The notes under the pieces: generated by a model
Told to the model about the DNA's origin: nothing
Database searches by the model: none
Seen by the model: the letters and a program-made list of their open reading frames with translations, nothing else
Program-made: the position numbers and the translations under genes
Shown: one piece after another, positions 1 to 55,458 of the stretch
How positions within the stretch are numbered: the stretch's first letter is position 1
Layout of the letters: each line of letters starts with the position of its first letter
NCBI GenBank assembly: GCA_019694145.1
Contig: JAIBCJ010000005.1
Span: forward strand, 1 to 55,458
DNA: 55,458 nt
From: Solirubrobacterales bacterium
GTDB lineage: Bacteria > Actinomycetota > Thermoleophilia > Solirubrobacterales > 70-9
Reading direction: 5' to 3'

Positions 1-315
1 CCTGGCCTGGATCGCGATCCGCCGGTTGGCGGCCGGTGACTTCTTCGCGGCCCGGAGAGTCCTGGCCAGGGCCTGCCGCGCTTCCCGTCTGGCCCGTGCC
101 CTCGCCTGCCTGGCGGCAAGCGCGGCCTTCTGGCGGGCGGCCGCCCTGGCTTTGCGGGCTGCCGCACGATCGGCAGCCCGTTCCCGGGCCGTGGTCGCTT
201 GGCCGGATTTGGCGGCGGCGTTTCCGCCCCCTTCCTGGTCCGTGGATGAACCACAGCCCGCGACAAGGCTGGCGAGGAGCAAAACGGCCGCCCCGAAGCG
301 GGCCGCCGGGATCAA
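1..315 (-). CDS. Small Ala/Arg-rich lipoprotein (3' end outside window)
   Basis: The reading frame opens with TTG at 315 and stays open to the window edge, giving 105 codons without a stop. The N-terminus is a lipoprotein signal: a hydrophobic stretch ending LLASLVAGCGSS, with the lipobox Cys at about residue 21. After a short Gly/Ser linker comes a strongly helical Ala/Arg/Lys/Gln-rich segment (about residues 45-95) that looks like a charged single helix or coiled coil. The TTG start overlaps the TGA stop of the upstream PhoX-like gene as TTGA (312-315), which argues for translational coupling and supports the start. I do not recognise a family. A membrane-tethered protein on the outer face of the cytoplasmic membrane is an inference from the lipobox. 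The reverse-strand open frames over this stretch look like GC shadows. Confidence 0.7.
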   Translation of the reverse strand, partial: MIPAARFGAAVLLLASLVAGCGSSTDQEGGGNAAAKSGQATTARERAADRAAARKARAAARQKAALAARQARARARREARQALARTLRAAKKSPAANRRIAIQAR

Positions 316-1940
316 CGGAAACTGACCTGCTTGATCACTTTTCGCTGATTGCCAGCGGCGTCTCTGGCGATCAGCTCCAGTCGCGCCCCGGAGATCCGCC
401 GCTGCCTGATCCTCTTGCGGTAGCCCTCCTTGATCTTCAGGCGAATCTTTTTGGCGCCCGGACGGTGAAGGGTGAGCTTCAGGGTTCCGAGCGTCACTTC
501 GCGTGTGCCGCGGCCCTGCCGGCGGCGCAAGGGCGCGATGAGCCGGGCCTCGACATCGACCGGGAAGCTCTGGTCGTGAACATCGATCTGGAAGGCCTGG
601 CCGTTCTTGACGAGCCCGGCGAGGCTTGGCATCCCCAGCGTCCGCACCTTGACCAGCGGCTTCTTGTGATCGACCGGCTTTTCGTCCTCCCGCAGTTTCC
701 GGAAGGGGCCGCTGATCTCGTAGATGATTCCGGCGGACACGGTTTCACCGGGGAACTTCGCCCGTTGTGAACTGAAGTAGAGCCGGCTTCCGGTCGGGTC
801 GAATACCGGCCCGGTCAACTCCGAATCCTTGTGGCCGCTGGCCGGCGCCTCGCAGAAGGCGGCCGCCTCGCCCTCGGCCGAGATGATGCAGACCTGCAGG
901 CCGTTGACGGCATTGCCGCCCGGGTCCTCGCAGACGAAAAGGTCGCCGGAGATCGGTGAGACGGTCACGTTGTCGGTGTCATGGAGGGGAGCTTCGTCGC
1001 CGAGGGCGACCCCGTCATAGAGCACCTCGAGATGAGCCGAAGCCGGGTGATAGGCATAAACGCGGTCGTCCTGGGTGGTCGAGAAATAGACCTTCCCGGC
1101 GTCAAACCACATCCCTTCGCCCCGCCGGAAATGAGTCGCTGCCTCGACCTGATGACGTGTGGGAACCGAGCCGGCGTACTGGGGGTCCGGGACCGCATGC
1201 CAGGTGACGGTTCCGTCGTTAGCGACCGAAGCGACGTCGAGCCGGCCGGAGGAAAGGTCCGGGTACCGGTCGGGAGTGAAGCGGTAAAGACAACCGTCCC
1301 CGAGATCCTCGGTCAGGTAAACCTGCTTGCCGGCCGGATCGACGCAGCAGGCCTCATGCTTGAACACGCCGAGCGCCGGGCGTTCGATCCAGTTGCTGCC
1401 GTCGAACGGTTTCCGGCCTTTGGGGTCACATTCGAAAACCTTGCCGGTCTCGATCTCCTCGCAGGAAAGCCAGGTTCCCCACGGGGTCACGCCGCCCGCG
1501 CAGTTGACCCAGGTTTCCTTGAGGATCGGGTAGGCGTCGACCACTTCGAAATCCTTGTTGAAGCGGATCGCTCCGGCTCCGATTTCGGCCAGGCCCGGCA
1601 GGTAGGGGGCCTCGCTGTTCGAAACGAGGATGAAGCCGCCGTCGCTGGTCTTGAAGGAGCCCATGCCGTCGGGCAGGATGTGAAACTGGTACGGGCGGGG
1701 CCCGATGTTCTCACCGGAGCGGGCGATCTTTCGGGAAGTGAAGCCGGCGGGGAGCCGGAGGCCGTTGGCATCCGGGGTCCCGAGCGGACCGTAGGGGCCG
1801 TCGCCGATCACCGCCGGAGCGCCCATCGCGTCGATTGCCCGGCCCAGCAGGCCGCCGGCCAGAGCCATTCCCCCGGCGGCGCCAGCCCCGGCCCGCAAGG
1901 CGTCTCTTCGAGTCAGTCCTTCAGTCACTTCCTCTGACAT
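312..1940 (-). CDS. PhoX-family (DUF839) Tat-exported phosphatase-like protein
   Basis: About 542 residues. The N-terminus carries a twin-arginine signal (LTRRDALRAG followed by an Ala/Gly-rich hydrophobic stretch), so export is probably folded through Tat. The body resembles the PhoX/DUF839 beta-propeller family, which in characterised members is a calcium/iron-dependent alkaline phosphatase. Recognisable segments include the WVNCAGG, TPWGTWLSCEE and HEACCVDPAGK blocks, DNVTVSPISGDLFVCEDPGG, and FDPTGSRLYFSSQR near the end of the propeller. The last ~110 residues are an extra basic beta-rich domain not typical of PhoX, perhaps for wall retention. Start chosen at ATG 1940 because GGGAG lies 5 nt upstream; GTG 1946 is an alternative. 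The gene is coupled to the lipoprotein downstream through TTGA. Phosphatase activity is inferred from family membership only. Confidence 0.85.
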   Translation of the reverse strand: MSEEVTEGLTRRDALRAGAGAAGGMALAGGLLGRAIDAMGAPAVIGDGPYGPLGTPDANGLRLPAGFTSRKIARSGENIGPRPYQFHILPDGMGSFKTSDGGFILVSNSEAPYLPGLAEIGAGAIRFNKDFEVVDAYPILKETWVNCAGGVTPWGTWLSCEEIETGKVFECDPKGRKPFDGSNWIERPALGVFKHEACCVDPAGKQVYLTEDLGDGCLYRFTPDRYPDLSSGRLDVASVANDGTVTWHAVPDPQYAGSVPTRHQVEAATHFRRGEGMWFDAGKVYFSTTQDDRVYAYHPASAHLEVLYDGVALGDEAPLHDTDNVTVSPISGDLFVCEDPGGNAVNGLQVCIISAEGEAAAFCEAPASGHKDSELTGPVFDPTGSRLYFSSQRAKFPGETVSAGIIYEISGPFRKLREDEKPVDHKKPLVKVRTLGMPSLAGLVKNGQAFQIDVHDQSFPVDVEARLIAPLRRRQGRGTREVTLGTLKLTLHRPGAKKIRLKIKEGYRKRIRQRRISGARLELIARDAAGNQRKVIKQVSFR

Positions 1941-2056
1941 ACCCACTCCCTGGAAATCGTAGAAAAACTCTCCCTGAAAGCAGGCTACCGGTCAGGGCAA
2001 GGCCAGGGCAACACAAGTCATGGGCGGGCGGTGGTCCCTCGCGCCGCCCGGGGCAC

Positions 2057-2512
2057 CTACCTGGGTTCCCAGGCGTCCTTGTCATCGGCCAGCCGCTGAA
2101 CGTTGTCCGGGAGGTTCCCGGAGACGAGGTCGGCGAGGCTGGTTGATTCCAGCACGTCACGGAGGCTGGCGCGGACAGCAATCCAGACATTCTGGAGTTC
2201 CCTGGCGCTGCCGGTGTAGGTGATCGACTCGGGCGGAGCCGACTGGACGTGGGCGATCGGACCTTCGACCGCGCGGATCACGTCGGCGATCGAAACGTCT
2301 TCGGCCGGCTTGGCCAGCCAGTAGCCACCCTTGGCGCCGCGACGGGCGCGGACGATCCCCGAGTGCTTCAGGTCGAGCAGGATGTGCTCGAGAAACTGAA
2401 GCGGGATGTCCTGGGAATCGGCGAGTCGTTCACCCTTGACCGGCCCGTCCGGAGACGCGGCGAGTTCGGCAACTGCCCTGACGGCGTAATCGGCCTTGGC
2501 GGAGACGCGCAT
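2057..2512 (-). CDS. Rrf2-family transcriptional regulator
   Basis: 151 residues, the normal Rrf2 length. The N-terminal winged helix is classic: MRVSAKADYAVRAVAELA, then LADSQDIPLQFLEHILLDLK as the recognition region, and the wing with GGYWLAKPAEDVSIADVIRAVEG. The protein has no cysteine at all, so it cannot bind the Fe-S cluster of IscR or NsrR; this places it nearer the cluster-free CymR/CysR type that controls sulfur metabolism. The gene lies 123 bp downstream of a TauE/SafE exporter on the same strand, which fits a sulfur-related role, but the link is inference. A weak -10-like TTTACT ends 6 nt before the ATG, consistent with a short or absent leader. Confidence 0.88.
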   Translation of the reverse strand: MRVSAKADYAVRAVAELAASPDGPVKGERLADSQDIPLQFLEHILLDLKHSGIVRARRGAKGGYWLAKPAEDVSIADVIRAVEGPIAHVQSAPPESITYTGSARELQNVWIAVRASLRDVLESTSLADLVSGNLPDNVQRLADDKDAWEPR

Positions 2513-2635
2513 GGGCCTAGTAAATCAGCCCGAACCGGCGCGGGTCCGCAGGCTGCCGGGCCCGGTCACGGTATTTCGCGATCAAATCGGTCAGCAGAAT
2601 CGGGAATTTCGCTTCCCGAGGCGCGGAAGGCAGTG

Positions 2636-3574
2636 CTAATCGGCTTCCGGGGGCTGTTTCCCGGCTGCCCGCTGTTCCGCGGCGATCGCTTCCGGGGGCC
2701 GGAAATGCTGGTACCACCGCGGTGCCATCAGGATCAGCGCGAAGCCCATGCCGGCCACCACCGCGGCGATCGGCCAGACCACGGGGTCGCCCTTCTGAAC
2801 GGTGAAGATGCCGGAGAGAATCAGCACCAGGCCGAGGGCGATCCGGATCCCGTCCTGGTTGACCCGGTTCATCAGTGACGCGCCCACCACGACGCCGGGG
2901 ACCGACCCGAGCAGAATGTTGCCGACCAGGCCGAGGTCCACGTTGCCGTGGCCGAAATGGGCAATCCCTGCGGCCCAGAGCACGATTGCCGCGTGAAAGA
3001 CATCGGTTCCGACCACGCGCTTGGGGGTCAGTCGGAAGACGGCGATCAACAGCACCGCGATCACCGTTCCGGAGCCGGCCGAGGTGACGCCGATCACGAA
3101 TCCGGTGGTGGCCCCGATCGTGACGGCGGCGACCTTGTGCCGGAGTTCGATCTTGAAGTCATCCCGCTCGCTGATAGTGCGGGCGAGGATCAGCGCCCGG
3201 CCGAGCGTGATGATGCCGACCATGAGCAGCGTCCCGCCCAGTACGGCATAGACCAGCGAATCGAGCTTGTCTTCACCGAGCCGGTCCTGAAGCCAGGAAA
3301 CAAGCTGAACTCCAAAGACCGCGGCCGGCACGGACCCGCAGGCGAGCCAGAAGACGAGGCCCATGTTGACCGTCTTCATCTTGAAGTGGCGCCAGCCGCC
3401 GACCGTCTTGGTGACCGCGGCGTAGAGGATGTCGGTGCCGATCGCGGTGGTCGGCGAAACCCCGAACAGCAGGATCAGGAGCGGAGTCATCAGGGCACCG
3501 CCACCCATCCCGGTCATGCCGACCAGGACTCCGATGCCGAAGCCGAAAAAAAGGATCGCTATTGAAAAGTCCAC
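2636..3574 (-). CDS. TauE/SafE-family sulfite/sulfonate exporter-like membrane protein
   Basis: 312 residues with about eight hydrophobic segments. The N-terminus (FFGFGIGVLVGMTGMGGGALMTPLLILLFG) and the second half (GFVIGVTSAGSGTVIAVLLIAVF) are the two repeat motifs of the TauE/SafE (formerly DUF81) family; characterised members export sulfite or sulfoacetate. The last ~30 residues form a charged cytoplasmic tail. Start is GTG 3574; no clear Shine-Dalgarno or -10 is visible immediately before it. It is followed on the same strand by an Rrf2 regulator without cysteines, suggesting a sulfur theme. It diverges from the ThiXYZ-like operon, and the shared intergenic region holds an 8-bp-arm palindrome (3643-3663). 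Substrate is not determined by sequence. Confidence 0.85.
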   Translation of the reverse strand: MDFSIAILFFGFGIGVLVGMTGMGGGALMTPLLILLFGVSPTTAIGTDILYAAVTKTVGGWRHFKMKTVNMGLVFWLACGSVPAAVFGVQLVSWLQDRLGEDKLDSLVYAVLGGTLLMVGIITLGRALILARTISERDDFKIELRHKVAAVTIGATTGFVIGVTSAGSGTVIAVLLIAVFRLTPKRVVGTDVFHAAIVLWAAGIAHFGHGNVDLGLVGNILLGSVPGVVVGASLMNRVNQDGIRIALGLVLILSGIFTVQKGDPVVWPIAAVVAGMGFALILMAPRWYQHFRPPEAIAAEQRAAGKQPPEAD

Positions 3575-3642
3575 TGGGTTCGCTGAGGCAGGATCGATGC
3601 TGTGACGGTGCTGGCGCGCCGGGCTAGGAGCGCTCCCGACTC

Positions 3643-3663
3643 TCCTTACTTGTTTAGTAAGGA
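3643..3663. promoter_or_regulatory. Palindrome between divergent genes (possible operator)
   Basis: TCCTTACT, five bases, AGTAAGGA: a perfect 8-bp inverted repeat that is AT-rich against a GC-rich background. It sits 69 bp upstream of the exporter start (3574) and 54 bp upstream of the ABC operon start (3718). Its symmetry and location suggest a repressor site for one or both genes. The regulator is unknown; the Rrf2 protein next door is a candidate by proximity only. Confidence 0.5.
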
Positions 3664-3704
3664 ATGCGGGAATGTCGGCATCCTAGTGGTTTGGGCAGCG
3701 GACC

Positions 3705-3710
3705 TACAAT
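3705..3710 (+). promoter_or_regulatory. -10 box TACAAT, leaderless-type
   Basis: TACAAT ends 7 nt before the ATG at 3718, so transcription should begin at or next to the A of the start codon. There is no Shine-Dalgarno sequence. No convincing -35 is seen 16-18 bp upstream. Confidence 0.6.
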
Positions 3711-3717
3711 CCCGGCG

Positions 3718-4491
3718 ATGACAGCAACCGTTTCTGCCCGCGGGCTGACCCACAGATTCGGACCGCTGGACGTCCTGGGGGGAGTCGACCTCGAGATCGA
3801 AGCCGGCGCGTTGCTCGCCCTGGCCGGGCCCTCGGGATCCGGCAAGTCGACCCTGCTTGAAATCACCGGGGGCCTGCGGGAGCAGTCCGGCGGACTGGTC
3901 GAAGTGAACGGCAGCGCCGACGCCGCGGGGCGGCTGCGAGGCTGCGCCTGGATGCCGCAGCGCGACTGCCTGCTGCCCTGGTATTCGGCCCTGGACAACG
4001 CCAGCCTGGCCCTGGTCAACCAGGGGAAATCCCGGCGGGAGGCGAGAAAGTCGGCGGCGGAACGGTTCGAGCACTTCGGCCTGGAGGGTTTCGAGACCGC
4101 CCGCCCGGACGAGCTTTCCGGTGGCATGAGGCAGCGCGTCGCCTTCATCCGCACCCTCCTTTCCGCCAAACCGGTACTGCTGCTCGACGAGCCGCTCGCC
4201 GCGCTCGACGCGATCACCCGGGCCGAGCTGCAGGAATGGCTGACTCCGGTGCTCCGGGAAAGCGGGGCAACGGTGCTGCTGGTGACCCACGACGTCGAGG
4301 AGGCGATCTACCTGGCCGACCGGGTCACCGTCCTCTCCCCCCGGCCCGGGCGGAGCATCGCCACGATCGACGGGATGAGAGGCAGCCCGGGCCGCCGCGA
4401 CGAGGTGGTCAGCTCGCCGGCCTTCAACCGGAAGCGCGAGGAGCTGCTGGGGCTGCTTCGCAGCGACCAGGCCCGGGGGGCAGCCCGTTGA
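3718..4491 (+). CDS. ABC transporter ATP-binding protein, ThiZ/SsuB/TauB type
   Basis: 257 residues. Walker A GPSGSGKST at residues 37-45, Q-loop in WMPQRDCLLPW, signature LSGGMRQRVAF, Walker B VLLLDEPLAALD, and H-loop LLVTHDVEEA are all intact. The sequence belongs to the nitrate/sulfonate/taurine importer ATPase group. The following genes encode a matching permease and a ThiY-like binding protein, so the likely cargo is a thiamin pyrimidine precursor. Start chosen at ATG 3718 because a TACAAT -10 lies 7 nt upstream and because the ABC domain begins right after it; the upstream in-frame ATG at 3664 would add an unrelated tail. The TGA stop overlaps the permease TTG start as TTGA. Confidence 0.9.
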   Translation: MTATVSARGLTHRFGPLDVLGGVDLEIEAGALLALAGPSGSGKSTLLEITGGLREQSGGLVEVNGSADAAGRLRGCAWMPQRDCLLPWYSALDNASLALVNQGKSRREARKSAAERFEHFGLEGFETARPDELSGGMRQRVAFIRTLLSAKPVLLLDEPLAALDAITRAELQEWLTPVLRESGATVLLVTHDVEEAIYLADRVTVLSPRPGRSIATIDGMRGSPGRRDEVVSSPAFNRKREELLGLLRSDQARGAAR

Positions 4492-5246
4492 AGGCAAGGA
4501 TCTGGCTGCCTCCGCTTCTGCTGGTCCTCTTCCTGCTCGGCCTCTGGCAGCTGGCCGCTTCGAGCGGCTTCCTCGCCGACGTGCTCGGTCTCGAGGATTT
4601 CCTCGTGCCCGCACCATCGGAGATCGCCGATGTGCTCTGGCAGGACCGCGACCTGATCTTCGACAACGCGGGCACGACCCTGGTCGAGATCGCCGCCGGC
4701 TTCGGCCTGGCCCTGATCTCCGGCCTCGCGGTGGCGGTCGCCTTTCGCGGTTCGGACCTGGTCCGGCGGGCGGGCTACCCGCTGGTGGTCGCCTCCCAGA
4801 CCATCCCGGTTATCGTGATTGCCCCGGTTCTGGTGGTCTGGTTCGGCTACGGGATCTGGCCGAAGCTGCTCATCATCAGTCTGATCTGCTTCTTCCCGAT
4901 CACCGTCAACACGCTGGACGGCCTCCGCCGGGTCGACCCGGAAGCGGTGCGGATGATGCGCTCACTGGACGGCTCCCGGATGACCATCTTCCGGCGGGTC
5001 GAGGTGCCGACCGCCCTGCCCGGGGTATTCACCGGGGCGAGGATCGCCGCCGCGGTCGCCGTGATCGGTGCGGTCTTCGGCGAATGGGCCGGATCCGACA
5101 AGGGGCTGGGGCACCTGATCCTCCAGGACAACGCCCAGCTGATGACCGCGCGCATGTTCGCCTCGGTCTTCGTGCTCTCCCTGATCGCGATCAGCCTTTA
5201 CGCCCTGATCGGCCTGCTGGAACGGGCTGTCGTGCGTTGGCGGTAG
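4488..5246 (+). CDS. ABC transporter permease, ThiX/SsuC/TauC type
   Basis: 252 residues, about six membrane segments, with the binding-protein-dependent inner-membrane signature around LDGLRRVDPEAVRMMRSLDGSRMTIFRRVEVPTALPGVFTGARIA, which contains the EAA-like loop that contacts the ATPase. Start is TTG 4488, overlapping the ATPase stop as TTGA; the sequence from LKARIWLPPLLLVLFLLGLW on is the expected first membrane helix, which supports this start over longer frames upstream. It forms an operon with the ATPase before it and the binding lipoprotein 58 bp after it. Confidence 0.9.
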   Translation: MKARIWLPPLLLVLFLLGLWQLAASSGFLADVLGLEDFLVPAPSEIADVLWQDRDLIFDNAGTTLVEIAAGFGLALISGLAVAVAFRGSDLVRRAGYPLVVASQTIPVIVIAPVLVVWFGYGIWPKLLIISLICFFPITVNTLDGLRRVDPEAVRMMRSLDGSRMTIFRRVEVPTALPGVFTGARIAAAVAVIGAVFGEWAGSDKGLGHLILQDNAQLMTARMFASVFVLSLIAISLYALIGLLERAVVRWR

Positions 5247-5304
5247 CTGGCGGCAATAACCTCTATAGGCTCCTTCCCATCCTGTTCACGTCCCCGGAGA
5301 TGAC

Positions 5305-6330
5305 TTGAGACGATTCTCACTGCTCCCCCTCGCAATCTTCGTTGCCCTCGCGGTCACCGCCTGCGGCACCAAGTCGGAGGAAGTGAACCCGGTCCGGGAT
5401 CCCCTGACCGTGGCGATGGACTGGTACCCCAACCCCGATCACGCCGGCTTCCTGGTCGCCGAGAAGCAGGGCTACTTCGAGGATGCCGGGCTCGACGTTT
5501 CGCTCGATTCCCCGACCGATCCCTCGCTCCCGATCAAGCTCGTCGCCGCCGGCAAGGCCGACCTCGCGCTTTCCTACGAGCCGGAGGTGCTGCTGGCCCG
5601 CGAGCAGGGTCTCGACGTGGTTTCAGTTGCGACGGTGATCGGCCGGCCGCTCACCTCGATGATCTGGCTGAAGAAGTCGAAGGTGAAGAGTGTCAGGGAC
5701 CTCAAGGGCAAGACTGTTTCAACCGCCGGGATTCCCTACCAGGACGCCTACCTGAAGACGATCCTCTCGCGGGCGGGACTGAGCGAGAACGACGTGAAGA
5801 AGGTCGGGGTCGGCCAGGGCCTTCTGCCGTCGATCGTCAGCGGCCGGGCCCAGGCGACGCTCGGCCCCTTCTGGAACATCGAGGGAATCGAACTGAAGAA
5901 GGAAGGCCTCAAGCCGACCGTGAGCCCGGTCGACAAGCTCGGCGTCCCGACCTATAGCGAGCTGGTCCTGGTCGCCAAGGGCAGCCGGATCGACGAAGAC
6001 CCGGACCCGATCCGCCTCTTCATCACGGCACTCGGCCGGGGAACCGGTTTTGCGGTCTCCCATCCCAACCAGGCAACCAGCACCGTGCTCGAAGCCAATG
6101 ACGCCCTGAAGCCCGAGGTCACGGCCGCCCAGATGAAGGCGACCCTGCCGCTGCTGGGCGCGCCCGGAGGCGCGAAGGACGCGGTTCCGTTCGGTCACCA
6201 GAGCACCGTGAAGTGGCAGGCATTCATCAACTGGATGGTCCAGCAGGGAGTGCTGGCCAACTCGCAGCGCGCGGTCGACGCCCTGACCAACGAGCTTCTG
6301 CCCAGCAAGCGGATAGACGTGGATCAGTAA
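5305..6330 (+). CDS. ThiY/THI5-like substrate-binding lipoprotein of the ABC importer
   Basis: 341 residues. Lipoprotein signal with lipobox LAVTACG (Cys20). The segment AMDWYPNPDHAGFLVAEKQG is the hallmark of the NMT1/THI5-like group that includes ThiY, which binds formyl-aminopyrimidine, a breakdown product of thiamin. LVAAGKADLALSYEPEVL continues the match. The protein would sit on the outer membrane face and feed the permease. Start is TTG 5305 with GGAG 5 nt upstream; the overlapping ATG at 5300 is in another frame. No TPP riboswitch is visible ahead of the operon. The pyrimidine substrate is inferred from family; an alkyl sulfonate or other small molecule is possible given the exporter next door. 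Confidence 0.8.
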   Translation: MRRFSLLPLAIFVALAVTACGTKSEEVNPVRDPLTVAMDWYPNPDHAGFLVAEKQGYFEDAGLDVSLDSPTDPSLPIKLVAAGKADLALSYEPEVLLAREQGLDVVSVATVIGRPLTSMIWLKKSKVKSVRDLKGKTVSTAGIPYQDAYLKTILSRAGLSENDVKKVGVGQGLLPSIVSGRAQATLGPFWNIEGIELKKEGLKPTVSPVDKLGVPTYSELVLVAKGSRIDEDPDPIRLFITALGRGTGFAVSHPNQATSTVLEANDALKPEVTAAQMKATLPLLGAPGGAKDAVPFGHQSTVKWQAFINWMVQQGVLANSQRAVDALTNELLPSKRIDVDQ

Positions 6331-6334
6331 GTAC

Positions 6335-6358
6335 GCATTCCGGTCTGCGCCGGAATGC
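6335..6358 (+). terminator. Hairpin after the ThiXYZ-like operon
   Basis: GCATTCCGG, six bases, CCGGAATGC: a perfect 9-bp stem starting 4 nt after the TAA stop at 6330. No U-run follows, which is common in GC-rich actinobacteria. Confidence 0.6.
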
Positions 6359-6373
6359 CAATGAAACCCGTGC

Positions 6374-6408
6374 GTCCGTTCAGGACATCAACGACTTGAT
6401 GAACGGAC
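6374..6408 (-). terminator. Hairpin after the DNA glycosylase gene
   Basis: GTCCGTTCA and TGAACGGAC form a perfect 9-bp stem around a 17-nt loop, 4 nt beyond the stop of the minus-strand gene ending at 6413. Together with 6335-6358 each convergent gene has its own hairpin. Confidence 0.5.
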
Positions 6409-6412
6409 TCCG

Positions 6413-7429
6413 TTATGCGGCGGGTCGCAGCTGCTGGCGGATCCGGGCCCGGTTGCCCGGGCCGTGAACCGCCGAGCCGTAGGCCATGGCGATGTACTCG
6501 CCGGCCAGGCCCCGCCAGGGTGCGTACGGGGCATAGAACTCTTCAACCTCTTCGACCTCGGCCAGCCGGCCCAGGCCTTCGAGGTAACCGACCAGTTTGA
6601 CCTGGCTGAGGTCGCCGGCCAGCAGCGCGTCGGGCTCACCGCGGCCACGCAGGGCCAGGCAGGCGATCGTCCAGGGGCCGATCTCCGGGATCGCCAGCAG
6701 GCGCTTGTCCCCGGCTGGGTCCGCCGGGTCGACCCGGCCCGAGGCGACCTCGCGGGCAACCTTGACCATGGCGATCGAACGCCGTGGACTGAGCCCGCAG
6801 GCCTCGAGAGCGGCCGGAGCGGCACCGGCGATCGCCGCGGGGGTGGGCACGGTCATGAGGCTCGGCTGTTTCCGGCCGCGAGGCGAGCGGGGAAGCCGGT
6901 TTCGGCCGTCATCGGCGCCGAGCGCCACACCGGGCGAGAGGCGGACCCCGAAGCGGCGGATCAGCTGCCGCTGGATCCGGGCCGCCCGGCTGTACTCGAT
7001 CAGTTGCTCGGTGATTGCCCAAAGCAGGGCCTCCCAGGCGACCGGCCGCCGCATCGGCCGGTACTGGAGACGACCGTTCAGGGCCCGGCCGAGCAGCGGA
7101 TCCTCGCGAAATGCGTTGCGGAACCCGGCCAGGTCGTCGTCAACTCCGAGGCTGAAGCGCAACCTGGAGATCCCCTCCTCGAGCGCCGGTTCCCCCGCCT
7201 CCTTCAGGCAGGGCGAGCCCGGACCTTCGAGCAGAGCCGGATCGACCGGTTCGGCCGCGAAGACGAACTCGCCACGGGCTGCCTCGCGGACCCGGACGAT
7301 CATCGCTTCATCGGAAAGGATCAGCAGCCGCTCAAGCCAGGGGCCACGCAGCCTGAAGACCAGGTCACCGCCAACCAGGCGGGGCATGCGTAGCGGTGCA
7401 ACGGGCCTGACCACGCGCTCGGCGATCAC
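6413..7429 (-). CDS. DNA-3-methyladenine glycosylase II (AlkA-type, HhH-GPD)
   Basis: 338 residues. Removes alkylated bases by cutting the N-glycosidic bond (base excision repair). The helix-hairpin-helix region reads LAIPEIGPWTIACLALRG and is followed by DALLAGDLS, in which the Asp aligns with catalytic Asp238 of E. coli AlkA. The N-terminal half (residues 1-150) is the divergent AlkA-N region. Start is GTG 7429, 10 bp after the stop of a small membrane protein gene, so the two probably form an operon. A second, unrelated methyladenine glycosylase (Tag type) lies at 44547. The assignment of fold is firm; substrate range is inferred. Confidence 0.85.
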   Translation of the reverse strand: MIAERVVRPVAPLRMPRLVGGDLVFRLRGPWLERLLILSDEAMIVRVREAARGEFVFAAEPVDPALLEGPGSPCLKEAGEPALEEGISRLRFSLGVDDDLAGFRNAFREDPLLGRALNGRLQYRPMRRPVAWEALLWAITEQLIEYSRAARIQRQLIRRFGVRLSPGVALGADDGRNRLPRSPRGRKQPSLMTVPTPAAIAGAAPAALEACGLSPRRSIAMVKVAREVASGRVDPADPAGDKRLLAIPEIGPWTIACLALRGRGEPDALLAGDLSQVKLVGYLEGLGRLAEVEEVEEFYAPYAPWRGLAGEYIAMAYGSAVHGPGNRARIRQQLRPAA

Positions 7430-7439
7430 CGCACCACCC

Positions 7440-7751
7440 CTATCGTCCGAGGACGTGGACGTCAACCAGAAAAGAGCGACTGGCGACCACGTTGGCCGGG
7501 CGCGCCCGGCGGCCCAGCTTGCGGGCCTTGCGCCTGGAGCCGCCGCTGACGGCCCGCACGGCCGCCACGGTAGCGGCACCGGCAAGTGCACCGCCGGCCA
7601 CGGCGATGGCCGCGGTCGTTACCTCGTTCTTCAACACTGGAAGAGCCCCGCCAGACTCGTATTCGCGAGGAAGTGCGCGAACTTCGCCACCGCTCTGCGG
7701 CGCCGGAACGTCCTCCTCGGAAATCAGTTCACCATCAACCTCTTCAGCCAC
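7440..7751 (-). CDS. Small single-pass membrane protein, unknown function
   Basis: 103 residues: an acidic N-terminal half (MAEEVDGELISEEDVPAP), one Ala/Gly-rich membrane helix (TTAAIAVAGGALAGAATVAAV, about residues 45-67), a basic Arg/Lys stretch (RRKARKLGRRAR) on the presumed cytoplasmic side, then NVVASRSFLVDVHVLGR. Start GTG 7751 is chosen because a TAGATT -10 ends 7 nt upstream, the pattern seen for many genes here; longer in-frame starts (GTG 7784) lie on top of that promoter. It precedes the AlkA-type glycosylase by 10 bp. I do not recognise a family, and the functional link to repair is only positional. Confidence 0.7.
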   Translation of the reverse strand: MAEEVDGELISEEDVPAPQSGGEVRALPREYESGGALPVLKNEVTTAAIAVAGGALAGAATVAAVRAVSGGSRRKARKLGRRARPANVVASRSFLVDVHVLGR

Positions 7752-7758
7752 GACCGCC

Positions 7759-7764
7759 AATCTA
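7759..7764 (-). promoter_or_regulatory. -10 box TAGATT, leaderless-type
   Basis: TAGATT (minus strand) ends 7 nt before GTG 7751 and decides that start. It would drive the small membrane protein and AlkA-type glycosylase. Confidence 0.55.
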
Positions 7765-7837
7765 CAGTCGCCATCGGCGGTCACTTGACATAAGTCCGCA
7801 AATACCGACGATTCAAACCCCGCCGAGTGCCCACTTT

Positions 7838-7857
7838 GTGCCGGTATGTGGCGCAAA
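7838..7857 (+). repeat. Diverged core of the intergenic structured repeat (copy C, tentative)
   Basis: A 20-nt stretch containing CGGTATGTGGCGCAAA resembles the core of the structured repeats at 27360-27481 and 54581-54690 (GCGGTATTTGGCGAAAA in the latter). Only the core is recognisable, and a related inverted piece (CGCAAATACCGACG) lies just upstream at 7798-7811. Confidence 0.35.
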
Positions 7858-7893
7858 CTGGGATCTCGCGAACCTGAGGCGAGACTCGTGTAG

Positions 7894-8007
7894 CCGTGGG
7901 GCGGGTGGCCCTCCCAAAGTGGCTTCCCGATTACTGCACCGATTAGCGAGCAGGTGGGGACGAGCGCGACGGTAGCGCCATCTTTGGGAGGGCTACCCGC
8001 TCCGCGG
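7894..8007. repeat. Large inverted repeat (26-nt arms) downstream of the GNAT gene
   Basis: The arms at 7894-7919 and 7982-8007 match at 23 of 26 positions, sharing the core GCCCTCCCAAAG/CTTTGGGAGGGC, around a 62-nt loop. The element starts 9 nt after the stop of the minus-strand gene at 8017 and may end its transcript. No U-tract follows. The stretch 7765-8016 otherwise contains no gene that I can support. Confidence 0.55.
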
Positions 8008-8016
8008 CGTCTGCGG

Positions 8017-9156
8017 CTAGGCCAAGGTCTTCTCGTAGATCCTGAACTTCTTGGTCACTTCGCCGCCCATGCCTTCGAGGGCCCGGTTCATCGGCTCGTT
8101 CGTTTCGAGGATCCAGCCCGCCTCGCCCTTCATCACGCCGTTGGGATCGGTGGTCTGGATGTGTTTCACGTAGAGGGCAGCGGCGACGCCGGTGTGCTGA
8201 TAGGCCTTCTTGACCCCGAGGGCGAGGATGCGGACCGAGTCGATCTTCCTGCGACCGGTCAGGAAGTGGTACCAGCCGAACGGGAAGATCCGGCCGTTCA
8301 TCTTCGCCAGGACCTGGTTGAAGTCGGGCAGGGTGAGAGCGGCGCCGACGGTCTCCCCGTCGGCGGTTTCGGCGATCATTGCCCAGTCCTCGTCGATCAC
8401 CATCTTGAGCGTCTTGGCGTGAAACTCGACTTCCTCGCGGGTGATCGGGACGAAGCCCCAGTTGTCGCCCCAGGCCTCGTTGTAGACCTCGTGGAAGCGT
8501 CCCATCTCGTTGGCGAGGTCGGACTTGCGCATGTTGCGGATCGTGATCCCGTGCTCGTCGAGACTCTGCTGCGCGGATTCCATGATCGCCGGGTGGAACT
8601 CGAGTCCCTTGGCGAGCTTGCCCATTTCGAGATGCCACATCAGCAGGTCCATCGCCTTGCTGAAACCCGCACCCTCGACCCTTTCCTGGAAATAGGGCTG
8701 ATGGCAGTTTTCGAGCAGCGACGGCTGGATATCGAAGCCGGAAATCTGGATGCCGATCTCGTCGTTGGTGGTGAAGTCCATCGGCCCGTAGACCTTCTCC
8801 CGACCCTGGCCGGCCAGCCACTCGCAGCCCGCGTCAAGCAGGGCCGAAGCGACCTCCTGGTCGTCGATCGTCTCGAAGAAGCCGAACTGCCCGACGTTCC
8901 CGCCCTGGTATTCATCCCAGTTGCGATCGATCTGGGCGCTGACCCGCCCGACCGGCTCACCGTCGCGCTCGGCGATCCACAGCTCGACCTCGGCGTGATC
9001 GAAATACGGGTTCTTGTCACGGTTGAGGAAGTCCATCCGGTCCATGATCAGCGGCGGCACCCATTCGGGGTGGTCGCGGTGGACGAGGAAGGGGACCTTG
9101 ACGAACTTCTTCAGGTCCTTCTTGCTCTGAACCCGGCGAATCTCAAGCTTCGACAT
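8017..9156 (-). CDS. GNAT-fold acetyltransferase-like protein
   Basis: 379 residues. The N-terminal region (MSKLEIRRVQSKKDLKKFVKVPF, then WVPPL and ELWIAERDGEPVGRVSAQID) and the second half (WAMIAETADGETVGAALTLPDFN, then DSVRILALGVKKAYQHTGVAAALY) look like two GNAT-related beta-alpha units; the LALGVKKAYQHTGVAAAL segment corresponds to the acetyl-CoA-binding turn. Similar proteins are widespread and uncharacterised. The substrate is unknown. ATG 9156 is preceded at 7 nt by a TAGTTT -10, indicating a leaderless, probably single-gene transcript. A large inverted repeat lies just downstream. Confidence 0.7.
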   Translation of the reverse strand: MSKLEIRRVQSKKDLKKFVKVPFLVHRDHPEWVPPLIMDRMDFLNRDKNPYFDHAEVELWIAERDGEPVGRVSAQIDRNWDEYQGGNVGQFGFFETIDDQEVASALLDAGCEWLAGQGREKVYGPMDFTTNDEIGIQISGFDIQPSLLENCHQPYFQERVEGAGFSKAMDLLMWHLEMGKLAKGLEFHPAIMESAQQSLDEHGITIRNMRKSDLANEMGRFHEVYNEAWGDNWGFVPITREEVEFHAKTLKMVIDEDWAMIAETADGETVGAALTLPDFNQVLAKMNGRIFPFGWYHFLTGRRKIDSVRILALGVKKAYQHTGVAAALYVKHIQTTDPNGVMKGEAGWILETNEPMNRALEGMGGEVTKKFRIYEKTLA

Positions 9157-9163
9157 TGCCGGG

Positions 9164-9169
9164 AAACTA
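9164..9169 (-). promoter_or_regulatory. -10 box TAGTTT, leaderless-type
   Basis: TAGTTT on the minus strand ends 7 nt before ATG 9156; no Shine-Dalgarno is present. Confidence 0.55.
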
Positions 9170-9240
9170 GCGGACCGGACCCCGGGATCCGGTTGCGCCG
9201 CCCCTGGCGGCCGGGAGGTCGGTGCCGCCGCGCGACGGAC

Positions 9241-10017
9241 TCAGCCGGCAACCTCGGCCCGGCGCAGTCCGCGCAGAGCCCAGAGCGCCAGCAGGGCGAT
9301 CATTCCGAAGGCGATCCCGTAGGCGAGCAGAATCCCGGTCGGGTCGCCGGCCATCAGGCTGCGGGCGCCGTTGAGCAGGGCGGTCACCGGATTGACCTTC
9401 GCGACCGGCTCGATCCAGCCGGTCAGAAGTTCCTGCGGCACGTAGACCGGCGCGAGGAAGAGCGCGATGAAGACCGGCATCTGCATCAGCGGTCCGGCCT
9501 GGAGCGAACGGAAACGGAAGGCGATCCCGGCCGAGAAGAGCAGGGCGACCACGTTGGCGAGCAAGCCGAGCGAGTACATGCCGACCAGGTCGTAGCCGCT
9601 GCCGCGAACCTCCATCCCGGCCAGCAGGGAGACGCCGGTGATGATCACCCAGACCACGATCAGTCTCAGGGCGGCGCCGATCGCGTATCCGAGCAGGATC
9701 GAGGAGCGCCGCGATGTGGCCAGCATCATCCGTCTGCCCATCCCCTGCTCGAAGTCACCGGCGATCGAGAAACCGACGAAGACCCCGGCCAGGGCCGAAG
9801 CCTGGATCAGGATGAAGCAGAACTGGAAGGCGGTGAAGTCGTAATAGTCGAATTTCGGCGTGTCGCCGACCGCGGAGAGTCCGCCCGCAAAGGCTGCCAG
9901 GAAGAACAGCGGGAAGATCAGCCCGGGCACGAACACGGCCGGCTTGGTGTAGAGGTTGTGCAGGTAGCGCCAGGCGACCGCCCAGCCCGCGGAGAAGTAC
10001 TTGCGATCGGGGATCAC
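9241..10017 (-). CDS. ABC-2 type permease (DrrB-like), second subunit
   Basis: 258 residues with about six membrane helices, ABC-2 membrane fold (VFVPGLIFPLFFLAAFAGGLS at the start; NPVTALLNGARSLMAGDP near the end, the typical ABC-2 C-terminal signature). Start is GTG 10017, overlapping the TGA stop of the first permease as GTGA. The pair of permeases probably forms a heterodimer with the DrrA-type ATPase and exports a hydrophobic drug or lipid. Longer open frames on this strand running upstream are out-of-frame shadows of the first permease. Confidence 0.9.
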   Translation of the reverse strand: MIPDRKYFSAGWAVAWRYLHNLYTKPAVFVPGLIFPLFFLAAFAGGLSAVGDTPKFDYYDFTAFQFCFILIQASALAGVFVGFSIAGDFEQGMGRRMMLATSRRSSILLGYAIGAALRLIVVWVIITGVSLLAGMEVRGSGYDLVGMYSLGLLANVVALLFSAGIAFRFRSLQAGPLMQMPVFIALFLAPVYVPQELLTGWIEPVAKVNPVTALLNGARSLMAGDPTGILLAYGIAFGMIALLALWALRGLRRAEVAG

Positions 10018-10850
10018 TTGAGCATCCTCCCCTGAAGCGAGTGGGCCGCGAAGATGATCGAAACCACCGCGACCACGGTCGCCACGCCAAAGCCGAGCGC
10101 CAGGGCTTCGGTGTCCCAGCCGTAGATGAACAGGCTGCGGATCGCCTCGATCAGGTAGCTGACCGGGTTGATCGTGGCGAGGAAGCGGTACCAGTCCTGC
10201 TCGATCAGGTTGCGCGGCAGGGTCATCGAGCTGAAGAAGAGCAGCACGAACATGAGCGGGAACATGCCCTGGACCGCCTCGCCGGAGCCGGTGCGGATCG
10301 CCATGATCAGGCCGATCCCGCCGAAGCCGATCGAGATGATCGAGACCAGGGCGGCCAGCACGAAGTAGCCGGCCAGACCGGCCTCGAAATGCGCCCCGGC
10401 GGCGAGACCGACCGAGAGGTAGAGCAGCGCCTGGAACTGCCCGAGCAGGACCAGACCGGCGAGCTGGCCGGCCATGAGCGCGGTGGGCCGCATCGGGGTC
10501 AGCACCAGGCGGCTGAAGAAGCCGTTCTCGATGTCCTGGGCGAGGCTCTGGCCCGCCCCCATGGTCGAGAAGATCGCCGCCTGGATGAAGGTGAAGCCGA
10601 TCGCGAAGGTCAGGTAGGAATCGGTCGGGAAGCCCGGTATGTGGGTCGCCGCGTTGAGCCCGCCCGCGTTCACGGCGAGCAGGAAGAGGGGGAAGATCAC
10701 GCTGGGAATTACCAGGGCGGGCTGGCGGATCAGCCGCTTGACCGACCGGCTCGCCATCGCCGAGACCTGGATCGGCAGCGTCGAATGCCCGGGGCCGGGG
10801 CTGTCCGGCCCGGCCAGGCTCCCGCTCGCGGTTGCAACGGCTCCGCTCAC
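10014..10850 (-). CDS. ABC-2 type permease (DrrB-like), first subunit
   Basis: 278 residues. A ~40-residue cytoplasmic N-terminus is followed by six predicted helices; VIPSVIFPLFLLAVNAGGLN and NPVSYLIEAIRSLFIYGWD match the ABC-2 (DrrB) family. It is about 30% similar in layout to the permease downstream, suggesting ancient duplication. Start GTG 10850 overlaps the ATPase stop as GTGA, so the three genes are translationally coupled in the order ATPase, permease, permease. Confidence 0.9.
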   Translation of the reverse strand: MSGAVATASGSLAGPDSPGPGHSTLPIQVSAMASRSVKRLIRQPALVIPSVIFPLFLLAVNAGGLNAATHIPGFPTDSYLTFAIGFTFIQAAIFSTMGAGQSLAQDIENGFFSRLVLTPMRPTALMAGQLAGLVLLGQFQALLYLSVGLAAGAHFEAGLAGYFVLAALVSIISIGFGGIGLIMAIRTGSGEAVQGMFPLMFVLLFFSSMTLPRNLIEQDWYRFLATINPVSYLIEAIRSLFIYGWDTEALALGFGVATVVAVVSIIFAAHSLQGRMLK

Positions 10851-11887
10851 GAGGAACCTGCCGCTTCGACCTCGGGCAACCGCATCTCGGCGCTGTCGGC
10901 CTCGCCGGCCCCTTCCAGGTGGCGGCCGGTCTTGGCCAGGAAGACGTCATCGAGGGTCGGCTCGTTCAGGCCGAGGCTGGCCAGCTCGATTCCGGCCGAA
11001 TCGAATGACCTGACGATCGCCGCCAGCTCATTGATGCCTTCGTTGAGACGCACGCTGAGCGCATCCCGGGCGGCCGGAACCGCGGTGCCGAAGCGCAGCA
11101 GGATCTGCTCGGCCTCCCCGCGGCGTTCGGGATCGACCGGCAGCACCTCGACGCTCGGCCGGCCGATCTCGGCCTTGAGCGCGGAGGGAGTTCCTTCGGC
11201 GGCGATCTTCCCGGCGTCGATGATCCCGACCCGGTTGGCCAGCTGATCTGCCTCCTCGAGGTACTGGGTGGTCAGAAAGACCGTCACCCCGTCCTGGGTG
11301 GAAAGGCGGGTGACTTCCTCCCAGAGCGAGGCACGGCTCTGCGGGTCAAGGCCGGTGGTCGGCTCGTCGAGAAAGAGCACCCGGGGCCGGTGAACGAGGG
11401 CCAAAGCCAGGTCCAGGCGCCGCTTCATCCCTCCCGAGTAGCCGCCGACCCGGCGATCGGCCGCGCTGGAAAGCCCCACCCTTTCGATCAGCTCGTCACC
11501 GCGCCGGACCCGTTCCTCCCTGGGGAGCCCGTGCAGCGCGGTCTGGAGCTTCATGTGTTCGCGGCCGGTCAGGTTCGGGTCGAGGGCAGCTTCCTGCAGG
11601 GCGGCACCGATCAGCTTGCGCACCTCCGCCCCCTGGTTGGCCACGTCGAGCCCCGCCACGCGGGCCGACCCGGCGGTTGGCGGCAGCAGGGTGGTCAGCA
11701 TGTGGACGGTGGTTGACTTGCCCGCCCCGTTCGGGCCGAGGAAGCCGTAGATCTCCCCTGGTTCGACGGTCAGGCTGATCCCGTCAACCGCTTTCGGTCC
11801 GTTCTTGAACTGGCGAACCAGCCCTTCGACCTCGATCCCGTTCGACTGGGTATTTGGGGCACCCTGGCCCGCTTCTCGCTCCGGCAT
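10847..11887 (-). CDS. DrrA-type drug-efflux ABC ATPase
   Basis: 346 residues. Walker A GPNGAGKST at residues 51-59, signature YSGGMKRRLDLA, Walker B VLFLDEPTTGLDP, plus the C-terminal ~100-residue extension (LNEPTLDDVFLAKTGRHLEG) typical of daunorubicin-resistance DrrA proteins. It powers the two downstream DrrB-like permeases. Start chosen at ATG 11887 (MPEREAGQG); upstream in-frame codons would run through the promoter and operator region shared with the divergent MarR gene. The GTTCAAG/CTTGAAC palindrome at 11908-11922 lies 21 bp upstream, so the operon is probably repressed by that MarR protein and induced by a drug-like ligand. Confidence 0.92.
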   Translation of the reverse strand: MPEREAGQGAPNTQSNGIEVEGLVRQFKNGPKAVDGISLTVEPGEIYGFLGPNGAGKSTTVHMLTTLLPPTAGSARVAGLDVANQGAEVRKLIGAALQEAALDPNLTGREHMKLQTALHGLPREERVRRGDELIERVGLSSAADRRVGGYSGGMKRRLDLALALVHRPRVLFLDEPTTGLDPQSRASLWEEVTRLSTQDGVTVFLTTQYLEEADQLANRVGIIDAGKIAAEGTPSALKAEIGRPSVEVLPVDPERRGEAEQILLRFGTAVPAARDALSVRLNEGINELAAIVRSFDSAGIELASLGLNEPTLDDVFLAKTGRHLEGAGEADSAEMRLPEVEAAGSS

Positions 11888-11907
11888 GATCGTTATGTAT
11901 AGCAAAT

Positions 11908-11922
11908 GTTCAAGACTTGAAC
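11908..11922. promoter_or_regulatory. MarR operator between marR and the drug-efflux operon
   Basis: GTTCAAG A CTTGAAC is a perfect 7-1-7 palindrome. It overlaps the -35 box (TTGAAC, 11917-11922) of the marR promoter and lies 21 bp before the ATPase start. A wider pair CAAATG (11903-11908) and CATTTG (11930-11935) surrounds it. This is the expected layout for a MarR protein repressing itself and the divergent exporter. Confidence 0.7.
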
Positions 11923-11946
11923 TATCCGGCATTTGAATGGTATACT
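11917..11946 (+). promoter_or_regulatory. marR promoter, leaderless
   Basis: -35 TTGAAC (11917-11922), 18-bp spacer, -10 TATACT (11941-11946), then 7 nt to ATG 11954. Both boxes are close to consensus. This is one of the clearest leaderless promoters in the window. Confidence 0.75.
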
Positions 11947-11953
11947 GGTGCAA

Positions 11954-12400
11954 ATGACCGCAGGCGAGACCCTCGAAACACGACGCGAGCTCGAGGGGGA
12001 CGCGTGGGAGGCCCTCAGCCGGCTCTGGTTTTCACGCAAACCGGTCCTGATGGAACTGGCCCGCGAGCTGGATCTGTTCCCGCCCCAGATCATGGTCATC
12101 CAGAACCTCGACCGGCCCAAGCCGATGCGTGAGGTCGCCGAGTACCTCTCCTGCAACAGCTCGAACCTGACCGGGATCACCGACCGTCTGGAGGAACGCG
12201 GCCTGGTCAAGCGCACCCTCGATCCCGACGACCGCCGGGTCCGCCTGCTGGTCCTCACCGCCAAGGGCCGCAAGGTCCAGGGCCGGGTCAACGCCTTTCT
12301 TCGCCAGCCGCCACTCTCGATGGAAGCCCTCGACAACGAGGAACTCGAAACCCTGACCCGGCTGCTGGCGAAACTGGACCCTGCCGGCCTTCCCGGCTGA
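11954..12400 (+). CDS. MarR-family transcriptional regulator
   Basis: 148 residues. The winged helix-turn-helix runs from MREVAEYLSCNSSNLTGITDRLEERGLVKRTLDPDDRRVRLLVLTAKG, which contains the conserved D-x-R wing motif of MarR proteins. It diverges from the DrrA-type efflux operon and is likely its repressor. ATG 11954 is chosen because TATACT ends 7 nt upstream; TTG 11933 would lie before that promoter. The GTTCAAG/CTTGAAC operator covers its -35 box, indicating autorepression. Ligand unknown. Confidence 0.92.
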   Translation: MTAGETLETRRELEGDAWEALSRLWFSRKPVLMELARELDLFPPQIMVIQNLDRPKPMREVAEYLSCNSSNLTGITDRLEERGLVKRTLDPDDRRVRLLVLTAKGRKVQGRVNAFLRQPPLSMEALDNEELETLTRLLAKLDPAGLPG

Positions 12401-12458
12401 CCGCGGCCACTTGCTTCGCCGCCCCGGTCAATTCCGTCAACCCCGGCCCCGGTTCTGA

Positions 12459-12464
12459 GAGAAT
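12459..12464 (+). promoter_or_regulatory. -10-like GAGAAT, leaderless-type
   Basis: GAGAAT ends 6 nt before ATG 12471. The same hexamer at the same distance precedes GTG 44547, which makes it more credible than its weak consensus match would. Confidence 0.4.
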
Positions 12465-12470
12465 CCGGGC

Positions 12471-13724
12471 ATGTCCGAGACCACGACCGCACCGATCGAT
12501 CTCTTCGAGAAGATCAAGAACCACGAGCGCCGAGAGCAGCTCGAAGCCGCCAATGAAGGCGGCCTCAACCCCTACTTCCGCCTGCTCACCTCCCAGGCCG
12601 GCCCGGTGGTTGAAATGGAAGGCCGGGAAACGATCATGCTCGGTTCCAACAACTACCTCGGGCTGACCGGCGACGAACGGGTCAAGAACGCGGCCCGCGA
12701 GGCCCTCGACCAGTACGGCACCGGGGTCACCGGCTCGCGCCTCCTGAACGGCACCACGCCGATCCACGTCGAACTCGAAAAGGAACTGGCCGGCTGGATG
12801 AACACCGAGGACGCGATCGTCTTCTCGACCGGATACCAGGCCAACGTCGGCTGCCTGCAGGCGATCCTCGGCCCGGCCGACACGGTGATCTGCGACTCCG
12901 GCGACCACGCCTCGCTGCTTGACGGCATGAAGCTTTCCGGGGCCAAGCTCCGCCCCTTCCGCCACAACCAGACCGACAAGCTGGAAAAGATGCTCCAGCG
13001 GGCCCAGGGCGACGGCGGCGGCATCCTGGTCGTGGTCGACGGCGTCTACTCGATGGAAGGCGACCTGCCCGACCTGCCCCGGATCGTCGAACTATCGAAG
13101 CATTACGGCGCCCGGATCATGGTCGACGAGGCCCACGGGGTCGGCGTGCTGGGCGAGCGCGGTGCCGGCGCGACCGAACTCTTCGGTCTCGAAGACGAGG
13201 TCGACCTGCGGATGGGCACCTTCTCGAAGAGCCTCGCCTCCTGCGGCGGCTTCATCGCCGGCAACCACGACGTCATCGACTACATGCGGATCACCTCCCG
13301 CTCCTTCATCTTCAGCGCTTCCGGCGTGCCCGCCGCGGTCGGTGCCGCGCTCGAGGCGACGAAGATCTGCCGGACCGAGGGCGCGCCGCTGTTCGCCCGC
13401 CTGCTCGACAACGCCCGCTACCTGCGCCATGGTCTCGAGGACCTCGGCCTCAAGGTGGTCCAGCCGGGCAAGATGCCGGACGGCTCGGTCGCCGACACCC
13501 CGGTGGTGCCTGTCATGGTCGGCGAGGACTGGACCGCGGTCCTGCTCTGGAAGGCCCTCTTTGACGCCGGCGTCTACTGCAACGTGGCGATCCACCCGGC
13601 GGTCCCGCCCAGCGGCGCCCTGCTGCGAACCAGCCTGATGGCCACCCACGAGAAGGAGCAGCTCGACAGGGCCCTCGGGATCATCGGCGAAGTCATCAAG
13701 GACTTCCCCACCCTCACCGGTTAG
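12471..13724 (+). CDS. Alpha-oxoamine synthase (KBL/BioF/SPT family), PLP-dependent
   Basis: 417 residues. Members condense an amino acid with an acyl-CoA and release CO2: 2-amino-3-ketobutyrate CoA ligase, 8-amino-7-oxononanoate synthase or serine palmitoyltransferase. NYLGLTGDERV, YGTGVTGSRLLNGTTPIHVELE, DDSGDHASLL-like DSGDHASLLDG, VVDGVYSMEGDLPDL and DEAHGVGVLGERGAG are family blocks; the PLP lysine is Lys253 in GTFSKSLAS. The ~45-residue N-terminal extension and the FRHNQTDKLEKML segment are nearer KBL/SPT than BioF, but I cannot choose the substrate. No biotin or threonine-catabolism gene is adjacent. A strong convergent hairpin follows. Confidence 0.88.
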   Translation: MSETTTAPIDLFEKIKNHERREQLEAANEGGLNPYFRLLTSQAGPVVEMEGRETIMLGSNNYLGLTGDERVKNAAREALDQYGTGVTGSRLLNGTTPIHVELEKELAGWMNTEDAIVFSTGYQANVGCLQAILGPADTVICDSGDHASLLDGMKLSGAKLRPFRHNQTDKLEKMLQRAQGDGGGILVVVDGVYSMEGDLPDLPRIVELSKHYGARIMVDEAHGVGVLGERGAGATELFGLEDEVDLRMGTFSKSLASCGGFIAGNHDVIDYMRITSRSFIFSASGVPAAVGAALEATKICRTEGAPLFARLLDNARYLRHGLEDLGLKVVQPGKMPDGSVADTPVVPVMVGEDWTAVLLWKALFDAGVYCNVAIHPAVPPSGALLRTSLMATHEKEQLDRALGIIGEVIKDFPTLTG

Positions 13725-13780
13725 CCAGGGCGCCCCGCTCGCGTGGGGCTGCGGCCCGGAGGACCGACAGTCTTGATTGG

Positions 13781-13843
13781 ACTGATCCCGGTGTGCCGGG
13801 CGACGACGTTTCGGGTCGAGGAGTCCGGCACACCGGGATCAGT
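13781..13843. terminator. Bidirectional terminator hairpin, 19-bp perfect stem
   Basis: ACTGATCCCGGTGTGCCGG (13781-13799) and its exact complement (13825-13843) flank a 25-nt loop. It lies between convergent genes ending at 13724 and 13858. TTCTTC follows on the plus strand. It probably ends both transcripts. Confidence 0.7.
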
Positions 13844-13857
13844 TCTTCTGCTGGTTC

Positions 13858-15195
13858 CTACTGACCCCGGGCGGCCTTGATCAGGTTCGCCTTCGGCTCG
13901 ATCACCTCGACCGGCTCGAACTCCTTGCCGGCCTTGTTGACCGTGATCGGGCTGACGTCCGGATCCCCGGTGTCGGTGATCGTGAAGTCGCCCGTGATGC
14001 CATCGGTCACCTTGATGCCATAGAGCGCCCTGGCAACCCCGGCCCGGTCGTTTCCGGCCGACTCGATCGCATCGAGCAGGACCTGGGCTGCCTGACCGGC
14101 GTAGGGGGCGTAGATCTCCACCGGCTGCCCGCCGGTCTTTGATTCCAGTTGCTTCACGAACTGCTTGCCGGAATCCGACAGCAGCTCGGGGGCGCGGCCG
14201 GGAACCGTGGCGATCATGCCCGCGGAGGCCGGGCCGGCCTCGTCGATGGTCGACTGCTGGGCGAACCCGTCCGGCGCCATCAGCGCCACGCTGCCGTCAT
14301 TCGGACCGAAGACCGCGACCTTGTCCTTGATCAGCTGACCACCGTTCTGCTCGGTCAGGCCGGCGAGCAGGATGCCGTCCGGGTCGCTCTTCTTCACCTT
14401 GTTCATGAGATCGGTGTAGCTCGCTGCTTCCGGATCCCACTCGAGCTGCTCGGTGACCTTGACGCCGCCCGGACCGGAGGCGTTGATGAAGGTCTGCGCC
14501 TGTCCGTACGAGGTGTCGTCATTGGCGGCAAACAGGACCGCGACCCGCTTGATGCCATTCCCGGCCGCGTAGGTAACGAGACCGGCCCCCTGGGCGGCAT
14601 CGTTGGGAACGACCCGCGCGTAGTTGCGATCGCCGGCCGGGTAGAGGGAGTCGGGGGTGCCGTCGGTGCAGGTGTCTGCCGATTCGGTCAGGCAGATCGC
14701 CGTGTTGCCGGGCGAGACCATCGCCACCGAGCCGCCATCGGCCTGATTGAGGATCGGGATCATCGCCTGGGCGCAGCCCGAGTTGTAAGTGCCGACCACA
14801 CCGATCACGCTCTTGTCATCGCTGTAGGCGGTGGCGTTGTCCTTGCAGGTCTGCTCATCCCACAGTCCGGTGTCCGCGAGTGAGTCGTCACATGCCTGGA
14901 AGCCGATCGTCGTGTTCCCGGCCTTCCATCCCGCGGTGTCGAGCACCTGGGTGACCGCGTCATTCATCTGCTTCGAGCGATCCGCAGAATCACCCTGGAG
15001 CGGCAGATCGGAGACGATCAGGGCATCGGGTGAACCCTCGCCGCCGTAGGTCATCTCACCGCAGGTGTCGGCGCTCACGCCGGCAACGTTTCCGGAATCA
15101 TCCGATGAGTCGTCGCTACTGCCGCAGGCAACGATGACCATGGCCACGATGGCCAGGGCGCCGAGACCGAGTAGAAGCTTCACGTGCTTGGACAC
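13858..15195 (-). CDS. Branched-chain amino acid type (type I) substrate-binding lipoprotein, orphan
   Basis: 445 residues. Lipoprotein signal with lipobox MVIVACGSS followed by an acidic Ser/Asp linker. The mature domain is a Leu/Ile/Val-binding type I periplasmic fold: VIGVVGTYNSGCAQAMIPILNQ, RVVPNDAAQGAGLVTYA, KRVAVLFAANDDTSYGQAQTF, GMIATVPGR. Six or more cysteines in the first half may form disulfides. No permease or ATPase genes are adjacent, so it either serves a distant transporter or acts as a sensor. Start is GTG 15195 with GGGAGAG a few bases upstream. A 9-1-9 palindrome at 15253-15271 marks its promoter region. Confidence 0.85.
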   Translation of the reverse strand: MSKHVKLLLGLGALAIVAMVIVACGSSDDSSDDSGNVAGVSADTCGEMTYGGEGSPDALIVSDLPLQGDSADRSKQMNDAVTQVLDTAGWKAGNTTIGFQACDDSLADTGLWDEQTCKDNATAYSDDKSVIGVVGTYNSGCAQAMIPILNQADGGSVAMVSPGNTAICLTESADTCTDGTPDSLYPAGDRNYARVVPNDAAQGAGLVTYAAGNGIKRVAVLFAANDDTSYGQAQTFINASGPGGVKVTEQLEWDPEAASYTDLMNKVKKSDPDGILLAGLTEQNGGQLIKDKVAVFGPNDGSVALMAPDGFAQQSTIDEAGPASAGMIATVPGRAPELLSDSGKQFVKQLESKTGGQPVEIYAPYAGQAAQVLLDAIESAGNDRAGVARALYGIKVTDGITGDFTITDTGDPDVSPITVNKAGKEFEPVEVIEPKANLIKAARGQ

Positions 15196-15252
15196 TCTCT
15201 CTCCCGTCTGTAGGTGGCCGGGTCGGACTGGAGGCCACTTGAACCTTGCGCC

Positions 15253-15271
15253 GACCGAACAGTGTTCGGTC
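15253..15271. promoter_or_regulatory. Palindromic operator upstream of the binding-lipoprotein gene
   Basis: GACCGAACAGTGTTCGGTC, a perfect 9-1-9 inverted repeat, 57 bp upstream of GTG 15195. It resembles an actinobacterial LexA box but has 3 rather than 4 bases between CGAAC and GTTCG. The 12-mer ACAGTGTTCGGT within it recurs at 41676-41687 before another secreted-protein gene. Confidence 0.5.
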
Positions 15272-15369
15272 AGACCGTGCCTCGACCATACATTCCGGGC
15301 AGGTCCCCGACAAGGGAATTCGGCGAAAAAGAAAAACCTGCTCTTAGCGAAAGTTCGCGGCCCTGACCA

Positions 15370-15398
15370 TTGCCCGGTCCGGCCAACTTGTCTATGTT
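15370..15398 (+). promoter_or_regulatory. Promoter of the IHF gene
   Basis: -35 TTGCCC (15370-15375), 17-bp spacer, -10 TATGTT (15393-15398). Transcription would start near 15405, leaving a leader of about 128 nt. Confidence 0.6.
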
Positions 15399-15404
15399 GC
15401 CTTT

Positions 15405-15532
15405 ATCGCCTGAGTCGGACGGAAAGCCCGGCACCAGGCGGGGGAGAAGCGCCACCCGGGAAAGAGGATCCCTGGCCTGTCGCCCCATGCCATCCAGTCA
15501 ACAAGACCAATCCCCCGAAGGGAGGACCGCCC
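15405..15532 (+). promoter_or_regulatory. Long 5' leader of the IHF gene, possibly structured
   Basis: About 128 nt from the predicted start site to GTG 15533, unusual in a window where many genes appear leaderless. CGCCTG and CAGGCG can pair around GAAAGCCC, and CCAGG/CCTGG-like pieces follow, so folding is plausible. It ends in a strong Shine-Dalgarno AAGGGAGG 7 nt before the GTG. I compared it by eye with TPP, cobalamin, c-di-GMP, c-di-AMP, glycine and SAM riboswitches and could not assign it. Confidence 0.4.
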
Positions 15533-15871
15533 GTGGAAGTTGCCGCCACCGCCGATTCTAAGTCGATTGCCAGCCGTCCGATGCCCCAGCATCTGCAGGC
15601 TCTCGAACGGGCCAATCGGGTTCGACTTGCTCGCGCAGCCCTGAAGCGATCAATCGCCAGCGGTGAAGTTTCCGTTACCAAAGTGATCACCGACTGTCCC
15701 TGGCAGACCGAGACGATGACCCTCTCGGAACTGCTCCGCGCCCAGTCCCGCTGGGGCCGGACCCGGACGAGAAAGCTCCTGGCCTCGGTCGGCCTGAGCG
15801 AGAACAAGCGCCTTGACACCCTGACCGAGCGCCAGCGCATGCTGCTCGTCAGCCAGCTCCGCCCCCACTGA
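15533..15871 (+). CDS. Actinobacterial integration host factor (mIHF-like DNA-binding protein)
   Basis: 112 residues. From residue 17 the sequence (MPQHLQALERANRVRLARAA, then LKRSIASGEVSVTKVI, LSELLRAQSRWGRTRTRKLLASVGLSENKRLDTLTERQRMLLV) matches the mycobacterial IHF layout: an N-terminal helix followed by a helix-two-turn-helix DNA-binding region. This protein is nucleoid-associated and is essential in mycobacteria and important in Streptomyces development. Start GTG 15533 is chosen for its strong AAGGGAGG; ATG 15581 would also leave the known domain intact. It has its own promoter and hairpin terminators, so it is probably monocistronic. The ~16-residue N-terminal extra is not seen in the minimal family. 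Confidence 0.85.
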   Translation: MEVAATADSKSIASRPMPQHLQALERANRVRLARAALKRSIASGEVSVTKVITDCPWQTETMTLSELLRAQSRWGRTRTRKLLASVGLSENKRLDTLTERQRMLLVSQLRPH

Positions 15872-15890
15872 GAGGCACCACCAGACTGAG

Positions 15891-15925
15891 CCCCTTCCCT
15901 CCATTCTTTTTTTCGGGGGAAGGGG
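15891..15925 (+). terminator. Terminator hairpin after the IHF gene
   Basis: CCCCTTCCC and GGGAAGGGG form a 9-bp stem with a 17-nt T-rich loop, 20 nt after the stop. Confidence 0.6.
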
Positions 15926-15940
15926 CGAGTTCTACTGGGA

Positions 15941-15960
15941 GGGCGGGTTGGACCCCGCCC
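15941..15960. terminator. Second hairpin between convergent genes
   Basis: GGGCGGG, six bases, CCCGCCC, 13 nt beyond the end of the minus-strand gene at 15974. Likely terminates the long mla-like operon. Confidence 0.55.
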
Positions 15961-15973
15961 GACTGCAGTTGAG

Positions 15974-16522
15974 TCACCGGAGCTTGTAGCTGAGGCCTCC
16001 GGAGGCCTTTTCGAACTTCTTCCTGAGCAGCCAGAAGGTGGCTCCGAACAGTGCCGCGCCGAGCAGGAGCGACTGCCAGAGGATCCAGTGGGCCGCGTAG
16101 AAGGTCGCCCCGACCGCGACCACGAAGACGAAACCCGCCAGCAGCGTCGTATGTGACCGGAACCCCGTGAAGTGCTCGCGGATCGCCAGTTCGAGCCCGC
16201 CCAGCATGCCGAGGCCGACTCCGATCGCAAGCTGAACCGGGTTGGCGTTGATCAGGCCGATCACTGCGAGCACGAGCCCGACGAAGACCGAGACCGCGCC
16301 GATCGGAAAGCTGCCCCAGGGTGCGGGCGGCCGCTCGTCCGCGGTTTCCTCCAGCCGGTCGGCCCACTTGCCGAACCTCGTGCGCGACTCGCGGCGCTCG
16401 GCAGGCCCGGACTGCCGCGTCGTGCTTTCCACGGACCCGGCGTCGGCCCGGGCCGCCTCAGCCGGTGGGACCGGATTCCGGGTCCGACGCGCTTTCCTGC
16501 TGCGTTGCCTTCGACTCGCCAT
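15974..16522 (-). CDS. Multi-pass membrane protein, unknown function (last gene of mla-like operon)
   Basis: 182 residues. A ~65-residue basic, Pro/Ala-rich cytoplasmic N-terminus (MASRRQRSRKARRTRNPVPP) precedes four hydrophobic segments (about residues 70-90, 94-110, 122-140, 145-163) and a short basic tail. I do not recognise a family. With ATG 16522 the gene overlaps the preceding thioredoxin-fold gene by 65 bp; GTG 16432 would leave a 25-bp gap and remove the basic tail, and neither has a clear Shine-Dalgarno. Its place at the end of the MlaE-MlaF-MMPL operon suggests a role in the cell envelope, which is inference. Confidence 0.65.
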   Translation of the reverse strand: MASRRQRSRKARRTRNPVPPAEAARADAGSVESTTRQSGPAERRESRTRFGKWADRLEETADERPPAPWGSFPIGAVSVFVGLVLAVIGLINANPVQLAIGVGLGMLGGLELAIREHFTGFRSHTTLLAGFVFVVAVGATFYAAHWILWQSLLLGAALFGATFWLLRKKFEKASGGLSYKLR

Positions 16523-17123
16523 CGATCAGGGAGCGTACCTGCGCCCCCAGCTGTCCGGCGTCGTTCTCGCCGATCTCGGCGTCTTCGAGCACCCCGCCCT
16601 TGCGGAAGAAGAGAAAGGTCGGGCAGCCGCCGACCCGGTAGATGTTGGAAACCGCGCCATCCCGGTCGTACCCGACCGGAACCTTCCAGCCGTGCTCGCC
16701 GATCAGTTCCCGGACCCGGTCACGGTCGTCGCGGACGTTGATCGAAACAAAGCCCGCCTGCCGGCGGTACTTCGCGGCGACCTCGTCGAATACGTCCTGC
16801 TGGTCAATGCAGCTCGAAGCGCCCTTGGTGAACCAGAAGCTCATGACCAGCGGCCGCTCGAAGTAGTCGCAGATCCTCAGCACGTCGGCACCTTCAACCG
16901 AGCAGGCCTCGTCCGGGTCGATGTTGGCGTCCCCGTCGAGTCCGGACATCGCCAGCGGCACGGCGAAGGGAGCCGCCCGGTCACCGATCCCCACCTCCCC
17001 GATCCCGACCGTGCCCGAGTCGGTGGTTTTCAACATGTTGAAGAGCGCGACCAGGACGACCACCAGGAAGATGACCCCGACCAGGGTCATGTAGCTGAAG
17101 GGCTTCTTCCCGGCTTCCTTCAA
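16458..17123 (-). CDS. Membrane-anchored thioredoxin-fold protein lacking the CxxC motif
   Basis: 221 residues. One N-terminal membrane helix (about residues 11-30) places the domain outside. The fold looks like TlpA/ResA: PLVMSFWFTKGASSC where FW-x-x-WCxxC is expected, and RVGGCPTFLFF as the cis-proline segment. Only the second active-site Cys (Cys105) remains, the first being replaced, but another Cys (Cys167) sits directly before the cis-proline. Cys74 and Cys85 may pair. A standard dithiol oxidoreductase role is therefore unlikely; a single-Cys or peroxiredoxin-like activity is possible. ATG 17123 overlaps the MMPL stop as ATGA. Confidence 0.75.
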   Translation of the reverse strand: MKEAGKKPFSYMTLVGVIFLVVVLVALFNMLKTTDSGTVGIGEVGIGDRAAPFAVPLAMSGLDGDANIDPDEACSVEGADVLRICDYFERPLVMSFWFTKGASSCIDQQDVFDEVAAKYRRQAGFVSINVRDDRDRVRELIGEHGWKVPVGYDRDGAVSNIYRVGGCPTFLFFRKGGVLEDAEIGENDAGQLGAQVRSLIDGESKATQQESASDPESGPTG

Positions 17124-19576
17124 CGGCGCTCCAGCCAGACCAGCATCGCCGGCAGGACCAGCGCCACTCCGGCCAGCGCAACGCCGAGATCGATCACCGC
17201 GATCAGGCCGAAGTCCCGAAGCATCGCCACGTCGCTGGATCCGAGCGCCGCGAATCCGGCGATCGCCGTGAGGCCGGAGGTCGCGACGGCCAGCCCGGTC
17301 CGGCCATAGGTCTGGCGGAGCGCAACCGCCAGGGTCGCGCCGGCCTCACGCTCCTGGAAGTAGCGGCCGGAGATGATCACCCCGAACTCGGTGGCGATCG
17401 CGGTGACCAGCACCGCCAGCACGGTGGAGAGCGGGTTGAGCGAAAGGTCGAGGGCGGCGACGATCAGGGCGGACCATCCCCCGGCGACGATGATCGGAAC
17501 CAGCGGCACCAGGACCCGCCTCGGCGAGCGGTAGACCAGGAGCAGCACCAGCGCGATGGCCAGGATCCCGGCGGCAACCAGCAGATAGCGGGAGTCGGCC
17601 AGGTCGTTGGCTGACGAGGCCACCACGACCGGGAGTCCGGTCACTTCGGCGCTCACGCCGGGCGGCGGGCCCTCGCCCCCGCGACTGTCGGAGATCGCGC
17701 TCTGCATGCGGTCGATCACTTCCTGCTGCCCGTCAACCGAACCGGCCCGGAGCGCGAAGGCGATCTTCGCCACGGTCGGATCCCCTTTGCCGGTCAGGCC
17801 GCCGGCAATCATCGCCTTGCGGTCGCTGGCCGGGAGCGCTTTGAGGACCCCCCGGATGTCGGCCGAAGTCAGCCCGCGCGCGGTCGGGTCGACGAAGTCC
17901 GGAATCGCCGGCCCGGGACAGAGTTCGGCCCCTTCGCAGGAAGGGTCGTTCGTGTCGTAACCGGACTGGTTGAGGATTGTGTTCCTGACCTCATCGGTCC
18001 AGACGACCACCGCCGGATCGGTCACGTCGGGCGCCCGGACGATCAGGTCGATCTCACCGGAGGCTCCGGTTGTCTTTTCCACGTCGAGCAGATCCCGGAC
18101 GACCGGGGCGCGGGAAGGCAGAAGCTGGCCGACCTCGGTCCGGACCTCGGCCTGGGTGCTGACCGCCCAGCCGATAGCGCCGAGCAGCACGGCCAGGGCG
18201 AGCACCCTGCCCGGTGCCATGATCGCGGTTGCCAGAACCGACTTGACGAGGTTCCGCACCCGGCCGATGAGCCGGCCCCGGCCCGGTTCGGGGCGGCGCC
18301 GGCCGCGCAGCCCCAGCAGGGCAAATCCGGCGAGGAAGGTGAAGGCGAAACAGATCAGCACCCCGCCGCCGAGAAGCAGGCCGAACTGGCTGACCAGCGG
18401 CAGGGAGGAGAAGATCAGCGTCCCGAAGCCGGCCGCCGTCGCAACGCAGGCGGTGGCGATCATCGGCACCCCGAGGCCGGCCGCTTCGCGGGCGGCCTGC
18501 TCCGGTGGCAGCGGCGGTGTCTCGTCGAAGCGGGCCTGGAGCTGCACCGCGTAATCGACCGTCAACCCGATCAGGATCGGGGCCGCGCCCAGCGAGGCGA
18601 GGGAGAACTCGCCGCCGAGGAGCCTGAGCAGACCGGCCGCGACGGCCATTCCACCGAGGGCGAGCGCGAGCGGCAGAAGGCGCCAGATCGAGCCGAAGGT
18701 GAACCAGAGCGCCAGGCTCATCAGGAGCACCGCCACGGCGGCCAGGATCAGCACCCTGACCGGCAGCTCGTCGTTGAGGCCGTTGAAGACCACCGGCGAG
18801 CCGGAGACCACGAGCTGCGAGCGGCGAAGCACGATCGAAGGGTCGCTTGCCGCTTCCTTGATCAGACCGATCGCCCGGGTCCGCTCCGCCCCGGTCAGGT
18901 CGCTTCGCAGCCGGATCACGATCTGGGCCGCGTCGGGTGAAGGGAAGATGTAGTTCAGCTTCGGCTTCGGCCCGGCCCGGACCCCGCCCTCGCTGAAGAC
19001 GACCCTGCGAACGAAGGTCGGGTCTTCGAGGGTGGGTGCTTCAACCAGCCCGTACTTCGAGATGACCTGGGCCGCCAGGGCGATCAGGCGGCTGCGCTCG
19101 GCCTGCCCGGCCGGGGTGTCCGGCAGGCTGGACAGCCGCTCGATCTGCCGGTTGTAGACCTCGGTGATGCCGGCCACCGCGCGGCCGAGGAAGGTGGCAG
19201 GACCGGCCAGGGTGTGGACCGGGTGGAGGTCCGAGATTTCCTTGCAGGTGCGGAAGAGCTGACCTCTGCCCCGCTTGATCCTTCCGGCCAGACAGGTCTC
19301 GAGGGTGGCCAGGCGATTCAGGTTGTAGGTGTCCAGCGTCTCGATCAGGGGCCCCTTGGCCATGATCACGACCGGATCCGTGCCGAAGTAGCGGTCGGCC
19401 TGCTCGGTCTGGCGGTAGGCGCTCGACCCCTTGTCGAAGAAGGCGTCGGTGACGTTCTGGCTGCCCATTCCGCCGGCCGCCCAGATCGAAATGGCGCCCA
19501 GCAGTACGGCAAGGATCAGCACCGGCCAGGGCCGACGGGCGGTGGCCGCGGCGACACCGCCGAAAAACCTCGACAT
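17120..19576 (-). CDS. MMPL/RND-family transporter
   Basis: 818 residues, the usual MMPL length. Two similar halves, each with one N-terminal helix, a large extracytoplasmic domain and a bundle of five helices. The SLASLGAAPILIGLTVDYAVQLQARFDE and NPLSTVLAVLVTAIATEFGVIISGRYFQERE segments are the paired MMPL/SSD motifs. Relatives (MmpL3, HpnN) use the proton gradient to move lipids or hopanoids across the membrane. The ATG (19576) follows the MlaF stop with one base between, and the stop overlaps the thioredoxin-fold gene. In this operon it occupies the place where MCE-domain genes would normally lie. Confidence 0.88.
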   Translation of the reverse strand: MSRFFGGVAAATARRPWPVLILAVLLGAISIWAAGGMGSQNVTDAFFDKGSSAYRQTEQADRYFGTDPVVIMAKGPLIETLDTYNLNRLATLETCLAGRIKRGRGQLFRTCKEISDLHPVHTLAGPATFLGRAVAGITEVYNRQIERLSSLPDTPAGQAERSRLIALAAQVISKYGLVEAPTLEDPTFVRRVVFSEGGVRAGPKPKLNYIFPSPDAAQIVIRLRSDLTGAERTRAIGLIKEAASDPSIVLRRSQLVVSGSPVVFNGLNDELPVRVLILAAVAVLLMSLALWFTFGSIWRLLPLALALGGMAVAAGLLRLLGGEFSLASLGAAPILIGLTVDYAVQLQARFDETPPLPPEQAAREAAGLGVPMIATACVATAAGFGTLIFSSLPLVSQFGLLLGGGVLICFAFTFLAGFALLGLRGRRRPEPGRGRLIGRVRNLVKSVLATAIMAPGRVLALAVLLGAIGWAVSTQAEVRTEVGQLLPSRAPVVRDLLDVEKTTGASGEIDLIVRAPDVTDPAVVVWTDEVRNTILNQSGYDTNDPSCEGAELCPGPAIPDFVDPTARGLTSADIRGVLKALPASDRKAMIAGGLTGKGDPTVAKIAFALRAGSVDGQQEVIDRMQSAISDSRGGEGPPPGVSAEVTGLPVVVASSANDLADSRYLLVAAGILAIALVLLLVYRSPRRVLVPLVPIIVAGGWSALIVAALDLSLNPLSTVLAVLVTAIATEFGVIISGRYFQEREAGATLAVALRQTYGRTGLAVATSGLTAIAGFAALGSSDVAMLRDFGLIAVIDLGVALAGVALVLPAMLVWLERR

Positions 19577-19577
19577 C

Positions 19578-20702
19578 TCAGTCCATCGCGAGCGGGCCGA
19601 CCACGTCGGCCTGCAGGAACTGGTGGACGAACTCGTTGTCCGATTCGAAGAGTTCGTCCTTCGGTCCGCTTTCGACGATCCGGCCCTTCCAGAGCACCGC
19701 GATGAAGTCGGCGATCCGGCGCGCGGTGCCGAGGTCGTGGCTGATCACCATGTAGCAGCCGCCTGATTCGGCATGGACTTCCTTGATCAGCTCGCAAAGC
19801 AGCGCCGTCCGCACCGGGTCAAGACCCGAGTCGGGCTCGTCGAACATGACGATCTCCGGGTCGAGCACGAGGGCTCGCGCAAATCCGGCGCGCTTGCGCA
19901 TGCCGCCGGAAAGCTCGTTCGGCATCTTGAAGTGAGCTTCACCGAGACCGACCTCGCGCAGCCGGCGGGTAACGATCGATTCGATTTCTTCCTCACCCTT
20001 GTCGGTGTGCTGCCGGAGCGGGAAGGCGACGTTGTCGTAGATGTTCATCGAGCCGAAGAGCGCCCCGTCCTGGAAGAGCAGGCCGAACTTCTTGCGCATC
20101 TCGAAGAGGTCGTCGTCACTGAGGTCGGGAACCGAGTCACCCTTGACGATCACGTCTCCGTGGTCGGGGTAGAGCAGCCCGACGATGTGCTTGATCAGCA
20201 CGCTCTTGCCGGTGCCCGAGGGGCCCAGCACCATCGAGATCTGATCGTCCGGCAGGCCCAGGTTGAGGCCGTTGAGGATCCGGGTCCGGCCAAACTGCTT
20301 GACCACGTCGACGATCTCGATCGCATTGTCGGTGGTCTTTTGCTTCGGTCCCGTGTGCCACTTGTAAGGGTCGTTGTCACCGGGCCCGACACCGGGAATC
20401 ACGAAGTCGCGACCGAGCACGGCACCGTCGCTGGCGACGAAACCCTTGCCGTTGGAGGGCTCGGGCTCGTTGGTCACCGCGGCATCGATCGGACCGGTGG
20501 TCTCCTCGTTGGCTTCCCCGGCGAGCAGTTCGGCTTCACCCTCCCCCACTGCGTCATCGGCAGCGGCGGCCTCGTCGGCGGATTCCATCTCGGCGGCCAC
20601 TTCGCCATCACCGGTGCTTTCGACCGCGGCTTCGACCTCGGGAGAGTTGATCGGAGTTTCCTCCGAACCCTGCGCGTCAGGTGTTTCTTCTGTTTCGCTC
20701 AA
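19578..20702 (-). CDS. MlaF-type ABC ATPase with a long acidic N-terminal extension
   Basis: 374 residues. The ATPase domain starts near residue 125 (NAIEIVDVVKQFGRTRILNGL). Walker A GPSGTGKS, Q-loop LLFQDGALFGSMNIYDNVAFPL, signature LSGGMRKRAGFARAL and Walker B IVMFDEPDSGLDP match MlaF/Mkl, the ATPase of Mla and Mce lipid transporters. The first ~110 residues are unusual: a Glu/Ala-rich low-complexity stretch followed by a Gly/Asp linker. Start TTG 20702 is chosen because GGAGG lies 8 nt upstream across the stop of the preceding permease; a longer frame beginning at 20738 would overlap that permease. Coupled tightly to MlaE upstream and MMPL downstream. Confidence 0.88.
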   Translation of the reverse strand: MSETEETPDAQGSEETPINSPEVEAAVESTGDGEVAAEMESADEAAAADDAVGEGEAELLAGEANEETTGPIDAAVTNEPEPSNGKGFVASDGAVLGRDFVIPGVGPGDNDPYKWHTGPKQKTTDNAIEIVDVVKQFGRTRILNGLNLGLPDDQISMVLGPSGTGKSVLIKHIVGLLYPDHGDVIVKGDSVPDLSDDDLFEMRKKFGLLFQDGALFGSMNIYDNVAFPLRQHTDKGEEEIESIVTRRLREVGLGEAHFKMPNELSGGMRKRAGFARALVLDPEIVMFDEPDSGLDPVRTALLCELIKEVHAESGGCYMVISHDLGTARRIADFIAVLWKGRIVESGPKDELFESDNEFVHQFLQADVVGPLAMD

Positions 20703-20706
20703 CCTC

Positions 20707-21507
20707 TCAGCCTCCAATCGGTGCTCTCGGGTTCGCACCCCAGAAGACCAGCGTTCCCAACATACCGATGATGTGTACCAGCACGATGTTCAGAACCATT
20801 GATTTCGCGGTGGCGGTACCCACCCCGACCGGGCCGCCCGATGCCGTGTACCCGTAATAGCAGCCGACCAGAACGATGGCCGTGGACATCGTCATTGCCT
20901 TGATCAGGCTGAATAAGACGTCGGGCGGGTTCTGGAACATCCAGAAGATCAGCTGGTAGCCACCGGACGAAACGTCGCCGATCTGTTCGACCACCGCGAT
21001 GTAGGAGGCGAGGAAGCCGACGCCGATCGCGGCGATGTACATGAAAGGGAGGGTGATCCATGCGCCGAGCAGGCGGGTGGCGGCGAGGAAGGTGACCGGC
21101 GGTACGCCCATGACTTCGAGGGCGTCGATCTCATCCGAGATCCGCATCGCGCCGAGCTCGGCCACGATGCCGGTGCCGACCTTGGCCGACATCATGTAGC
21201 CGAAGGCGTAGGGGATGACCTCACGCAGGTCGCACCAGGCGGCGAAGACGCCGGCGTAGGCGGGTGCGCCGACCGAGCGGTTGAAGTAGGCGCCCTCGAT
21301 TCCGCATTGCAGGCCGAGCACGAAGACCAGGCCCCAGATGACCGTGGTCGATCCGAGGATCAGGATGCCGGCCTGGTTGAGGACCTCGCCGAAATACTTG
21401 AAGACCCGGCCGGAGAAGACCAGCCCCATGACCGCGCCGCAGAAACGGACGATCTCGCCCATTGATTCGAGCCACTCGCGGGGGACCTGTAGCCAGCTCG
21501 TAGCCAT
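20707..21507 (-). CDS. MlaE/YrbE-type permease, second copy
   Basis: 266 residues, five to six membrane segments. The core AELGAMRISDEIDALEVMGVPPVTFLAATRLLGAWITLPFMYI is the conserved MlaE EQ-loop region that contacts MlaF, and SGGPVGVGTATAKSMVLNIVLV is the C-terminal signature. ATG 21507 overlaps the first permease's TAA as TAATG. Two different MlaE proteins, as here, are typical of actinobacterial mce loci (YrbEA/YrbEB) and would form a heterodimeric lipid permease. Confidence 0.92.
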   Translation of the reverse strand: MATSWLQVPREWLESMGEIVRFCGAVMGLVFSGRVFKYFGEVLNQAGILILGSTTVIWGLVFVLGLQCGIEGAYFNRSVGAPAYAGVFAAWCDLREVIPYAFGYMMSAKVGTGIVAELGAMRISDEIDALEVMGVPPVTFLAATRLLGAWITLPFMYIAAIGVGFLASYIAVVEQIGDVSSGGYQLIFWMFQNPPDVLFSLIKAMTMSTAIVLVGCYYGYTASGGPVGVGTATAKSMVLNIVLVHIIGMLGTLVFWGANPRAPIGG

Positions 21508-22313
21508 TACTTGATCGTCTGGATGTCGGGGTTGGTCGCCAGCATGGTCTGGGTGAACAGGTAGTTGAAGATGAATACCCCCAGCAGGGCGGTGACAACC
21601 GCCTCGTTGACGGCCCGGCCGACGCCGGCCGCACCGCCGGTCGCGGTCATTCCCTTGTAGCAGCAGACGATCGCGATGATTGCGCCGAACAGGGTGCACT
21701 TGATGATCGAGGCGGCGAGCTCTGTGGTCGAGGCGTTCGAGAAGAGGGAAGCGAAGAAGCCGCCCAGCGGCTGCGAGTAGAGCAGCTCGGCGCCGATGCC
21801 GCCGGCGATGCCGAAGAGCAGGGCGTAGATGTCAAGCATGCCGGTGATCAGCATCAGGGCGAGGAAGCGGGGCACGACGAGGTTCTTGATCGGATCGACG
21901 CCGAGCACCTGGAGGGCGTCGAGTTCCTCGCGGATCTTGCGGGCACCGAGGTCGGCGGTGATCGCGGTGCCGGCCACACCGGCGACCACGACGGCGGTCA
22001 CGAACGGTGCGAACTCGCGAATCGAGGCCAGAACGAAGAAACCGCCGAGGCGGTCGAGAGCTCCGAAGAGCGAAAGGAAGTTGGCTGCTTGGAGCCCCGG
22101 GGCGCCGAAGCCAAAGGCGACACAGGAGATCAGCATCGGGAACCAGCAAAGCTGAAGGGCGAAGAGGAACTGGCCGATGAACTCGTTGCCGTAGGGGTAC
22201 GGAGGCTTGATCGCGGACAGGACCGTGCGTCCGGTCAGGATCATCATTTCACCGGTTTCGGTGAAGAATTCCTTCGCGGGCTCGATCGCCTTGTTTGCGG
22301 TTGCTTTGACCAT
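21507..22313 (-). CDS. MlaE/YrbE-type permease, first copy
   Basis: 268 residues. ADLGARKIREELDALQVLGVDPIKNLVVPRFLALML is the MlaE ATPase-contact region and TGGAAGVGRAVNEAVVTALLGVFIFNYLFT the conserved end. It heads the operon MlaE, MlaE, MlaF, MMPL, thioredoxin-fold, membrane protein. Start ATG 22313 directly follows GGGAGAG; the spacing is short but no better in-frame start codon exists. Its promoter region is shared with the divergent lipoprotein at 22450, with a TAGACT -10-like hexamer on the minus strand near 22370 and a CACACGC/GCGTGTG inverted repeat between. Confidence 0.9.
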   Translation of the reverse strand: MVKATANKAIEPAKEFFTETGEMMILTGRTVLSAIKPPYPYGNEFIGQFLFALQLCWFPMLISCVAFGFGAPGLQAANFLSLFGALDRLGGFFVLASIREFAPFVTAVVVAGVAGTAITADLGARKIREELDALQVLGVDPIKNLVVPRFLALMLITGMLDIYALLFGIAGGIGAELLYSQPLGGFFASLFSNASTTELAASIIKCTLFGAIIAIVCCYKGMTATGGAAGVGRAVNEAVVTALLGVFIFNYLFTQTMLATNPDIQTIK

Positions 22314-22382
22314 CTCTCCCGGGCCAGGCCCCGCTGGACAACACGTGACCCGCCGTGGCGCGCAGTCTATGCGATACCCCCG

Positions 22383-22406
22383 GCGTGTGTGACCGTCGCC
22401 ACACGC
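22383..22406. promoter_or_regulatory. Inverted repeat in the mla-like divergent promoter region
   Basis: GCGTGTG, ten bases, CACACGC. It lies between the -10-like boxes of the divergent MlaE operon and lipoprotein gene, so it could be a shared operator. Confidence 0.4.
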
Positions 22407-22449
22407 GTGGTATGTTGCGCCCCTCTTGAGGGGAGCACTCCGCAGATCC

Positions 22450-23145
22450 ATGCCCAGATCCATCGTCACCCTCGGATTGGTCCTTGGTGCGCTTGTCGGC
22501 GCCCTGCTCGTTTCCGGCTGCGGCGGTGGCGACGATGACGGCCAGTTTGCCGGCCAGCCGACCGGCGACTTCCCGGTCAAGGTTCTGGACGCGACCTTCA
22601 AGCCCCTGCAGACGGTCGCCGATACCTACGACCTGAAGATCGCGGTCGAGAACACCGGCGAGAAGACGATCCCCGGCCTCAACACCGTGATCAACCTGCC
22701 CGGCGAGGGTTCGACCCTGGCCTTTGCCTACGGCGACAAGCAGCAGGGTCTCGCGATGAACCAGCGTCCGGTCTGGGTGCTCGAGGAAGGCTGGCCGAAG
22801 CTGGCCGGGACCACCGGCCGGGGCGGAGCCACCACCGCCGACCGGCGAACCTTCGAATTCGGAGAGCTGAAGCCCGATCAGACCGCCACCATGATCTGGC
22901 GGGTAGTCGCGGTGCGGCCCGGCAATTACCGGCTCGAGTACCAGATCTCGGCCGGCCTCGGCCCGGACACGCGGGCGGTCGACAACAGCGGCCATCCGCC
23001 GACCGGGATCCTGCCGGTCAGGATCAGCGATTTCGCCCGTCTCACCGAGATCAACGAGAAGGGCCAGGTCGTTCCGGTCAGCCGCGCCGAGCAGGCCAGG
23101 GTCGAAGCCCAGCAGCAGTCGGCCGACACCGAACTCGCTCCCTGA
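22450..23145 (+). CDS. Lipoprotein, unknown function, divergent from the mla-like operon
   Basis: 231 residues. Lipobox LLVSGCGGG followed by an Asp-rich linker. The mature part looks like an immunoglobulin-type beta domain (FPVKVLDATFKPLQTVADTYDLKIAVENTGEKTIPGLNTVINLPGEG, then FEFGELKPDQTATMIWRVVAVRPGNYRLEYQISAGLG), similar in style to CARDB or NEW3 domains. ATG 22450 is a conservative start; TTG 22426 is possible, as a TATGTT -10 (22411-22416) ends 9 nt before it. It shares a promoter region with the MlaE-MlaF-MMPL operon, which lacks its expected extracellular MCE subunit, so a partner role is tempting but unproven. Confidence 0.75.
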   Translation: MPRSIVTLGLVLGALVGALLVSGCGGGDDDGQFAGQPTGDFPVKVLDATFKPLQTVADTYDLKIAVENTGEKTIPGLNTVINLPGEGSTLAFAYGDKQQGLAMNQRPVWVLEEGWPKLAGTTGRGGATTADRRTFEFGELKPDQTATMIWRVVAVRPGNYRLEYQISAGLGPDTRAVDNSGHPPTGILPVRISDFARLTEINEKGQVVPVSRAEQARVEAQQQSADTELAP

Positions 23146-23207
23146 TTCGAGAAAGTCGTCCCCCGGCCGTTCGCAACTTGGCTTGCCCGGTCGGTTTTCG
23201 GGTACGG

Positions 23208-24434
23208 ATGAAGATCATGGGAAGACTTACTTGCCTCACCGCAGCCGTTTTCGCCACTCTCGCGCTCTCGTCGGCCTCGCTTGCCTGCGCCGAAGGTGAC
23301 GGCGGTAACCCGCCGGAGCGCGCCGCCACCGGCAAGGTTTCGGTCGGCGGGCCGGATGCCGCCGGCGCCTCGGCCGGGCACGGCAAACTTCGGGCAACCC
23401 GGGTCGGCTTCTTCAACGAACCGGTTGAAATCCGGCACGCCCCCGGTTTCCCGAACCTGATGTTCGTGGTCGAGCAGCCGGGCCGGATCATGGTGATCCG
23501 ACGCGGCAGGAAACTGGCCCGGCCCTTTCTCGACATCAACCGGCTGGTCAGCAATGACGGCGGCGAGCGAGGTCTGCTTTCGGTTGCCTTCCCGCCCGAT
23601 TACAGGAAGAGCAAACGCTTTTACGTCTATTACGTAGACAACGCCGGCAACATCCGGGTCGCCGAGTTCCGGCGCCGGACCGCGGTCCGAGCCCGCCGGC
23701 ACTCCGGCCGAACGGTGATCCGGATCGCCCATCCGGTCAACAGCAACCACAACGGCGGCCGGCTCGGTTTCCTCGGCCACGACCTTTACTTCGGCACCGG
23801 TGACGGTGGCGGCGCGGGTGACGAGCCCGGCAACGCCCAGAACCTCAACTCGCTGCTCGGCAAGCTGATCAGGATCGACCCCCGCCGCAGCGGAAAGCGT
23901 CCCTACACGGTGCCCGCCAGCAACCCGTTCGTCGGTCGTCGCGGCCGGGACGAGATCTTCGCCTACGGCCTCCGCAATCCCTTCCGCTGGTCCTTCGACC
24001 GGACCAGCTCGAAGCGCAACGTCCGGATCGCGATCGGCGACGTCGGCCAGGACGCATTCGAGGAGGTCAACTACCTCAACCTGAGCCGGGCCAGGGGCGG
24101 CAATTTCGGCTGGAACCGCTGGGAGGGTTACACCCCCTTCAACGGAGGCGGGGCCGGGACGATCAAGCCCTCGCTGGTCCTCCCCCATCCCCCCAACTGT
24201 TCGGTGATCGGTGGCCTCGTGGTTCGTGACCGCCGCCTGCCGGCCCTGCGCGGGCGGTACGTGTTCACGGATTTCTGCAGCGGAAAGATCCTCAGTTTCA
24301 AACCTCATCTCGGCCGGGCGGCCGGCCGCCCGACCGGCCTCAACATCGGCCAGGTCACCTCTTTCGGTGACAGCCTCGGCGGTGCGCTTTTCGTCACTTC
24401 GCTGAATGGCAGCGTCTACCGGATCAGGCAGTGA
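23208..24434 (+). CDS. PQQ-dependent sugar dehydrogenase-like protein (sGDH/YliI type), copy 1
   Basis: 408 residues. Signal peptide ending near SLACAEG; because the hydrophobic stretch runs into a Cys, a lipoprotein is possible. The six-bladed propeller of the GSDH family is clear: FPNLMFVVEQPGRIMVI, GERGLLSVAFPPDY, SNHNGGRLGFLGHDLYFGTGDGGG, GKLIRIDPR, RDEIFAYGLRNPFRWSFD and IGDVGQDAFEEVNYL. The catalytic His corresponds to that in SNHNGGRL. Members oxidise aldose sugars extracellularly with PQQ. No PQQ biosynthesis gene is in the window. The GTG start of copy 2 overlaps this stop as GTGA. Confidence 0.88.
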   Translation: MKIMGRLTCLTAAVFATLALSSASLACAEGDGGNPPERAATGKVSVGGPDAAGASAGHGKLRATRVGFFNEPVEIRHAPGFPNLMFVVEQPGRIMVIRRGRKLARPFLDINRLVSNDGGERGLLSVAFPPDYRKSKRFYVYYVDNAGNIRVAEFRRRTAVRARRHSGRTVIRIAHPVNSNHNGGRLGFLGHDLYFGTGDGGGAGDEPGNAQNLNSLLGKLIRIDPRRSGKRPYTVPASNPFVGRRGRDEIFAYGLRNPFRWSFDRTSSKRNVRIAIGDVGQDAFEEVNYLNLSRARGGNFGWNRWEGYTPFNGGGAGTIKPSLVLPHPPNCSVIGGLVVRDRRLPALRGRYVFTDFCSGKILSFKPHLGRAAGRPTGLNIGQVTSFGDSLGGALFVTSLNGSVYRIRQ

Positions 24435-25669
24435 ATCCGACCCGGCCAGCGACGGGCCCGGCCCGATTGAAACTCCGGGCGTTCCTGTTCGCGGCCCTGG
24501 CCGGTTTCGTTCTCTTCCTGACCGCGGGCGATTCGGCCGGCGCCGCACCGAAACTCGGTTACACCAGGATCGCGACCGCCAGGGAACCGACCGCCCTCGT
24601 TTCCCCGCCCGGCTACCCGCGGATGCTCTTCGTCACCGAGCGGGCCGGTTTCGTTCGCGTAATCGCCAACGGCAGGAAGCTGAAGCAGCCCCTGCTCGAC
24701 CTCACTTCGAAGGTCGGTTCGAGCAACATCGAAAGGGGTCTGATCGGACTCGCTTTCGCCCCGGATTTTCGGACCAGCGGCCGCTTCTACGTCGATTACA
24801 CGGCGAAGAACGGGAACTCGATCGTGGCCGGGTACCGGACCGTTCCCGGCCAGCCGACCCGGCTTGCGCGGGGCGGCGGCCGGCTTGTGATCCAGATCCC
24901 GCGGGTCAACAACAAGGGCAACCACAACGGAGGCCACCTCGCCTTTCGCGGCAATCTTCTCTACATCGCGGTCGGTGACGGCTTCGACCCAGGTGACGCC
25001 CCGGATCACGCCCGGAACCTGAACAGCCTGCGCGGCAAGATCCTGCGGATCGACCCCCGGCCGGATCAGGGGACCGGAAAGCCGTACCGGATCCCGGCCG
25101 GCAATCCCTTCGTCGGCCTTCCCGGACGCGACGAGATCTTCGCCTACGGGCTGCGCAACCCCTTCACCTTCAGCTTCTTCAACTCCGGCGGCGAGGCGAT
25201 GATGTCGATCGCCGACGTCGGCCAGCTTCGCTACGAGGAGCTGAACGTCCTCCCCTTCGCCGAAGCGCGGGGGGCCAATTTCGGCTGGAAGGGTTTCGAG
25301 GGCTTCGAGCCCTACAACTGCGGCGAGTCACTTTGCCCGAACGGCGCCGACCCGGTGGTTGCCACCGGCCTGAAATGGCCTCAGCTCGTCTACTCCCACG
25401 ACGAGGGCTGTGCGATCGTCGGCGGCCTGAAGATCAGCGACCCGAAACTGACGGCGGTCAGGGGAAGGATCATCTACGGCGACTTCTGCAGCGGCCGGAT
25501 CCGAACGGCCCTGCCACACAGCCCGACCATCGTCGATGACAGGCCGATCGGCTTTTCGCTGCCGGCCAGGCATGGAGTCACGCTGCTGAACGGCTTCGGC
25601 GTCGACGGCCTCAAGCGCCTTTACGCCTTCAGTCACCTCGGCGGCATTTACCGGCTGATCCAGCGCTGA
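24431..25669 (+). CDS. PQQ-dependent sugar dehydrogenase-like protein, copy 2
   Basis: 412 residues; a tandem paralogue of the preceding protein. Signal peptide (LFAALAGFVLFLTAGDSAGAAP), then the same propeller blocks: YPRMLFVTERAGFVRVI, IERGLIGLAFAPDF, NHNGGHLAFRGNLLYIAVGDG, GKILRIDPRPDQ, RDEIFAYGLRNPFTFSF, IADVGQLRYEELNVL. Extra cysteines (YNCGESLCPN) differ from copy 1. Start GTG 24431 overlaps the TGA of copy 1, so both are made from one message. Substrate and cofactor are inferred from the family; some members do not bind PQQ. Confidence 0.88.
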   Translation: MNPTRPATGPARLKLRAFLFAALAGFVLFLTAGDSAGAAPKLGYTRIATAREPTALVSPPGYPRMLFVTERAGFVRVIANGRKLKQPLLDLTSKVGSSNIERGLIGLAFAPDFRTSGRFYVDYTAKNGNSIVAGYRTVPGQPTRLARGGGRLVIQIPRVNNKGNHNGGHLAFRGNLLYIAVGDGFDPGDAPDHARNLNSLRGKILRIDPRPDQGTGKPYRIPAGNPFVGLPGRDEIFAYGLRNPFTFSFFNSGGEAMMSIADVGQLRYEELNVLPFAEARGANFGWKGFEGFEPYNCGESLCPNGADPVVATGLKWPQLVYSHDEGCAIVGGLKISDPKLTAVRGRIIYGDFCSGRIRTALPHSPTIVDDRPIGFSLPARHGVTLLNGFGVDGLKRLYAFSHLGGIYRLIQR

Positions 25670-25792
25670 CCCCGCCCCGGGGCAAAGCGGATCGATTCGG
25701 TGAATTCCTTCCGGCCCCCGCTAACCTGTAACGACAGTCCCCAAGGGCAAACCGGCCCGGAGGCGAAGAGAGTCGAGAGACGGGAGCAGCAG

Positions 25793-27304
25793 GTGGAACC
25801 GACGGCAGCAACCGAGTCAATCGCAGTGATGAACCCCGCCACGGGCGAGCAGGTCGGGTCGGTCCCGGTCGACTCGGCCGGCGACGTCGCCGCGGCGGTC
25901 GCCCGCATCCGCGGCAACCAGCCTGCCTGGGAGGCGCTTGGCTTCAAGGGCCGCCGCCGCTGGCTGAACGAACTTCGCGACTGGCTGCTCGACAATTCCG
26001 ACCGGGTCGCCGACACGCTCAAGTCCGAAACCGGAAAGGTGCGGGCCGAAGCGACGATCGAGACCCCCTACCTGGCCGACCAGATCAACTTCTACGGGTC
26101 CAAGGCCGAGAAGTTCCTCGGCGAGCAGAAGGTCAGGCCGAACACGATGCTGGCCGCGACCCGCAAGCTCAGGCTCCAGTACCGCCCTTACCAGGTGGTC
26201 GGTCTGATCAGCCCCTGGAACTTCCCGCTCGTGCTCTCGCTCGGGGACGCGATCCCGGCGCTGATGGCCGGCGCTGCCGTGGTCATGAAGCCTTCCGAGA
26301 TCACTCCGCTCGGCCTGAACGAGATCGTCGACGCCTGGCGCAACGAGATCGGCGCCCCCGACGTGCTTCACGTCGTCAATGGTGGCGCCGAAACCGCGAC
26401 CGCCCTGGTCGACCACTCCGACTTTGTCGGCTTCACCGGCTCCGACGTGACCGGCAAGAAGGTGATGGCCCGCGCGGCCGAGACCCTGACTCCGGTCAGC
26501 CTCGAACTCGGCGGCAAGGACCCGATGGTTGTTCTCGAAGGCGGCAACATGGACCGCGCCGTCAACGGTGCGACCTGGGGCAGCATGCTCAACTCGGGCC
26601 AGATGTGCATCTCGGTCGAGCGGATCTACGTCGAGGACGGCGCTTACGACGAGTTCGTCGAGAAGCTGACCGACAGCGTCGGCGAGCTGAAGCAGGGGAT
26701 CGACGGCGAGACCGCCGCCTGCGACGTCGGCGCGATGACCATGTTGTCCCAGCTTGAGAAGGTCGAGAAGCAGGTTGACGACGCGGTCGAGGCCGGAGCC
26801 CGGGTACTGACCGGCGGCAAGCGCGGCGAAGGTCCGGGTCAGTGGTTCGAGCCGACCGTGCTGGTCGACTGCACCCCCGATATGAGCGTGATGGAGGACG
26901 AGACTTTCGGTCCCGTCGTCACCGTGACCCGGGTGAGCGACGAGGAAGAGGCGATTCGCCTCGCCAACGACAGCCGCTACGGACTCTGCGCCTCGGTCTT
27001 CGGCCCCCGCGGCCGGGCCGAGAAGGTGGCCCGGCGGATCGAAGCCGGCGCGGTCAACGTCAACGACATCGTCTTCAACATGCTGGCGCCGGGCCTGCCG
27101 ATGGGCGGCTGGAAGGAGTCGGGGATCGGCTACCGCAACGGCGAGTACGGGATCCGCAAGTACTGCCGTTCCGAGGCGATCGTTTCCGCCCGCACCCTGC
27201 TCCGCTCGGAACCGCTCTGGTACCCGTACACCCCGGAGCGCCACGCCCTGGTCAGCAAAGTCACCAAGTTCATCGGCGGCCGCGGCCTTCGCCGCTTCAG
27301 ATAG
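25793..27304 (+). CDS. NAD(P)+-dependent aldehyde dehydrogenase
   Basis: 503 residues. Catalytic Cys272 in SGQMCISVERIYV and general-base Glu238 in LELGGKDPMVV are both present; VGLISPWNFPLVLSLGDAIPALMAGAAVVMKPSE is the cofactor-binding region and FGPVVTVTRV the usual late motif. The closest functional group by pattern is succinate-semialdehyde or broad aliphatic aldehyde dehydrogenases, but the substrate cannot be read. Start GTG 25793 is chosen for GGGAG 6 nt upstream; the longer frame from 25700 adds 31 non-family residues. The last ~45 residues are a basic extension beyond the ALDH fold. Confidence 0.92.
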   Translation: MEPTAATESIAVMNPATGEQVGSVPVDSAGDVAAAVARIRGNQPAWEALGFKGRRRWLNELRDWLLDNSDRVADTLKSETGKVRAEATIETPYLADQINFYGSKAEKFLGEQKVRPNTMLAATRKLRLQYRPYQVVGLISPWNFPLVLSLGDAIPALMAGAAVVMKPSEITPLGLNEIVDAWRNEIGAPDVLHVVNGGAETATALVDHSDFVGFTGSDVTGKKVMARAAETLTPVSLELGGKDPMVVLEGGNMDRAVNGATWGSMLNSGQMCISVERIYVEDGAYDEFVEKLTDSVGELKQGIDGETAACDVGAMTMLSQLEKVEKQVDDAVEAGARVLTGGKRGEGPGQWFEPTVLVDCTPDMSVMEDETFGPVVTVTRVSDEEEAIRLANDSRYGLCASVFGPRGRAEKVARRIEAGAVNVNDIVFNMLAPGLPMGGWKESGIGYRNGEYGIRKYCRSEAIVSARTLLRSEPLWYPYTPERHALVSKVTKFIGGRGLRRFR

Positions 27305-27359
27305 TCCCTCCGAAACCCCGCTGGTAACGCCGCCCCGGCGGCTACGCCGACCCGGTTCC

Positions 27360-27481
27360 GGGGATATCGAGATACGACTTATTGCCGCATAGCGCACTCA
27401 ACTCCGATCTCGACCTGATGGGTCGAATCGAAATCGGAGTTGGGAGCGTTATATGCGCAAAACTCCCTTCTCGATATCCCC
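27360..27481 (+). repeat. Structured intergenic repeat, copy B (three nested stems)
   Basis: Outer arms GGGGATATCGAGA (27360-27372) and its perfect complement (27469-27481); middle arms CAACTCCGAT (27399-27408) and ATCGGAGTTG (27433-27442); inner TCGACC (27410-27415) and GGTCGA (27421-27426) with a 5-nt loop. It lies between convergent genes ending at 27304 and 27524. A related copy is at 54581-54690 on the other strand. CCGAAACCCCG occurs at 27310-27320 and again at 27480-27490. Confidence 0.6.
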
Positions 27482-27523
27482 GAAACCCCGTTCAGGCTCG
27501 ACTTCTCGAAAACGGTTTGCCGG

Positions 27524-27925
27524 CTAGGGGTTGAGCGTGGAGCCGGTTACTCCGGTGGTTCCGGTCGCGCCGGTCGCGCCGGTCGTGCCGGTTGAGGGCT
27601 TGACGAGGATCGTTCTGCCGTCGTCGAGCTGGTAGACGGTGCCGAGCGGCTCGCCCTGGCCGACCACGGTCTGGCCGGGCTCGATCGTGATCTGTTCGGT
27701 GGTCTCGTCCGGTTGGGTAACGACCGAGTTCTCGGGGACGGTGTTCGCCGGTGAGGTGTCGTTCTGCGAGAGGGCCTCGGTGGTCAGGTTGAGCGAGGAA
27801 AGCGCGGCCAGGAGGAAACCGACCGAGAGGATGATCCCGATGTCGAAGAGGTTGACCAGGCCGTCGAGCGGATCACCGGCGCGGTCCTCGCGGCTCCTCG
27901 CCTTGGCCGTCACCTTCATGGCCAT
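27524..27925 (-). CDS. DUF2149 (ExbD/TolR-like) membrane protein with collagen-like tail
   Basis: 133 residues. A short basic start, then DPLDGLVNLFDIGIILSVGFLLAALSSLNL, which matches DUF2149 with its single membrane helix and the acidic residue near its start, as in ExbD/TolR. The external part (ITIEPGQTVVGQGEPLGTVYQLDDGRTILV) is a small beta domain. The C-terminus has six Gly-X-Y triplets, mostly Gly-X-Thr (GTTGATGATGTTGVTG), like bacterial collagens. Start ATG 27925 overlaps the preceding TolQ-like stop as TGATG. It should partner with that channel protein to use proton flow for mechanical or regulatory work. Confidence 0.75.
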   Translation of the reverse strand: MAMKVTAKARSREDRAGDPLDGLVNLFDIGIILSVGFLLAALSSLNLTTEALSQNDTSPANTVPENSVVTQPDETTEQITIEPGQTVVGQGEPLGTVYQLDDGRTILVKPSTGTTGATGATGTTGVTGSTLNP

Positions 27926-28614
27926 CAGGGATTCCCCATCGAGACCTGGGTGCTGTGCCCGTGCTCGACCGGTGACGGCACGAAATGCCCGGCCAGGTGC
28001 TTGTCCGGCGCGAGGTTGGCGGCGGCGAACTCGACATCCGAAAAGTCCTGGGCGTAGATCCGGTCGCGGATCAGCGAGACGCCGAAGGAGAGCGCACCGG
28101 TGAGCAGGCCCGCCACGGTCACACCGAACGCGACCCGCAGGTTGTCGGTCAACTCGGTCACGTTGCCGTCCGCCAGTCCGGCCAGAGCCGGAGCCAGCGG
28201 GATCAGGGTGCCCATCAGGCCGAGTGCGGGGCCCATCCGGACCAGGATCCTCGTCCGTTCGAGCCGGCGCAGTGAGTTGTAGTCGTAATCGGCGAGTCGC
28301 TTGGCGATCCGGTTCTCCGCGTCGGGGGAGGGACGGAGGGTGACGATCGAGGTCATCGTCTCGCGCATCGGCCGGCTCCACGAAACCGAGGAAAGTGCCG
28401 AAATCGCCCCGATCTGATCGCCCTGCACGATGTCGACTTCGGCCTGGTCGACCGCATTCTCGAGCGCGTTGATCGACCGCCAGCGCCGGCGCCAGATTTC
28501 GGCCAGGAGGATCCCGATTTCGACGATCGACCAGGCCAGGGCCAGCAGCACCGCGACCAGGACTGGCCAGCGGAGAGCGTCGGAAACGGAGAAGAGGAAG
28601 TTTTCGATCTGCAT
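27925..28614 (-). CDS. MotA/TolQ/ExbB-type proton channel protein
   Basis: 229 residues, three predicted membrane helices: residues 17-38, then the pair around GPALGLMGTLIPLAPALAGLA and LRVAFGVTVAGLLTGALSFGVS. The last two contain the TolQ/ExbB signature (MGPALGLMGTLIPL, and AFGVTVAGLLTG with the polar Thr of the proton path). The cytoplasmic loop is the usual helical spacer. In diderm bacteria such channels drive TonB or Tol; here the partner is the coupled DUF2149 protein and no TonB or TolA is seen, so the output is unknown. Confidence 0.85.
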   Translation of the reverse strand: MQIENFLFSVSDALRWPVLVAVLLALAWSIVEIGILLAEIWRRRWRSINALENAVDQAEVDIVQGDQIGAISALSSVSWSRPMRETMTSIVTLRPSPDAENRIAKRLADYDYNSLRRLERTRILVRMGPALGLMGTLIPLAPALAGLADGNVTELTDNLRVAFGVTVAGLLTGALSFGVSLIRDRIYAQDFSDVEFAAANLAPDKHLAGHFVPSPVEHGHSTQVSMGNP

Positions 28615-28723
28615 GCTTGAGGCGCCCGGGGCTTAGGGCAGCCGAAGGGTCAAGATAGCGGAGCAACGCTGTCAGGCCGCGCAACTGTCCGGCCCCGAAT
28701 GTGTCTATACGCTGACCCGCCCG

Positions 28724-29656
28724 ATGCTTCGCCCCCTGAAGACAAGCCTGGGACTGATCGCCTTCGCCTGCGTTCTGATCCTGCCGAACTTCGCCCAGGC
28801 CTTCGACGCCGGGGTGCGTACGCCCCTGCTCACCGATCGATCTCCCGGCGCGGTCAGCGTGCCTTTCGAAATCCCGGTCAGGCAGTCGGCCGCGGTTCCC
28901 CAGCCCCTGGATTTCGAGATCGCGGTCGAGGGTTTCCGCCTCGATCCGGCCCCCGCCGCCGATCTCCGCATCGGCTCGCTGGACATGGTCACCGACGCCG
29001 GTGACTTCGACAACAAGGCGATCTACTCGAACGGACCGGCGATCGACGGGGCCCGGACCTGGACCCTCGACTGGCAGCTCAGCAACCATCCGATCACCGC
29101 CACGGTCGAGGACGGGACCGGCCTGGGCCCGGCCGGTGAAAAGACCGTCGACGATGGCTCGACCCTGATCAGCTTCACGGTTCCCGGCAACTACCACGGT
29201 TTCCGCCTGATGGGCCTCAGCCTGCGATTCAACCAGCAGGAAAAAGGCATCCCCACCCCGGGTATCGGTGCTGTCAATCCGACCGCACCCGGCAGCTACC
29301 TGATCCGCAGCCGGATCGAGTCGGTCGCACCCGGGAGTTCGGTGAAGGTGGCTTCGACCCGGGTCCGGATCGGTCCGGATGAGACCAGGCCAAAGACCCG
29401 CCTGGCCGTGGGCGCGAACCGTTCCCGGGTGCGTCCGGGCGGTCTGGTCCGGTTCTCGATCCGGACCCTCAACGGCACCAGCGACTTCGTCACCGTGCGG
29501 CGTGGCCGCCATGAAATCGGGGAGCTCAAGGCCGGTCCGGCGGTGCGATACCTCTACTGGCGGGCGAGCCGGCGGCTCCGGGGCCGGAAGGTCACCTTCC
29601 ACTTCAAACCCGACAACGGCCCTGCCGGGAATCTCACCATCCGTGTGAAACAGTGA
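28724..29656 (+). CDS. Secreted protein, unknown function
   Basis: 310 residues. Sec signal peptide with cleavage expected after PNFAQA. The mature sequence is beta-rich with no cysteines and no recognised catalytic motif; the middle (DWQLSNHPITATVEDGTGLGPAGEKTV) and DFDNKAIYSNGPAIDG look like a carbohydrate-binding or jelly-roll type domain, and the last ~75 residues are a basic Ig-like domain (TRLAVGANRSRVRPGGLVRFSIRTLNG) of the kind seen at the ends of other exported proteins here. The promoter may be TATACG near 28709. Four bases separate its stop from the FhuF-like gene. Confidence 0.7.
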   Translation: MLRPLKTSLGLIAFACVLILPNFAQAFDAGVRTPLLTDRSPGAVSVPFEIPVRQSAAVPQPLDFEIAVEGFRLDPAPAADLRIGSLDMVTDAGDFDNKAIYSNGPAIDGARTWTLDWQLSNHPITATVEDGTGLGPAGEKTVDDGSTLISFTVPGNYHGFRLMGLSLRFNQQEKGIPTPGIGAVNPTAPGSYLIRSRIESVAPGSSVKVASTRVRIGPDETRPKTRLAVGANRSRVRPGGLVRFSIRTLNGTSDFVTVRRGRHEIGELKAGPAVRYLYWRASRRLRGRKVTFHFKPDNGPAGNLTIRVKQ

Positions 29657-29660
29657 CCGC

Positions 29661-30443
29661 ATGGCCGGGCCGCATGCGATCAACGGGTTCGACCGGACCC
29701 TGAGCCGGATCGGCACCGCGTCCGCGGACGGTTACGGGATCATCGTCCGTCGCCTGAAGGGCCCGGGTGACGGCTGGTTCTCCGCCTCGGAGCTGGATGG
29801 AAGCGGCCGCGTCCAGGCGCTCCTGCTTTCCCGGATCAGCGGCATGGCCGGCCCGCCCGAGGATCACCTGCGGGCGGAGTGGCTGCTCGAGAGCCTGGCC
29901 CGGGCGATCGCCGACCTCGGCGGCTCGTTCATCGTCGCTGCCGGCCAGTTGCCGGAGCTGACCCCGGAGAACATCCTGTTGGCAGCCGAGGGCGGCCTCT
30001 TCCGGGCGACGGCGGTGGCCAGCGACCGGGGCCTCGAAACTACCGACCCGCAATCGCTCGCCACAGCGGCCGGACCGTCGGACCTCGATGTCCTCGCCGA
30101 AGCGTTCCGCCGCGGTTTCGCCGACCTGCTGGCCCCGACCGTTGACTGGCTTGACGCCCAGGGCCTCAGACCGGCCAAGACGCTCTGGCACGCGGCCGCC
30201 GACCGGCTGGCCCAGGCACTGGTCTGGTCCGGCAAGGCTTTCGACCGTCCCGGACTTGCGCTCGAACTGACCAGGCTGACCGTCGGTCCCGATTGCCCGG
30301 ACCCCCGGCTCGCGATCCCGATCGAAAGAGCCGAGGACGACTGGGGCGACGAGTACCACCTCCGGAGCACCTGCTGCCTGGCCTACCGCACCGAAGGCGG
30401 CCAGCTCTGCCAGTCCTGCCCCCTGGTCAAGGACCGGGACTGA
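29661..30443 (+). CDS. FhuF-like ferric reductase with C-terminal [2Fe-2S] site
   Basis: 260 residues. The C-terminus has Cys238-Cys239-x10-Cys250-x2-Cys253 (TCCLAYRTEGGQLCQSCPL), the [2Fe-2S] ligand pattern of FhuF, which reduces iron(III)-siderophore complexes in the cytoplasm. The rest is helical and weakly conserved, as in the family. It follows the secreted protein gene by 4 bp and its TGA abuts the stop of the convergent DUF1697 gene (TGATCA). No siderophore transport gene is adjacent. Iron release is inferred from the family. Confidence 0.8.
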   Translation: MAGPHAINGFDRTLSRIGTASADGYGIIVRRLKGPGDGWFSASELDGSGRVQALLLSRISGMAGPPEDHLRAEWLLESLARAIADLGGSFIVAAGQLPELTPENILLAAEGGLFRATAVASDRGLETTDPQSLATAAGPSDLDVLAEAFRRGFADLLAPTVDWLDAQGLRPAKTLWHAAADRLAQALVWSGKAFDRPGLALELTRLTVGPDCPDPRLAIPIERAEDDWGDEYHLRSTCCLAYRTEGGQLCQSCPLVKDRD

Positions 30444-30962
30444 TCAGCCGCCGGCCATGTCGGCCAGCTTGCTGACCGTGTTCAGGTTTCTCGTTGTGCC
30501 GTACTTGGCGGCGGGGAGGTTCAGTTTCGACCTGCCCATCCCGTCCGGGTAGTGGACGTAGATCTCCCGTTTGCCGATTTCGATCTCCTCGTTCTTCCGG
30601 CCCTTCGCCTTCCTGATGTTCTCCCGCGGCAGGCGGTGATCGAGAAACAGGACGCCGATCCGGTTGTAGGCGGCGCTCTTGAACGGATTGGCCAGCTCGA
30701 CCGCCCGCATCTCCGCCGCGGTCCGGACGATCACGCCGATTTCCCTCCCCGCGTAGTCACGCAACGCCGCCTCGAGCTGCTTTTTCACCTGCGCTTCGGT
30801 CAGCCCGGAAGTGATGAGCAGATTGCCGCTGGCGATGTAGGTCCTCACATCCCCGAAACCGAGCTGTCCGGCCAGTTTCCGCAGATCGGCCATCGGCAGC
30901 TTGCCGGTGCCGCCGACGTTCACGGCCCTGAGCAGCGCGACGTATGAAATGGCCCCCACCAT
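30444..30962 (-). CDS. DUF1697 family protein
   Basis: 172 residues, typical length. YVALLRAVNVGGTGKLPMADLRKLAGQLGFGDVRTYIASGNLL is the defining N-terminal block of DUF1697; the middle (GREIGVIVRTAAEM, NPF) and end (RSKLNLPAAKYGTTRNLNTVSKLADMA) also match. The function is unknown; the fold has been described as ferredoxin-like in structural genomics. ATG 30962 is preceded at 7 nt by TAGTCT, so the mRNA is probably leaderless. Monocistronic. Confidence 0.88.
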   Translation of the reverse strand: MVGAISYVALLRAVNVGGTGKLPMADLRKLAGQLGFGDVRTYIASGNLLITSGLTEAQVKKQLEAALRDYAGREIGVIVRTAAEMRAVELANPFKSAAYNRIGVLFLDHRLPRENIRKAKGRKNEEIEIGKREIYVHYPDGMGRSKLNLPAAKYGTTRNLNTVSKLADMAGG

Positions 30963-30969
30963 GGTCCTA

Positions 30970-30975
30970 AGACTA
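30970..30975 (-). promoter_or_regulatory. -10 box TAGTCT, leaderless-type
   Basis: TAGTCT on the minus strand ends 7 nt before ATG 30962. It is divergent to the metH promoter 45 bp away. Confidence 0.55.
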
Positions 30976-31019
30976 GGGCAACGCGAAATCCCGAATCCTG
31001 ATCGGATTTAGCTGATCGG

Positions 31020-31025
31020 TATCCT
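31020..31025 (+). promoter_or_regulatory. metH -10 box TATCCT, leaderless-type
   Basis: TATCCT ends 6 nt before ATG 31032 and leaves no room for a 5' riboswitch. The TTG at 31029 would be only 3 nt from it. Confidence 0.55.
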
Positions 31026-31031
31026 CGCTTG

Positions 31032-34000
31032 ATGGCCGAACGTGACTATCTGAGCGCAATTTCCGACCACATCGTCGTCTTCGACGGCGGGATGGGCGCG
31101 ACCCTGGAGATGTTCGACCTGACCCAGGAGGATTACGGCGGCCTGGCCGGCAAATGTCACGAGGCCCTGGTCCTGAACCGGCCCGACGTGATCGAAGGGG
31201 TTCACACCTCGATGATCGAAGCCGGCGCCGAGGTGGTCGAGACCGACACCTTCCAGGCTTCCCGGATCAAGCTAGACGAGTGGGGTCTCGCCGACCACAC
31301 CGAGGAAATCAACGTCAAGGCGGCCGAGATCGCCCGCAAGGCAGCCGGCCCGGACCGTTTCGTTGCCGGCTCGATCGGACCGACCGGGCACCTGCCCGCC
31401 TCGGATGACCCGACCCTCGGGCAGATCCGCTTCCCCGAGCTGGTCACCGTCTTCACCGAACAGGCCGGCGGCCTGGTCAAGGGCGGCGCCGACCTGATCA
31501 TCATCGAAACCGCCCAGGACATCCTCGAGGTCAAGGCGGCGATCTTCGGAGCCCGCGCCGCCTTCGAGGAGATCGGCCGCAGCGTCCCGATCCAGGTTTC
31601 CGTCTCGCTTCTGCCCAACGGCGGCAAGATGCTGCTCGGCACCGACATCCAGGCGGTGCTGACCACGCTCGAAGCCCTCAAGGTCGACGTGATCGGCCTC
31701 AACTGCTCGACCGGTCCCGAGGACATGCGGGATGCGATCCGCTACCTCGGCGAGAACTCGGCGGTTCCGGTTCACTGCATCCCCAACGCCGGCCTGCCCC
31801 TGCAGGGCCCGGACGGCGAGACGATCTTCCCCGAAAAGCCGGAACCGCTGGCCGCGACGCTGGGCGAGTTCGTCGAGCGCTACGGAGTCGGCGTGGTCGG
31901 CGGCTGCTGCGGCACCACGCCGGAGCACATCCGGGCGATCAGCGAGCGGGTCAAGGACCTGAAGCCGGGCCCGCGGCCCGAGCCGGGCGAGATCAGGGTT
32001 TCCTCGATGATGACTTCCACCGCGCTGGTCCAGGAACCGACCCCGACCATGGTCGGGGAGCGGGTCAACTCCCAGGGCTCCCGCAAGGCGAAAGAGCTGC
32101 TCCTGGCCGACGATTACGACGGACTGCTCCAGGTCGCCGAGGACCAGGTCGAAGGCGGAGCCCACGTGCTCGACGTCTGCGTCGCGCTGACCGAACGCCA
32201 GGACGAGGACGAGCAGATGCGGCAGGTCGTCAAGCGGATCTCGCTGACCCAGCCTTCACCGATCCAGGTCGACTCGACCGAGCCGGACGTGATCAGGACC
32301 GCCCTGGAGCAGATCCCGGGCCGGGCGATCGTGAACTCCGTGAACCTCGAAGCCGGCCGCGACAAGCTCGACACCGTGGCCCCGCTGGCCAAGGCCCACG
32401 GCGCCTGCCTGATCGCCCTGACCATCGACGAGGTCGGCATGGCCAAGACCGCCGATCGCAAGGTCGAGATCGCCCGACGGATCACCGAGATGGTTTGCGA
32501 TGAGCACGGCCTCGACCGGGAAGCCCTGATCTTCGACGACCTCACCTTCACCCTGACCACGGGTGACGAGGAGTGGCGCCCGTCCGCGATCGAGACGATC
32601 GAGGGCATCCGCCGGATCAAGGCGGAGATCCCCGGAGTCAAGACCTCGCTCGGCGTCTCGAACGTGAGCTTCGGCGTCGGCCAGCCCGCCCGCGCGGTGC
32701 TCAACTCGGTCTTCCTCCATCACTGCGTCGAGGCCGGCCTCGACCTCGCGATGGTCAACCCGAATCACATCAAGCCGTACGGCGAGATCCCGGCCGAGGA
32801 GATCGAGCTGACCGAGGACCTGGTCTTCAACCGGCGCGAGGACGCGCTGGAACGGTTCATCGCCCACTTCGAGTCGAAGGGCGACGAAGCCGAGGAGGAA
32901 GCCGAGGACGCGACCGCGGGGATGGAGCCGGAAGAAGCGCTCCACTTCATGATCCTGCGCCGCAAGAAGGAAGGCGTCGAAGACTGGATCGACAAGTCGG
33001 TCGAGAAGATCGGCGCGGTCCCGACCCTGAACGACGTGCTGTTGCCGGCGATGAAGGAGGTCGGCGACAAGTTCGGGGCCGGCGAGCTGATCCTGCCCTT
33101 CGTGCTGCAGTCGGCCGAGGTGATGAAGAAGGCTGTTTCGCAGCTCGAGAATTACCTCGACCGGATCGAAGGCCACACCAAGGGCAAGGTCGTGATCGCG
33201 ACCGTCTTCGGTGACGTTCATGACATCGGCAAGTCGCTGGTCAACACGATCCTGACCAACAACGGCTACACGGTGATCGACCTCGGCAAACAGGTTCCGG
33301 TGGACACGATCATCGATGCCGCGATCGAGCACGAGGCCGACGCGATCGGCCTCTCCGCCCTGCTCGTCTCGACCTCGAAGCAGATGCCGATCGCCGTCCA
33401 GGAACTCCACCAGCGCGGGCTCGACTACCCGGTGCTGATTGGCGGGGCCGCGATTAACCGCGACTTCGGCCGCCGCACGCTCTACCCGCACGGCAAGGAG
33501 TCCGATGAGGTCTACGAGCCGGGCGTCATCTACTGCAAGGACGCCTTCCAGGGCCTCGACACGATGGACGCCCTGATCGACGACGAGGCCCGCGCGGCGC
33601 TGATCGATCGCCTCAAGCAGGAGGCCGAGGAGTACCGCAACAAGCCGGTCATCGTCGAGGACCTGCCGCCGCTGGACGATGATTCGGTCCGCTCTTCGGC
33701 AAGCACCGACGCGCCGATCCCGTCGCCGCCCTGGTGGGGCGTGCGGGAGGTACCGGTCGATTTCGACGAGGTCTTCGACCACCTCGACCTGCATGTGCTC
33801 TTCAAGCTCCACTGGGGCGGCAAGGGCGTCAAGGGCGAGGAGTGGGACAAGCTCGTATGCGAGGAGTTCCGGCCGAGGCTGGAGCGGATGTGGCGGGAAC
33901 AGGACTACCTTCACCCGAAGGCCCGGCTCGGTTACTTCCCCTGCAACGCGGACGGAAACGAGCTGGTCATCTTCGACCCGGAGGACCAGGACAGGGAGAT

Positions 34001-34586
34001 CAACCGCCTCGTCTTCCCCCGCCAGCCCAAGCACGACCGGATCTGCCTGGCTGACTTCTACCGGCCGCTGAACGACGAAGGGATCCGCGACGTGGTCGCC
34101 CTGCAGGGCGTGACGGTCGGCCCCGAGGTGACCGAGCTGATGGAGCAACTCGAGAAGGACGGCGAGTTCGCCGAGCAGCTCTACACCCACGGTCTCGGAG
34201 TCCAGTCGGCGGAGGGGCTGGCCGAATGGCTCCACTACAAGGTGCGCCAGGACCTCGGCATCAAGTCGAGCCAGGGCCGCCGCTACTCATGGGGATACCC
34301 GGCCTGCCCGGACCAGTCCGAACACGAGAAGGTCTGGGAACTGCTCGACCTGGGCGAGATCGGCATGTACCTCTCGGGCGGCTACGCCGTGATGCCCGAA
34401 CAGTCCACGGTCGCGATCATCGCCCACCATCCGCAGGCGGTCTATTTCGGCATGAAGTCCGGTTTCATCCCCAAGGGAGAAGCCCCGGACGAGGTCATCG
34501 CCGAATCCGACCGCTCGGCCAATCCGCCCGAGGCCGATCCGGACGAAGGCCCGACCGAAGCCGAGGGCGAACCGGCTACCGCCTGA
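31032..34586 (+). CDS. metH: Cobalamin-dependent methionine synthase
   Basis: 1184 residues, full length for MetH. It transfers the methyl group of methyltetrahydrofolate to homocysteine through cobalamin. Residues ~1-320: homocysteine-binding barrel (VFDGGMGATLEMF), with zinc cysteines in GLNCSTG and GGCCGTTP. ~340-620: pterin-binding domain (GERVNSQGSRKAKELL, LDVCVAL, NPNHIKPYGEI). ~640-880: cap and B12 domain with the DVHDIGKSLV motif, His730 being the lower cobalt ligand. ~895-1150: reactivation domain with RRYSWGYPACPDQSEHEKVW. The last 35 residues are acidic. ATG 31032 is chosen for the TATCCT -10 at 6 nt. The 3' end overlaps the convergent gene by 11 bp. Confidence 0.97.
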   Translation: MAERDYLSAISDHIVVFDGGMGATLEMFDLTQEDYGGLAGKCHEALVLNRPDVIEGVHTSMIEAGAEVVETDTFQASRIKLDEWGLADHTEEINVKAAEIARKAAGPDRFVAGSIGPTGHLPASDDPTLGQIRFPELVTVFTEQAGGLVKGGADLIIIETAQDILEVKAAIFGARAAFEEIGRSVPIQVSVSLLPNGGKMLLGTDIQAVLTTLEALKVDVIGLNCSTGPEDMRDAIRYLGENSAVPVHCIPNAGLPLQGPDGETIFPEKPEPLAATLGEFVERYGVGVVGGCCGTTPEHIRAISERVKDLKPGPRPEPGEIRVSSMMTSTALVQEPTPTMVGERVNSQGSRKAKELLLADDYDGLLQVAEDQVEGGAHVLDVCVALTERQDEDEQMRQVVKRISLTQPSPIQVDSTEPDVIRTALEQIPGRAIVNSVNLEAGRDKLDTVAPLAKAHGACLIALTIDEVGMAKTADRKVEIARRITEMVCDEHGLDREALIFDDLTFTLTTGDEEWRPSAIETIEGIRRIKAEIPGVKTSLGVSNVSFGVGQPARAVLNSVFLHHCVEAGLDLAMVNPNHIKPYGEIPAEEIELTEDLVFNRREDALERFIAHFESKGDEAEEEAEDATAGMEPEEALHFMILRRKKEGVEDWIDKSVEKIGAVPTLNDVLLPAMKEVGDKFGAGELILPFVLQSAEVMKKAVSQLENYLDRIEGHTKGKVVIATVFGDVHDIGKSLVNTILTNNGYTVIDLGKQVPVDTIIDAAIEHEADAIGLSALLVSTSKQMPIAVQELHQRGLDYPVLIGGAAINRDFGRRTLYPHGKESDEVYEPGVIYCKDAFQGLDTMDALIDDEARAALIDRLKQEAEEYRNKPVIVEDLPPLDDDSVRSSASTDAPIPSPPWWGVREVPVDFDEVFDHLDLHVLFKLHWGGKGVKGEEWDKLVCEEFRPRLERMWREQDYLHPKARLGYFPCNADGNELVIFDPEDQDREINRLVFPRQPKHDRICLADFYRPLNDEGIRDVVALQGVTVGPEVTELMEQLEKDGEFAEQLYTHGLGVQSAEGLAEWLHYKVRQDLGIKSSQGRRYSWGYPACPDQSEHEKVWELLDLGEIGMYLSGGYAVMPEQSTVAIIAHHPQAVYFGMKSGFIPKGEAPDEVIAESDRSANPPEADPDEGPTEAEGEPATA

Positions 34587-35001
34587 AGCGGAAGGTCTTG
34601 ACCTTTCGTACGGTCTTGCCCGTTTCGATGTCTACCGCCGAGAAGTTCGCCACCAGCCTGCATCTGGTGATGTTCTGGCGGATGTAGCTGCGGAAAGACG
34701 GACTGAGGATCACGCCGATCGTCCAGGTGCCCGTGGCCTCGAGGCCGATCGATCCGCCGCCGCGGACGGTGGTCACCGGGGTGACCAGCCGGAGCTTGAC
34801 CCGCGCGTTGCAGTCCTTCGAGCAGGAAGCGATCAGGCGAACCTTCCGTTTGACCTTGAGCCGCTGCTTGCCGTCAAAGGTGACCAGCTTCACCTTGAGC
34901 GGCTTCGGGCTGCCTTGAAGTGCGGCTCCGGCGGGTGACCCGCCGGCGAGCAAGGCGGCTGAGGCCAGGGCGGCCACAAGAAACAAGGGCGCTTTCTTCA
35001 T
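34576..35001 (-). CDS. Small secreted basic protein, unknown function
   Basis: 141 residues. Sec signal peptide (MKKAPLFLVAALASAALLAGG, cleavage near AGAA). Mature part is a basic beta-sandwich-like domain with two cysteines close together (LIASCSKDCNARVKLRLVTPV) and a third near the end (ITRCRLVANFS). The style (KVKLVTFDGKQRLKVKRKVRL, KTVRKVKTFRFRR) matches the C-terminal modules of other exported proteins in this window, so it may bind wall polymers; this is inference. ATG 35001 has GGGAGG 5 nt upstream and a CAACCG leader motif. A possible promoter is TGAACG, 17 bp, TAGGCT. Confidence 0.75.
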   Translation of the reverse strand: MKKAPLFLVAALASAALLAGGSPAGAALQGSPKPLKVKLVTFDGKQRLKVKRKVRLIASCSKDCNARVKLRLVTPVTTVRGGGSIGLEATGTWTIGVILSPSFRSYIRQNITRCRLVANFSAVDIETGKTVRKVKTFRFRR

Positions 35002-35114
35002 CGATTCCTCCCGGCGGTTGAGAACTGTTCCCAGCCTAAGGCACCAGACCGCACCCGTTCATTCCGTACGGTGTTCATAAAGTAGGATCAGCTCAACCGA
35101 CCAAGGGAGTTTGG

Positions 35115-37145
35115 ATGTTCGCCAGGGGTTTCCTAGTTTCGCTTTTCGCTGCGTTCGCATTGATGGTTCCAACTGCTGCCGCTTCGTCTGCGCCTCACCT
35201 GAGCTTGCCCGCGGGGGACTCGACCGACAATGGCAACGTCTACCTCGGTGATTCCAGTGTGATCACCGTGACGGTGAATTCAGACGGATCCAGTCCCCTC
35301 GACATCACTTCGGTCTCGATTTACGCGTTCCCGGGGAACTCCGAATATTTCTCGATCGAGCAGGACAACTGCTCGGGTCAATCGGTGGAGTCCGGCGACC
35401 ACTGCACCTTCCAGGTCAGGTTCACCGCTTCCGTGGTCGGCCACAAGTTCACTTCGGTCAGGATCGACAGCAACGACGTGGAAAGTGGCGGCATGAAGTT
35501 CTTTGGCATCAGCGGTACCGGCATCAACCCAGGGATCGACGCGGATGCCGCGAGTCACAACTTCGGGACGGTCCAGGTTGGTGAGTACGGAACTGACAAG
35601 ACCTTCACCATCGAGAACGACGGAACCTCGGACCTGAACGCCACCGCGACCATCACCGGTACCGATGCTGCCGAGTTCTTCTTCAGTTCCCAGCCCAACT
35701 GCGCCTCGGTCACGCCGGATTCCACCTGCCAGATCATCGTGAATCTTCGCCCGCTCGGGAGCGCCGGCCCCCGCTCCGCCAACCTGGTGATCGCCAACAA
35801 CACGAAGAACGAGAACCCGGTCACGATCCCGCTGACCGCCACCGCCAGCGCCCCTCATTTCACCAGCGAGCCTCTGGGACTGGGGTTCGGTCAGTTCGAC
35901 CTGTTCGATGACCCGCCCGCGACCAGGCCCCTGACCATCAAGTCCGACGGAACCGCGGACCTGAAGATCAACGGCATGGTCATCGACCCCCTCAACTCGA
36001 ACTCCAATGCCTTCACCCTCGACCAGGGGGAATGCGTGGACGACCTGGCGATCGCACCCGGTGATGACTGCACGCTCAACATCACTTTCAAGGCAGGTTC
36101 ATTCGGCGAGGGCTCCTACAACACCAGCTTGCTGGTCTTCACGAACAACGGCGACCAGTCGGTTCCGGTCAGTGCCGCCCGGACCTCCGGCGGCATGTCC
36201 ACCGACTCATCGGCAGACGTCGGGGACGTGGAGCTCGGCCAGACCGGATCGGCGACCCTGACCCTCACTTCGACCGGAACCGCGCCGCTGAAGATGTCAC
36301 CGCCCGTAATCGACGGCCCCGACGCGGGCATGTTCTCGGTCGACCAGCCGAGCGACTGCAACGGTCTCGCCAGCGGCCAGAGCTGCGAGGTCACCGTCCA
36401 CTTCACCCCCACCTCGCTGGCCGGCAAGCAGGCCGGCCTGACCCTCTCGGGCAACTTCGGCAGCACGGGAGTGCTCCTGACCGGCTCCGGCACCCAGGCC
36501 TTCGTCAACGTCCCGGGTGACATCACCTTCCCGACAACGATCGTGGGCAAGCAGGTGACCTGGGACGAGTCCCTGATTTCCAACGGTTCGGCCCCATTCA
36601 GCCTCGGCTCATTGACCATCGAGGGAGCCGACGCGTCGATGTTCTCGGTTGAGACAACCGGCAGTTGCGCGAGCGTCGCCCACGGCGATGAATGCCCGTA
36701 CAGCATCACCTACAAGCCGACCTCGACCGGAAGCCACGAAGCGCAGCTGAAGATCACCGGAAACCTGGCAGGGGGATCCCGGACGATCCCGCTCTCCGGC
36801 ACCGCCAGGAACCTGACTCCGGCGAAGGTCTCGTTGAAGTTGACCGGAGCCAAACAAGTGAAGCCCGGAAAGACCGTGACCCTGACCGCCAGGATCTCAA
36901 AGAGTGGCGAGGAGCAGACCGGAGACCTGACCCTCAAGACGGTGGTTCCGAAGAAGATGGCCGCCTCGGTGAAACCGGTCAGGATCCCCCACCTCGGAGC
37001 AGGCAACCGGACCGTCACCAGGAAGATCACGATCAAGGTCAGGAGGAGCGCGAAGAGCGGCCAGAAGCTGAAGGTCGAGGCGACCGTGTCCGGCGGCGGC
37101 CTGAATAAGGCCGGCAAGGCCGGGAAGACCGTGACGATCAGGTAG
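35115..37145 (+). CDS. Secreted protein with repeated choice-of-anchor D (ASH/HYDIN-type) domains
   Basis: 676 residues. Signal peptide cleaved near PTAAASSA. Then about five Ig-like choice-of-anchor D units, each ~105 residues, marked by a PHLSL/ADAASHNFGTVQVGE/LGLGFGQFDL-type strand, SxGTADLKINGMVID, a Cys-containing NC-x-SVxxGDxC segment and FxPxxxGxxxAxLxIxxN. The paired cysteines in each unit probably form disulfides. The last ~100 residues are a Lys/Arg-rich module (AKQVKPGKTVTLTARISKSG, VPKKM) shared with the FG-GAP protein at 41725. ATG 35115 has AGGGAG 5 nt upstream. Probably a surface or wall-associated adhesion-like protein. Confidence 0.85.
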   Translation: MFARGFLVSLFAAFALMVPTAAASSAPHLSLPAGDSTDNGNVYLGDSSVITVTVNSDGSSPLDITSVSIYAFPGNSEYFSIEQDNCSGQSVESGDHCTFQVRFTASVVGHKFTSVRIDSNDVESGGMKFFGISGTGINPGIDADAASHNFGTVQVGEYGTDKTFTIENDGTSDLNATATITGTDAAEFFFSSQPNCASVTPDSTCQIIVNLRPLGSAGPRSANLVIANNTKNENPVTIPLTATASAPHFTSEPLGLGFGQFDLFDDPPATRPLTIKSDGTADLKINGMVIDPLNSNSNAFTLDQGECVDDLAIAPGDDCTLNITFKAGSFGEGSYNTSLLVFTNNGDQSVPVSAARTSGGMSTDSSADVGDVELGQTGSATLTLTSTGTAPLKMSPPVIDGPDAGMFSVDQPSDCNGLASGQSCEVTVHFTPTSLAGKQAGLTLSGNFGSTGVLLTGSGTQAFVNVPGDITFPTTIVGKQVTWDESLISNGSAPFSLGSLTIEGADASMFSVETTGSCASVAHGDECPYSITYKPTSTGSHEAQLKITGNLAGGSRTIPLSGTARNLTPAKVSLKLTGAKQVKPGKTVTLTARISKSGEEQTGDLTLKTVVPKKMAASVKPVRIPHLGAGNRTVTRKITIKVRRSAKSGQKLKVEATVSGGGLNKAGKAGKTVTIR

Positions 37146-37548
37146 CCGAGTCACCCTCAAGCACGGTGCGGATGCTGTCCGGAATTGGCTGGGGAGTGTG
37201 TTCGGTTGACGAGACGCAGACGTAGGAGATCTCGATCTCGGCGATCGCCTCGCCGCTCCGGGTGAATTCGAACTCGATCGTCATCGAGCGCGCGGTCATG
37301 CCGCCCACGCTCACCCGGATATCGAACTCGTCGTCAAACTCGAGCGGCTGCCGGAAGCGGAGGTTCGCCTCGGCCAGGACCATGTCGAGGCCGATCTCGT
37401 TGAACTCCGAATAACCACCCAGGTGCTCGCGCCAGAACTCGGTAACCGCCACGTCGGTGTAGACGAGGTAGTTCGAGTTGAAGACGATCCCGACCCGGTC
37501 GCACTCGTTGTAACGGACCCTCAGCCTGTGGGTGGTTTCAGCGGCCAT
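37138..37548 (-). CDS. Hotdog-fold acyl-CoA thioesterase (YbgC/4HBT type)
   Basis: 136 residues. RLRVRYNECDRVGIVFNSNYLVYTDVAVTEFW is the hotdog signature with the catalytic Asp (here in ECDRVG); members hydrolyse acyl-CoA or hydroxybenzoyl-CoA. ATG 37548 (MAAETTHRL) is preferred; ATG 37578 would add ten residues and overlap the upstream hydrolase by 41 bp instead of 11. It is the second gene of a hydrolase-thioesterase operon controlled from the TetR operators at 38469-38513. Its 3' end overlaps the convergent secreted-protein gene by 8 bp. Confidence 0.88.
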   Translation of the reverse strand: MAAETTHRLRVRYNECDRVGIVFNSNYLVYTDVAVTEFWREHLGGYSEFNEIGLDMVLAEANLRFRQPLEFDDEFDIRVSVGGMTARSMTIEFEFTRSGEAIAEIEISYVCVSSTEHTPQPIPDSIRTVLEGDSAT

Positions 37549-38449
37549 CAGCTCCCGCGAGAGTACTTCGTTGCGCATCCGTCCGACCGGCCGGGGCGAC
37601 CGTCTCGTTCATGAATTCGACGATCAGGTTCGAGACCTTCTCGGGGTCGTCGAGGGCGACGAAGGTCCTGCCGCCTTCGACCTTCTCGATGCGGGAGTTC
37701 GGGATCATCGCGGCCAGCCGCTCGGCCAGTTCCGGCTTGAAGAAACGGTCGCTTTCACCCCAGGCGAAGAGCACCGGCTTCTCGAATCCCCGTAGCTTCT
37801 CGGCGGCGTCGATCGCCTGGTTCTTTTCCAGCCCGCCGATCACCTTGTTTACGTCCCGGCGGATTCCGGGATTGCTTCCGGTCGGGCCCAGCCACGCCTT
37901 CAGCTGGCGATCCGGGATCGGATCGGCGGTCAGCATCCGGTAGGTGGCCCAGCGCACCGGCCTGAGCTTCATCAGCAGGCCGAGCGGGGCGATTCCACCA
38001 GGCATCCGGGCGAGCGGCGGAAGCAGCGTGAAGGGAAACGGCGGATAGACCTCGAGTGCATCGCAGTTGGTGAGCACCATCGCCGCCAACTTGTCGGGAT
38101 GCTGCGCGGCAAACATCTGACTGACGGCACCGCCGGAATCGCTGCCAACCACGGTCACCGGACCGAGATCGAGCGCATCGATGAAATCAGCGAGCAGGTC
38201 CGCCACGCGGGGCGGGGAGAGAGGCGTCTCGGGGTTGAGCGGAATCCGGTGGGCACCCATCGGAGTCTCCGGCCGCACGCAGCGAAACCCGGCCGGAACC
38301 AGGCGCTCGACCAGCCCGTCCCAGAGCGATGAGTCGACGAAGATCCCGTGCGAGAAGAGGAGCACCGGCCCCTCCCCCTCGTCCCGGAATGCGACCGTGC
38401 CCTGGGGCAGGTCGACGGTCAGTTTCTTTTCTTGGTCTTGCCGGGTCAT
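37538..38449 (-). CDS. Alpha/beta hydrolase with Asp nucleophile elbow
   Basis: 303 residues. The oxyanion strand is LLFSHGIFVDSSLWDGL; the nucleophile elbow reads VVGSDSGGAV, so the residue between the two glycines is Asp, as in haloalkane dehalogenases and epoxide hydrolases rather than Ser esterases. An acid lies in FAWGESDRFF. Where the catalytic His is expected near the C-terminus the sequence is VEGGRTFVALDDPE, with no His, so catalysis by the standard triad is doubtful. GAGGAGG lies 4 nt before ATG 38449. Divergent from a TetR gene, with two palindromes between. Confidence 0.85.
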   Translation of the reverse strand: MTRQDQEKKLTVDLPQGTVAFRDEGEGPVLLFSHGIFVDSSLWDGLVERLVPAGFRCVRPETPMGAHRIPLNPETPLSPPRVADLLADFIDALDLGPVTVVGSDSGGAVSQMFAAQHPDKLAAMVLTNCDALEVYPPFPFTLLPPLARMPGGIAPLGLLMKLRPVRWATYRMLTADPIPDRQLKAWLGPTGSNPGIRRDVNKVIGGLEKNQAIDAAEKLRGFEKPVLFAWGESDRFFKPELAERLAAMIPNSRIEKVEGGRTFVALDDPEKVSNLIVEFMNETVAPAGRTDAQRSTLAGADGR

Positions 38450-38468
38450 CGGTCCTCCTCAGGTTGCG

Positions 38469-38479
38469 TACCGCCGGTA
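38469..38479. promoter_or_regulatory. TetR operator, site 1
   Basis: TACC GCC GGTA, within GTACCGCCGGTATG. It lies 20 bp upstream of the hydrolase start and matches the core of site 2 (38499-38513); the two centres are 32 bp apart, about three helical turns. Confidence 0.6.
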
Positions 38480-38498
38480 TGTATTGCCAGCAAGATAA

Positions 38499-38513
38499 CA
38501 TACCCGCGGTATG
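38499..38513. promoter_or_regulatory. TetR operator, site 2, spanning the TetR start codon
   Basis: CATACC CGC GGTATG is a perfect 6-3-6 palindrome whose last three bases are the ATG of the TetR gene. It would block transcription or initiation of its own gene when bound. Confidence 0.65.
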
Positions 38514-39122
38514 CAAGCTGCGAGAACCCAGATCGAGCGCTCGGACGCAACCCGCCGCGCCCTGATCGATTCGGCCCGGAACCTGTTCGGATCGAGGGGC
38601 TACGCGGCGGTGCCCCTGGACGAGGTCGTCTCCGCGGCCGGGGTCACCAAGGGAGCCCTCTACCACCACTTCCCGGGCGGCAAGAAAGACCTGATGGAGG
38701 CGCTTTACGAAACGGTCGAAGCCGATTTCACGGAGCGGGTCACCGCCGGCATCGCGCCTCGACTGGCCGAAGGAGAGGTTGACCCGCTGGACATCATGGG
38801 AGCGGCCATTGAAGAGACCCTCGACCTCAGCATGGATCCCGAGCTCCAGCAGATCCTCCTGCTCGATTCGCTAGCCGTCCTCGGCTGGAGTCGCTGGCGG
38901 GAAATCGCGGACAAGTACAGCCTCGCCGTGGTCAAGTCCCTCCTCGCCGCCGCGGTGGAACACGGCTCGATGAAACCGCTCCCGACCGAATCGCTGGCCA
39001 ACCTGCTCATGGCCGCCCTTTCCGAAGCGATCCTGATGATCCCCCGGGCCGGGGACCAGGAGCAAGCGAAAGCCGACGCATCCAGATCACTCAAGGCGAT
39101 CATCGACGGCCTGCGGGCCTGA
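38511..39122 (+). CDS. TetR-family transcriptional regulator
   Basis: 203 residues. The N-terminal helix-turn-helix is RRALIDSARNLFGSRGYAAVPLDEVVSAAGVTKGALYHHFPGGKKDLMEALYE, a textbook TetR domain. The C-terminal ligand domain (DLSMDPELQQILLLDSLAVLGWSRWREI) resembles TetR_C_33-like regulators. It diverges from the hydrolase-thioesterase operon, and twin palindromes at 38469-38479 and 38499-38513 indicate control of both directions. The 39148 hydrolase lies 25 bp downstream but has its own start context. Confidence 0.92.
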   Translation: MQAARTQIERSDATRRALIDSARNLFGSRGYAAVPLDEVVSAAGVTKGALYHHFPGGKKDLMEALYETVEADFTERVTAGIAPRLAEGEVDPLDIMGAAIEETLDLSMDPELQQILLLDSLAVLGWSRWREIADKYSLAVVKSLLAAAVEHGSMKPLPTESLANLLMAALSEAILMIPRAGDQEQAKADASRSLKAIIDGLRA

Positions 39123-39147
39123 CCGATTCGGTGTAAGACTTCCGGGC

Positions 39148-39942
39148 ATGAGCGAATTCACGGCTTCCTATCGTGGTGGTGACGGTCCGACTCTGGTGCT
39201 GATTCATGGCTTCACGGGCACCTGGGAAATCTGGGATCCGATCATCGCTCCGCTTGAGCAGCACTACGACGTGTTCATCCCGACCCTTCCGTCACATGCG
39301 GGCGGACCGGCGATCGAAGGCGACCCGACCCTGGAGTTGCTGCTCGACGGAGCCGAAGCGCTGCTGGACGAGGCAGGAATCGAGACCGCCCACATCGTCG
39401 GCAACTCACTTGGCGGCTACGCGGCGCTCCGGCTGGCGGCCCGGGGCCGGGCGAAGACCGTCAACGCATTGGCTCCGGCCGGTGGCTGGGCCGAAGGCGA
39501 CCCGGTGATCGCCCAGACCATGGACTTCTTCCAGCAGATGCACCCGCTGGTCGTTGCCGCAGCCGAACACGTCGACGACGCCGTCGCCACCCCGGAAGGC
39601 CGGGCGATGCTGCTGCAGTTCCTGACCGAGCATCCCGAAGTCGTGTCACCTGATCTTGCGAAGAAGATCCTGCTCGGCGGGGCCGGCTGCACCGAGGCGA
39701 TCGCCCTGACCGAGATGGGCCGCACCGCGGATTGGGCGTTTGACCTGAATGCCATCGAGTGCCCGGCCAGGATCGTCTGGGGCACCGAGGACAAGGTGCT
39801 GGGCTGGCCGATCGCCGCGGCCCGCTACCAGGAGGGACTTCCGGATGCCGACTGGGTGATCCTCGAAGGGATCGGCCACTGCCCGATGCTCGACGTGCCC
39901 GAGCGGACGGTCGAGCTGATCACCGAATTCGCGAAGGACTGA
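39148..39942 (+). CDS. Alpha/beta hydrolase (Ser type)
   Basis: 264 residues. Oxyanion region VLIHGFTGTWEIWDP, nucleophile elbow GNSLGGYAAL, acid in VWGTEDKVLGWP and His in IGHCPMLDVPE: an intact triad. It is a paralogue of the protein at 48394, sharing the HAGGPAIEG and LAPAGGW blocks. No substrate can be named; esterase or C-C bond hydrolase are possible. AAGACT ends 7 nt before ATG 39148, a weak leaderless-type -10, so it may be transcribed apart from the TetR gene. Confidence 0.88.
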   Translation: MSEFTASYRGGDGPTLVLIHGFTGTWEIWDPIIAPLEQHYDVFIPTLPSHAGGPAIEGDPTLELLLDGAEALLDEAGIETAHIVGNSLGGYAALRLAARGRAKTVNALAPAGGWAEGDPVIAQTMDFFQQMHPLVVAAAEHVDDAVATPEGRAMLLQFLTEHPEVVSPDLAKKILLGGAGCTEAIALTEMGRTADWAFDLNAIECPARIVWGTEDKVLGWPIAAARYQEGLPDADWVILEGIGHCPMLDVPERTVELITEFAKD

Positions 39943-39974
39943 CCCGGCCCGCCTGGCCGGGCAGATTTAGCGGC

Positions 39975-40091
39975 TCAGAAGCCGCGGCGGTTTCGGAGCC
40001 GGGCGCGGAGGGCGAGGGTGGCGCCAGTGAGGGCCGGGGCGAGGGCGAGGAGTTCTTCGACCGGGAGCGGGCCGATGTGGGCGAGGATCAT
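39975..40091 (-). CDS. Micro-membrane protein (38 aa) at the end of the ArsR-SRPBCC-DUF899 operon
   Basis: 38 residues: MILAHIGPLPVEELLALAPA, then LTGATLALRARLRNRRGF. One hydrophobic helix followed by a strongly basic tail, which predicts a tail-in-cytoplasm membrane peptide. ATG 40091 overlaps the DUF899 stop as ATGA, the same coupling used by the other genes of this operon, and that is the main argument that it is real. Function unknown. Confidence 0.6.
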   Translation of the reverse strand: MILAHIGPLPVEELLALAPALTGATLALRARLRNRRGF

Positions 40092-40771
40092 GAGCCGTAC
40101 TCGTCGTGGCGGCGCCACCACTGGTACGGCGGGGTCTGCGGATAACCCTCGGGCGAATCCTCCCACTCTTCCTGGCGGCCGAGCGCGGTCAGGTCGAGGT
40201 GGGCCCAGGTGCTGCCCATGTGCTCGTCGCCGCGCGCGTCGATGAAGTAGGTGCGATAGACCGTGCCGTCGTCATCACGGATGAAGGCATTGGTTCCGTG
40301 CCACTCGCCGACACCCATGTCGCGGTCGAAGTCGTCGATCACCGTGTACCAGGGGATCTGCTCCCAGCCCATCTTCTCCTTCAGCCGCCGGATGTTCTCC
40401 TGGCTGCCCCGGGAAGCATGGGCGAAGGTCGTGTCCCGGGCATTGAGATGCCGGAGGTCGGCGACCTGATCGGCCCCGAACGAGCAGCCAGGGCAACCGG
40501 CATCGGGGTGGCCGCTTACATCCGGGTCGAAGAAGAAGCGGTAGAGCACAAGCTGGCGGCGGCCTTCAAAAAGGTCGATCAGCCCGACCCTGCCCTCGGG
40601 GCCTTCGAACTCGTAGTCCTTCTCGATCTTCAGCCAGGGCATCCGCCGGCGTTCGGCGGCCAGCGCGTCCCTGGCCCTGGTCACTTCCTTCTCGCGGACC
40701 AGCAACTCCATCCGGGCCGCATCCCATTCCTCGGCCGAGACGACCGGTGGCGTCTTCATCTGCTCGAACAT
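40088..40771 (-). CDS. DUF899 thioredoxin-like family protein
   Basis: 227 residues. PVVSAEEWDAARMELLVREKEVTRARDALAAERRRMPW is the family opening; LVLYRFFFDPDVSGHPDAGCPGCSFGADQVADLRHLNARDTTFAHASRG gives the peroxiredoxin-like strand with the CPGCS motif, and FDRDMGVGEWHGTNAFIRDDDGTVYRTYF the end. A thiol-disulfide or redox role is suggested by the CxxC but has not been established. ATG 40771 lies 2 bp after the SRPBCC stop and its stop overlaps the micro-protein start, all within an ArsR-controlled operon. Confidence 0.88.
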   Translation of the reverse strand: MFEQMKTPPVVSAEEWDAARMELLVREKEVTRARDALAAERRRMPWLKIEKDYEFEGPEGRVGLIDLFEGRRQLVLYRFFFDPDVSGHPDAGCPGCSFGADQVADLRHLNARDTTFAHASRGSQENIRRLKEKMGWEQIPWYTVIDDFDRDMGVGEWHGTNAFIRDDDGTVYRTYFIDARGDEHMGSTWAHLDLTALGRQEEWEDSPEGYPQTPPYQWWRRHDEYGS

Positions 40772-40773
40772 GA

Positions 40774-41241
40774 CTACTCATCTCCTTCTGCTTCGAAATG
40801 CCGCCCGAGACTCGCCAGAGCCTGGGTCCAGCCTGTGCTGACTCCTGTGGGTCCGCCCGGCGGCACATCACCAAGGCGGTCGTGGGTCAGCGAAACCTCG
40901 GTCGCTCCCGGCCCGGCTTCCCGCAGCTCGATCGTCAGGCGGGAGTGGTGACCATCGGGGTCGGCGCCGGCCGGGCCGAACTGCCAGTCCATCACCAGAC
41001 GCCGGCCGGGAACCACCTCCAGGTACTGCCAGTTGAAACCGCCCACCTCTTCCCCGTCCAGGGCGTGGATCAGCTCGCCCCGGCCGCCGACCCGGGGGTC
41101 GTTGCTGGCCGAGACTCCGGTGAAGGCATCGGGGTGCATCCAGCGGACCAGTTCATCCGGGTCGATGAACGCCCGGTAGACCATTTCGGGGGGAGCCTGA
41201 ACGACCTTGACGAGATGAACGGATTGATCAGAGACAGTCAT
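40774..41241 (-). CDS. SRPBCC/AHSA1 domain protein
   Basis: 155 residues. A START/Bet v 1-like fold that forms a hydrophobic pocket: VQAPPEMVYRAFIDPDELVRWMHPDAFTG at the start, VGGRGELIHALDGEEVGGFNWQYLEVVPGRRLVMDW, then GPGATEVSLTHDRLGDVP and a C-terminal helix. ATG 41241 (MTVSDQ) overlaps the ArsR stop as ATGA; upstream in-frame codons lie within arsR. ArsR-SRPBCC pairs are common in actinobacteria; the ligand is unknown. A second such pair is at 53692-54548. Confidence 0.9.
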   Translation of the reverse strand: MTVSDQSVHLVKVVQAPPEMVYRAFIDPDELVRWMHPDAFTGVSASNDPRVGGRGELIHALDGEEVGGFNWQYLEVVPGRRLVMDWQFGPAGADPDGHHSRLTIELREAGPGATEVSLTHDRLGDVPPGGPTGVSTGWTQALASLGRHFEAEGDE

Positions 41242-41579
41242 TTCTTCTCCTTCTTCATATCCGCTTCCACTACCCGGGCGAGGCGATCCAGATTGCCTGC
41301 CCAGAACTTCTCGTAGAAGCTCAGCCACTCGCTGGCCTCCCTGAGCGGGTCGGGCCTAAGCGAACAGATGTGCTGACGGCCTTCAACCCTGCGATTGACC
41401 ATCCCCGCCTTCTCCAGAACCTGAACGTGTTTGGAGGCCGCGGCAAAGGACATCCGGGTCGGCCGGGCGAGGTCGCCGACCGAACATTCGCCGCCGGAAA
41501 GCTGCCTCACCATCCCCCTCCGGGTCTGGTTCGAGAGGGCGTGAAACACCCGGTCGACTTCCTTCTGATCTTCAACCAT
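41238..41579 (-). CDS. ArsR-family repressor of the SRPBCC-DUF899 operon
   Basis: 113 residues. Winged helix: DRVFHALSNQTRRGMVRQLSGGECSVGDLARPTRMSFAAASKHVQVLEKAGMVNRRVEGRQHICSL. There is no cysteine metal-site motif of the ELCVCDL type, so it is not a classical metal sensor. ATG 41579 is chosen because a near-perfect promoter (TTGACA, 17 bp, TACGTT) ends 7 nt upstream; a longer frame from 41615 would run through it. Two palindromes (41571-41588 over the start codon and 41612-41627 over the -35) suggest tight autorepression. Confidence 0.92.
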   Translation of the reverse strand: MVEDQKEVDRVFHALSNQTRRGMVRQLSGGECSVGDLARPTRMSFAAASKHVQVLEKAGMVNRRVEGRQHICSLRPDPLREASEWLSFYEKFWAGNLDRLARVVEADMKKEKK

Positions 41580-41588
41580 GTGGTTGAA
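41571..41588. promoter_or_regulatory. ArsR operator spanning the start codon
   Basis: TTCAACC ATGT GGTTGAA, perfect 7-4-7 palindrome. The ATG of arsR (minus strand 41579-41577) lies at its centre and the -10 box (41587-41592) overlaps its edge. Confidence 0.7.
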
Positions 41589-41615
41589 CGTAGAGCACGG
41601 ACGGAAGATTGTCAA
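41587..41615 (-). promoter_or_regulatory. arsR promoter (TTGACA-17-TACGTT), leaderless
   Basis: On the minus strand: -35 TTGACA (41615-41610), 17-bp spacer, -10 TACGTT (41592-41587), 7 nt to ATG 41579. The strongest promoter match in the window, as expected for a gene held down by its own repressor. Confidence 0.8.
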
Positions 41616-41627
41616 CCGGTTGGTTGA
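41612..41627. promoter_or_regulatory. ArsR operator, second site over the -35 box
   Basis: TCAACC GGTT GGTTGA, a 6-4-6 palindrome with the same half-site as 41571-41588. It overlaps the TTGACA box. Confidence 0.65.
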
Positions 41628-41724
41628 ATAAAAGTTCTCGCGGACTGCCCGCCCCTTCGCATCGAACGGACCCGGACAGTGTTCGGTACGGTGAGATCAA
41701 CCGACCGATCCGAGGGGGATTGTC

Positions 41725-43764
41725 TTGCGCAAGCTAGTGACGTTCGTGGCCGTTTTGCTCGGCCTGCTCGCCGTACCGGCCACAGCTTCGGCCCTGAAGT
41801 TCGAGGCGGCTCCCGGCACGCCGCTGGCACCGGCGACCTCGGTCATCGACCCTTCCCCGGTCATGCCCCCTGGCTTCTCCCCGACCGACATCGCGACCGG
41901 GGACTTCAACAAGGACGGCTACGGCGACATCGCCGTGATCACGGACTACATCTCCGTCCAGGGGCCCGACGGACCGGAAATCAGCCCCCTCTCCAAGAAC
42001 ATCTACGTTTACCTCGGCAGCGCGGATGGCAGTCTCGAGTCATCGGCAAGCAATCCGATCGGTGCGGATTCGCCGATCGCGGGCGGGCGTTTCATGATCC
42101 GGGCGATCGATGTAGATGGCGATGATGACCTGGATCTGGTCACCGGGTCCGGGGGCAACCCGACCATCATCGAGATCTACCAGAACGGCTTCAACGGCAC
42201 TCACGAGGCGTTTGCCACCGTTCCCGGCCAGACGCTCAGCCTGGATGACAGCGAGTCCGCCGCCGGCTACCGGTCGGTTTCGCTTGGGGATCAGGACGAC
42301 GACGGTGACGTCGACATGGCTCTCGGCCTCTACGACAACCGTTACGTCTTCATCCGCAACCTGTCGGGTCTGGACGGCCTCGAGATCCCGAACCCGAGCG
42401 TCGAGGTTTCGCGCGACGACCCGCAGGACATCGACGGGATCACCTCCACCGCGATCGGCAACTTCGGCGACGGCACCGGCCCGGACGCTTTCGGCGACCT
42501 GGTGATGGTCTCCAGCCCCGGGTTCCGGGCCGAAAACCAGCCCCCGGACCGGCTCCTTTACGCAAGGGGCGATGGCGCATCGAGCTTCGCCTCGCCGGTT
42601 GAACTGCTGCGAACCGGAACCGACGAATACCTGGGCTGGGTGAGCAAGGCCGATCTGAACGGTGACCAGTACGACGACATCGTCTTCAAGGTGCAGACCG
42701 CCACCGGAGAAAACATCGTCAGGGCCGCGCTCGGCAGCGCCGACGGACCGGTCATCCAGGCCGGCGAAGGCAGCTCGATTTCCGTCTACGGCGCCCAGCA
42801 GCCGGCCCCGGGAGACTTCAACGGTGACGGTGACCAGGACGTAGCGATCCCCCAGTTCGTCGATGACGGATTCCAGGTTGGTCTCGGCGACGGCAGCGGC
42901 AGGCTGGCTCTCGACTTCGCCGGACCGTTCGCCCTGGCGGCAGTCGACTCGGCTGACTTCTTTCCCCAGGCAAGCGCCACCCTGGACGCCAACGGGGACG
43001 GCCGGCTCGACTTCGCGGCGGCCAGCGGCCATTCGGGTGATGCGGATCAGGCTCGCGGCGTCGCGGTCATGCTGAACAAGCCCTCCTCCGGGATCTCCGT
43101 CTCACCGACTTCGATCCACTTCGGAGATGTCCCGTTTGACGCCGAGCTGATCGCGCCGGTTCCGGTCACGATCAAATCCAACGGTGATCTCCCGCTGAAC
43201 CTCGGTCAGATCGGCTTCAGCGGCCCTGCGACCGGAGGTTTCAGCCTCGACCGCGGCAACTGCCCGAACGGCAACCTCGCGTCCGGCTCGACCTGCACGC
43301 TCGAGGTCTCGATGAAGCAGAACCAGTCCGGCTACTTCAACGGCTTCCTCGACATCACCAGCGACGCGACCGGCGATCCGGTCCGGATCGAGGTGATCGG
43401 CCAGGTCGGGGAAGCCCCGCCCACTGCCAGGGGGCTTTCCCTGAAGGTGAAGTCGGCGAAGAAGGTCAAGGCCGGAAAGAAGCTGGTCGTGTCCGCGATC
43501 GTCCGCAACAGCGGCAAGGCCCGCTCGGCGCATTTCACGATCAGGGCCACCGCACCGAAGAAGATGACCGGAAGGATCAAGTTCTCGCCGCTTCGCAATC
43601 TCTCGCTCGACGGTCGCAGCTACACGACCTTCTTCTTCAAGGTTCCCGTCAAGAAGCAGGCGAAGGGCGTGCTCCGGGTCAAGGTGAGCCTGGTGGCAAA
43701 GAACCGGAAGATCGTGCGAAAGACAGGCAAGGTCAGGATCGTGAAGAAGGCGCGGCGGCGGTAG
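41725..43764 (+). CDS. Secreted FG-GAP/VCBS repeat protein with choice-of-anchor D and basic C-terminal module
   Basis: 679 residues. Signal peptide ending AVPATASA. Residues ~50-440 hold several FG-GAP/VCBS propeller blades with calcium loops (DFNKDGYGDIAVI, DVDGDDDLDLVTGSG, DQDDDGDVDMALG, DLNGDQYDDIVFK, DFNGDGDQDVAIPQF, DANGDGRLDFAAASG). Residues ~460-560 form one choice-of-anchor D domain (SPTSIHFGDVPFDAELIAPVPV). The last ~105 residues are a Lys/Arg-rich module (KKVKAGKKLVVSAIVRNSG, APKKM) homologous to that of the 35115 protein. Start TTG 41725 has GAGGGGG 6 nt upstream. Probably a surface protein that binds calcium and an extracellular ligand. Confidence 0.88.
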   Translation: MRKLVTFVAVLLGLLAVPATASALKFEAAPGTPLAPATSVIDPSPVMPPGFSPTDIATGDFNKDGYGDIAVITDYISVQGPDGPEISPLSKNIYVYLGSADGSLESSASNPIGADSPIAGGRFMIRAIDVDGDDDLDLVTGSGGNPTIIEIYQNGFNGTHEAFATVPGQTLSLDDSESAAGYRSVSLGDQDDDGDVDMALGLYDNRYVFIRNLSGLDGLEIPNPSVEVSRDDPQDIDGITSTAIGNFGDGTGPDAFGDLVMVSSPGFRAENQPPDRLLYARGDGASSFASPVELLRTGTDEYLGWVSKADLNGDQYDDIVFKVQTATGENIVRAALGSADGPVIQAGEGSSISVYGAQQPAPGDFNGDGDQDVAIPQFVDDGFQVGLGDGSGRLALDFAGPFALAAVDSADFFPQASATLDANGDGRLDFAAASGHSGDADQARGVAVMLNKPSSGISVSPTSIHFGDVPFDAELIAPVPVTIKSNGDLPLNLGQIGFSGPATGGFSLDRGNCPNGNLASGSTCTLEVSMKQNQSGYFNGFLDITSDATGDPVRIEVIGQVGEAPPTARGLSLKVKSAKKVKAGKKLVVSAIVRNSGKARSAHFTIRATAPKKMTGRIKFSPLRNLSLDGRSYTTFFFKVPVKKQAKGVLRVKVSLVAKNRKIVRKTGKVRIVKKARRR

Positions 43765-43779
43765 AGCCTTCGCCTGCGT

Positions 43780-44508
43780 TCATTTCATCCGCTTCGCCAG
43801 GCGGATCACGGCCCTGGCGTGGCGGTTGATGACCGCGCGGGGCTGAAGGCCGGGGCCGAGTTCGACCACGAAGGCGGTGGTGCCGGTTGCCTGGTGCTGC
43901 CAGGAGACGGCGCTGCCCGGATACCGGCCGTGATCACAGCTTCCCCCGGTCCCCAGGCCGGAGAGCCGGGCGTAGAGAAAGGCCCAGCGTCGCTGGCCGT
44001 CACAGGGCGCGAGGGTCCGGCCCCAGGGCTGGTGGAACCAGACCGCGAGGTCGAAGCCGACCCGGCGGCTCAGTCGCATGATCGCCCGGGTCTCGGGTTC
44101 GGAGGCCGGTCGCGGGCCCGAGTTATACCCGCCGTTCAGGCTGCCGTCCCAGCGGAAGGGAAAGTTCCGGTTGAGGTCGATCCGGCGGGCGTTTCGACGG
44201 GTGCCAAGCGCGGTGCCATCGGGGTTGGCGGTCTTCACGGTCCAGACCCCGATGCCCTTCGGCCCGCCACGCCCGGCCAGGTTCTGCCTGAGCCTGGCCA
44301 CGACCCGCATCCCCTGCCGCTCGTCGCCGTGGACCGAACCGACCACCAGAACCCGGAAATCGCCCTTCGGATCACCCTGACGCCAGCTCACGATCGGCCG
44401 CCCGTCAACCGAACGGCCGATCACCTTCCGCTCGGTCGCGCCGCTCGCAACCGGGGCCGGCAGGATTGCGGCAGCCAGGGCGAGCGCGATCAGATGGCGG
44501 TGCTTCAC
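43780..44508 (-). CDS. Secreted M14-family zinc carboxypeptidase/amidase
   Basis: 242 residues. Signal peptide (HLIALALAAAILPAPVASGA). Zinc ligands are His and Glu in VVGSVHGDERQG and a His in LAVWFHQPWG; the catalytic Glu is in TTAFVVELGPG. NPDGTALGTRRNARRIDLNRNFP carries the substrate-binding Asn-Arg pair. This is the short MpaA-like group that trims peptides from murein fragments, so a cell-wall role is likely. Two cysteines (APCDGQ, GSCDHG) may form a disulfide. GTG 44508 has TAGGTT 6 nt upstream and no Shine-Dalgarno, an exception among exported proteins here. Confidence 0.88.
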   Translation of the reverse strand: MKHRHLIALALAAAILPAPVASGATERKVIGRSVDGRPIVSWRQGDPKGDFRVLVVGSVHGDERQGMRVVARLRQNLAGRGGPKGIGVWTVKTANPDGTALGTRRNARRIDLNRNFPFRWDGSLNGGYNSGPRPASEPETRAIMRLSRRVGFDLAVWFHQPWGRTLAPCDGQRRWAFLYARLSGLGTGGSCDHGRYPGSAVSWQHQATGTTAFVVELGPGLQPRAVINRHARAVIRLAKRMK

Positions 44509-44514
44509 TGGTCA

Positions 44515-44520
44515 AACCTA
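44515..44520 (-). promoter_or_regulatory. -10 box TAGGTT, leaderless-type
   Basis: TAGGTT on the minus strand ends 6 nt before GTG 44508. Confidence 0.5.
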
Positions 44521-44534
44521 TCCCCGATGACTGG

Positions 44535-44540
44535 GAGAAT
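44535..44540 (+). promoter_or_regulatory. -10-like GAGAAT, leaderless-type
   Basis: GAGAAT ends 6 nt before GTG 44547; the identical hexamer and distance occur before 12471. Confidence 0.4.
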
Positions 44541-44546
44541 GTGGCG

Positions 44547-45119
44547 GTGAGCGAACTCGAAGATGACGGGCTGACCCGCTGCGCCTGGGCCAACGGCAGC
44601 CAGATGATGCGGACCTACCACGATGAGGAGTGGGGCTGCCCGATCGTCGGCGAGCAGGACATGTTCGAGCGGCTCTCGCTCGAGGCCTTCCAGGCAGGCC
44701 TCAGCTGGGCGACCATCCTGCGCAAGCGCCCCGCCTTCCGGGAGGCCTTCCGCGATTTCGATCTCGAGTACTGCGCCGACCTTACCGATGCCGACATCGA
44801 GGAGCTGATGGGCAACGAGGGGATCATCCGGGCCCGGGCCAAGATCGAAGCGACCCGGTCGAATGCGGCCGCCACGATCGCGCTGCGCGAGGAGGGCGGG
44901 CTTGAGGGCCTGATCGGTTCCTTCGTGCCCGAACGGATGCCCGAACCGGCGAACCAGTCGGAGGTTCCGACCAGCTCGCCCGAGTCGACCAACCTCGCCA
45001 GGGAGCTCCGCGCTCATGGCTTCAGGTTCGTCGGCCCGACCAACATGTACGCGCTGATGGAGGCGAGCGGCCTGGTCAACACCCATCTGACCAGCTGCTT
45101 CCGGCGCGATCAGGTCTAG
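44547..45119 (+). CDS. tag: DNA-3-methyladenine glycosylase I
   Basis: 190 residues. RCAWANGSQMMRTYHDEEWGCPIVGEQDMFERLSLEAFQAGLSWATILRKR is the Tag hallmark. Its structural zinc uses Cys and His at the start (RCAW, YHDEEWG) and His and Cys at the end (NTHLTSCFR), all present. It excises 3-methyladenine from DNA. GTG 44547 is chosen over the longer frame from 44466 because the family begins here and a -10-like hexamer precedes it. Its TAG stop and that of the convergent PrsW gene share the palindrome CTAG (45116-45119). It complements the AlkA-type enzyme at 6413. Confidence 0.93.
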   Translation: MSELEDDGLTRCAWANGSQMMRTYHDEEWGCPIVGEQDMFERLSLEAFQAGLSWATILRKRPAFREAFRDFDLEYCADLTDADIEELMGNEGIIRARAKIEATRSNAAATIALREEGGLEGLIGSFVPERMPEPANQSEVPTSSPESTNLARELRAHGFRFVGPTNMYALMEASGLVNTHLTSCFRRDQV

Positions 45120-46129
45120 CCGGGCCCCGCGACCGGTCGCCAGCGTGGCGAGACCTCGCCGACCTTGTCGGGCGGCACCATCTGCCGGGCCGAATGCTTC
45201 TGGAGCAGGTACATCAGGACGATCACCGCGATCGAGACGAAGTTGGTCATTCGGGCGATCGACCCGTCGACGTGGTGGCTGAGGACGATCACGTCGTTGG
45301 TGCTGTGGGCGGCCATCGCCAGCACCCAGGCCCCGACTGCCGCCGCAGTGAAGATCGACTTCCTGTGCCAGGCGGCCTGCCAGGCGACCGCCGCCACGAA
45401 TCCGGTCAGCAGCGGATGCATGATCTCCAGGACCGGACGCATCGGCTGGTAGATCTCGGGCTGGACCGCGTATTCGGTGCCTTCCATCACCGCCACCGTC
45501 GCGGCCGAGACCAGCACCAGCAGGTAACCCTGACGGGGCAGCCGGAACCTGCCCCGGAACCAGAGGATCACCGGCAGCAGCAGCTTGCCCGTTTCTTCGG
45601 CCGGCCCGTCCAGCACCGACCAGCCCGGATCATCCTTGAGGTTGTCGCCAAAGACGCGCGGGAGGAAGAACTCCACCGCGAAGGCCAGCGCGAAGGCCAG
45701 GACGCCCGAAGCGATGCCCCACTTGACGATTTCCCGGCGCGTTTCGGCCGGGATCCGGTCGAAACCGACCCGGCGGCCAATGAATCTCAGGAAGGCGACC
45801 ATCGTCACGAAGGTCGCCGCCGCAGCCAGGGGCACGGCCAGGATCTGGATGCCGCCGACCAAATCGGCCTTGCGGTCGGTACCCCACAACGCCGCCGCGC
45901 CGGCAAGGGTCAGGATCAGGACCAGCAGGAGCTTCCAGTTGCCGTTCCGGACGAAGCCCCAGAAGTGCCTCCGGTAGGTAGCGAGACTTGAACCGACCGG
46001 AGCGGTCCTGACCTCGTCGGTCCAGACTTCGCCGTCCCAGTGGCGCTCGACGGTCGTGTCCCGATCGCGGCCCGGGACGGGGTACCAGCCAGGTGCGGGA
46101 AGGCTCTTCGCGGAAGAGTCGGCAGCCAT
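45116..46129 (-). CDS. PrsW-type intramembrane metalloprotease with N-terminal DUF2510 domain
   Basis: 337 residues. Residues ~10-40 are DUF2510 (APGWYPVPGRD, ERHWDGEVWTDEVR), a short module common in actinobacterial membrane proteins. Then seven to eight membrane helices with the PrsW motifs: GPAEETGKLLLP (Glu-Glu-x-x-Lys), MEGTEY, MHPLLTG and AHSTNDV, the glutamates and histidines thought to bind zinc. PrsW in Bacillus clips an anti-sigma factor. ATG 46129 is preferred to the frame from 46162, which overlaps the desaturase end. TAGCTA ends 7 nt upstream, but the 29-bp gap suggests read-through from the desaturase gene. Confidence 0.9.
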   Translation of the reverse strand: MAADSSAKSLPAPGWYPVPGRDRDTTVERHWDGEVWTDEVRTAPVGSSLATYRRHFWGFVRNGNWKLLLVLILTLAGAAALWGTDRKADLVGGIQILAVPLAAAATFVTMVAFLRFIGRRVGFDRIPAETRREIVKWGIASGVLAFALAFAVEFFLPRVFGDNLKDDPGWSVLDGPAEETGKLLLPVILWFRGRFRLPRQGYLLVLVSAATVAVMEGTEYAVQPEIYQPMRPVLEIMHPLLTGFVAAVAWQAAWHRKSIFTAAAVGAWVLAMAAHSTNDVIVLSHHVDGSIARMTNFVSIAVIVLMYLLQKHSARQMVPPDKVGEVSPRWRPVAGPG

Positions 46130-46158
46130 CCCACGGTAGCTACCCCGGAACCAGCGGA

Positions 46159-47100
46159 TCAATCAGCAGCAGCCAGCCGTCGATCCCGATCGGTGCCGTC
46201 GGAGCGCCGATGTGAATCGGTCGCGATCCGCTCATCGTCTGCGGCGATCGGCTCAGGTTTCCAGCCCGGACCCTTGAAGGCGTAGCCGAACCGGTCCCGC
46301 CAGCTGTCGGCGGCCCGCACGTCACGCCAGATGTTCATGTATTCGCCGTAGGCGACCTTGACCGGATGGAACGTCTTGATGTTTTTGGTCAGGCCGTAGC
46401 GAACCCGTTCTTCCTCCGGTTCGAAGCTGCCGAACATGCGGTCCCAGATGATCAGGATTCCGCCGTAGTTCTTGTCGAGGTACTGCTCCTGGGAGCCGTG
46501 GTGGACCCGGTGGTGGCTGGGCGTGTTGAAGATGAACTCGATCGGCCGGGGCAGCCGGTCGATCGCCTCGGTGTGGAGCAGGAACTGGTAGAGCAGGCTC
46601 CATGAAAACGCGAGGTAGATCATCCACGGCGGGAAAAGCAGGGCCGAAGGCATCCAGAAGAAGATCGAGCTGAACGGCGACCAGTCCTGACGAAGCGCGG
46701 TCGAGAAGTTGTAATGCTCGGAGGAGTGGTGAACCACATGCATCGCCCAGAAGAGCCGGATGCGGTGGTGGCTGCGGTGGAAGCAGTAGTAGGCGAGATC
46801 GTCGGCGAAGAAGAGCAGCACCCAGGTCCACCAGTCCGAAGGTGAAAGCTGGATCGGGCTGACTTCGTAGATCGCGGCGTAGATGACGAGAACGACCAGC
46901 TTCCAGGCGCCGGCGATGAACAGGTGGCCGACCCCCATGCTGAGACTGGTGGCCGTGTCCTTCGCTTCGAAGCCGATCGGCGCGTCCGGGTTTGCGGCCT
47001 GCGCTTCTCCGTGCTCATGCGCCGCGTGGCGCAGGGTCAGGTACTCCAGACCCATCGCAAGGAAGAAGAACGGGATCGCGTAAAGAATCAGATCGCCCAT
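46159..47100 (-). CDS. Sterol desaturase/fatty acid hydroxylase superfamily membrane protein
   Basis: 313 residues, four to five membrane helices and three histidine clusters for a di-iron centre: HRSHH, HVVHHSSEHYN and HRVHHGSQEQYLDKNYGG. Such enzymes hydroxylate or desaturate lipids; related proteins act on carotenoids, sterols, fatty acids or alkylglycerols. The last ~40 residues are a charged tail. The promoter region has a TATAAC -10-like hexamer inside a FadR-type palindrome (47105-47123), so it is probably repressed by the GntR/FCD protein encoded just upstream. Confidence 0.9.
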   Translation of the reverse strand: MGDLILYAIPFFFLAMGLEYLTLRHAAHEHGEAQAANPDAPIGFEAKDTATSLSMGVGHLFIAGAWKLVVLVIYAAIYEVSPIQLSPSDWWTWVLLFFADDLAYYCFHRSHHRIRLFWAMHVVHHSSEHYNFSTALRQDWSPFSSIFFWMPSALLFPPWMIYLAFSWSLLYQFLLHTEAIDRLPRPIEFIFNTPSHHRVHHGSQEQYLDKNYGGILIIWDRMFGSFEPEEERVRYGLTKNIKTFHPVKVAYGEYMNIWRDVRAADSWRDRFGYAFKGPGWKPEPIAADDERIATDSHRRSDGTDRDRRLAAAD

Positions 47101-47104
47101 TGCC

Positions 47105-47123
47105 GAACTGGTTATACCAGTTC
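47105..47123. promoter_or_regulatory. FadR/GntR operator before the desaturase gene
   Basis: GAACTGGTTATACCAGTTC is a perfect 8-3-8 palindrome containing TGGT-N3-ACCA, the usual target of FadR-subfamily GntR regulators. It covers the likely -10 of the desaturase gene and lies 46 bp after the end of the regulator gene. Confidence 0.75.
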
Positions 47124-47169
47124 ACCCAGACGGTTGCAAGGGGCGGATCGGCCGCAGCCGGGATCCGGT

Positions 47170-47856
47170 TCAGGCGACGCGGTCGATGTCGCTGCGCAGC
47201 ATGTGGCCAGCGACCTCGGCCGCCGTCTCGGGGTCGCCGGCGCCGATCGCGTTGCCGAGCCGGGTGATGATCCGGGGGTCGGCCGGGCGGATCCGGTCGG
47301 CCACGTCTCCGAAGGTGAGCATCGCCTTGAGCAGCGAGTTGAGTGAAAGCCGGTAGGCGATATTGCCGGACCCGGCGACGATCGCCAGCCAGAAGGCGGC
47401 GAAGGCTTCATCGAGCCCTGCCTCGTCTCCGGTTCCGATCATTGCGGCGGCGCTTTCGCCCAGTTGTTCGACCTGATCGCGTTCCGACTGGCTCGCACGG
47501 CTGGCGCAGAGCCTCGCCGCGTCAACCCCGATCGAGGCTCTCATCTCGACCACGGACCTGACGATCTCGGCCGGTGGTTCGAGCGGGTCGCCACCGAGGT
47601 CGAGCAGAACCTCGAGCCCGCCGGCGTCACGCCAGTCCAGCACCCTGGTCGCACCGCCGTGGGTGATCCTGATCAGCCCGGCTGCCTGGAGACCCTTGAG
47701 CGCCTCGCGAACGGCATGGCGATTCACGCCGAAGTCTTCGGCGAGGACCCGCTCGGACGGGATGCGATCCCCGGGCGCAAGTTCACCCTCGACGATCTGG
47801 CGGCGCAGCTCGTCGTGGACGCGACGGGAAACGGTCTCTGTGCCGGAACCGGGCAT
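47170..47856 (-). CDS. GntR-family regulator, FadR subfamily (FCD domain)
   Basis: 228 residues. N-terminal winged helix: VSRRVHDELRRQIVEGELAPGDRIPSERVLAEDFGVNRHAVREALKGLQAAGLIRITHGG. The C-terminal domain is all-helical as in FadR-type regulators (VVEMRASIGVDAARLCASRAS). ATG 47856 is used here; ATG 47874 would add six residues and place the start 6 bp from the divergent gene's ATG. It probably binds GAACTGGT/ACCAGTTC at 47105-47123 and controls the desaturase-PrsW genes in response to a lipid or organic acid ligand. Confidence 0.88.
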   Translation of the reverse strand: MPGSGTETVSRRVHDELRRQIVEGELAPGDRIPSERVLAEDFGVNRHAVREALKGLQAAGLIRITHGGATRVLDWRDAGGLEVLLDLGGDPLEPPAEIVRSVVEMRASIGVDAARLCASRASQSERDQVEQLGESAAAMIGTGDEAGLDEAFAAFWLAIVAGSGNIAYRLSLNSLLKAMLTFGDVADRIRPADPRIITRLGNAIGAGDPETAAEVAGHMLRSDIDRVA

Positions 47857-47868
47857 TGCAGGAGGTTT

Positions 47869-47874
47869 TACCAT
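47869..47874 (+). promoter_or_regulatory. -10 box TACCAT, leaderless-type
   Basis: TACCAT ends 6 nt before ATG 47881. Confidence 0.5.
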
Positions 47875-47880
47875 CTCCCT

Positions 47881-48381
47881 ATGGCCCGATTGAGACTGCT
47901 GTTCACCGGTGCGCTCCTCGCGTTCGGTCTTCAGACCCTGATTCGCAGGCTGCTGCTGACGCAATTCCGGCGGAGCGTGGAGGCCCTCAACCAGGGGGAC
48001 TACGGCCCGCTGCTGGACGGTTTCGCCGATGACGCCGTGCTTCATTTCAATGACGCGCCACATCGCTGGGCCGGCGAGCATCGGGGGCGCGATCAGATCG
48101 AGACCTTCCTCAAGGATTTCGTAGCGGCCGGGCTCCAGGGAGAAATTCTCGACCTGTGGACTTCCGGCCCACCCTGGGCGATGACCGCCGTGGCCCGCTT
48201 TGACGACCGATCGACCGGACCGGACGGTCAGGAGCTCTACTCGAACCAGACCATGATCATGGTCCGGACCAGATGGGGCAAGGTGACTGAGCAGCGCGAC
48301 TTCTACGTTGACACGACCAGCATGATCGATTTCGACCGCAGGCTGACCGAGCTGGGAATCCTGCCGGTCGCCGACGGCTGA
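47881..48381 (+). CDS. NTF2-like (SnoaL-type) protein with N-terminal hydrophobic helix
   Basis: 166 residues. An N-terminal hydrophobic segment (RLLFTGALLAFGLQTLI) may anchor it. The rest is the cone-like NTF2 fold: FRRSVEALNQGDYGPLLDGFADDAVLHFNDAPHRWAGEHRGRDQIETFLKDFVAAGL, then TAVARFDDRSTGPDGQELYSNQTMIMVRTRWGKVTEQRDFYVDT. Such proteins include isomerases, hydrolases and ligand-binding proteins; nothing identifies the role here. ATG 47881 is fixed by the TACCAT -10; longer frames run through the divergent regulator. The 48394 hydrolase follows 12 bp later. Confidence 0.8.
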   Translation: MARLRLLFTGALLAFGLQTLIRRLLLTQFRRSVEALNQGDYGPLLDGFADDAVLHFNDAPHRWAGEHRGRDQIETFLKDFVAAGLQGEILDLWTSGPPWAMTAVARFDDRSTGPDGQELYSNQTMIMVRTRWGKVTEQRDFYVDTTSMIDFDRRLTELGILPVADG

Positions 48382-48393
48382 GATGCTTCCGGC

Positions 48394-49194
48394 ATGACCC
48401 CCGGGTTCACCCCCTTCCATCACGGCGGATCGGGACCGCCGCTGGTCCTGATCCACGGTTTCACCGACACCTGGCGAACCTGGGATCTGGTCATCCCCCG
48501 GCTTGAACGCGACTTCGAGGTGCTGGCGGTGACCATGCCCGGGCATGCCGGAGGCCCGGCGATCGAAGGGAAGCTCACCGTCGACACCCTCCCGTCGGGA
48601 ATCGAAGCCGCGATGGAAGCAGCCGGCTTCACTCATGCGCACCTGGCCGGAAACTCGCTCGGCGGCTGGGTCGCCCTGCAGCTCGCGGCGCGCGGTCGCG
48701 CGCTTTCGGTCACCGGCCTCGCCCCGGCCGGGGGCTGGTCGGCGGAGTTCCAGAACCAGTGGGCGCTCGATTACTTCATCACCCAGCAGGACCTGGTCAA
48801 GAAGGCGGCCCCCTACGCCGATCAGATCGCGTCGACCCCGGAAGGCCGGCGCCAGGCGACCCGCTTCATCGTCTCCGACATCGGCCTGATCACGCCGGAA
48901 ATGGTGGTTCACCAGTTGATCGGAGCCGCCAGCTGCCCGGCCGCGATGCCGATGGTCGAACTGGCCCGCGAACAGGGCTTCGAGCTGGACGCGGAGCAGA
49001 TCGAGTGCCCGGTGCGGTTCGTCTGGGGCACGGCTGACCTGCTGCTTCGCTGGCCGGAGACAGCGGTCCGCTTTCGCGAGGAGTGGCTGCCGGCGGCCGA
49101 GTTCATCGAACTCGACGGGATCGGCCACTGCCCCCAGCTGGAGGTGCCGGCCGAGGTCGCCGAGCTGATCGCCGGGACCGCCCGCCTGGCCTGA
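48394..49194 (+). CDS. Alpha/beta hydrolase (Ser type), paralogue of 39148
   Basis: 266 residues. LVLIHGFTDTWRTWDL, GNSLGGWVALQLA (Ser nucleophile), VWGTADLLLRWPE (acid) and IGHCPQLEVPAE (His) give a complete triad. HAGGPAIEG, LAPAGGW and the whole lid region align with the 39148 protein, so these are duplicated genes. It is 12 bp behind the NTF2-like gene and probably co-transcribed with it. Substrate unknown. Confidence 0.88.
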   Translation: MTPGFTPFHHGGSGPPLVLIHGFTDTWRTWDLVIPRLERDFEVLAVTMPGHAGGPAIEGKLTVDTLPSGIEAAMEAAGFTHAHLAGNSLGGWVALQLAARGRALSVTGLAPAGGWSAEFQNQWALDYFITQQDLVKKAAPYADQIASTPEGRRQATRFIVSDIGLITPEMVVHQLIGAASCPAAMPMVELAREQGFELDAEQIECPVRFVWGTADLLLRWPETAVRFREEWLPAAEFIELDGIGHCPQLEVPAEVAELIAGTARLA

Positions 49195-49210
49195 GCCGCG
49201 CGTCGGTCGT

Positions 49211-49900
49211 TCAGGGCCGGCGACCGAAGAGCACGGCGAAGCCGTGGTCCTTGAAGAGACAGTCGACGTCGGTGAAACCGATCTCTTCGAGCCATCCAAG
49301 CTGGGTCGAAAGCGGGGTCAGGTGGTCGTGGCTCATGCGTTCGACGGTGTCGGCCCATTCGGATTCGGTCAGGCCCTTCTCGAAGGCCTGGCGGCGGTGC
49401 CATTTTGCGTAGTGCTGCTGCAGGGCCGGGGTCTCGCCGAGGACGTGCTCGGCGTTGACGAAGATGCCGCCCGGTCTCAACTCCCCGAAAACCGCCTCGT
49501 AGACCGACCGCTTTCCCTCGTCGGTCAGGTGGTGAATGGCGAGGGCCGAGATCACCGCGTCAAAGGGCCCGGCCGGGATTCCCTCGTACATGTCCCCGGT
49601 CAGCACCCGGACCGCTTCTCCCAGGCTTTCCTTCGCCTGTTCCAGCATCCGCGGGGAAAAGTCAAAGAGCGTGAACGCCGCATCCGGCCAGGCTTCCGCG
49701 ACCACCGCGGAGAGCATTCCGGTTCCCGCGCCGAGGTCGAGGATCCTGAGCGGCTGGCCCTCCCTCCCGGTTTCGGGTTCGGCCAGTCCGATCGCTTCCG
49801 GCACCATCCCGTAGAAGCGCTCCATCTGGGGAATCAGCTTCTCCCTTGGGCCGCGATAGGTCGCGGCCTGCTTCTCGAAAACCGAGGTCGCCCTGGCCAT
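49211..49900 (-). CDS. Class I SAM-dependent methyltransferase
   Basis: 229 residues. SAM-binding motif I is LRILDLGAGTGMLSAVVAE, motif II acid in FTLFDFSPRML, and FDAVISALAIHHLTDEGKRSVYEAVFGELRPGGIFVNAEHVLGE is the Methyltransf_25-like centre. The methyl acceptor is unknown; small-molecule or lipid is likely. ATG 49900 is preceded at 7 nt by TAGGAT, a leaderless-type promoter, so it is transcribed apart from the isoaspartate methyltransferase gene 27 bp upstream. Confidence 0.88.
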   Translation of the reverse strand: MARATSVFEKQAATYRGPREKLIPQMERFYGMVPEAIGLAEPETGREGQPLRILDLGAGTGMLSAVVAEAWPDAAFTLFDFSPRMLEQAKESLGEAVRVLTGDMYEGIPAGPFDAVISALAIHHLTDEGKRSVYEAVFGELRPGGIFVNAEHVLGETPALQQHYAKWHRRQAFEKGLTESEWADTVERMSHDHLTPLSTQLGWLEEIGFTDVDCLFKDHGFAVLFGRRP

Positions 49901-49907
49901 GGGTCTG

Positions 49908-49913
49908 ATCCTA
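49908..49913 (-). promoter_or_regulatory. -10 box TAGGAT, leaderless-type
   Basis: TAGGAT on the minus strand ends 7 nt before ATG 49900. Confidence 0.55.
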
Positions 49914-49927
49914 GATCCTCGACCGGG

Positions 49928-50527
49928 TCAGTCCCCTTCTTCCACCAGGGGGACGAAGGCGACGGCAACCATGCGCTCGCGGGAGAGCCGGCCTTCCCGC
50001 CTTCGCCAGAGCTCCAGCCACTGATGTCGGCGCCCGACCGGCACCACCATCCGCCCGCCCTCGGCGAGTTGCCCCGGGAGCGCCTCCGGCACCTCGCCCC
50101 GAACTGCCGCGGCCACGTTGATCGCGTCAAAAGGCGCTTCCCCCGGGCAGCCGACCGACCCGTCACCGCAGATCATCTCCACGTTCACGACGCCGGCCGC
50201 AGCCAGGGACCGGCGAGCCGCTTCGACGAGTTCCGGCTGGCGCTCGATTGAGATCACCCGGCGGGCGAGCCTCGCCAGCACCGCTGCGTGATAGCCCGAG
50301 CCACCGCCCACGTCGAGGACGAGGTCGTCCTCACTCAGCTCGAGCAGCTCGCACATCGTCGCCACGACCAGTGGCTGGGAGATCGTCTGGCCCCGGCCGA
50401 TCGGCAACGGGCGGTTCTCCCAGGCAAACCGGCGCTGGTCCTCCGGAACGAAGAGATCGCGGGGAACAGCGGCGATCGCGTCGAGGACCCTGCGGTCCCC
50501 GACCTCGACCGCCAGCTGTTCGATCAG
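49928..50527 (-). CDS. pcm: Protein-L-isoaspartate O-methyltransferase, start codon unclear
   Basis: Repairs isoaspartyl residues using SAM. Translation of the frame gives RLIEQLAVEVGDRRVLDAIA, AVPRDLFVPEDQRRFAWENR, then PLPIGRGQTISQPLVVATMCELLEL and VLDVGGGSGYHAAVLARLARRVISIER, the full family order. The odd point is the start: between the in-frame stop near 50587 and the first ATG/GTG/TTG codon (TTG inside PLPIG, 50410) there is no canonical start, yet ~40 conserved residues lie there. CTG 50527 is the best near-cognate start, 10 bp after the acylase stop, giving 199 residues. A TTG start would truncate the protein; an assembly error or frameshift is also possible. Confidence 0.75.
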   Translation of the reverse strand: MIEQLAVEVGDRRVLDAIAAVPRDLFVPEDQRRFAWENRPLPIGRGQTISQPLVVATMCELLELSEDDLVLDVGGGSGYHAAVLARLARRVISIERQPELVEAARRSLAAAGVVNVEMICGDGSVGCPGEAPFDAINVAAAVRGEVPEALPGQLAEGGRMVVPVGRRHQWLELWRRREGRLSRERMVAVAFVPLVEEGD

Positions 50528-50537
50528 CCGATCCCGC

Positions 50538-52997
50538 TCAGTACCCGCGACTTTCTGCCTTCGCTCCCCCGCCGAATCGCTTCACCTTGAGCCCCGGTGA
50601 CTTCTTCTGCTGGTTGGGGCAGAAGCGATCCAGCGACCAGCCCTTCTTCGAGAAGAGCTTTGTCTGGTCGGCGTAATGCTTCGACTTCGGGTTCTCCGAC
50701 TGCGAGTAGGTCAGGATCATGCTCGCCCGCGGGCACTTCGAACCGTCCAGCCGAACCGCCTGGATGAAGCTGGAGCCGTCGCTGACCTCGGTGATGCCCT
50801 TGCCCGGAATCCAGGGGCCCCAGATCGTGTTGAAGGAACCGTAGGGCTCGTAATCCCCACCGTGGATCGGGATCTTCACCCCGTTGCGGGTCACCGTCTG
50901 GTACTTGCGGCGGGTCGCGGTCAGCGGGATGCCCTGATCCTGGAACTCGGTGATCGTGTCGGCCAATGCGATCGGCAGCGCCGAATTGAGCGTGTTCAGC
51001 CCGTTCGGGGTGGCGATCGGATCGGCGATGTCGAAGGGATTCGCGTAGACCGGGTCCGTGCTGTTGGAGTAGAGCCGGCCGGCGAACCTCTGGAAGAACA
51101 GACCGCCCTTCGAGTCGAGGTTGTTGCGGCCGTCCCATGCCTCGAGCGCGTCGCAGGCACTTGCCGTCGACACCGGCCCGCCGCTCCCGACCACCGACGG
51201 GTTGGCGTTGCAGTAATCGATCACCGGGTCGAGCAGAAGCTCCGCGCTCATCACCCGGTCGTTGAACTCCATTGCCTTGAGCGAGGCGAGGGTGAACCTG
51301 CCGTCGCCCGCGAGCTTCTCGCCGACCATCTTGTGGCCGAGCCGGGTCCGCTCGGACTGGGCGATCCCTTCCTGACCGATGATCAGGGGGAAGCCGTCGA
51401 GGGTGTGTTTGGAGTTGGTGAACCAGTAGGAGTCGTTCGAGTTCTCCGTGTAGTCGGAGCGCACCTGATACGGCATCTGGCTGGGCGGCAGGATTCCGGG
51501 ACCGGCCGCACCGGGCGCCTTCTTGCTCATGTCGCAGTTCGAATCCGAACCTTCGAAGATCGGCACCCGGTAGGACGGCCAGGTCACGATGCCGAGGCCG
51601 ACGTTGCAATCGGCGACTCGTTCATCCGTGACGTTCGGCACCGCGCCGATGTCCGCGTAAAGCGCCCGGCCCTTCGAATCGGAAGCGATCGTGTTGACCC
51701 AGGGGATGCCCTGGTACTTCTTCAGGATCTTCAGGACCTCGGGCACGCTCCGGGCCTGGTTCATCGAGTAGAAGTGGTTGATCATCCGGAAGTTGCCGGT
51801 GTTCGCGTCATAGAGCGAGTAGCCGTAATCCGTCGCCCAGCCGAACAGGTTGCTGCCCTGGAGCTGGTTGGTCATGTAGCCGTGCTCGGTCGAATAGAGG
51901 GTCCTGGTGTGAACCATCCCGTCCTTGTCCTTGACCCTGACCGTGGTCGCCTTCATCGGCTTCGACTGGCCGTCAACGATGTAGCGGGTCGGGTCGGTCG
52001 GGTCGAGCGCCTCCCGGAAGAGGATGAAACGGCGGGCGGTCGAAACCGTGTGGCTCCAGGCCATGGTGCGGGTGTGGCCGATCAGGATCACCGGCACCCC
52101 GAGCAGGCTGGCCCCGGAAACGTTGAGCCGGCCGGGGATGGTCAGCTGCGACTCGAAGAAGCGCTGGGCACCATGCCAGGGGAAGTGCGGGTTGCCGAGC
52201 AGAAGGCCGCCGCCACCCTTGACCGAGTTCTTGCCCAGGGCGACCGCGTTCGAGCCGAGACCGCCGGTGAAGTTGCCGAAGCCCTTCGGGAAATCACTGG
52301 TGGTGATGTCGGCGGGATTGACTTCATCGGCCGGGGCGGAGCCGTTCTTCCTCGTCATCGCCAAGGGCGGCTGGGCCTCGGCGATGCCGGCCATCGAGGG
52401 GTCGGTCGAGCCGTAACCGAGCAGTTGGTAGAAGCGCATGTAGACGTCGAGCACCGAGATCGGCTTGACCCAGGCCTTGCCGCGGCAACGCGGGTCGGGC
52501 AGCTTCCCTACCCCGGTCTTCCTGAGGTAGGCGTTGTAACCGGCGGCGTATCCCCTGACCGCCTGCTTGACGTCGGGCAGCGGCCCGTTCGGCGGCTTCA
52601 GGTTGATCATCTTCTGGACGGTGCCCTCCTTCCTCACCCGCTTCCAGAAGAAATCCGAGTCGAGGTTCGTAACGCCATTCGGGGCGTTGACGTCGCCGCC
52701 GAAGTAGAGCGACCGCTCGCCCCGAACCGTGGTGTAGGTGTCAGCTAGCGTGCATAGCTGCTCGCTGGCGATCGCCCAGCCGTAGCCGTAGCCGAGCCCG
52801 TAGGGGTTGTCGGCGAGGATCCGCGGGATCCCGTACTGGGTGGTGCGGATCGTGACCCGCGGCGGCTTCTTCGCCGCGTCGGCCCGGCCCGCCAGCGGCA
52901 TGGCGAAAAGGAGCATCAGTACCGCGCCAAGCCCGAACAGAACCCCGAACAAACGGCCCAGGGGACGCATTGCCCCGGACGAAGACACCTGCATCAT
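50538..52997 (-). CDS. Penicillin-acylase-family Ntn hydrolase (AHL/cyclic-lipopeptide acylase type), secreted
   Basis: 819 residues, a precursor cut into two chains. Signal peptide or anchor at residues 15-41. The alpha chain begins VTIRTTQYGIPRILADNPYGLGYGYGWAIASEQLC; the nucleophile is Ser249 in TGGLGSNAVALG, preceded by a linker. Conserved beta-chain blocks are LLLGNPHFPWHG, VILIGHTRTMAWSHT and the Asn in TENSNDSYWFTN. This subfamily includes PvdQ-like acyl-homoserine-lactone acylases and aculeacin A acylase, which remove long acyl chains. Start ATG 52997 has AAGGAGAG upstream and a CAACCG leader motif. Confidence 0.88.
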   Translation of the reverse strand: MMQVSSSGAMRPLGRLFGVLFGLGAVLMLLFAMPLAGRADAAKKPPRVTIRTTQYGIPRILADNPYGLGYGYGWAIASEQLCTLADTYTTVRGERSLYFGGDVNAPNGVTNLDSDFFWKRVRKEGTVQKMINLKPPNGPLPDVKQAVRGYAAGYNAYLRKTGVGKLPDPRCRGKAWVKPISVLDVYMRFYQLLGYGSTDPSMAGIAEAQPPLAMTRKNGSAPADEVNPADITTSDFPKGFGNFTGGLGSNAVALGKNSVKGGGGLLLGNPHFPWHGAQRFFESQLTIPGRLNVSGASLLGVPVILIGHTRTMAWSHTVSTARRFILFREALDPTDPTRYIVDGQSKPMKATTVRVKDKDGMVHTRTLYSTEHGYMTNQLQGSNLFGWATDYGYSLYDANTGNFRMINHFYSMNQARSVPEVLKILKKYQGIPWVNTIASDSKGRALYADIGAVPNVTDERVADCNVGLGIVTWPSYRVPIFEGSDSNCDMSKKAPGAAGPGILPPSQMPYQVRSDYTENSNDSYWFTNSKHTLDGFPLIIGQEGIAQSERTRLGHKMVGEKLAGDGRFTLASLKAMEFNDRVMSAELLLDPVIDYCNANPSVVGSGGPVSTASACDALEAWDGRNNLDSKGGLFFQRFAGRLYSNSTDPVYANPFDIADPIATPNGLNTLNSALPIALADTITEFQDQGIPLTATRRKYQTVTRNGVKIPIHGGDYEPYGSFNTIWGPWIPGKGITEVSDGSSFIQAVRLDGSKCPRASMILTYSQSENPKSKHYADQTKLFSKKGWSLDRFCPNQQKKSPGLKVKRFGGGAKAESRGY

Positions 52998-53034
52998 TGA
53001 CTCTCCTTCGGTTGTTTCCCTCGCGAAAAGACTA

Positions 53035-53050
53035 ACTGCAGTCGGTCCGG
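53035..53050. repeat. 16-bp inverted repeat flanking the GFA gene, left arm
   Basis: ACTGCAGTCGGTCCGG; the exact complement CCGGACCGACTGCAGT is at 53677-53692. The pair brackets the gene at 53136-53606. Confidence 0.5.
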
Positions 53051-53123
53051 TCTGTGCGGACCCCGGCGAGAGCCCGCCCTCCCGTTTGAAGCCCTGAATG
53101 GCTGGGGGCGGCTCCGTTCGGAC

Positions 53124-53129
53124 TAGAGT
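53124..53129 (+). promoter_or_regulatory. -10 box TAGAGT, leaderless-type
   Basis: TAGAGT ends 6 nt before ATG 53136 and favours that start over the internal ATG at residue 16. Confidence 0.5.
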
Positions 53130-53135
53130 TGGATC

Positions 53136-53606
53136 ATGGAGAGCTCAGCGCAGGATCAAACTTTGAAACCGGCCGAACACATGACCGGCGAGTGCATGTG
53201 CGGCAAGGTGAAGTTCGAGGTCGACCAGCCCCTGATCGGGGCGGCCCTCTGCTACTGCAAACGCTGCCAGCGCCGCACCGGATCGGGCGTCTCGGCCACC
53301 GGACTGACCCAGCCGGGCTCGTTCCGGATCACTGAAGGCGAGGATTCCGTCACGAGTTACGAGCCCGGCGACGGCGGCTTCAACAAGTACTTCTGCCGCA
53401 ACTGCAGCGGCCAGCTTTTCACCTCGCATCCCGACAACCCGGAGATCCTCGCGGTCCGGCTTGGCGCCCTCAACGAGGACCCGGGCATCCGCCCCGCTGC
53501 CCACCAATTCACCGCCTATGCCGCGCCCTGGTTCCCGGTGCCGGATGACGGCCTGCCCAAATTCCCCGAAAGACTCGACTGGACCCAGGTTCTCGGGCAA
53601 CAGTAA
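53136..53606 (+). CDS. GFA/CENP-V domain zinc protein
   Basis: 156 residues. Zinc cysteines in the order of the glutathione-dependent formaldehyde-activating (GFA) family: C20-M-C22-G, C39-Y-C41-x2-C44, and FCRNCSGQ. The enzyme from Paracoccus was proposed to join formaldehyde and glutathione; most actinobacteria use mycothiol and the role of their homologues is unknown. The first 15 residues are extra to the domain, but the TAGAGT -10 supports them. The gene stands alone, closed by a hairpin, and is bracketed by a 16-bp inverted repeat. Confidence 0.88.
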   Translation: MESSAQDQTLKPAEHMTGECMCGKVKFEVDQPLIGAALCYCKRCQRRTGSGVSATGLTQPGSFRITEGEDSVTSYEPGDGGFNKYFCRNCSGQLFTSHPDNPEILAVRLGALNEDPGIRPAAHQFTAYAAPWFPVPDDGLPKFPERLDWTQVLGQQ

Positions 53607-53612
53607 GCAGAG

Positions 53613-53648
53613 CCCCTCCCAGCGATTACTTCCTTCGGGTGGGAGGGG
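53613..53648. terminator. Hairpin between convergent genes
   Basis: CCCCTCCCA (53613-53621) and TGGGAGGGG (53640-53648), 9-bp stem with an 18-nt loop, 7 nt after the GFA stop. Confidence 0.6.
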
Positions 53649-53676
53649 CCGGTTTCCATGGGAGGTCCGGCGCAGT

Positions 53677-53692
53677 CCGGACCGACTGCAGT
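53677..53692. repeat. 16-bp inverted repeat flanking the GFA gene, right arm
   Basis: CCGGACCGACTGCAGT, exact complement of 53035-53050. Its last base is the final base of the SRPBCC gene's stop codon (53692). Confidence 0.5.
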
Positions 53693-54189
53693 CAGGTTCG
53701 GTCGGCGAGCAGTCGATCGAGCTTCGCGTAGCCCTCGTCCATGCCCTTCTCCATGCCCGACTGAAGCATGCCGTCGCGGTACTCCCTAGCCTCGAATGTA
53801 GTGAGGGTCACCAGTCTGGTCCGGCCGCCTTCGCAGGGGATCAGTTCGAGCCGGTCGATCGAAGGCGGCGGCTGGGGCTCCATCACGAAATTGAAGGTCT
53901 GGGAAAGCTTCCGCGGCTCCTCGATCTCGAGGAACTCGCCGAAGAAGACGTATTCCGCGCCGGACTCCGGGTCCTTGTGGACGTACCGGTATTTGCCGCC
54001 CGGGCGCACGTCGTACTCCTCCACCGTCATCTCCAGCCGATCGGGCCCCACCCACTGGGCGAGCAGTTCGGGATCGGTCCAGAAGTCGAAGATGACTTCC
54101 GGTGGCGCGTCGAAGATCCGCTCAGTCCGGATCTCGGTGTCGCTCGGGGTGGTGACCAGGGTCTTGTGCATTTCGGTCAATTCACTCAT
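53692..54189 (-). CDS. SRPBCC/AHSA1 domain protein, second module
   Basis: 165 residues. EIRTERIFDAPPEVIFDFWTDPELLAQWVGPDRLEMTVEEYDVRPGGKYRYVHKDPESGAEYVFFGEFLEIEEPRKLSQTFNF is a standard AHSA1-like sequence, ending in a long helix (GMLQSGMEKGMDEGYAKLDRLLA). Ligand unknown. ATG 54189 overlaps the ArsR stop as ATGA. It is related to, but clearly diverged from, the SRPBCC protein at 40774. Confidence 0.9.
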   Translation of the reverse strand: MSELTEMHKTLVTTPSDTEIRTERIFDAPPEVIFDFWTDPELLAQWVGPDRLEMTVEEYDVRPGGKYRYVHKDPESGAEYVFFGEFLEIEEPRKLSQTFNFVMEPQPPPSIDRLELIPCEGGRTRLVTLTTFEAREYRDGMLQSGMEKGMDEGYAKLDRLLADRT

Positions 54190-54548
54190 TTCTCCTGCTC
54201 CTTCTTTTGCTCTTTCTTCTCTTCGATCGCTTCTTCCAGCCGGTTCAGCTGCTGGTGACGGCGACGACGGAACTCGTCGAGCCAGAACGCGGCCTCGTCA
54301 AAGCCTTCGGTCGCCAGCTCGCACCAGCGGGTCCTTCCCCGCTTCTCGGTCCGGACCAGCCCTGCCTCCTCGAGGATCCGGATGTGTTTCTTCATCCCGG
54401 TCAGGGTCATCCCGGCTGGCCCGGCAAGCTCGGAAATGGAGGCCCCGCCCTCGCCCAGCCGGTCGAGAACCGCCAGCCGAACGGGATCGGCCAGGGCCGC
54501 AAAAGCCCGCTCCGCCGAACCCGCTCGCTCATCTAGATACTGAACCAT
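54186..54548 (-). CDS. ArsR-family regulator, second module
   Basis: 120 residues. Winged helix: RAFAALADPVRLAVLDRLGEGGASISELAGPAGMTLTGMKKHIRILEEAGLVRTEKRGRTRWCELATEGFDEAAFWLDEFRRR; no metal-binding cysteine pair. The tail is a Glu/Lys-rich coiled coil (EEAIEEKKEQKKEQEK). ATG 54548 is chosen because TATAGT ends 7 nt upstream and the codon lies in the centre of a TGAACC/GGTTCA palindrome, exactly as in the first module; the frame from 54632 would cross the promoter. Confidence 0.92.
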   Translation of the reverse strand: MVQYLDERAGSAERAFAALADPVRLAVLDRLGEGGASISELAGPAGMTLTGMKKHIRILEEAGLVRTEKRGRTRWCELATEGFDEAAFWLDEFRRRRHQQLNRLEEAIEEKKEQKKEQEK

Positions 54549-54556
54549 ACGGTTCA
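54541..54556. promoter_or_regulatory. ArsR operator spanning the start codon, second module
   Basis: TGAACC ATAC GGTTCA, perfect 6-4-6 palindrome. The arsR ATG (minus strand 54548-54546) is inside it and the -10 box adjoins it, the same geometry as at 41571-41588. Confidence 0.7.
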
Positions 54557-54561
54557 CTATA
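54556..54561 (-). promoter_or_regulatory. -10 box TATAGT, leaderless-type
   Basis: TATAGT on the minus strand ends 7 nt before ATG 54548. No good -35 is visible. Confidence 0.6.
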
Positions 54562-54580
54562 ACACACCCCATTCCCAAAG

Positions 54581-54690
54581 CCCGATTTTCGCCAAATACC
54601 GCACCCAACTCCGACCTCGTCTCAACCCCCAAAGACCGAGATCGCGTCCGTCGGCGCTATCCGCCGACAAACCGCATCTCGCGAAATGCC
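54581..54690 (-). repeat. Structured intergenic repeat, copy A
   Basis: On the minus strand this region follows the same order as 27360-27481: TCGCGAGAT, then GGATAGCGCC, CGATCTCG, TCGGAGTTGGG and GCGGTATTTGGCGAAAA. TCGGAGTTGGG (plus-strand complement at 54604-54614) is identical in both. Here GATCTCGGTCT can pair with AGACGAGGTC, so an inner hairpin is kept with different bases. No gene is seen in 54562-54916. Confidence 0.5.
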
Positions 54691-54705
54691 ACCGCCACAA
54701 ACCCC

Positions 54706-54724
54706 GAGCGGGTCGTGCACAGGG
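54706..54724 (+). repeat. 19-bp direct repeat, first copy
   Basis: GAGCGGGTCGTGCACAGGG, repeated exactly at 54762-54780 with a 56-bp period. Confidence 0.6.
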
Positions 54725-54761
54725 ACCTCCAGCCGTTCGCTGCCGAGTCGTCACAAGACTT

Positions 54762-54780
54762 GAGCGGGTCGTGCACAGGG
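54762..54780 (+). repeat. 19-bp direct repeat, second copy
   Basis: GAGCGGGTCGTGCACAGGG, identical to 54706-54724; it leads directly into the long hairpin at 54781-54895. Confidence 0.6.
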
Positions 54781-54895
54781 CGCTCCTGCGGGTGGCTGGC
54801 GAGGAATAAGCCGGGAAATGGCCGCGATCGTACTCAGGTACCTGAGCTGCCGTTTCCCGGCGTTGACGAAGCCACGGCGCCCGCAGGTGCGTCCT
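54781..54895. repeat. Long imperfect hairpin centred on CTCAGGTACCTGAG
   Basis: The centre CTCAGGTACCTGAG (54833-54846) is a perfect palindrome. Outside it CCGGGAAATGGC (54811-54822) pairs with GCCGTTTCCCGG (54849-54860) at 11 of 12 positions, and CCTGCGGG (54785-54792) pairs exactly with CCCGCAGG (54880-54887). It lies 21 bp beyond the stop of the minus-strand gene ending at 54917, so it may be its terminator, a structured RNA or a small mobile repeat. Confidence 0.6.
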
Positions 54896-54916
54896 GGGCG
54901 CGTCGCCCGGGGGCCG

Positions 54917-55458
54917 TTACCGGGTGTAGGTGATCTGCCGCCGCTTCTCCTGGCGGCGCGCATTCTTCGAGTAGGGGTCGAGTTCGACCGGGGCGCTGGC
55001 GATGGCCTGGGTCCGGAGGTCGGACCAGGTGAGGCCTTCGCGGACCAGGGCCGGCACTCCGAGTGCGGCGGCGGTCGCCATTTCAACCGCCTGGAGGATC
55101 ACGCCGTAGGCGAGCGCGTCGGCGGTCGAGACGCCCCAGCCCTTGTGGAGGACGAAGATCACGGCGAGCTGGAAGACGCCGATGTTCGACGGGGTGGCCG
55201 GCACGATGGCGGTCACGTTGACGGCGAGGAGCACGGCCGCGGCGGCGGCGAGCCCGGCCTGGCTTTCGAGGCCGAGGGCGAACATCAGGGCCCAGCAGGA
55301 GAGCATCTGGATGACCCAGGCGAAGAGCTGAAGGGCAACGGCCGGACCGCCGTTGCGGGGGTGCCGGAACACGGTCAGGCCGCGACGCACCTGGAGCATC
55401 ACCGAGTGGATGGCGGACCCGATCCGGGCCAGCCGGCCCTTGCCGTTCTGGGCGCCGA
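54917..55458 (-). CDS. Lysylphosphatidylglycerol synthase-type (flippase-like) membrane protein, 5' end outside window
   Basis: The frame is open to the window edge (180 codons). GKGRLARIGSAIHSVMLQVRRGLTVFRHPRNGGPAVALQLFAWVIQMLSCWALMFALGLE followed by NVTAIVPATPSNIGVFQLAVIFVLHKGWGVSTADALAYGVILQAVEMATAAALG is the second half of the UPF0104/LPG_synthase_TM family, with PSNIGVFQ as the conserved turn. Members are flippase-like parts of MprF or stand-alone lipid or glycan transporters. The C-terminal ~45 residues are a charged cytoplasmic tail. Only about the last half of the protein is present. Confidence 0.85.
   Translation of the reverse strand, partial: GAQNGKGRLARIGSAIHSVMLQVRRGLTVFRHPRNGGPAVALQLFAWVIQMLSCWALMFALGLESQAGLAAAAAVLLAVNVTAIVPATPSNIGVFQLAVIFVLHKGWGVSTADALAYGVILQAVEMATAAALGVPALVREGLTWSDLRTQAIASAPVELDPYSKNARRQEKRRQITYTR

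What the first reader, a model, noticed from the sequence alone, without database searches (positions are those of the whole stretch)
27524..28614. Proton-channel pair TolQ/ExbB-DUF2149 with a collagen-like tail, without TonB or TolA
A TolQ/ExbB-like channel overlaps (TGATG) a DUF2149 protein that has one ExbD-like helix and ends in six Gly-X-Y triplets, mostly Gly-X-Thr. In diderms ExbBD energises the outer membrane; the host here is probably monoderm, so the work done is unknown. The collagen-like tail would lie outside the membrane and could reach into the wall or trimerise.
Basis: partly seen in the sequence, partly recalled or inferred. Interest (0 to 1): 0.52.

Follow-up and report, generated by a model that had tools for sequence, protein, structure and literature searches.

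The report
Ton-like motor for actinobacterial heme uptake
Two small membrane proteins that look like the proton-driven motor of Gram-negative nutrient uptake occur in bacteria thought to have a single membrane, where they go together with a heme-import system and a surface protein carrying a conserved docking signal, so an apparent relic may be a working machine.

Summary
A TolQ/ExbB-family gene (27925-28614, minus) overlaps, by TGATG, a DUF2149 gene (27524-27925) ending in six Gly-X-Thr triplets. The tail is the least interesting part: 11-44 residues in 16 genus orthologues and mostly absent or different elsewhere.

The likely work is metal-chelate import, here heme. In relatives the pair sits with HtaA/HmuTUV heme importers, Tup-type ABC importers or ECF importers. 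Directly upstream there is usually an extracellular protein ("X") on one C-terminal membrane helix. In the window's genus the pair has moved away, but X closes an HtaA-HmuTUV operon on another contig. TolQ occurs in 16 of 18 genus genomes; full-length X in 15 of those 16 and in neither of the two others. FhuF, the neighbour, does not track.

X carries a V-x-G-x-phi-phi box outside the membrane and a G-x3-E helix motif. A similar box and a C-terminal helix occur in the CobN/HmuS partners of diderm DUF2149 loci (helix 9/9, box 6/9) but in 0/10 ordinary CobN: a docking signal comparable to TonB's D-box and SHLS motif.

Best reading: a pmf-driven, Ton-like motor pulling on X. The genetics is well supported; mechanism and interaction are inferred.

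The parts
27925..28614 (-). TolQ/ExbB-family channel subunit, 229 aa
   Evidence: Pfam PF01618 29.6 bits; in 45 aligned relatives the block GPALGLMGTLIP is nearly invariant and T136 and T166 are invariant
28207..28209 (-). codon of invariant Thr136, in the second-helix motif GTLIP
   Evidence: invariant in 45 of 45 rows of A2; equivalence to the ExbB Thr is inferred
28117..28119 (-). codon of invariant Thr166, third-helix motif
   Evidence: invariant in 45 of 45 rows of A2; equivalence to an ExbB Thr is inferred
27524..27925 (-). DUF2149 protein, 133 aa, ExbD-like by topology, overlaps TolQ by TGATG (27923-27927)
   Evidence: Pfam PF09919 50.9 bits; overlap read directly
27794..27871 (-). predicted single transmembrane helix of DUF2149 (residues 19-44)
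   Evidence: AlphaFold2 model
27842..27844 (-). codon of Asp28, candidate proton-carrying Asp
   Evidence: 90% or more of 56 rows of A1; 44 of 50 distinct proteins, one Glu, five others
27536..27589 (-). collagen-like tail, six Gly-X-Thr triplets
   Evidence: read directly; variable in orthologues
29661..30443 (+). FhuF-like ferric reductase, divergent neighbour; does not track with the pair
   Evidence: Pfam FhuF 25.7 and FhuF_C 29.9 bits; 14 of 18 genus genomes, both TolQ-negative ones included
28724..29656 (+). secreted protein of unknown family between TolQ and FhuF; in only some genus members
   Evidence: no Pfam match; cluster c28 in 4 loci

Best explanation
TolQ and DUF2149 form a proton-driven motor of the ExbBD/TolQR kind in the single membrane of this actinobacterium. 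It acts on a separate membrane-anchored surface protein, X, encoded on another contig at the end of the heme-uptake operon (HmuT-HmuU-HmuV-HtaA-HtaA-X). X has an N-terminal domain and a PKD domain outside the cell, a flexible linker, a V-x-G-x-phi-phi box about 30-45 residues before the membrane, one C-terminal helix with G-x3-E, and a basic tail. Proposed cycle: X (or X with HtaA) engages heme or a hemoprotein at the surface; the box pairs with the DUF2149 hairpin and the helix docks on TolQ; proton flow through TolQ around Asp28 of DUF2149 moves the axle and pulls X, which frees heme and passes it to HmuT and the ABC importer. Shown here: gene content, adjacency, shared losses, conserved motifs. 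Inferred: complex formation, proton flow, pulling, heme as the ligand of X.
For: Relatives of families f1 and f4 carry HmuT, HmuU, HmuV, HtaA, X, TolQ and DUF2149 in one cluster, often with a HugZ-like gene. The window's own genome has FecCD permease, ATPase, HtaA, HtaA, X on contig C130. Genus: TolQ in 16 of 18; HtaA in 15 of those 16 and 0 of the 2 without TolQ (Fisher p = 0.0196); full-length X in 15 of 16 and 0 of 2 (same table). The two TolQ-negative genomes keep the flanking genes aldh, fhuF, DUF1697, metH without the pair. Of 80 named loci, 66 lie outside the genus; 51 of 66 have X directly upstream of TolQ on the same strand, 26 of these with a 4-base overlap. Box, strict form: 33 of 35 PKD-type X (shuffle mean 0.38, max 4), 7 of 15 toroid-type X (shuffle mean 0.06, max 1), against 54 of 748 other proteins. 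In 48 aligned X, box Gly 48/48, helix Gly 48/48, helix Glu 46/48. Diderm DUF2149 loci: partner CobN has a C-terminal helix in 9 of 9 and a box in 6 of 9, against 0 of 10 and 0 of 10 ordinary CobN.
Against: No experiment. In the window's genome the pair is not linked to the heme operon. The genus test rests on two losses in incomplete MAGs; G383 (74% complete) has TolQ but no full-length X and only a different, long HtaA; G242 has TolQ and X but no HtaA (its X lies at a contig end). At class level 32 of 64 DUF2149 genomes lack HtaA, so heme cannot be the only ligand. 22 of 66 loci showed no importer in the stretch, 5 more only housekeeping neighbours (RsmB, Rpe), and 4 of 66 have no X. Five f6 proteins of 50 lack the Asp and have no Glu there, and ten of 15 toroid-type X lack the helix Glu. 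The DUF2149 model is poor (pLDDT 67) and matches no ExbD fold. No PDB sequence relative for either protein. Bacteroidota CobN/HmuS lack the strict box. One Cupriavidus CobN has box and helix but no pair within 3 kb.
Confidence: 0.6

Rival explanations
1. Vestigial or non-functional Ton remnant in a monoderm, kept by chance or horizontal transfer.
For: A 2025 survey notes incomplete Ton systems in Actinobacteria and judges them likely non-functional (PMC12204202, passages). No TonB_C in 18 of 18 genus genomes.
Against: Conserved overlap with upstream X and of TolQ with DUF2149, invariant residues in 45 TolQ rows, shared presence and loss with X and HtaA, occurrence in several actinobacterial genera.
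Confidence: 0.12
2. Part of a ferric-siderophore system with the adjacent FhuF-like reductase.
For: FhuF lies beside TolQ in the window and most genus members.
Against: FhuF is absent from 4 of 16 TolQ-positive genomes and present in both TolQ-negative ones (Fisher p = 1.0); outside the genus my FhuF profile hit no neighbour.
Confidence: 0.08
3. The motor acts directly on the ABC or ECF importer, or on the cell wall, and X is only a co-transcribed ligand-binding protein.
For: Importers of three kinds lie near the pair; ECF_S is the direct upstream gene in L197, L202, L205.
Against: X is the constant neighbour while importers change; the box and helix motif are shared by X of unrelated ectodomains and by diderm CobN.
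Confidence: 0.12
4. The collagen-like tail is the working part, reaching into the wall or trimerising.
For: A Gly-X-X run of three or more in 14 of 16 genus orthologues.
Against: Only 2-14 triplets, 11-44 residues; two orthologues have a run of two; other families have no such tail; tail model pLDDT below 50; similar tracts on 10 further contigs.
Confidence: 0.03

Closest known systems
ExbB-ExbD-TonB (Ton system)
   Same: ExbB/TolQ-family subunit, one-helix partner with Asp at the helix start, a force-receiving protein anchored by one helix with a conserved helix motif and a short motif just outside the membrane
   Different: No TonB_C domain, no ExbD domain by Pfam; X is anchored at its C-terminus (TonB at its N-terminus), with unrelated ectodomains; host probably without outer membrane
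Bacteroidota HmuYRSTUV heme system (HmuU = MotA/TolQ/ExbB, HmuV = DUF2149)
   Same: Same TolQ-DUF2149 pair, heme uptake, CobN-type HmuS with C-terminal helix
   Different: HmuS/CobN and an outer-membrane receptor there; no CobN found in the window's genome, PKD protein X instead
TonB receptor-CobN-TolQ-DUF2149 operon of diderms (Pseudomonas PA1922-PA1925, Trichlorobacter, Azospirillum, Runella)
   Same: Same pair; metal-starvation regulation reported for PA1922-PA1925 (PMC9431628, passages); CobN with C-terminal helix in the records read here
   Different: Different partner protein and envelope; Trichlorobacter has ExbB, ExbD and TonB beside the pair
HtaA-HmuTUV heme uptake of Corynebacterium
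   Same: HtaA domains and HmuTUV-type ABC importer in the window's genome
   Different: No motor pair is mentioned in the passages read on the C. diphtheriae system (PMC8977872)

Membership tests
MotA/TolQ/ExbB (PF01618) | score above the curated cut-off | tested here: met
   29.6 against 22.9 bits
MotA/TolQ/ExbB (PF01618) | conserved Thr in the channel helices | tested here: met
   T136 and T166 invariant in 45 of 45 rows; their equivalence to the ExbB residues is by motif, not by structure
DUF2149 (PF09919) | score above the curated cut-off | tested here: met
   50.9 against 27.1 bits
ExbD/TolR | ExbD sequence family | tested here: not met
   Pfam scan at E 0.01 gave only DUF2149
ExbD/TolR | single helix with an Asp at its start | tested here: met
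   helix 19-44, Asp28 in 44 of 50 distinct proteins
ExbD/TolR | folded periplasmic domain of the ExbD type | tested here: inconclusive
   low-confidence model, no Foldseek match at E 0.001
Ton system | TonB C-terminal domain protein | tested here: not met
   0 of 18 genus genomes
Ton system | outer membrane and TonB-dependent receptor | not tested
   no search made
Bacteroidota Hmu system | HmuS/CobN beside the pair | tested here: not met
   no CobN in the window's genome, 81% complete
HtaA-HmuTUV heme uptake | HtaA domain proteins with FecCD permease and ATPase | tested here: met
   own contig C130, Pfam HtaA 93.4 and 45.3 bits, FecCD 273.6, ABC_tran 109.1; no SBP gene was called on this contig, whose end lies just before the permease, but relatives have it there
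5:2 ion-driven motors | 5:2 stoichiometry and ion flow | not testable with these tools
   needs structure and transport assays
Collagen-like proteins | long Gly-X-Y domain forming a triple helix | tested here: not met
   six triplets, no Pfam collagen match, variable in orthologues

The most novel reading that the evidence does not exclude
TolQ-DUF2149 is a motor class of its own, distinct from ExbBD-TonB, used across diderm and probably monoderm bacteria. It pulls on interchangeable extracytoplasmic proteins (PKD proteins, toroid/transcobalamin-like proteins, membrane-anchored CobN/HmuS), recognised by one portable two-part signal: a V-x-G strand just outside the membrane and a single C-terminal helix. 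In actinobacteria without an outer membrane it drives transfer of heme, tungstate and ECF substrates from the surface to importers.
Probability: 0.42. Interest if true: 0.88.

Novelty: new variant of a known kind. Interest (0 to 1): 0.72.

Why it matters
Ton-type motors are taken to exist in order to energise an outer membrane; recent papers call the monoderm ones likely non-functional (PMC12204202) or untested (PMC9389320). Here there is a defined three-part candidate system, present in named organisms such as Nocardioides sp. Root1257, Aeromicrobium sp. Root472D3, Patulibacter americanus and Conexibacter sp., with predicted partner protein, predicted contact motifs and predicted nutrients. 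That makes an open question directly testable. [quoted passage not shown]

Tried and rejected
FhuF or metH as the partner of the pair: FhuF rejected on distribution; metH only flanks the site and stays when the pair is absent. DUF4430 co-occurrence across the class: present in 256 of 399 genomes, so uninformative. DUF2149 as an ExbD fold: no PDB sequence match and no Foldseek match at E 0.001. TolQ profile against PDB sequences: none at E 0.01. Fold of X: Foldseek returned only generic immunoglobulin-like hits with TM-scores near 0.2, so its N-terminal domain (pLDDT mostly above 85) stays unassigned. HmuT of Bacteroidota as an X: rejected, its sequence shows several hydrophobic stretches and it is called a putative permease (PMC13227078). 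Clusters c35/c36 as an importer: rejected, they are Rpe and RsmB. The loose form of the box (51 of 51) is uninformative, since 323 of 748 background proteins also match it; only the strict form is used. The controls for the helix motif (8 of 53) are weak, because many are hydrophobic stretches of soluble proteins. The class-level HtaA association (32 of 64 against 36 of 335, p = 9e-12) is not corrected for kinship.

Full report
What is in the window. [quoted passage not shown] stop and start overlap as TGATG. DUF2149 has one predicted helix (residues 19-44) with Asp28, then a disordered stretch, a predicted two-strand hairpin (96-99, 105-108) and the tail (mean pLDDT 67). The tail holds six Gly-X-Thr triplets in a row. 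On the other strand lie a secreted protein without a Pfam match (28724-29656), an FhuF-like reductase (29661-30443) and metH, with DUF1697 on the minus strand; on the other side an aldehyde dehydrogenase and two sugar-dehydrogenase-like genes.

The tail. In 16 genus orthologues, the window's included, the part after the conserved core is 11-44 residues long, with 2 to 14 Gly-X-X triplets in a row; 14 of 16 have three or more. In other families of the class it is Pro/Thr-rich, only a few residues, or absent. The window's genome has Gly-X-Thr tracts at many further places (matches on 11 contigs, the window's included). The tail is thus a real but fast-changing low-complexity ending. Six triplets without a trimerising domain, on a protein expected to be a dimer, do not suggest a triple helix (inference).

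Who carries the pair. DUF2149 occurs in 64 of 399 genomes of the class and TolQ in 16 of 18 genomes of the genus. Named relatives are Solirubrobacterales MAGs, Conexibacter, Patulibacter, Nocardioides, Aeromicrobium, Galbitalea and Frondihabitans. TonB_C was found in 0 of 18 genus genomes and CobN not in the window's genome.

What it goes with. I called genes in 60 fetched class loci plus the window and clustered them. The gene directly upstream of TolQ is usually a protein with a signal-like start, a PKD or an alpha-alpha-toroid domain (Pfam Prenyltrans/SQHop), and one C-terminal helix; I call it X. Pfam identified the other recurrent neighbours as HtaA, FecCD permease, Peripla_BP_2, BPD_transp_1, PBP_like_2, an ECF S component and DUF4430, and PNPOx plus DUF2470, which I read as HugZ-like (the name HugZ is recalled). 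In the named set I set aside 14 loci of the window's genus by synteny. Of the other 66, 51 have X directly upstream of TolQ, 26 of them with a 4-base overlap; 9 have a PKD- or toroid-family gene elsewhere in the stretch (six of these are clear X, three unclear), 2 are cut by the contig end and 4 have none. Importers within the stretch: Tup-type (PBP_like_2/BPD_transp_1) 22, heme (HtaA/HmuTUV) 10, ECF 7, only housekeeping neighbours 5, none seen 22. 'Tungstate' is my reading of the Tup-like set from memory, not a test.

The window's own genus. Here the pair stands alone between aldehyde dehydrogenase and FhuF/metH. On another contig (C130) the same genome has FecCD permease, ATPase, HtaA, HtaA and X. 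The operon HmuT-HmuU-HmuV-HtaA-HtaA-X beside a HugZ-like gene is seen, whole or cut by contig or stretch ends, in the genus loci L132-L142 and L230-L233; G383 has only long HtaA proteins of another type (L143, L144). Across 18 genomes: TolQ 16; HtaA 15, all TolQ-positive; full-length X 15, all TolQ-positive. The two TolQ-negative genomes, G059 and G402, lack both and keep aldh, fhuF, DUF1697 and metH around the empty place (G059 has a 251-aa gene without a match to window genes between aldh and fhuF). Exceptions: G242 has TolQ and X but no HtaA, and its X starts 21 bases from a contig end; G383 (74% complete) has TolQ but only partial PKD matches. Fisher p = 0.0196 for TolQ with HtaA; the table for X is the same. 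FhuF: 14 of 18, absent in four TolQ-positive and present in both TolQ-negative genomes (p = 1.0). At class level HtaA is in 32 of 64 DUF2149 genomes and 36 of 335 others (not corrected for kinship).

The docking signal. In 48 aligned PKD-type X (A3) mean column identity is 21%. Yet four sites stand out: the PKD Trp (48/48), a Gly in a V-x-G-x-phi-phi box in the linker (48/48), a Gly in the C-terminal helix (48/48) and a Glu four residues later (46/48). In the AlphaFold model of the window genome's X the linker is at pLDDT about 53 or less except for the box block (72); the N-terminal domain and PKD are mostly above 85; the helix is 333-352. In 50 X directly upstream of TolQ, the strict box is found in 33 of 35 PKD-type (shuffle mean 0.38, max 4) and 7 of 15 toroid-type (shuffle mean 0.06, max 1), against 54 of 748 other proteins of the loci at a like distance from the C-terminus. 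Most remaining toroid-type X have V-x-G-x-Pro-phi. The G-x3-6-E helix motif is in 33 of 35, 4 of 4 and 14 of 14 PKD-type groups and 5 of 15 toroid-type, controls 8 of 53. X of the genus carry box and motif although they lie far from TolQ.

Diderm relatives. Plasmid searches with TolQ and with the Trichlorobacter DUF2149 gave ten DUF2149 records. I read nine: all have CobN in the same stretch (for the unannotated Pseudoalteromonas record by my own reading). These CobN have a C-terminal helix in 9 of 9 and a V/I-x-G-x-x-L/M box in 6 of 9; the three Bacteroidales/Cytophagales HmuS-like ones beside HmuT lack the strict box. Ten CobN from records without a DUF2149 match, most beside cobW or other cobalamin genes, have neither (0 of 10, 0 of 10). 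A Cupriavidus CobN has both but no pair within 3 kb. Trichlorobacter has ExbB, ExbD and TonB next to TolQ-DUF2149-CobN, so the pair is not simply the TonB energiser.

Literature seen. HmuU/HmuV are drawn as powering HmuR in Bacteroidota, with HmuT unclear (PMC12583661, passages); HmuV is said to have no homology to a known family (PMC13227078, passages); hmu genes with MotA/TolQ/ExbB and DUF2149 are iron/heme regulated (PMC10434189, passages); Pseudomonas PA1922-PA1925, DUF2149 included, is in the Zur regulon (PMC9431628, passages; PA1922/PA1923 also PMC8531726, passages). Ton motors: Asp in ExbD with Thr in ExbB, SHLS motif in the TonB helix, D-box about 15 residues from the helix that pairs as a strand with ExbD (PMC12905483, passages). 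Monoderm Ton parts are judged likely non-functional (PMC12204202, passages) or untested (PMC9389320, passages). My ten searches listed no paper that, from titles, abstracts and the passages I read, describes X, the box, or a motor pair with HtaA/HmuTUV; the library lacks most subscription journals and preprints.

How it most likely works. By analogy with TonB, X is the part that is pulled: its ectodomain meets the cargo or cargo carrier, the box could add a strand to the DUF2149 hairpin, its helix would dock on TolQ, and proton flow would drive repeated pulls that help release heme for HmuT. In diderms CobN/HmuS would take the place of X. The adjacency, shared losses and motifs are shown; everything about contact, force and cargo is inferred. 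I give 0.6 to a working motor acting on X in heme uptake in this genus.

What weakens it. Small numbers of losses, draft genomes, weak models, five of 50 DUF2149 proteins without an acidic residue at the Asp position (all in family f6), toroid-type X without the Glu (ten of 15), and many loci where no importer was seen. The f6 branch may have lost proton use or use the pair differently.

Noticed in passing
G000 contigs C3, C11, C77, C96, C98, C126, C156, C167, C189, C213: Gly-X-Thr collagen-like tracts at many places in this genome, one in C96 spanning about 2389-2747; the reversed control pattern gave no match.
   Followed up: no
L017, L018, L020, L027, L029: Five DUF2149 proteins of family f6 have Val, Thr or Tyr where others have the helix Asp. 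A possibly proton-independent branch.
   Followed up: partly
L234 (Trichlorobacter lovleyi pGLOV01): TonB receptor, DUF2162, TolQ, DUF2149, CobN followed by a separate ExbB, ExbD, TonB set in one cobamide gene cluster.
   Followed up: yes
L240 and L242: TolQ-DUF2149-CobN inside a hydrogenase maturation cluster (Runella) and near NikR (Azospirillum), which suggests nickel for these members.
   Followed up: no
L253 (Cupriavidus campinensis), about 2428-6567: CobN with box and helix motif very like X but no TolQ or DUF2149 within 3 kb.
   Followed up: partly
L109 and L195 (Patulibacter MAG): Two TolQ-DUF2149 pairs in tandem after one toroid-type X and an ECF importer.
   Followed up: no
window 23178-25669 and L043: Sugar/sorbosone-dehydrogenase-like genes next to the pair vary from one to four copies between genus members.
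   Followed up: no
G256:C3:291031-292245 and G399:C71:364-1557: A second full-length X outside the main heme operon in two genus genomes, one with an internal TGA.
   Followed up: no
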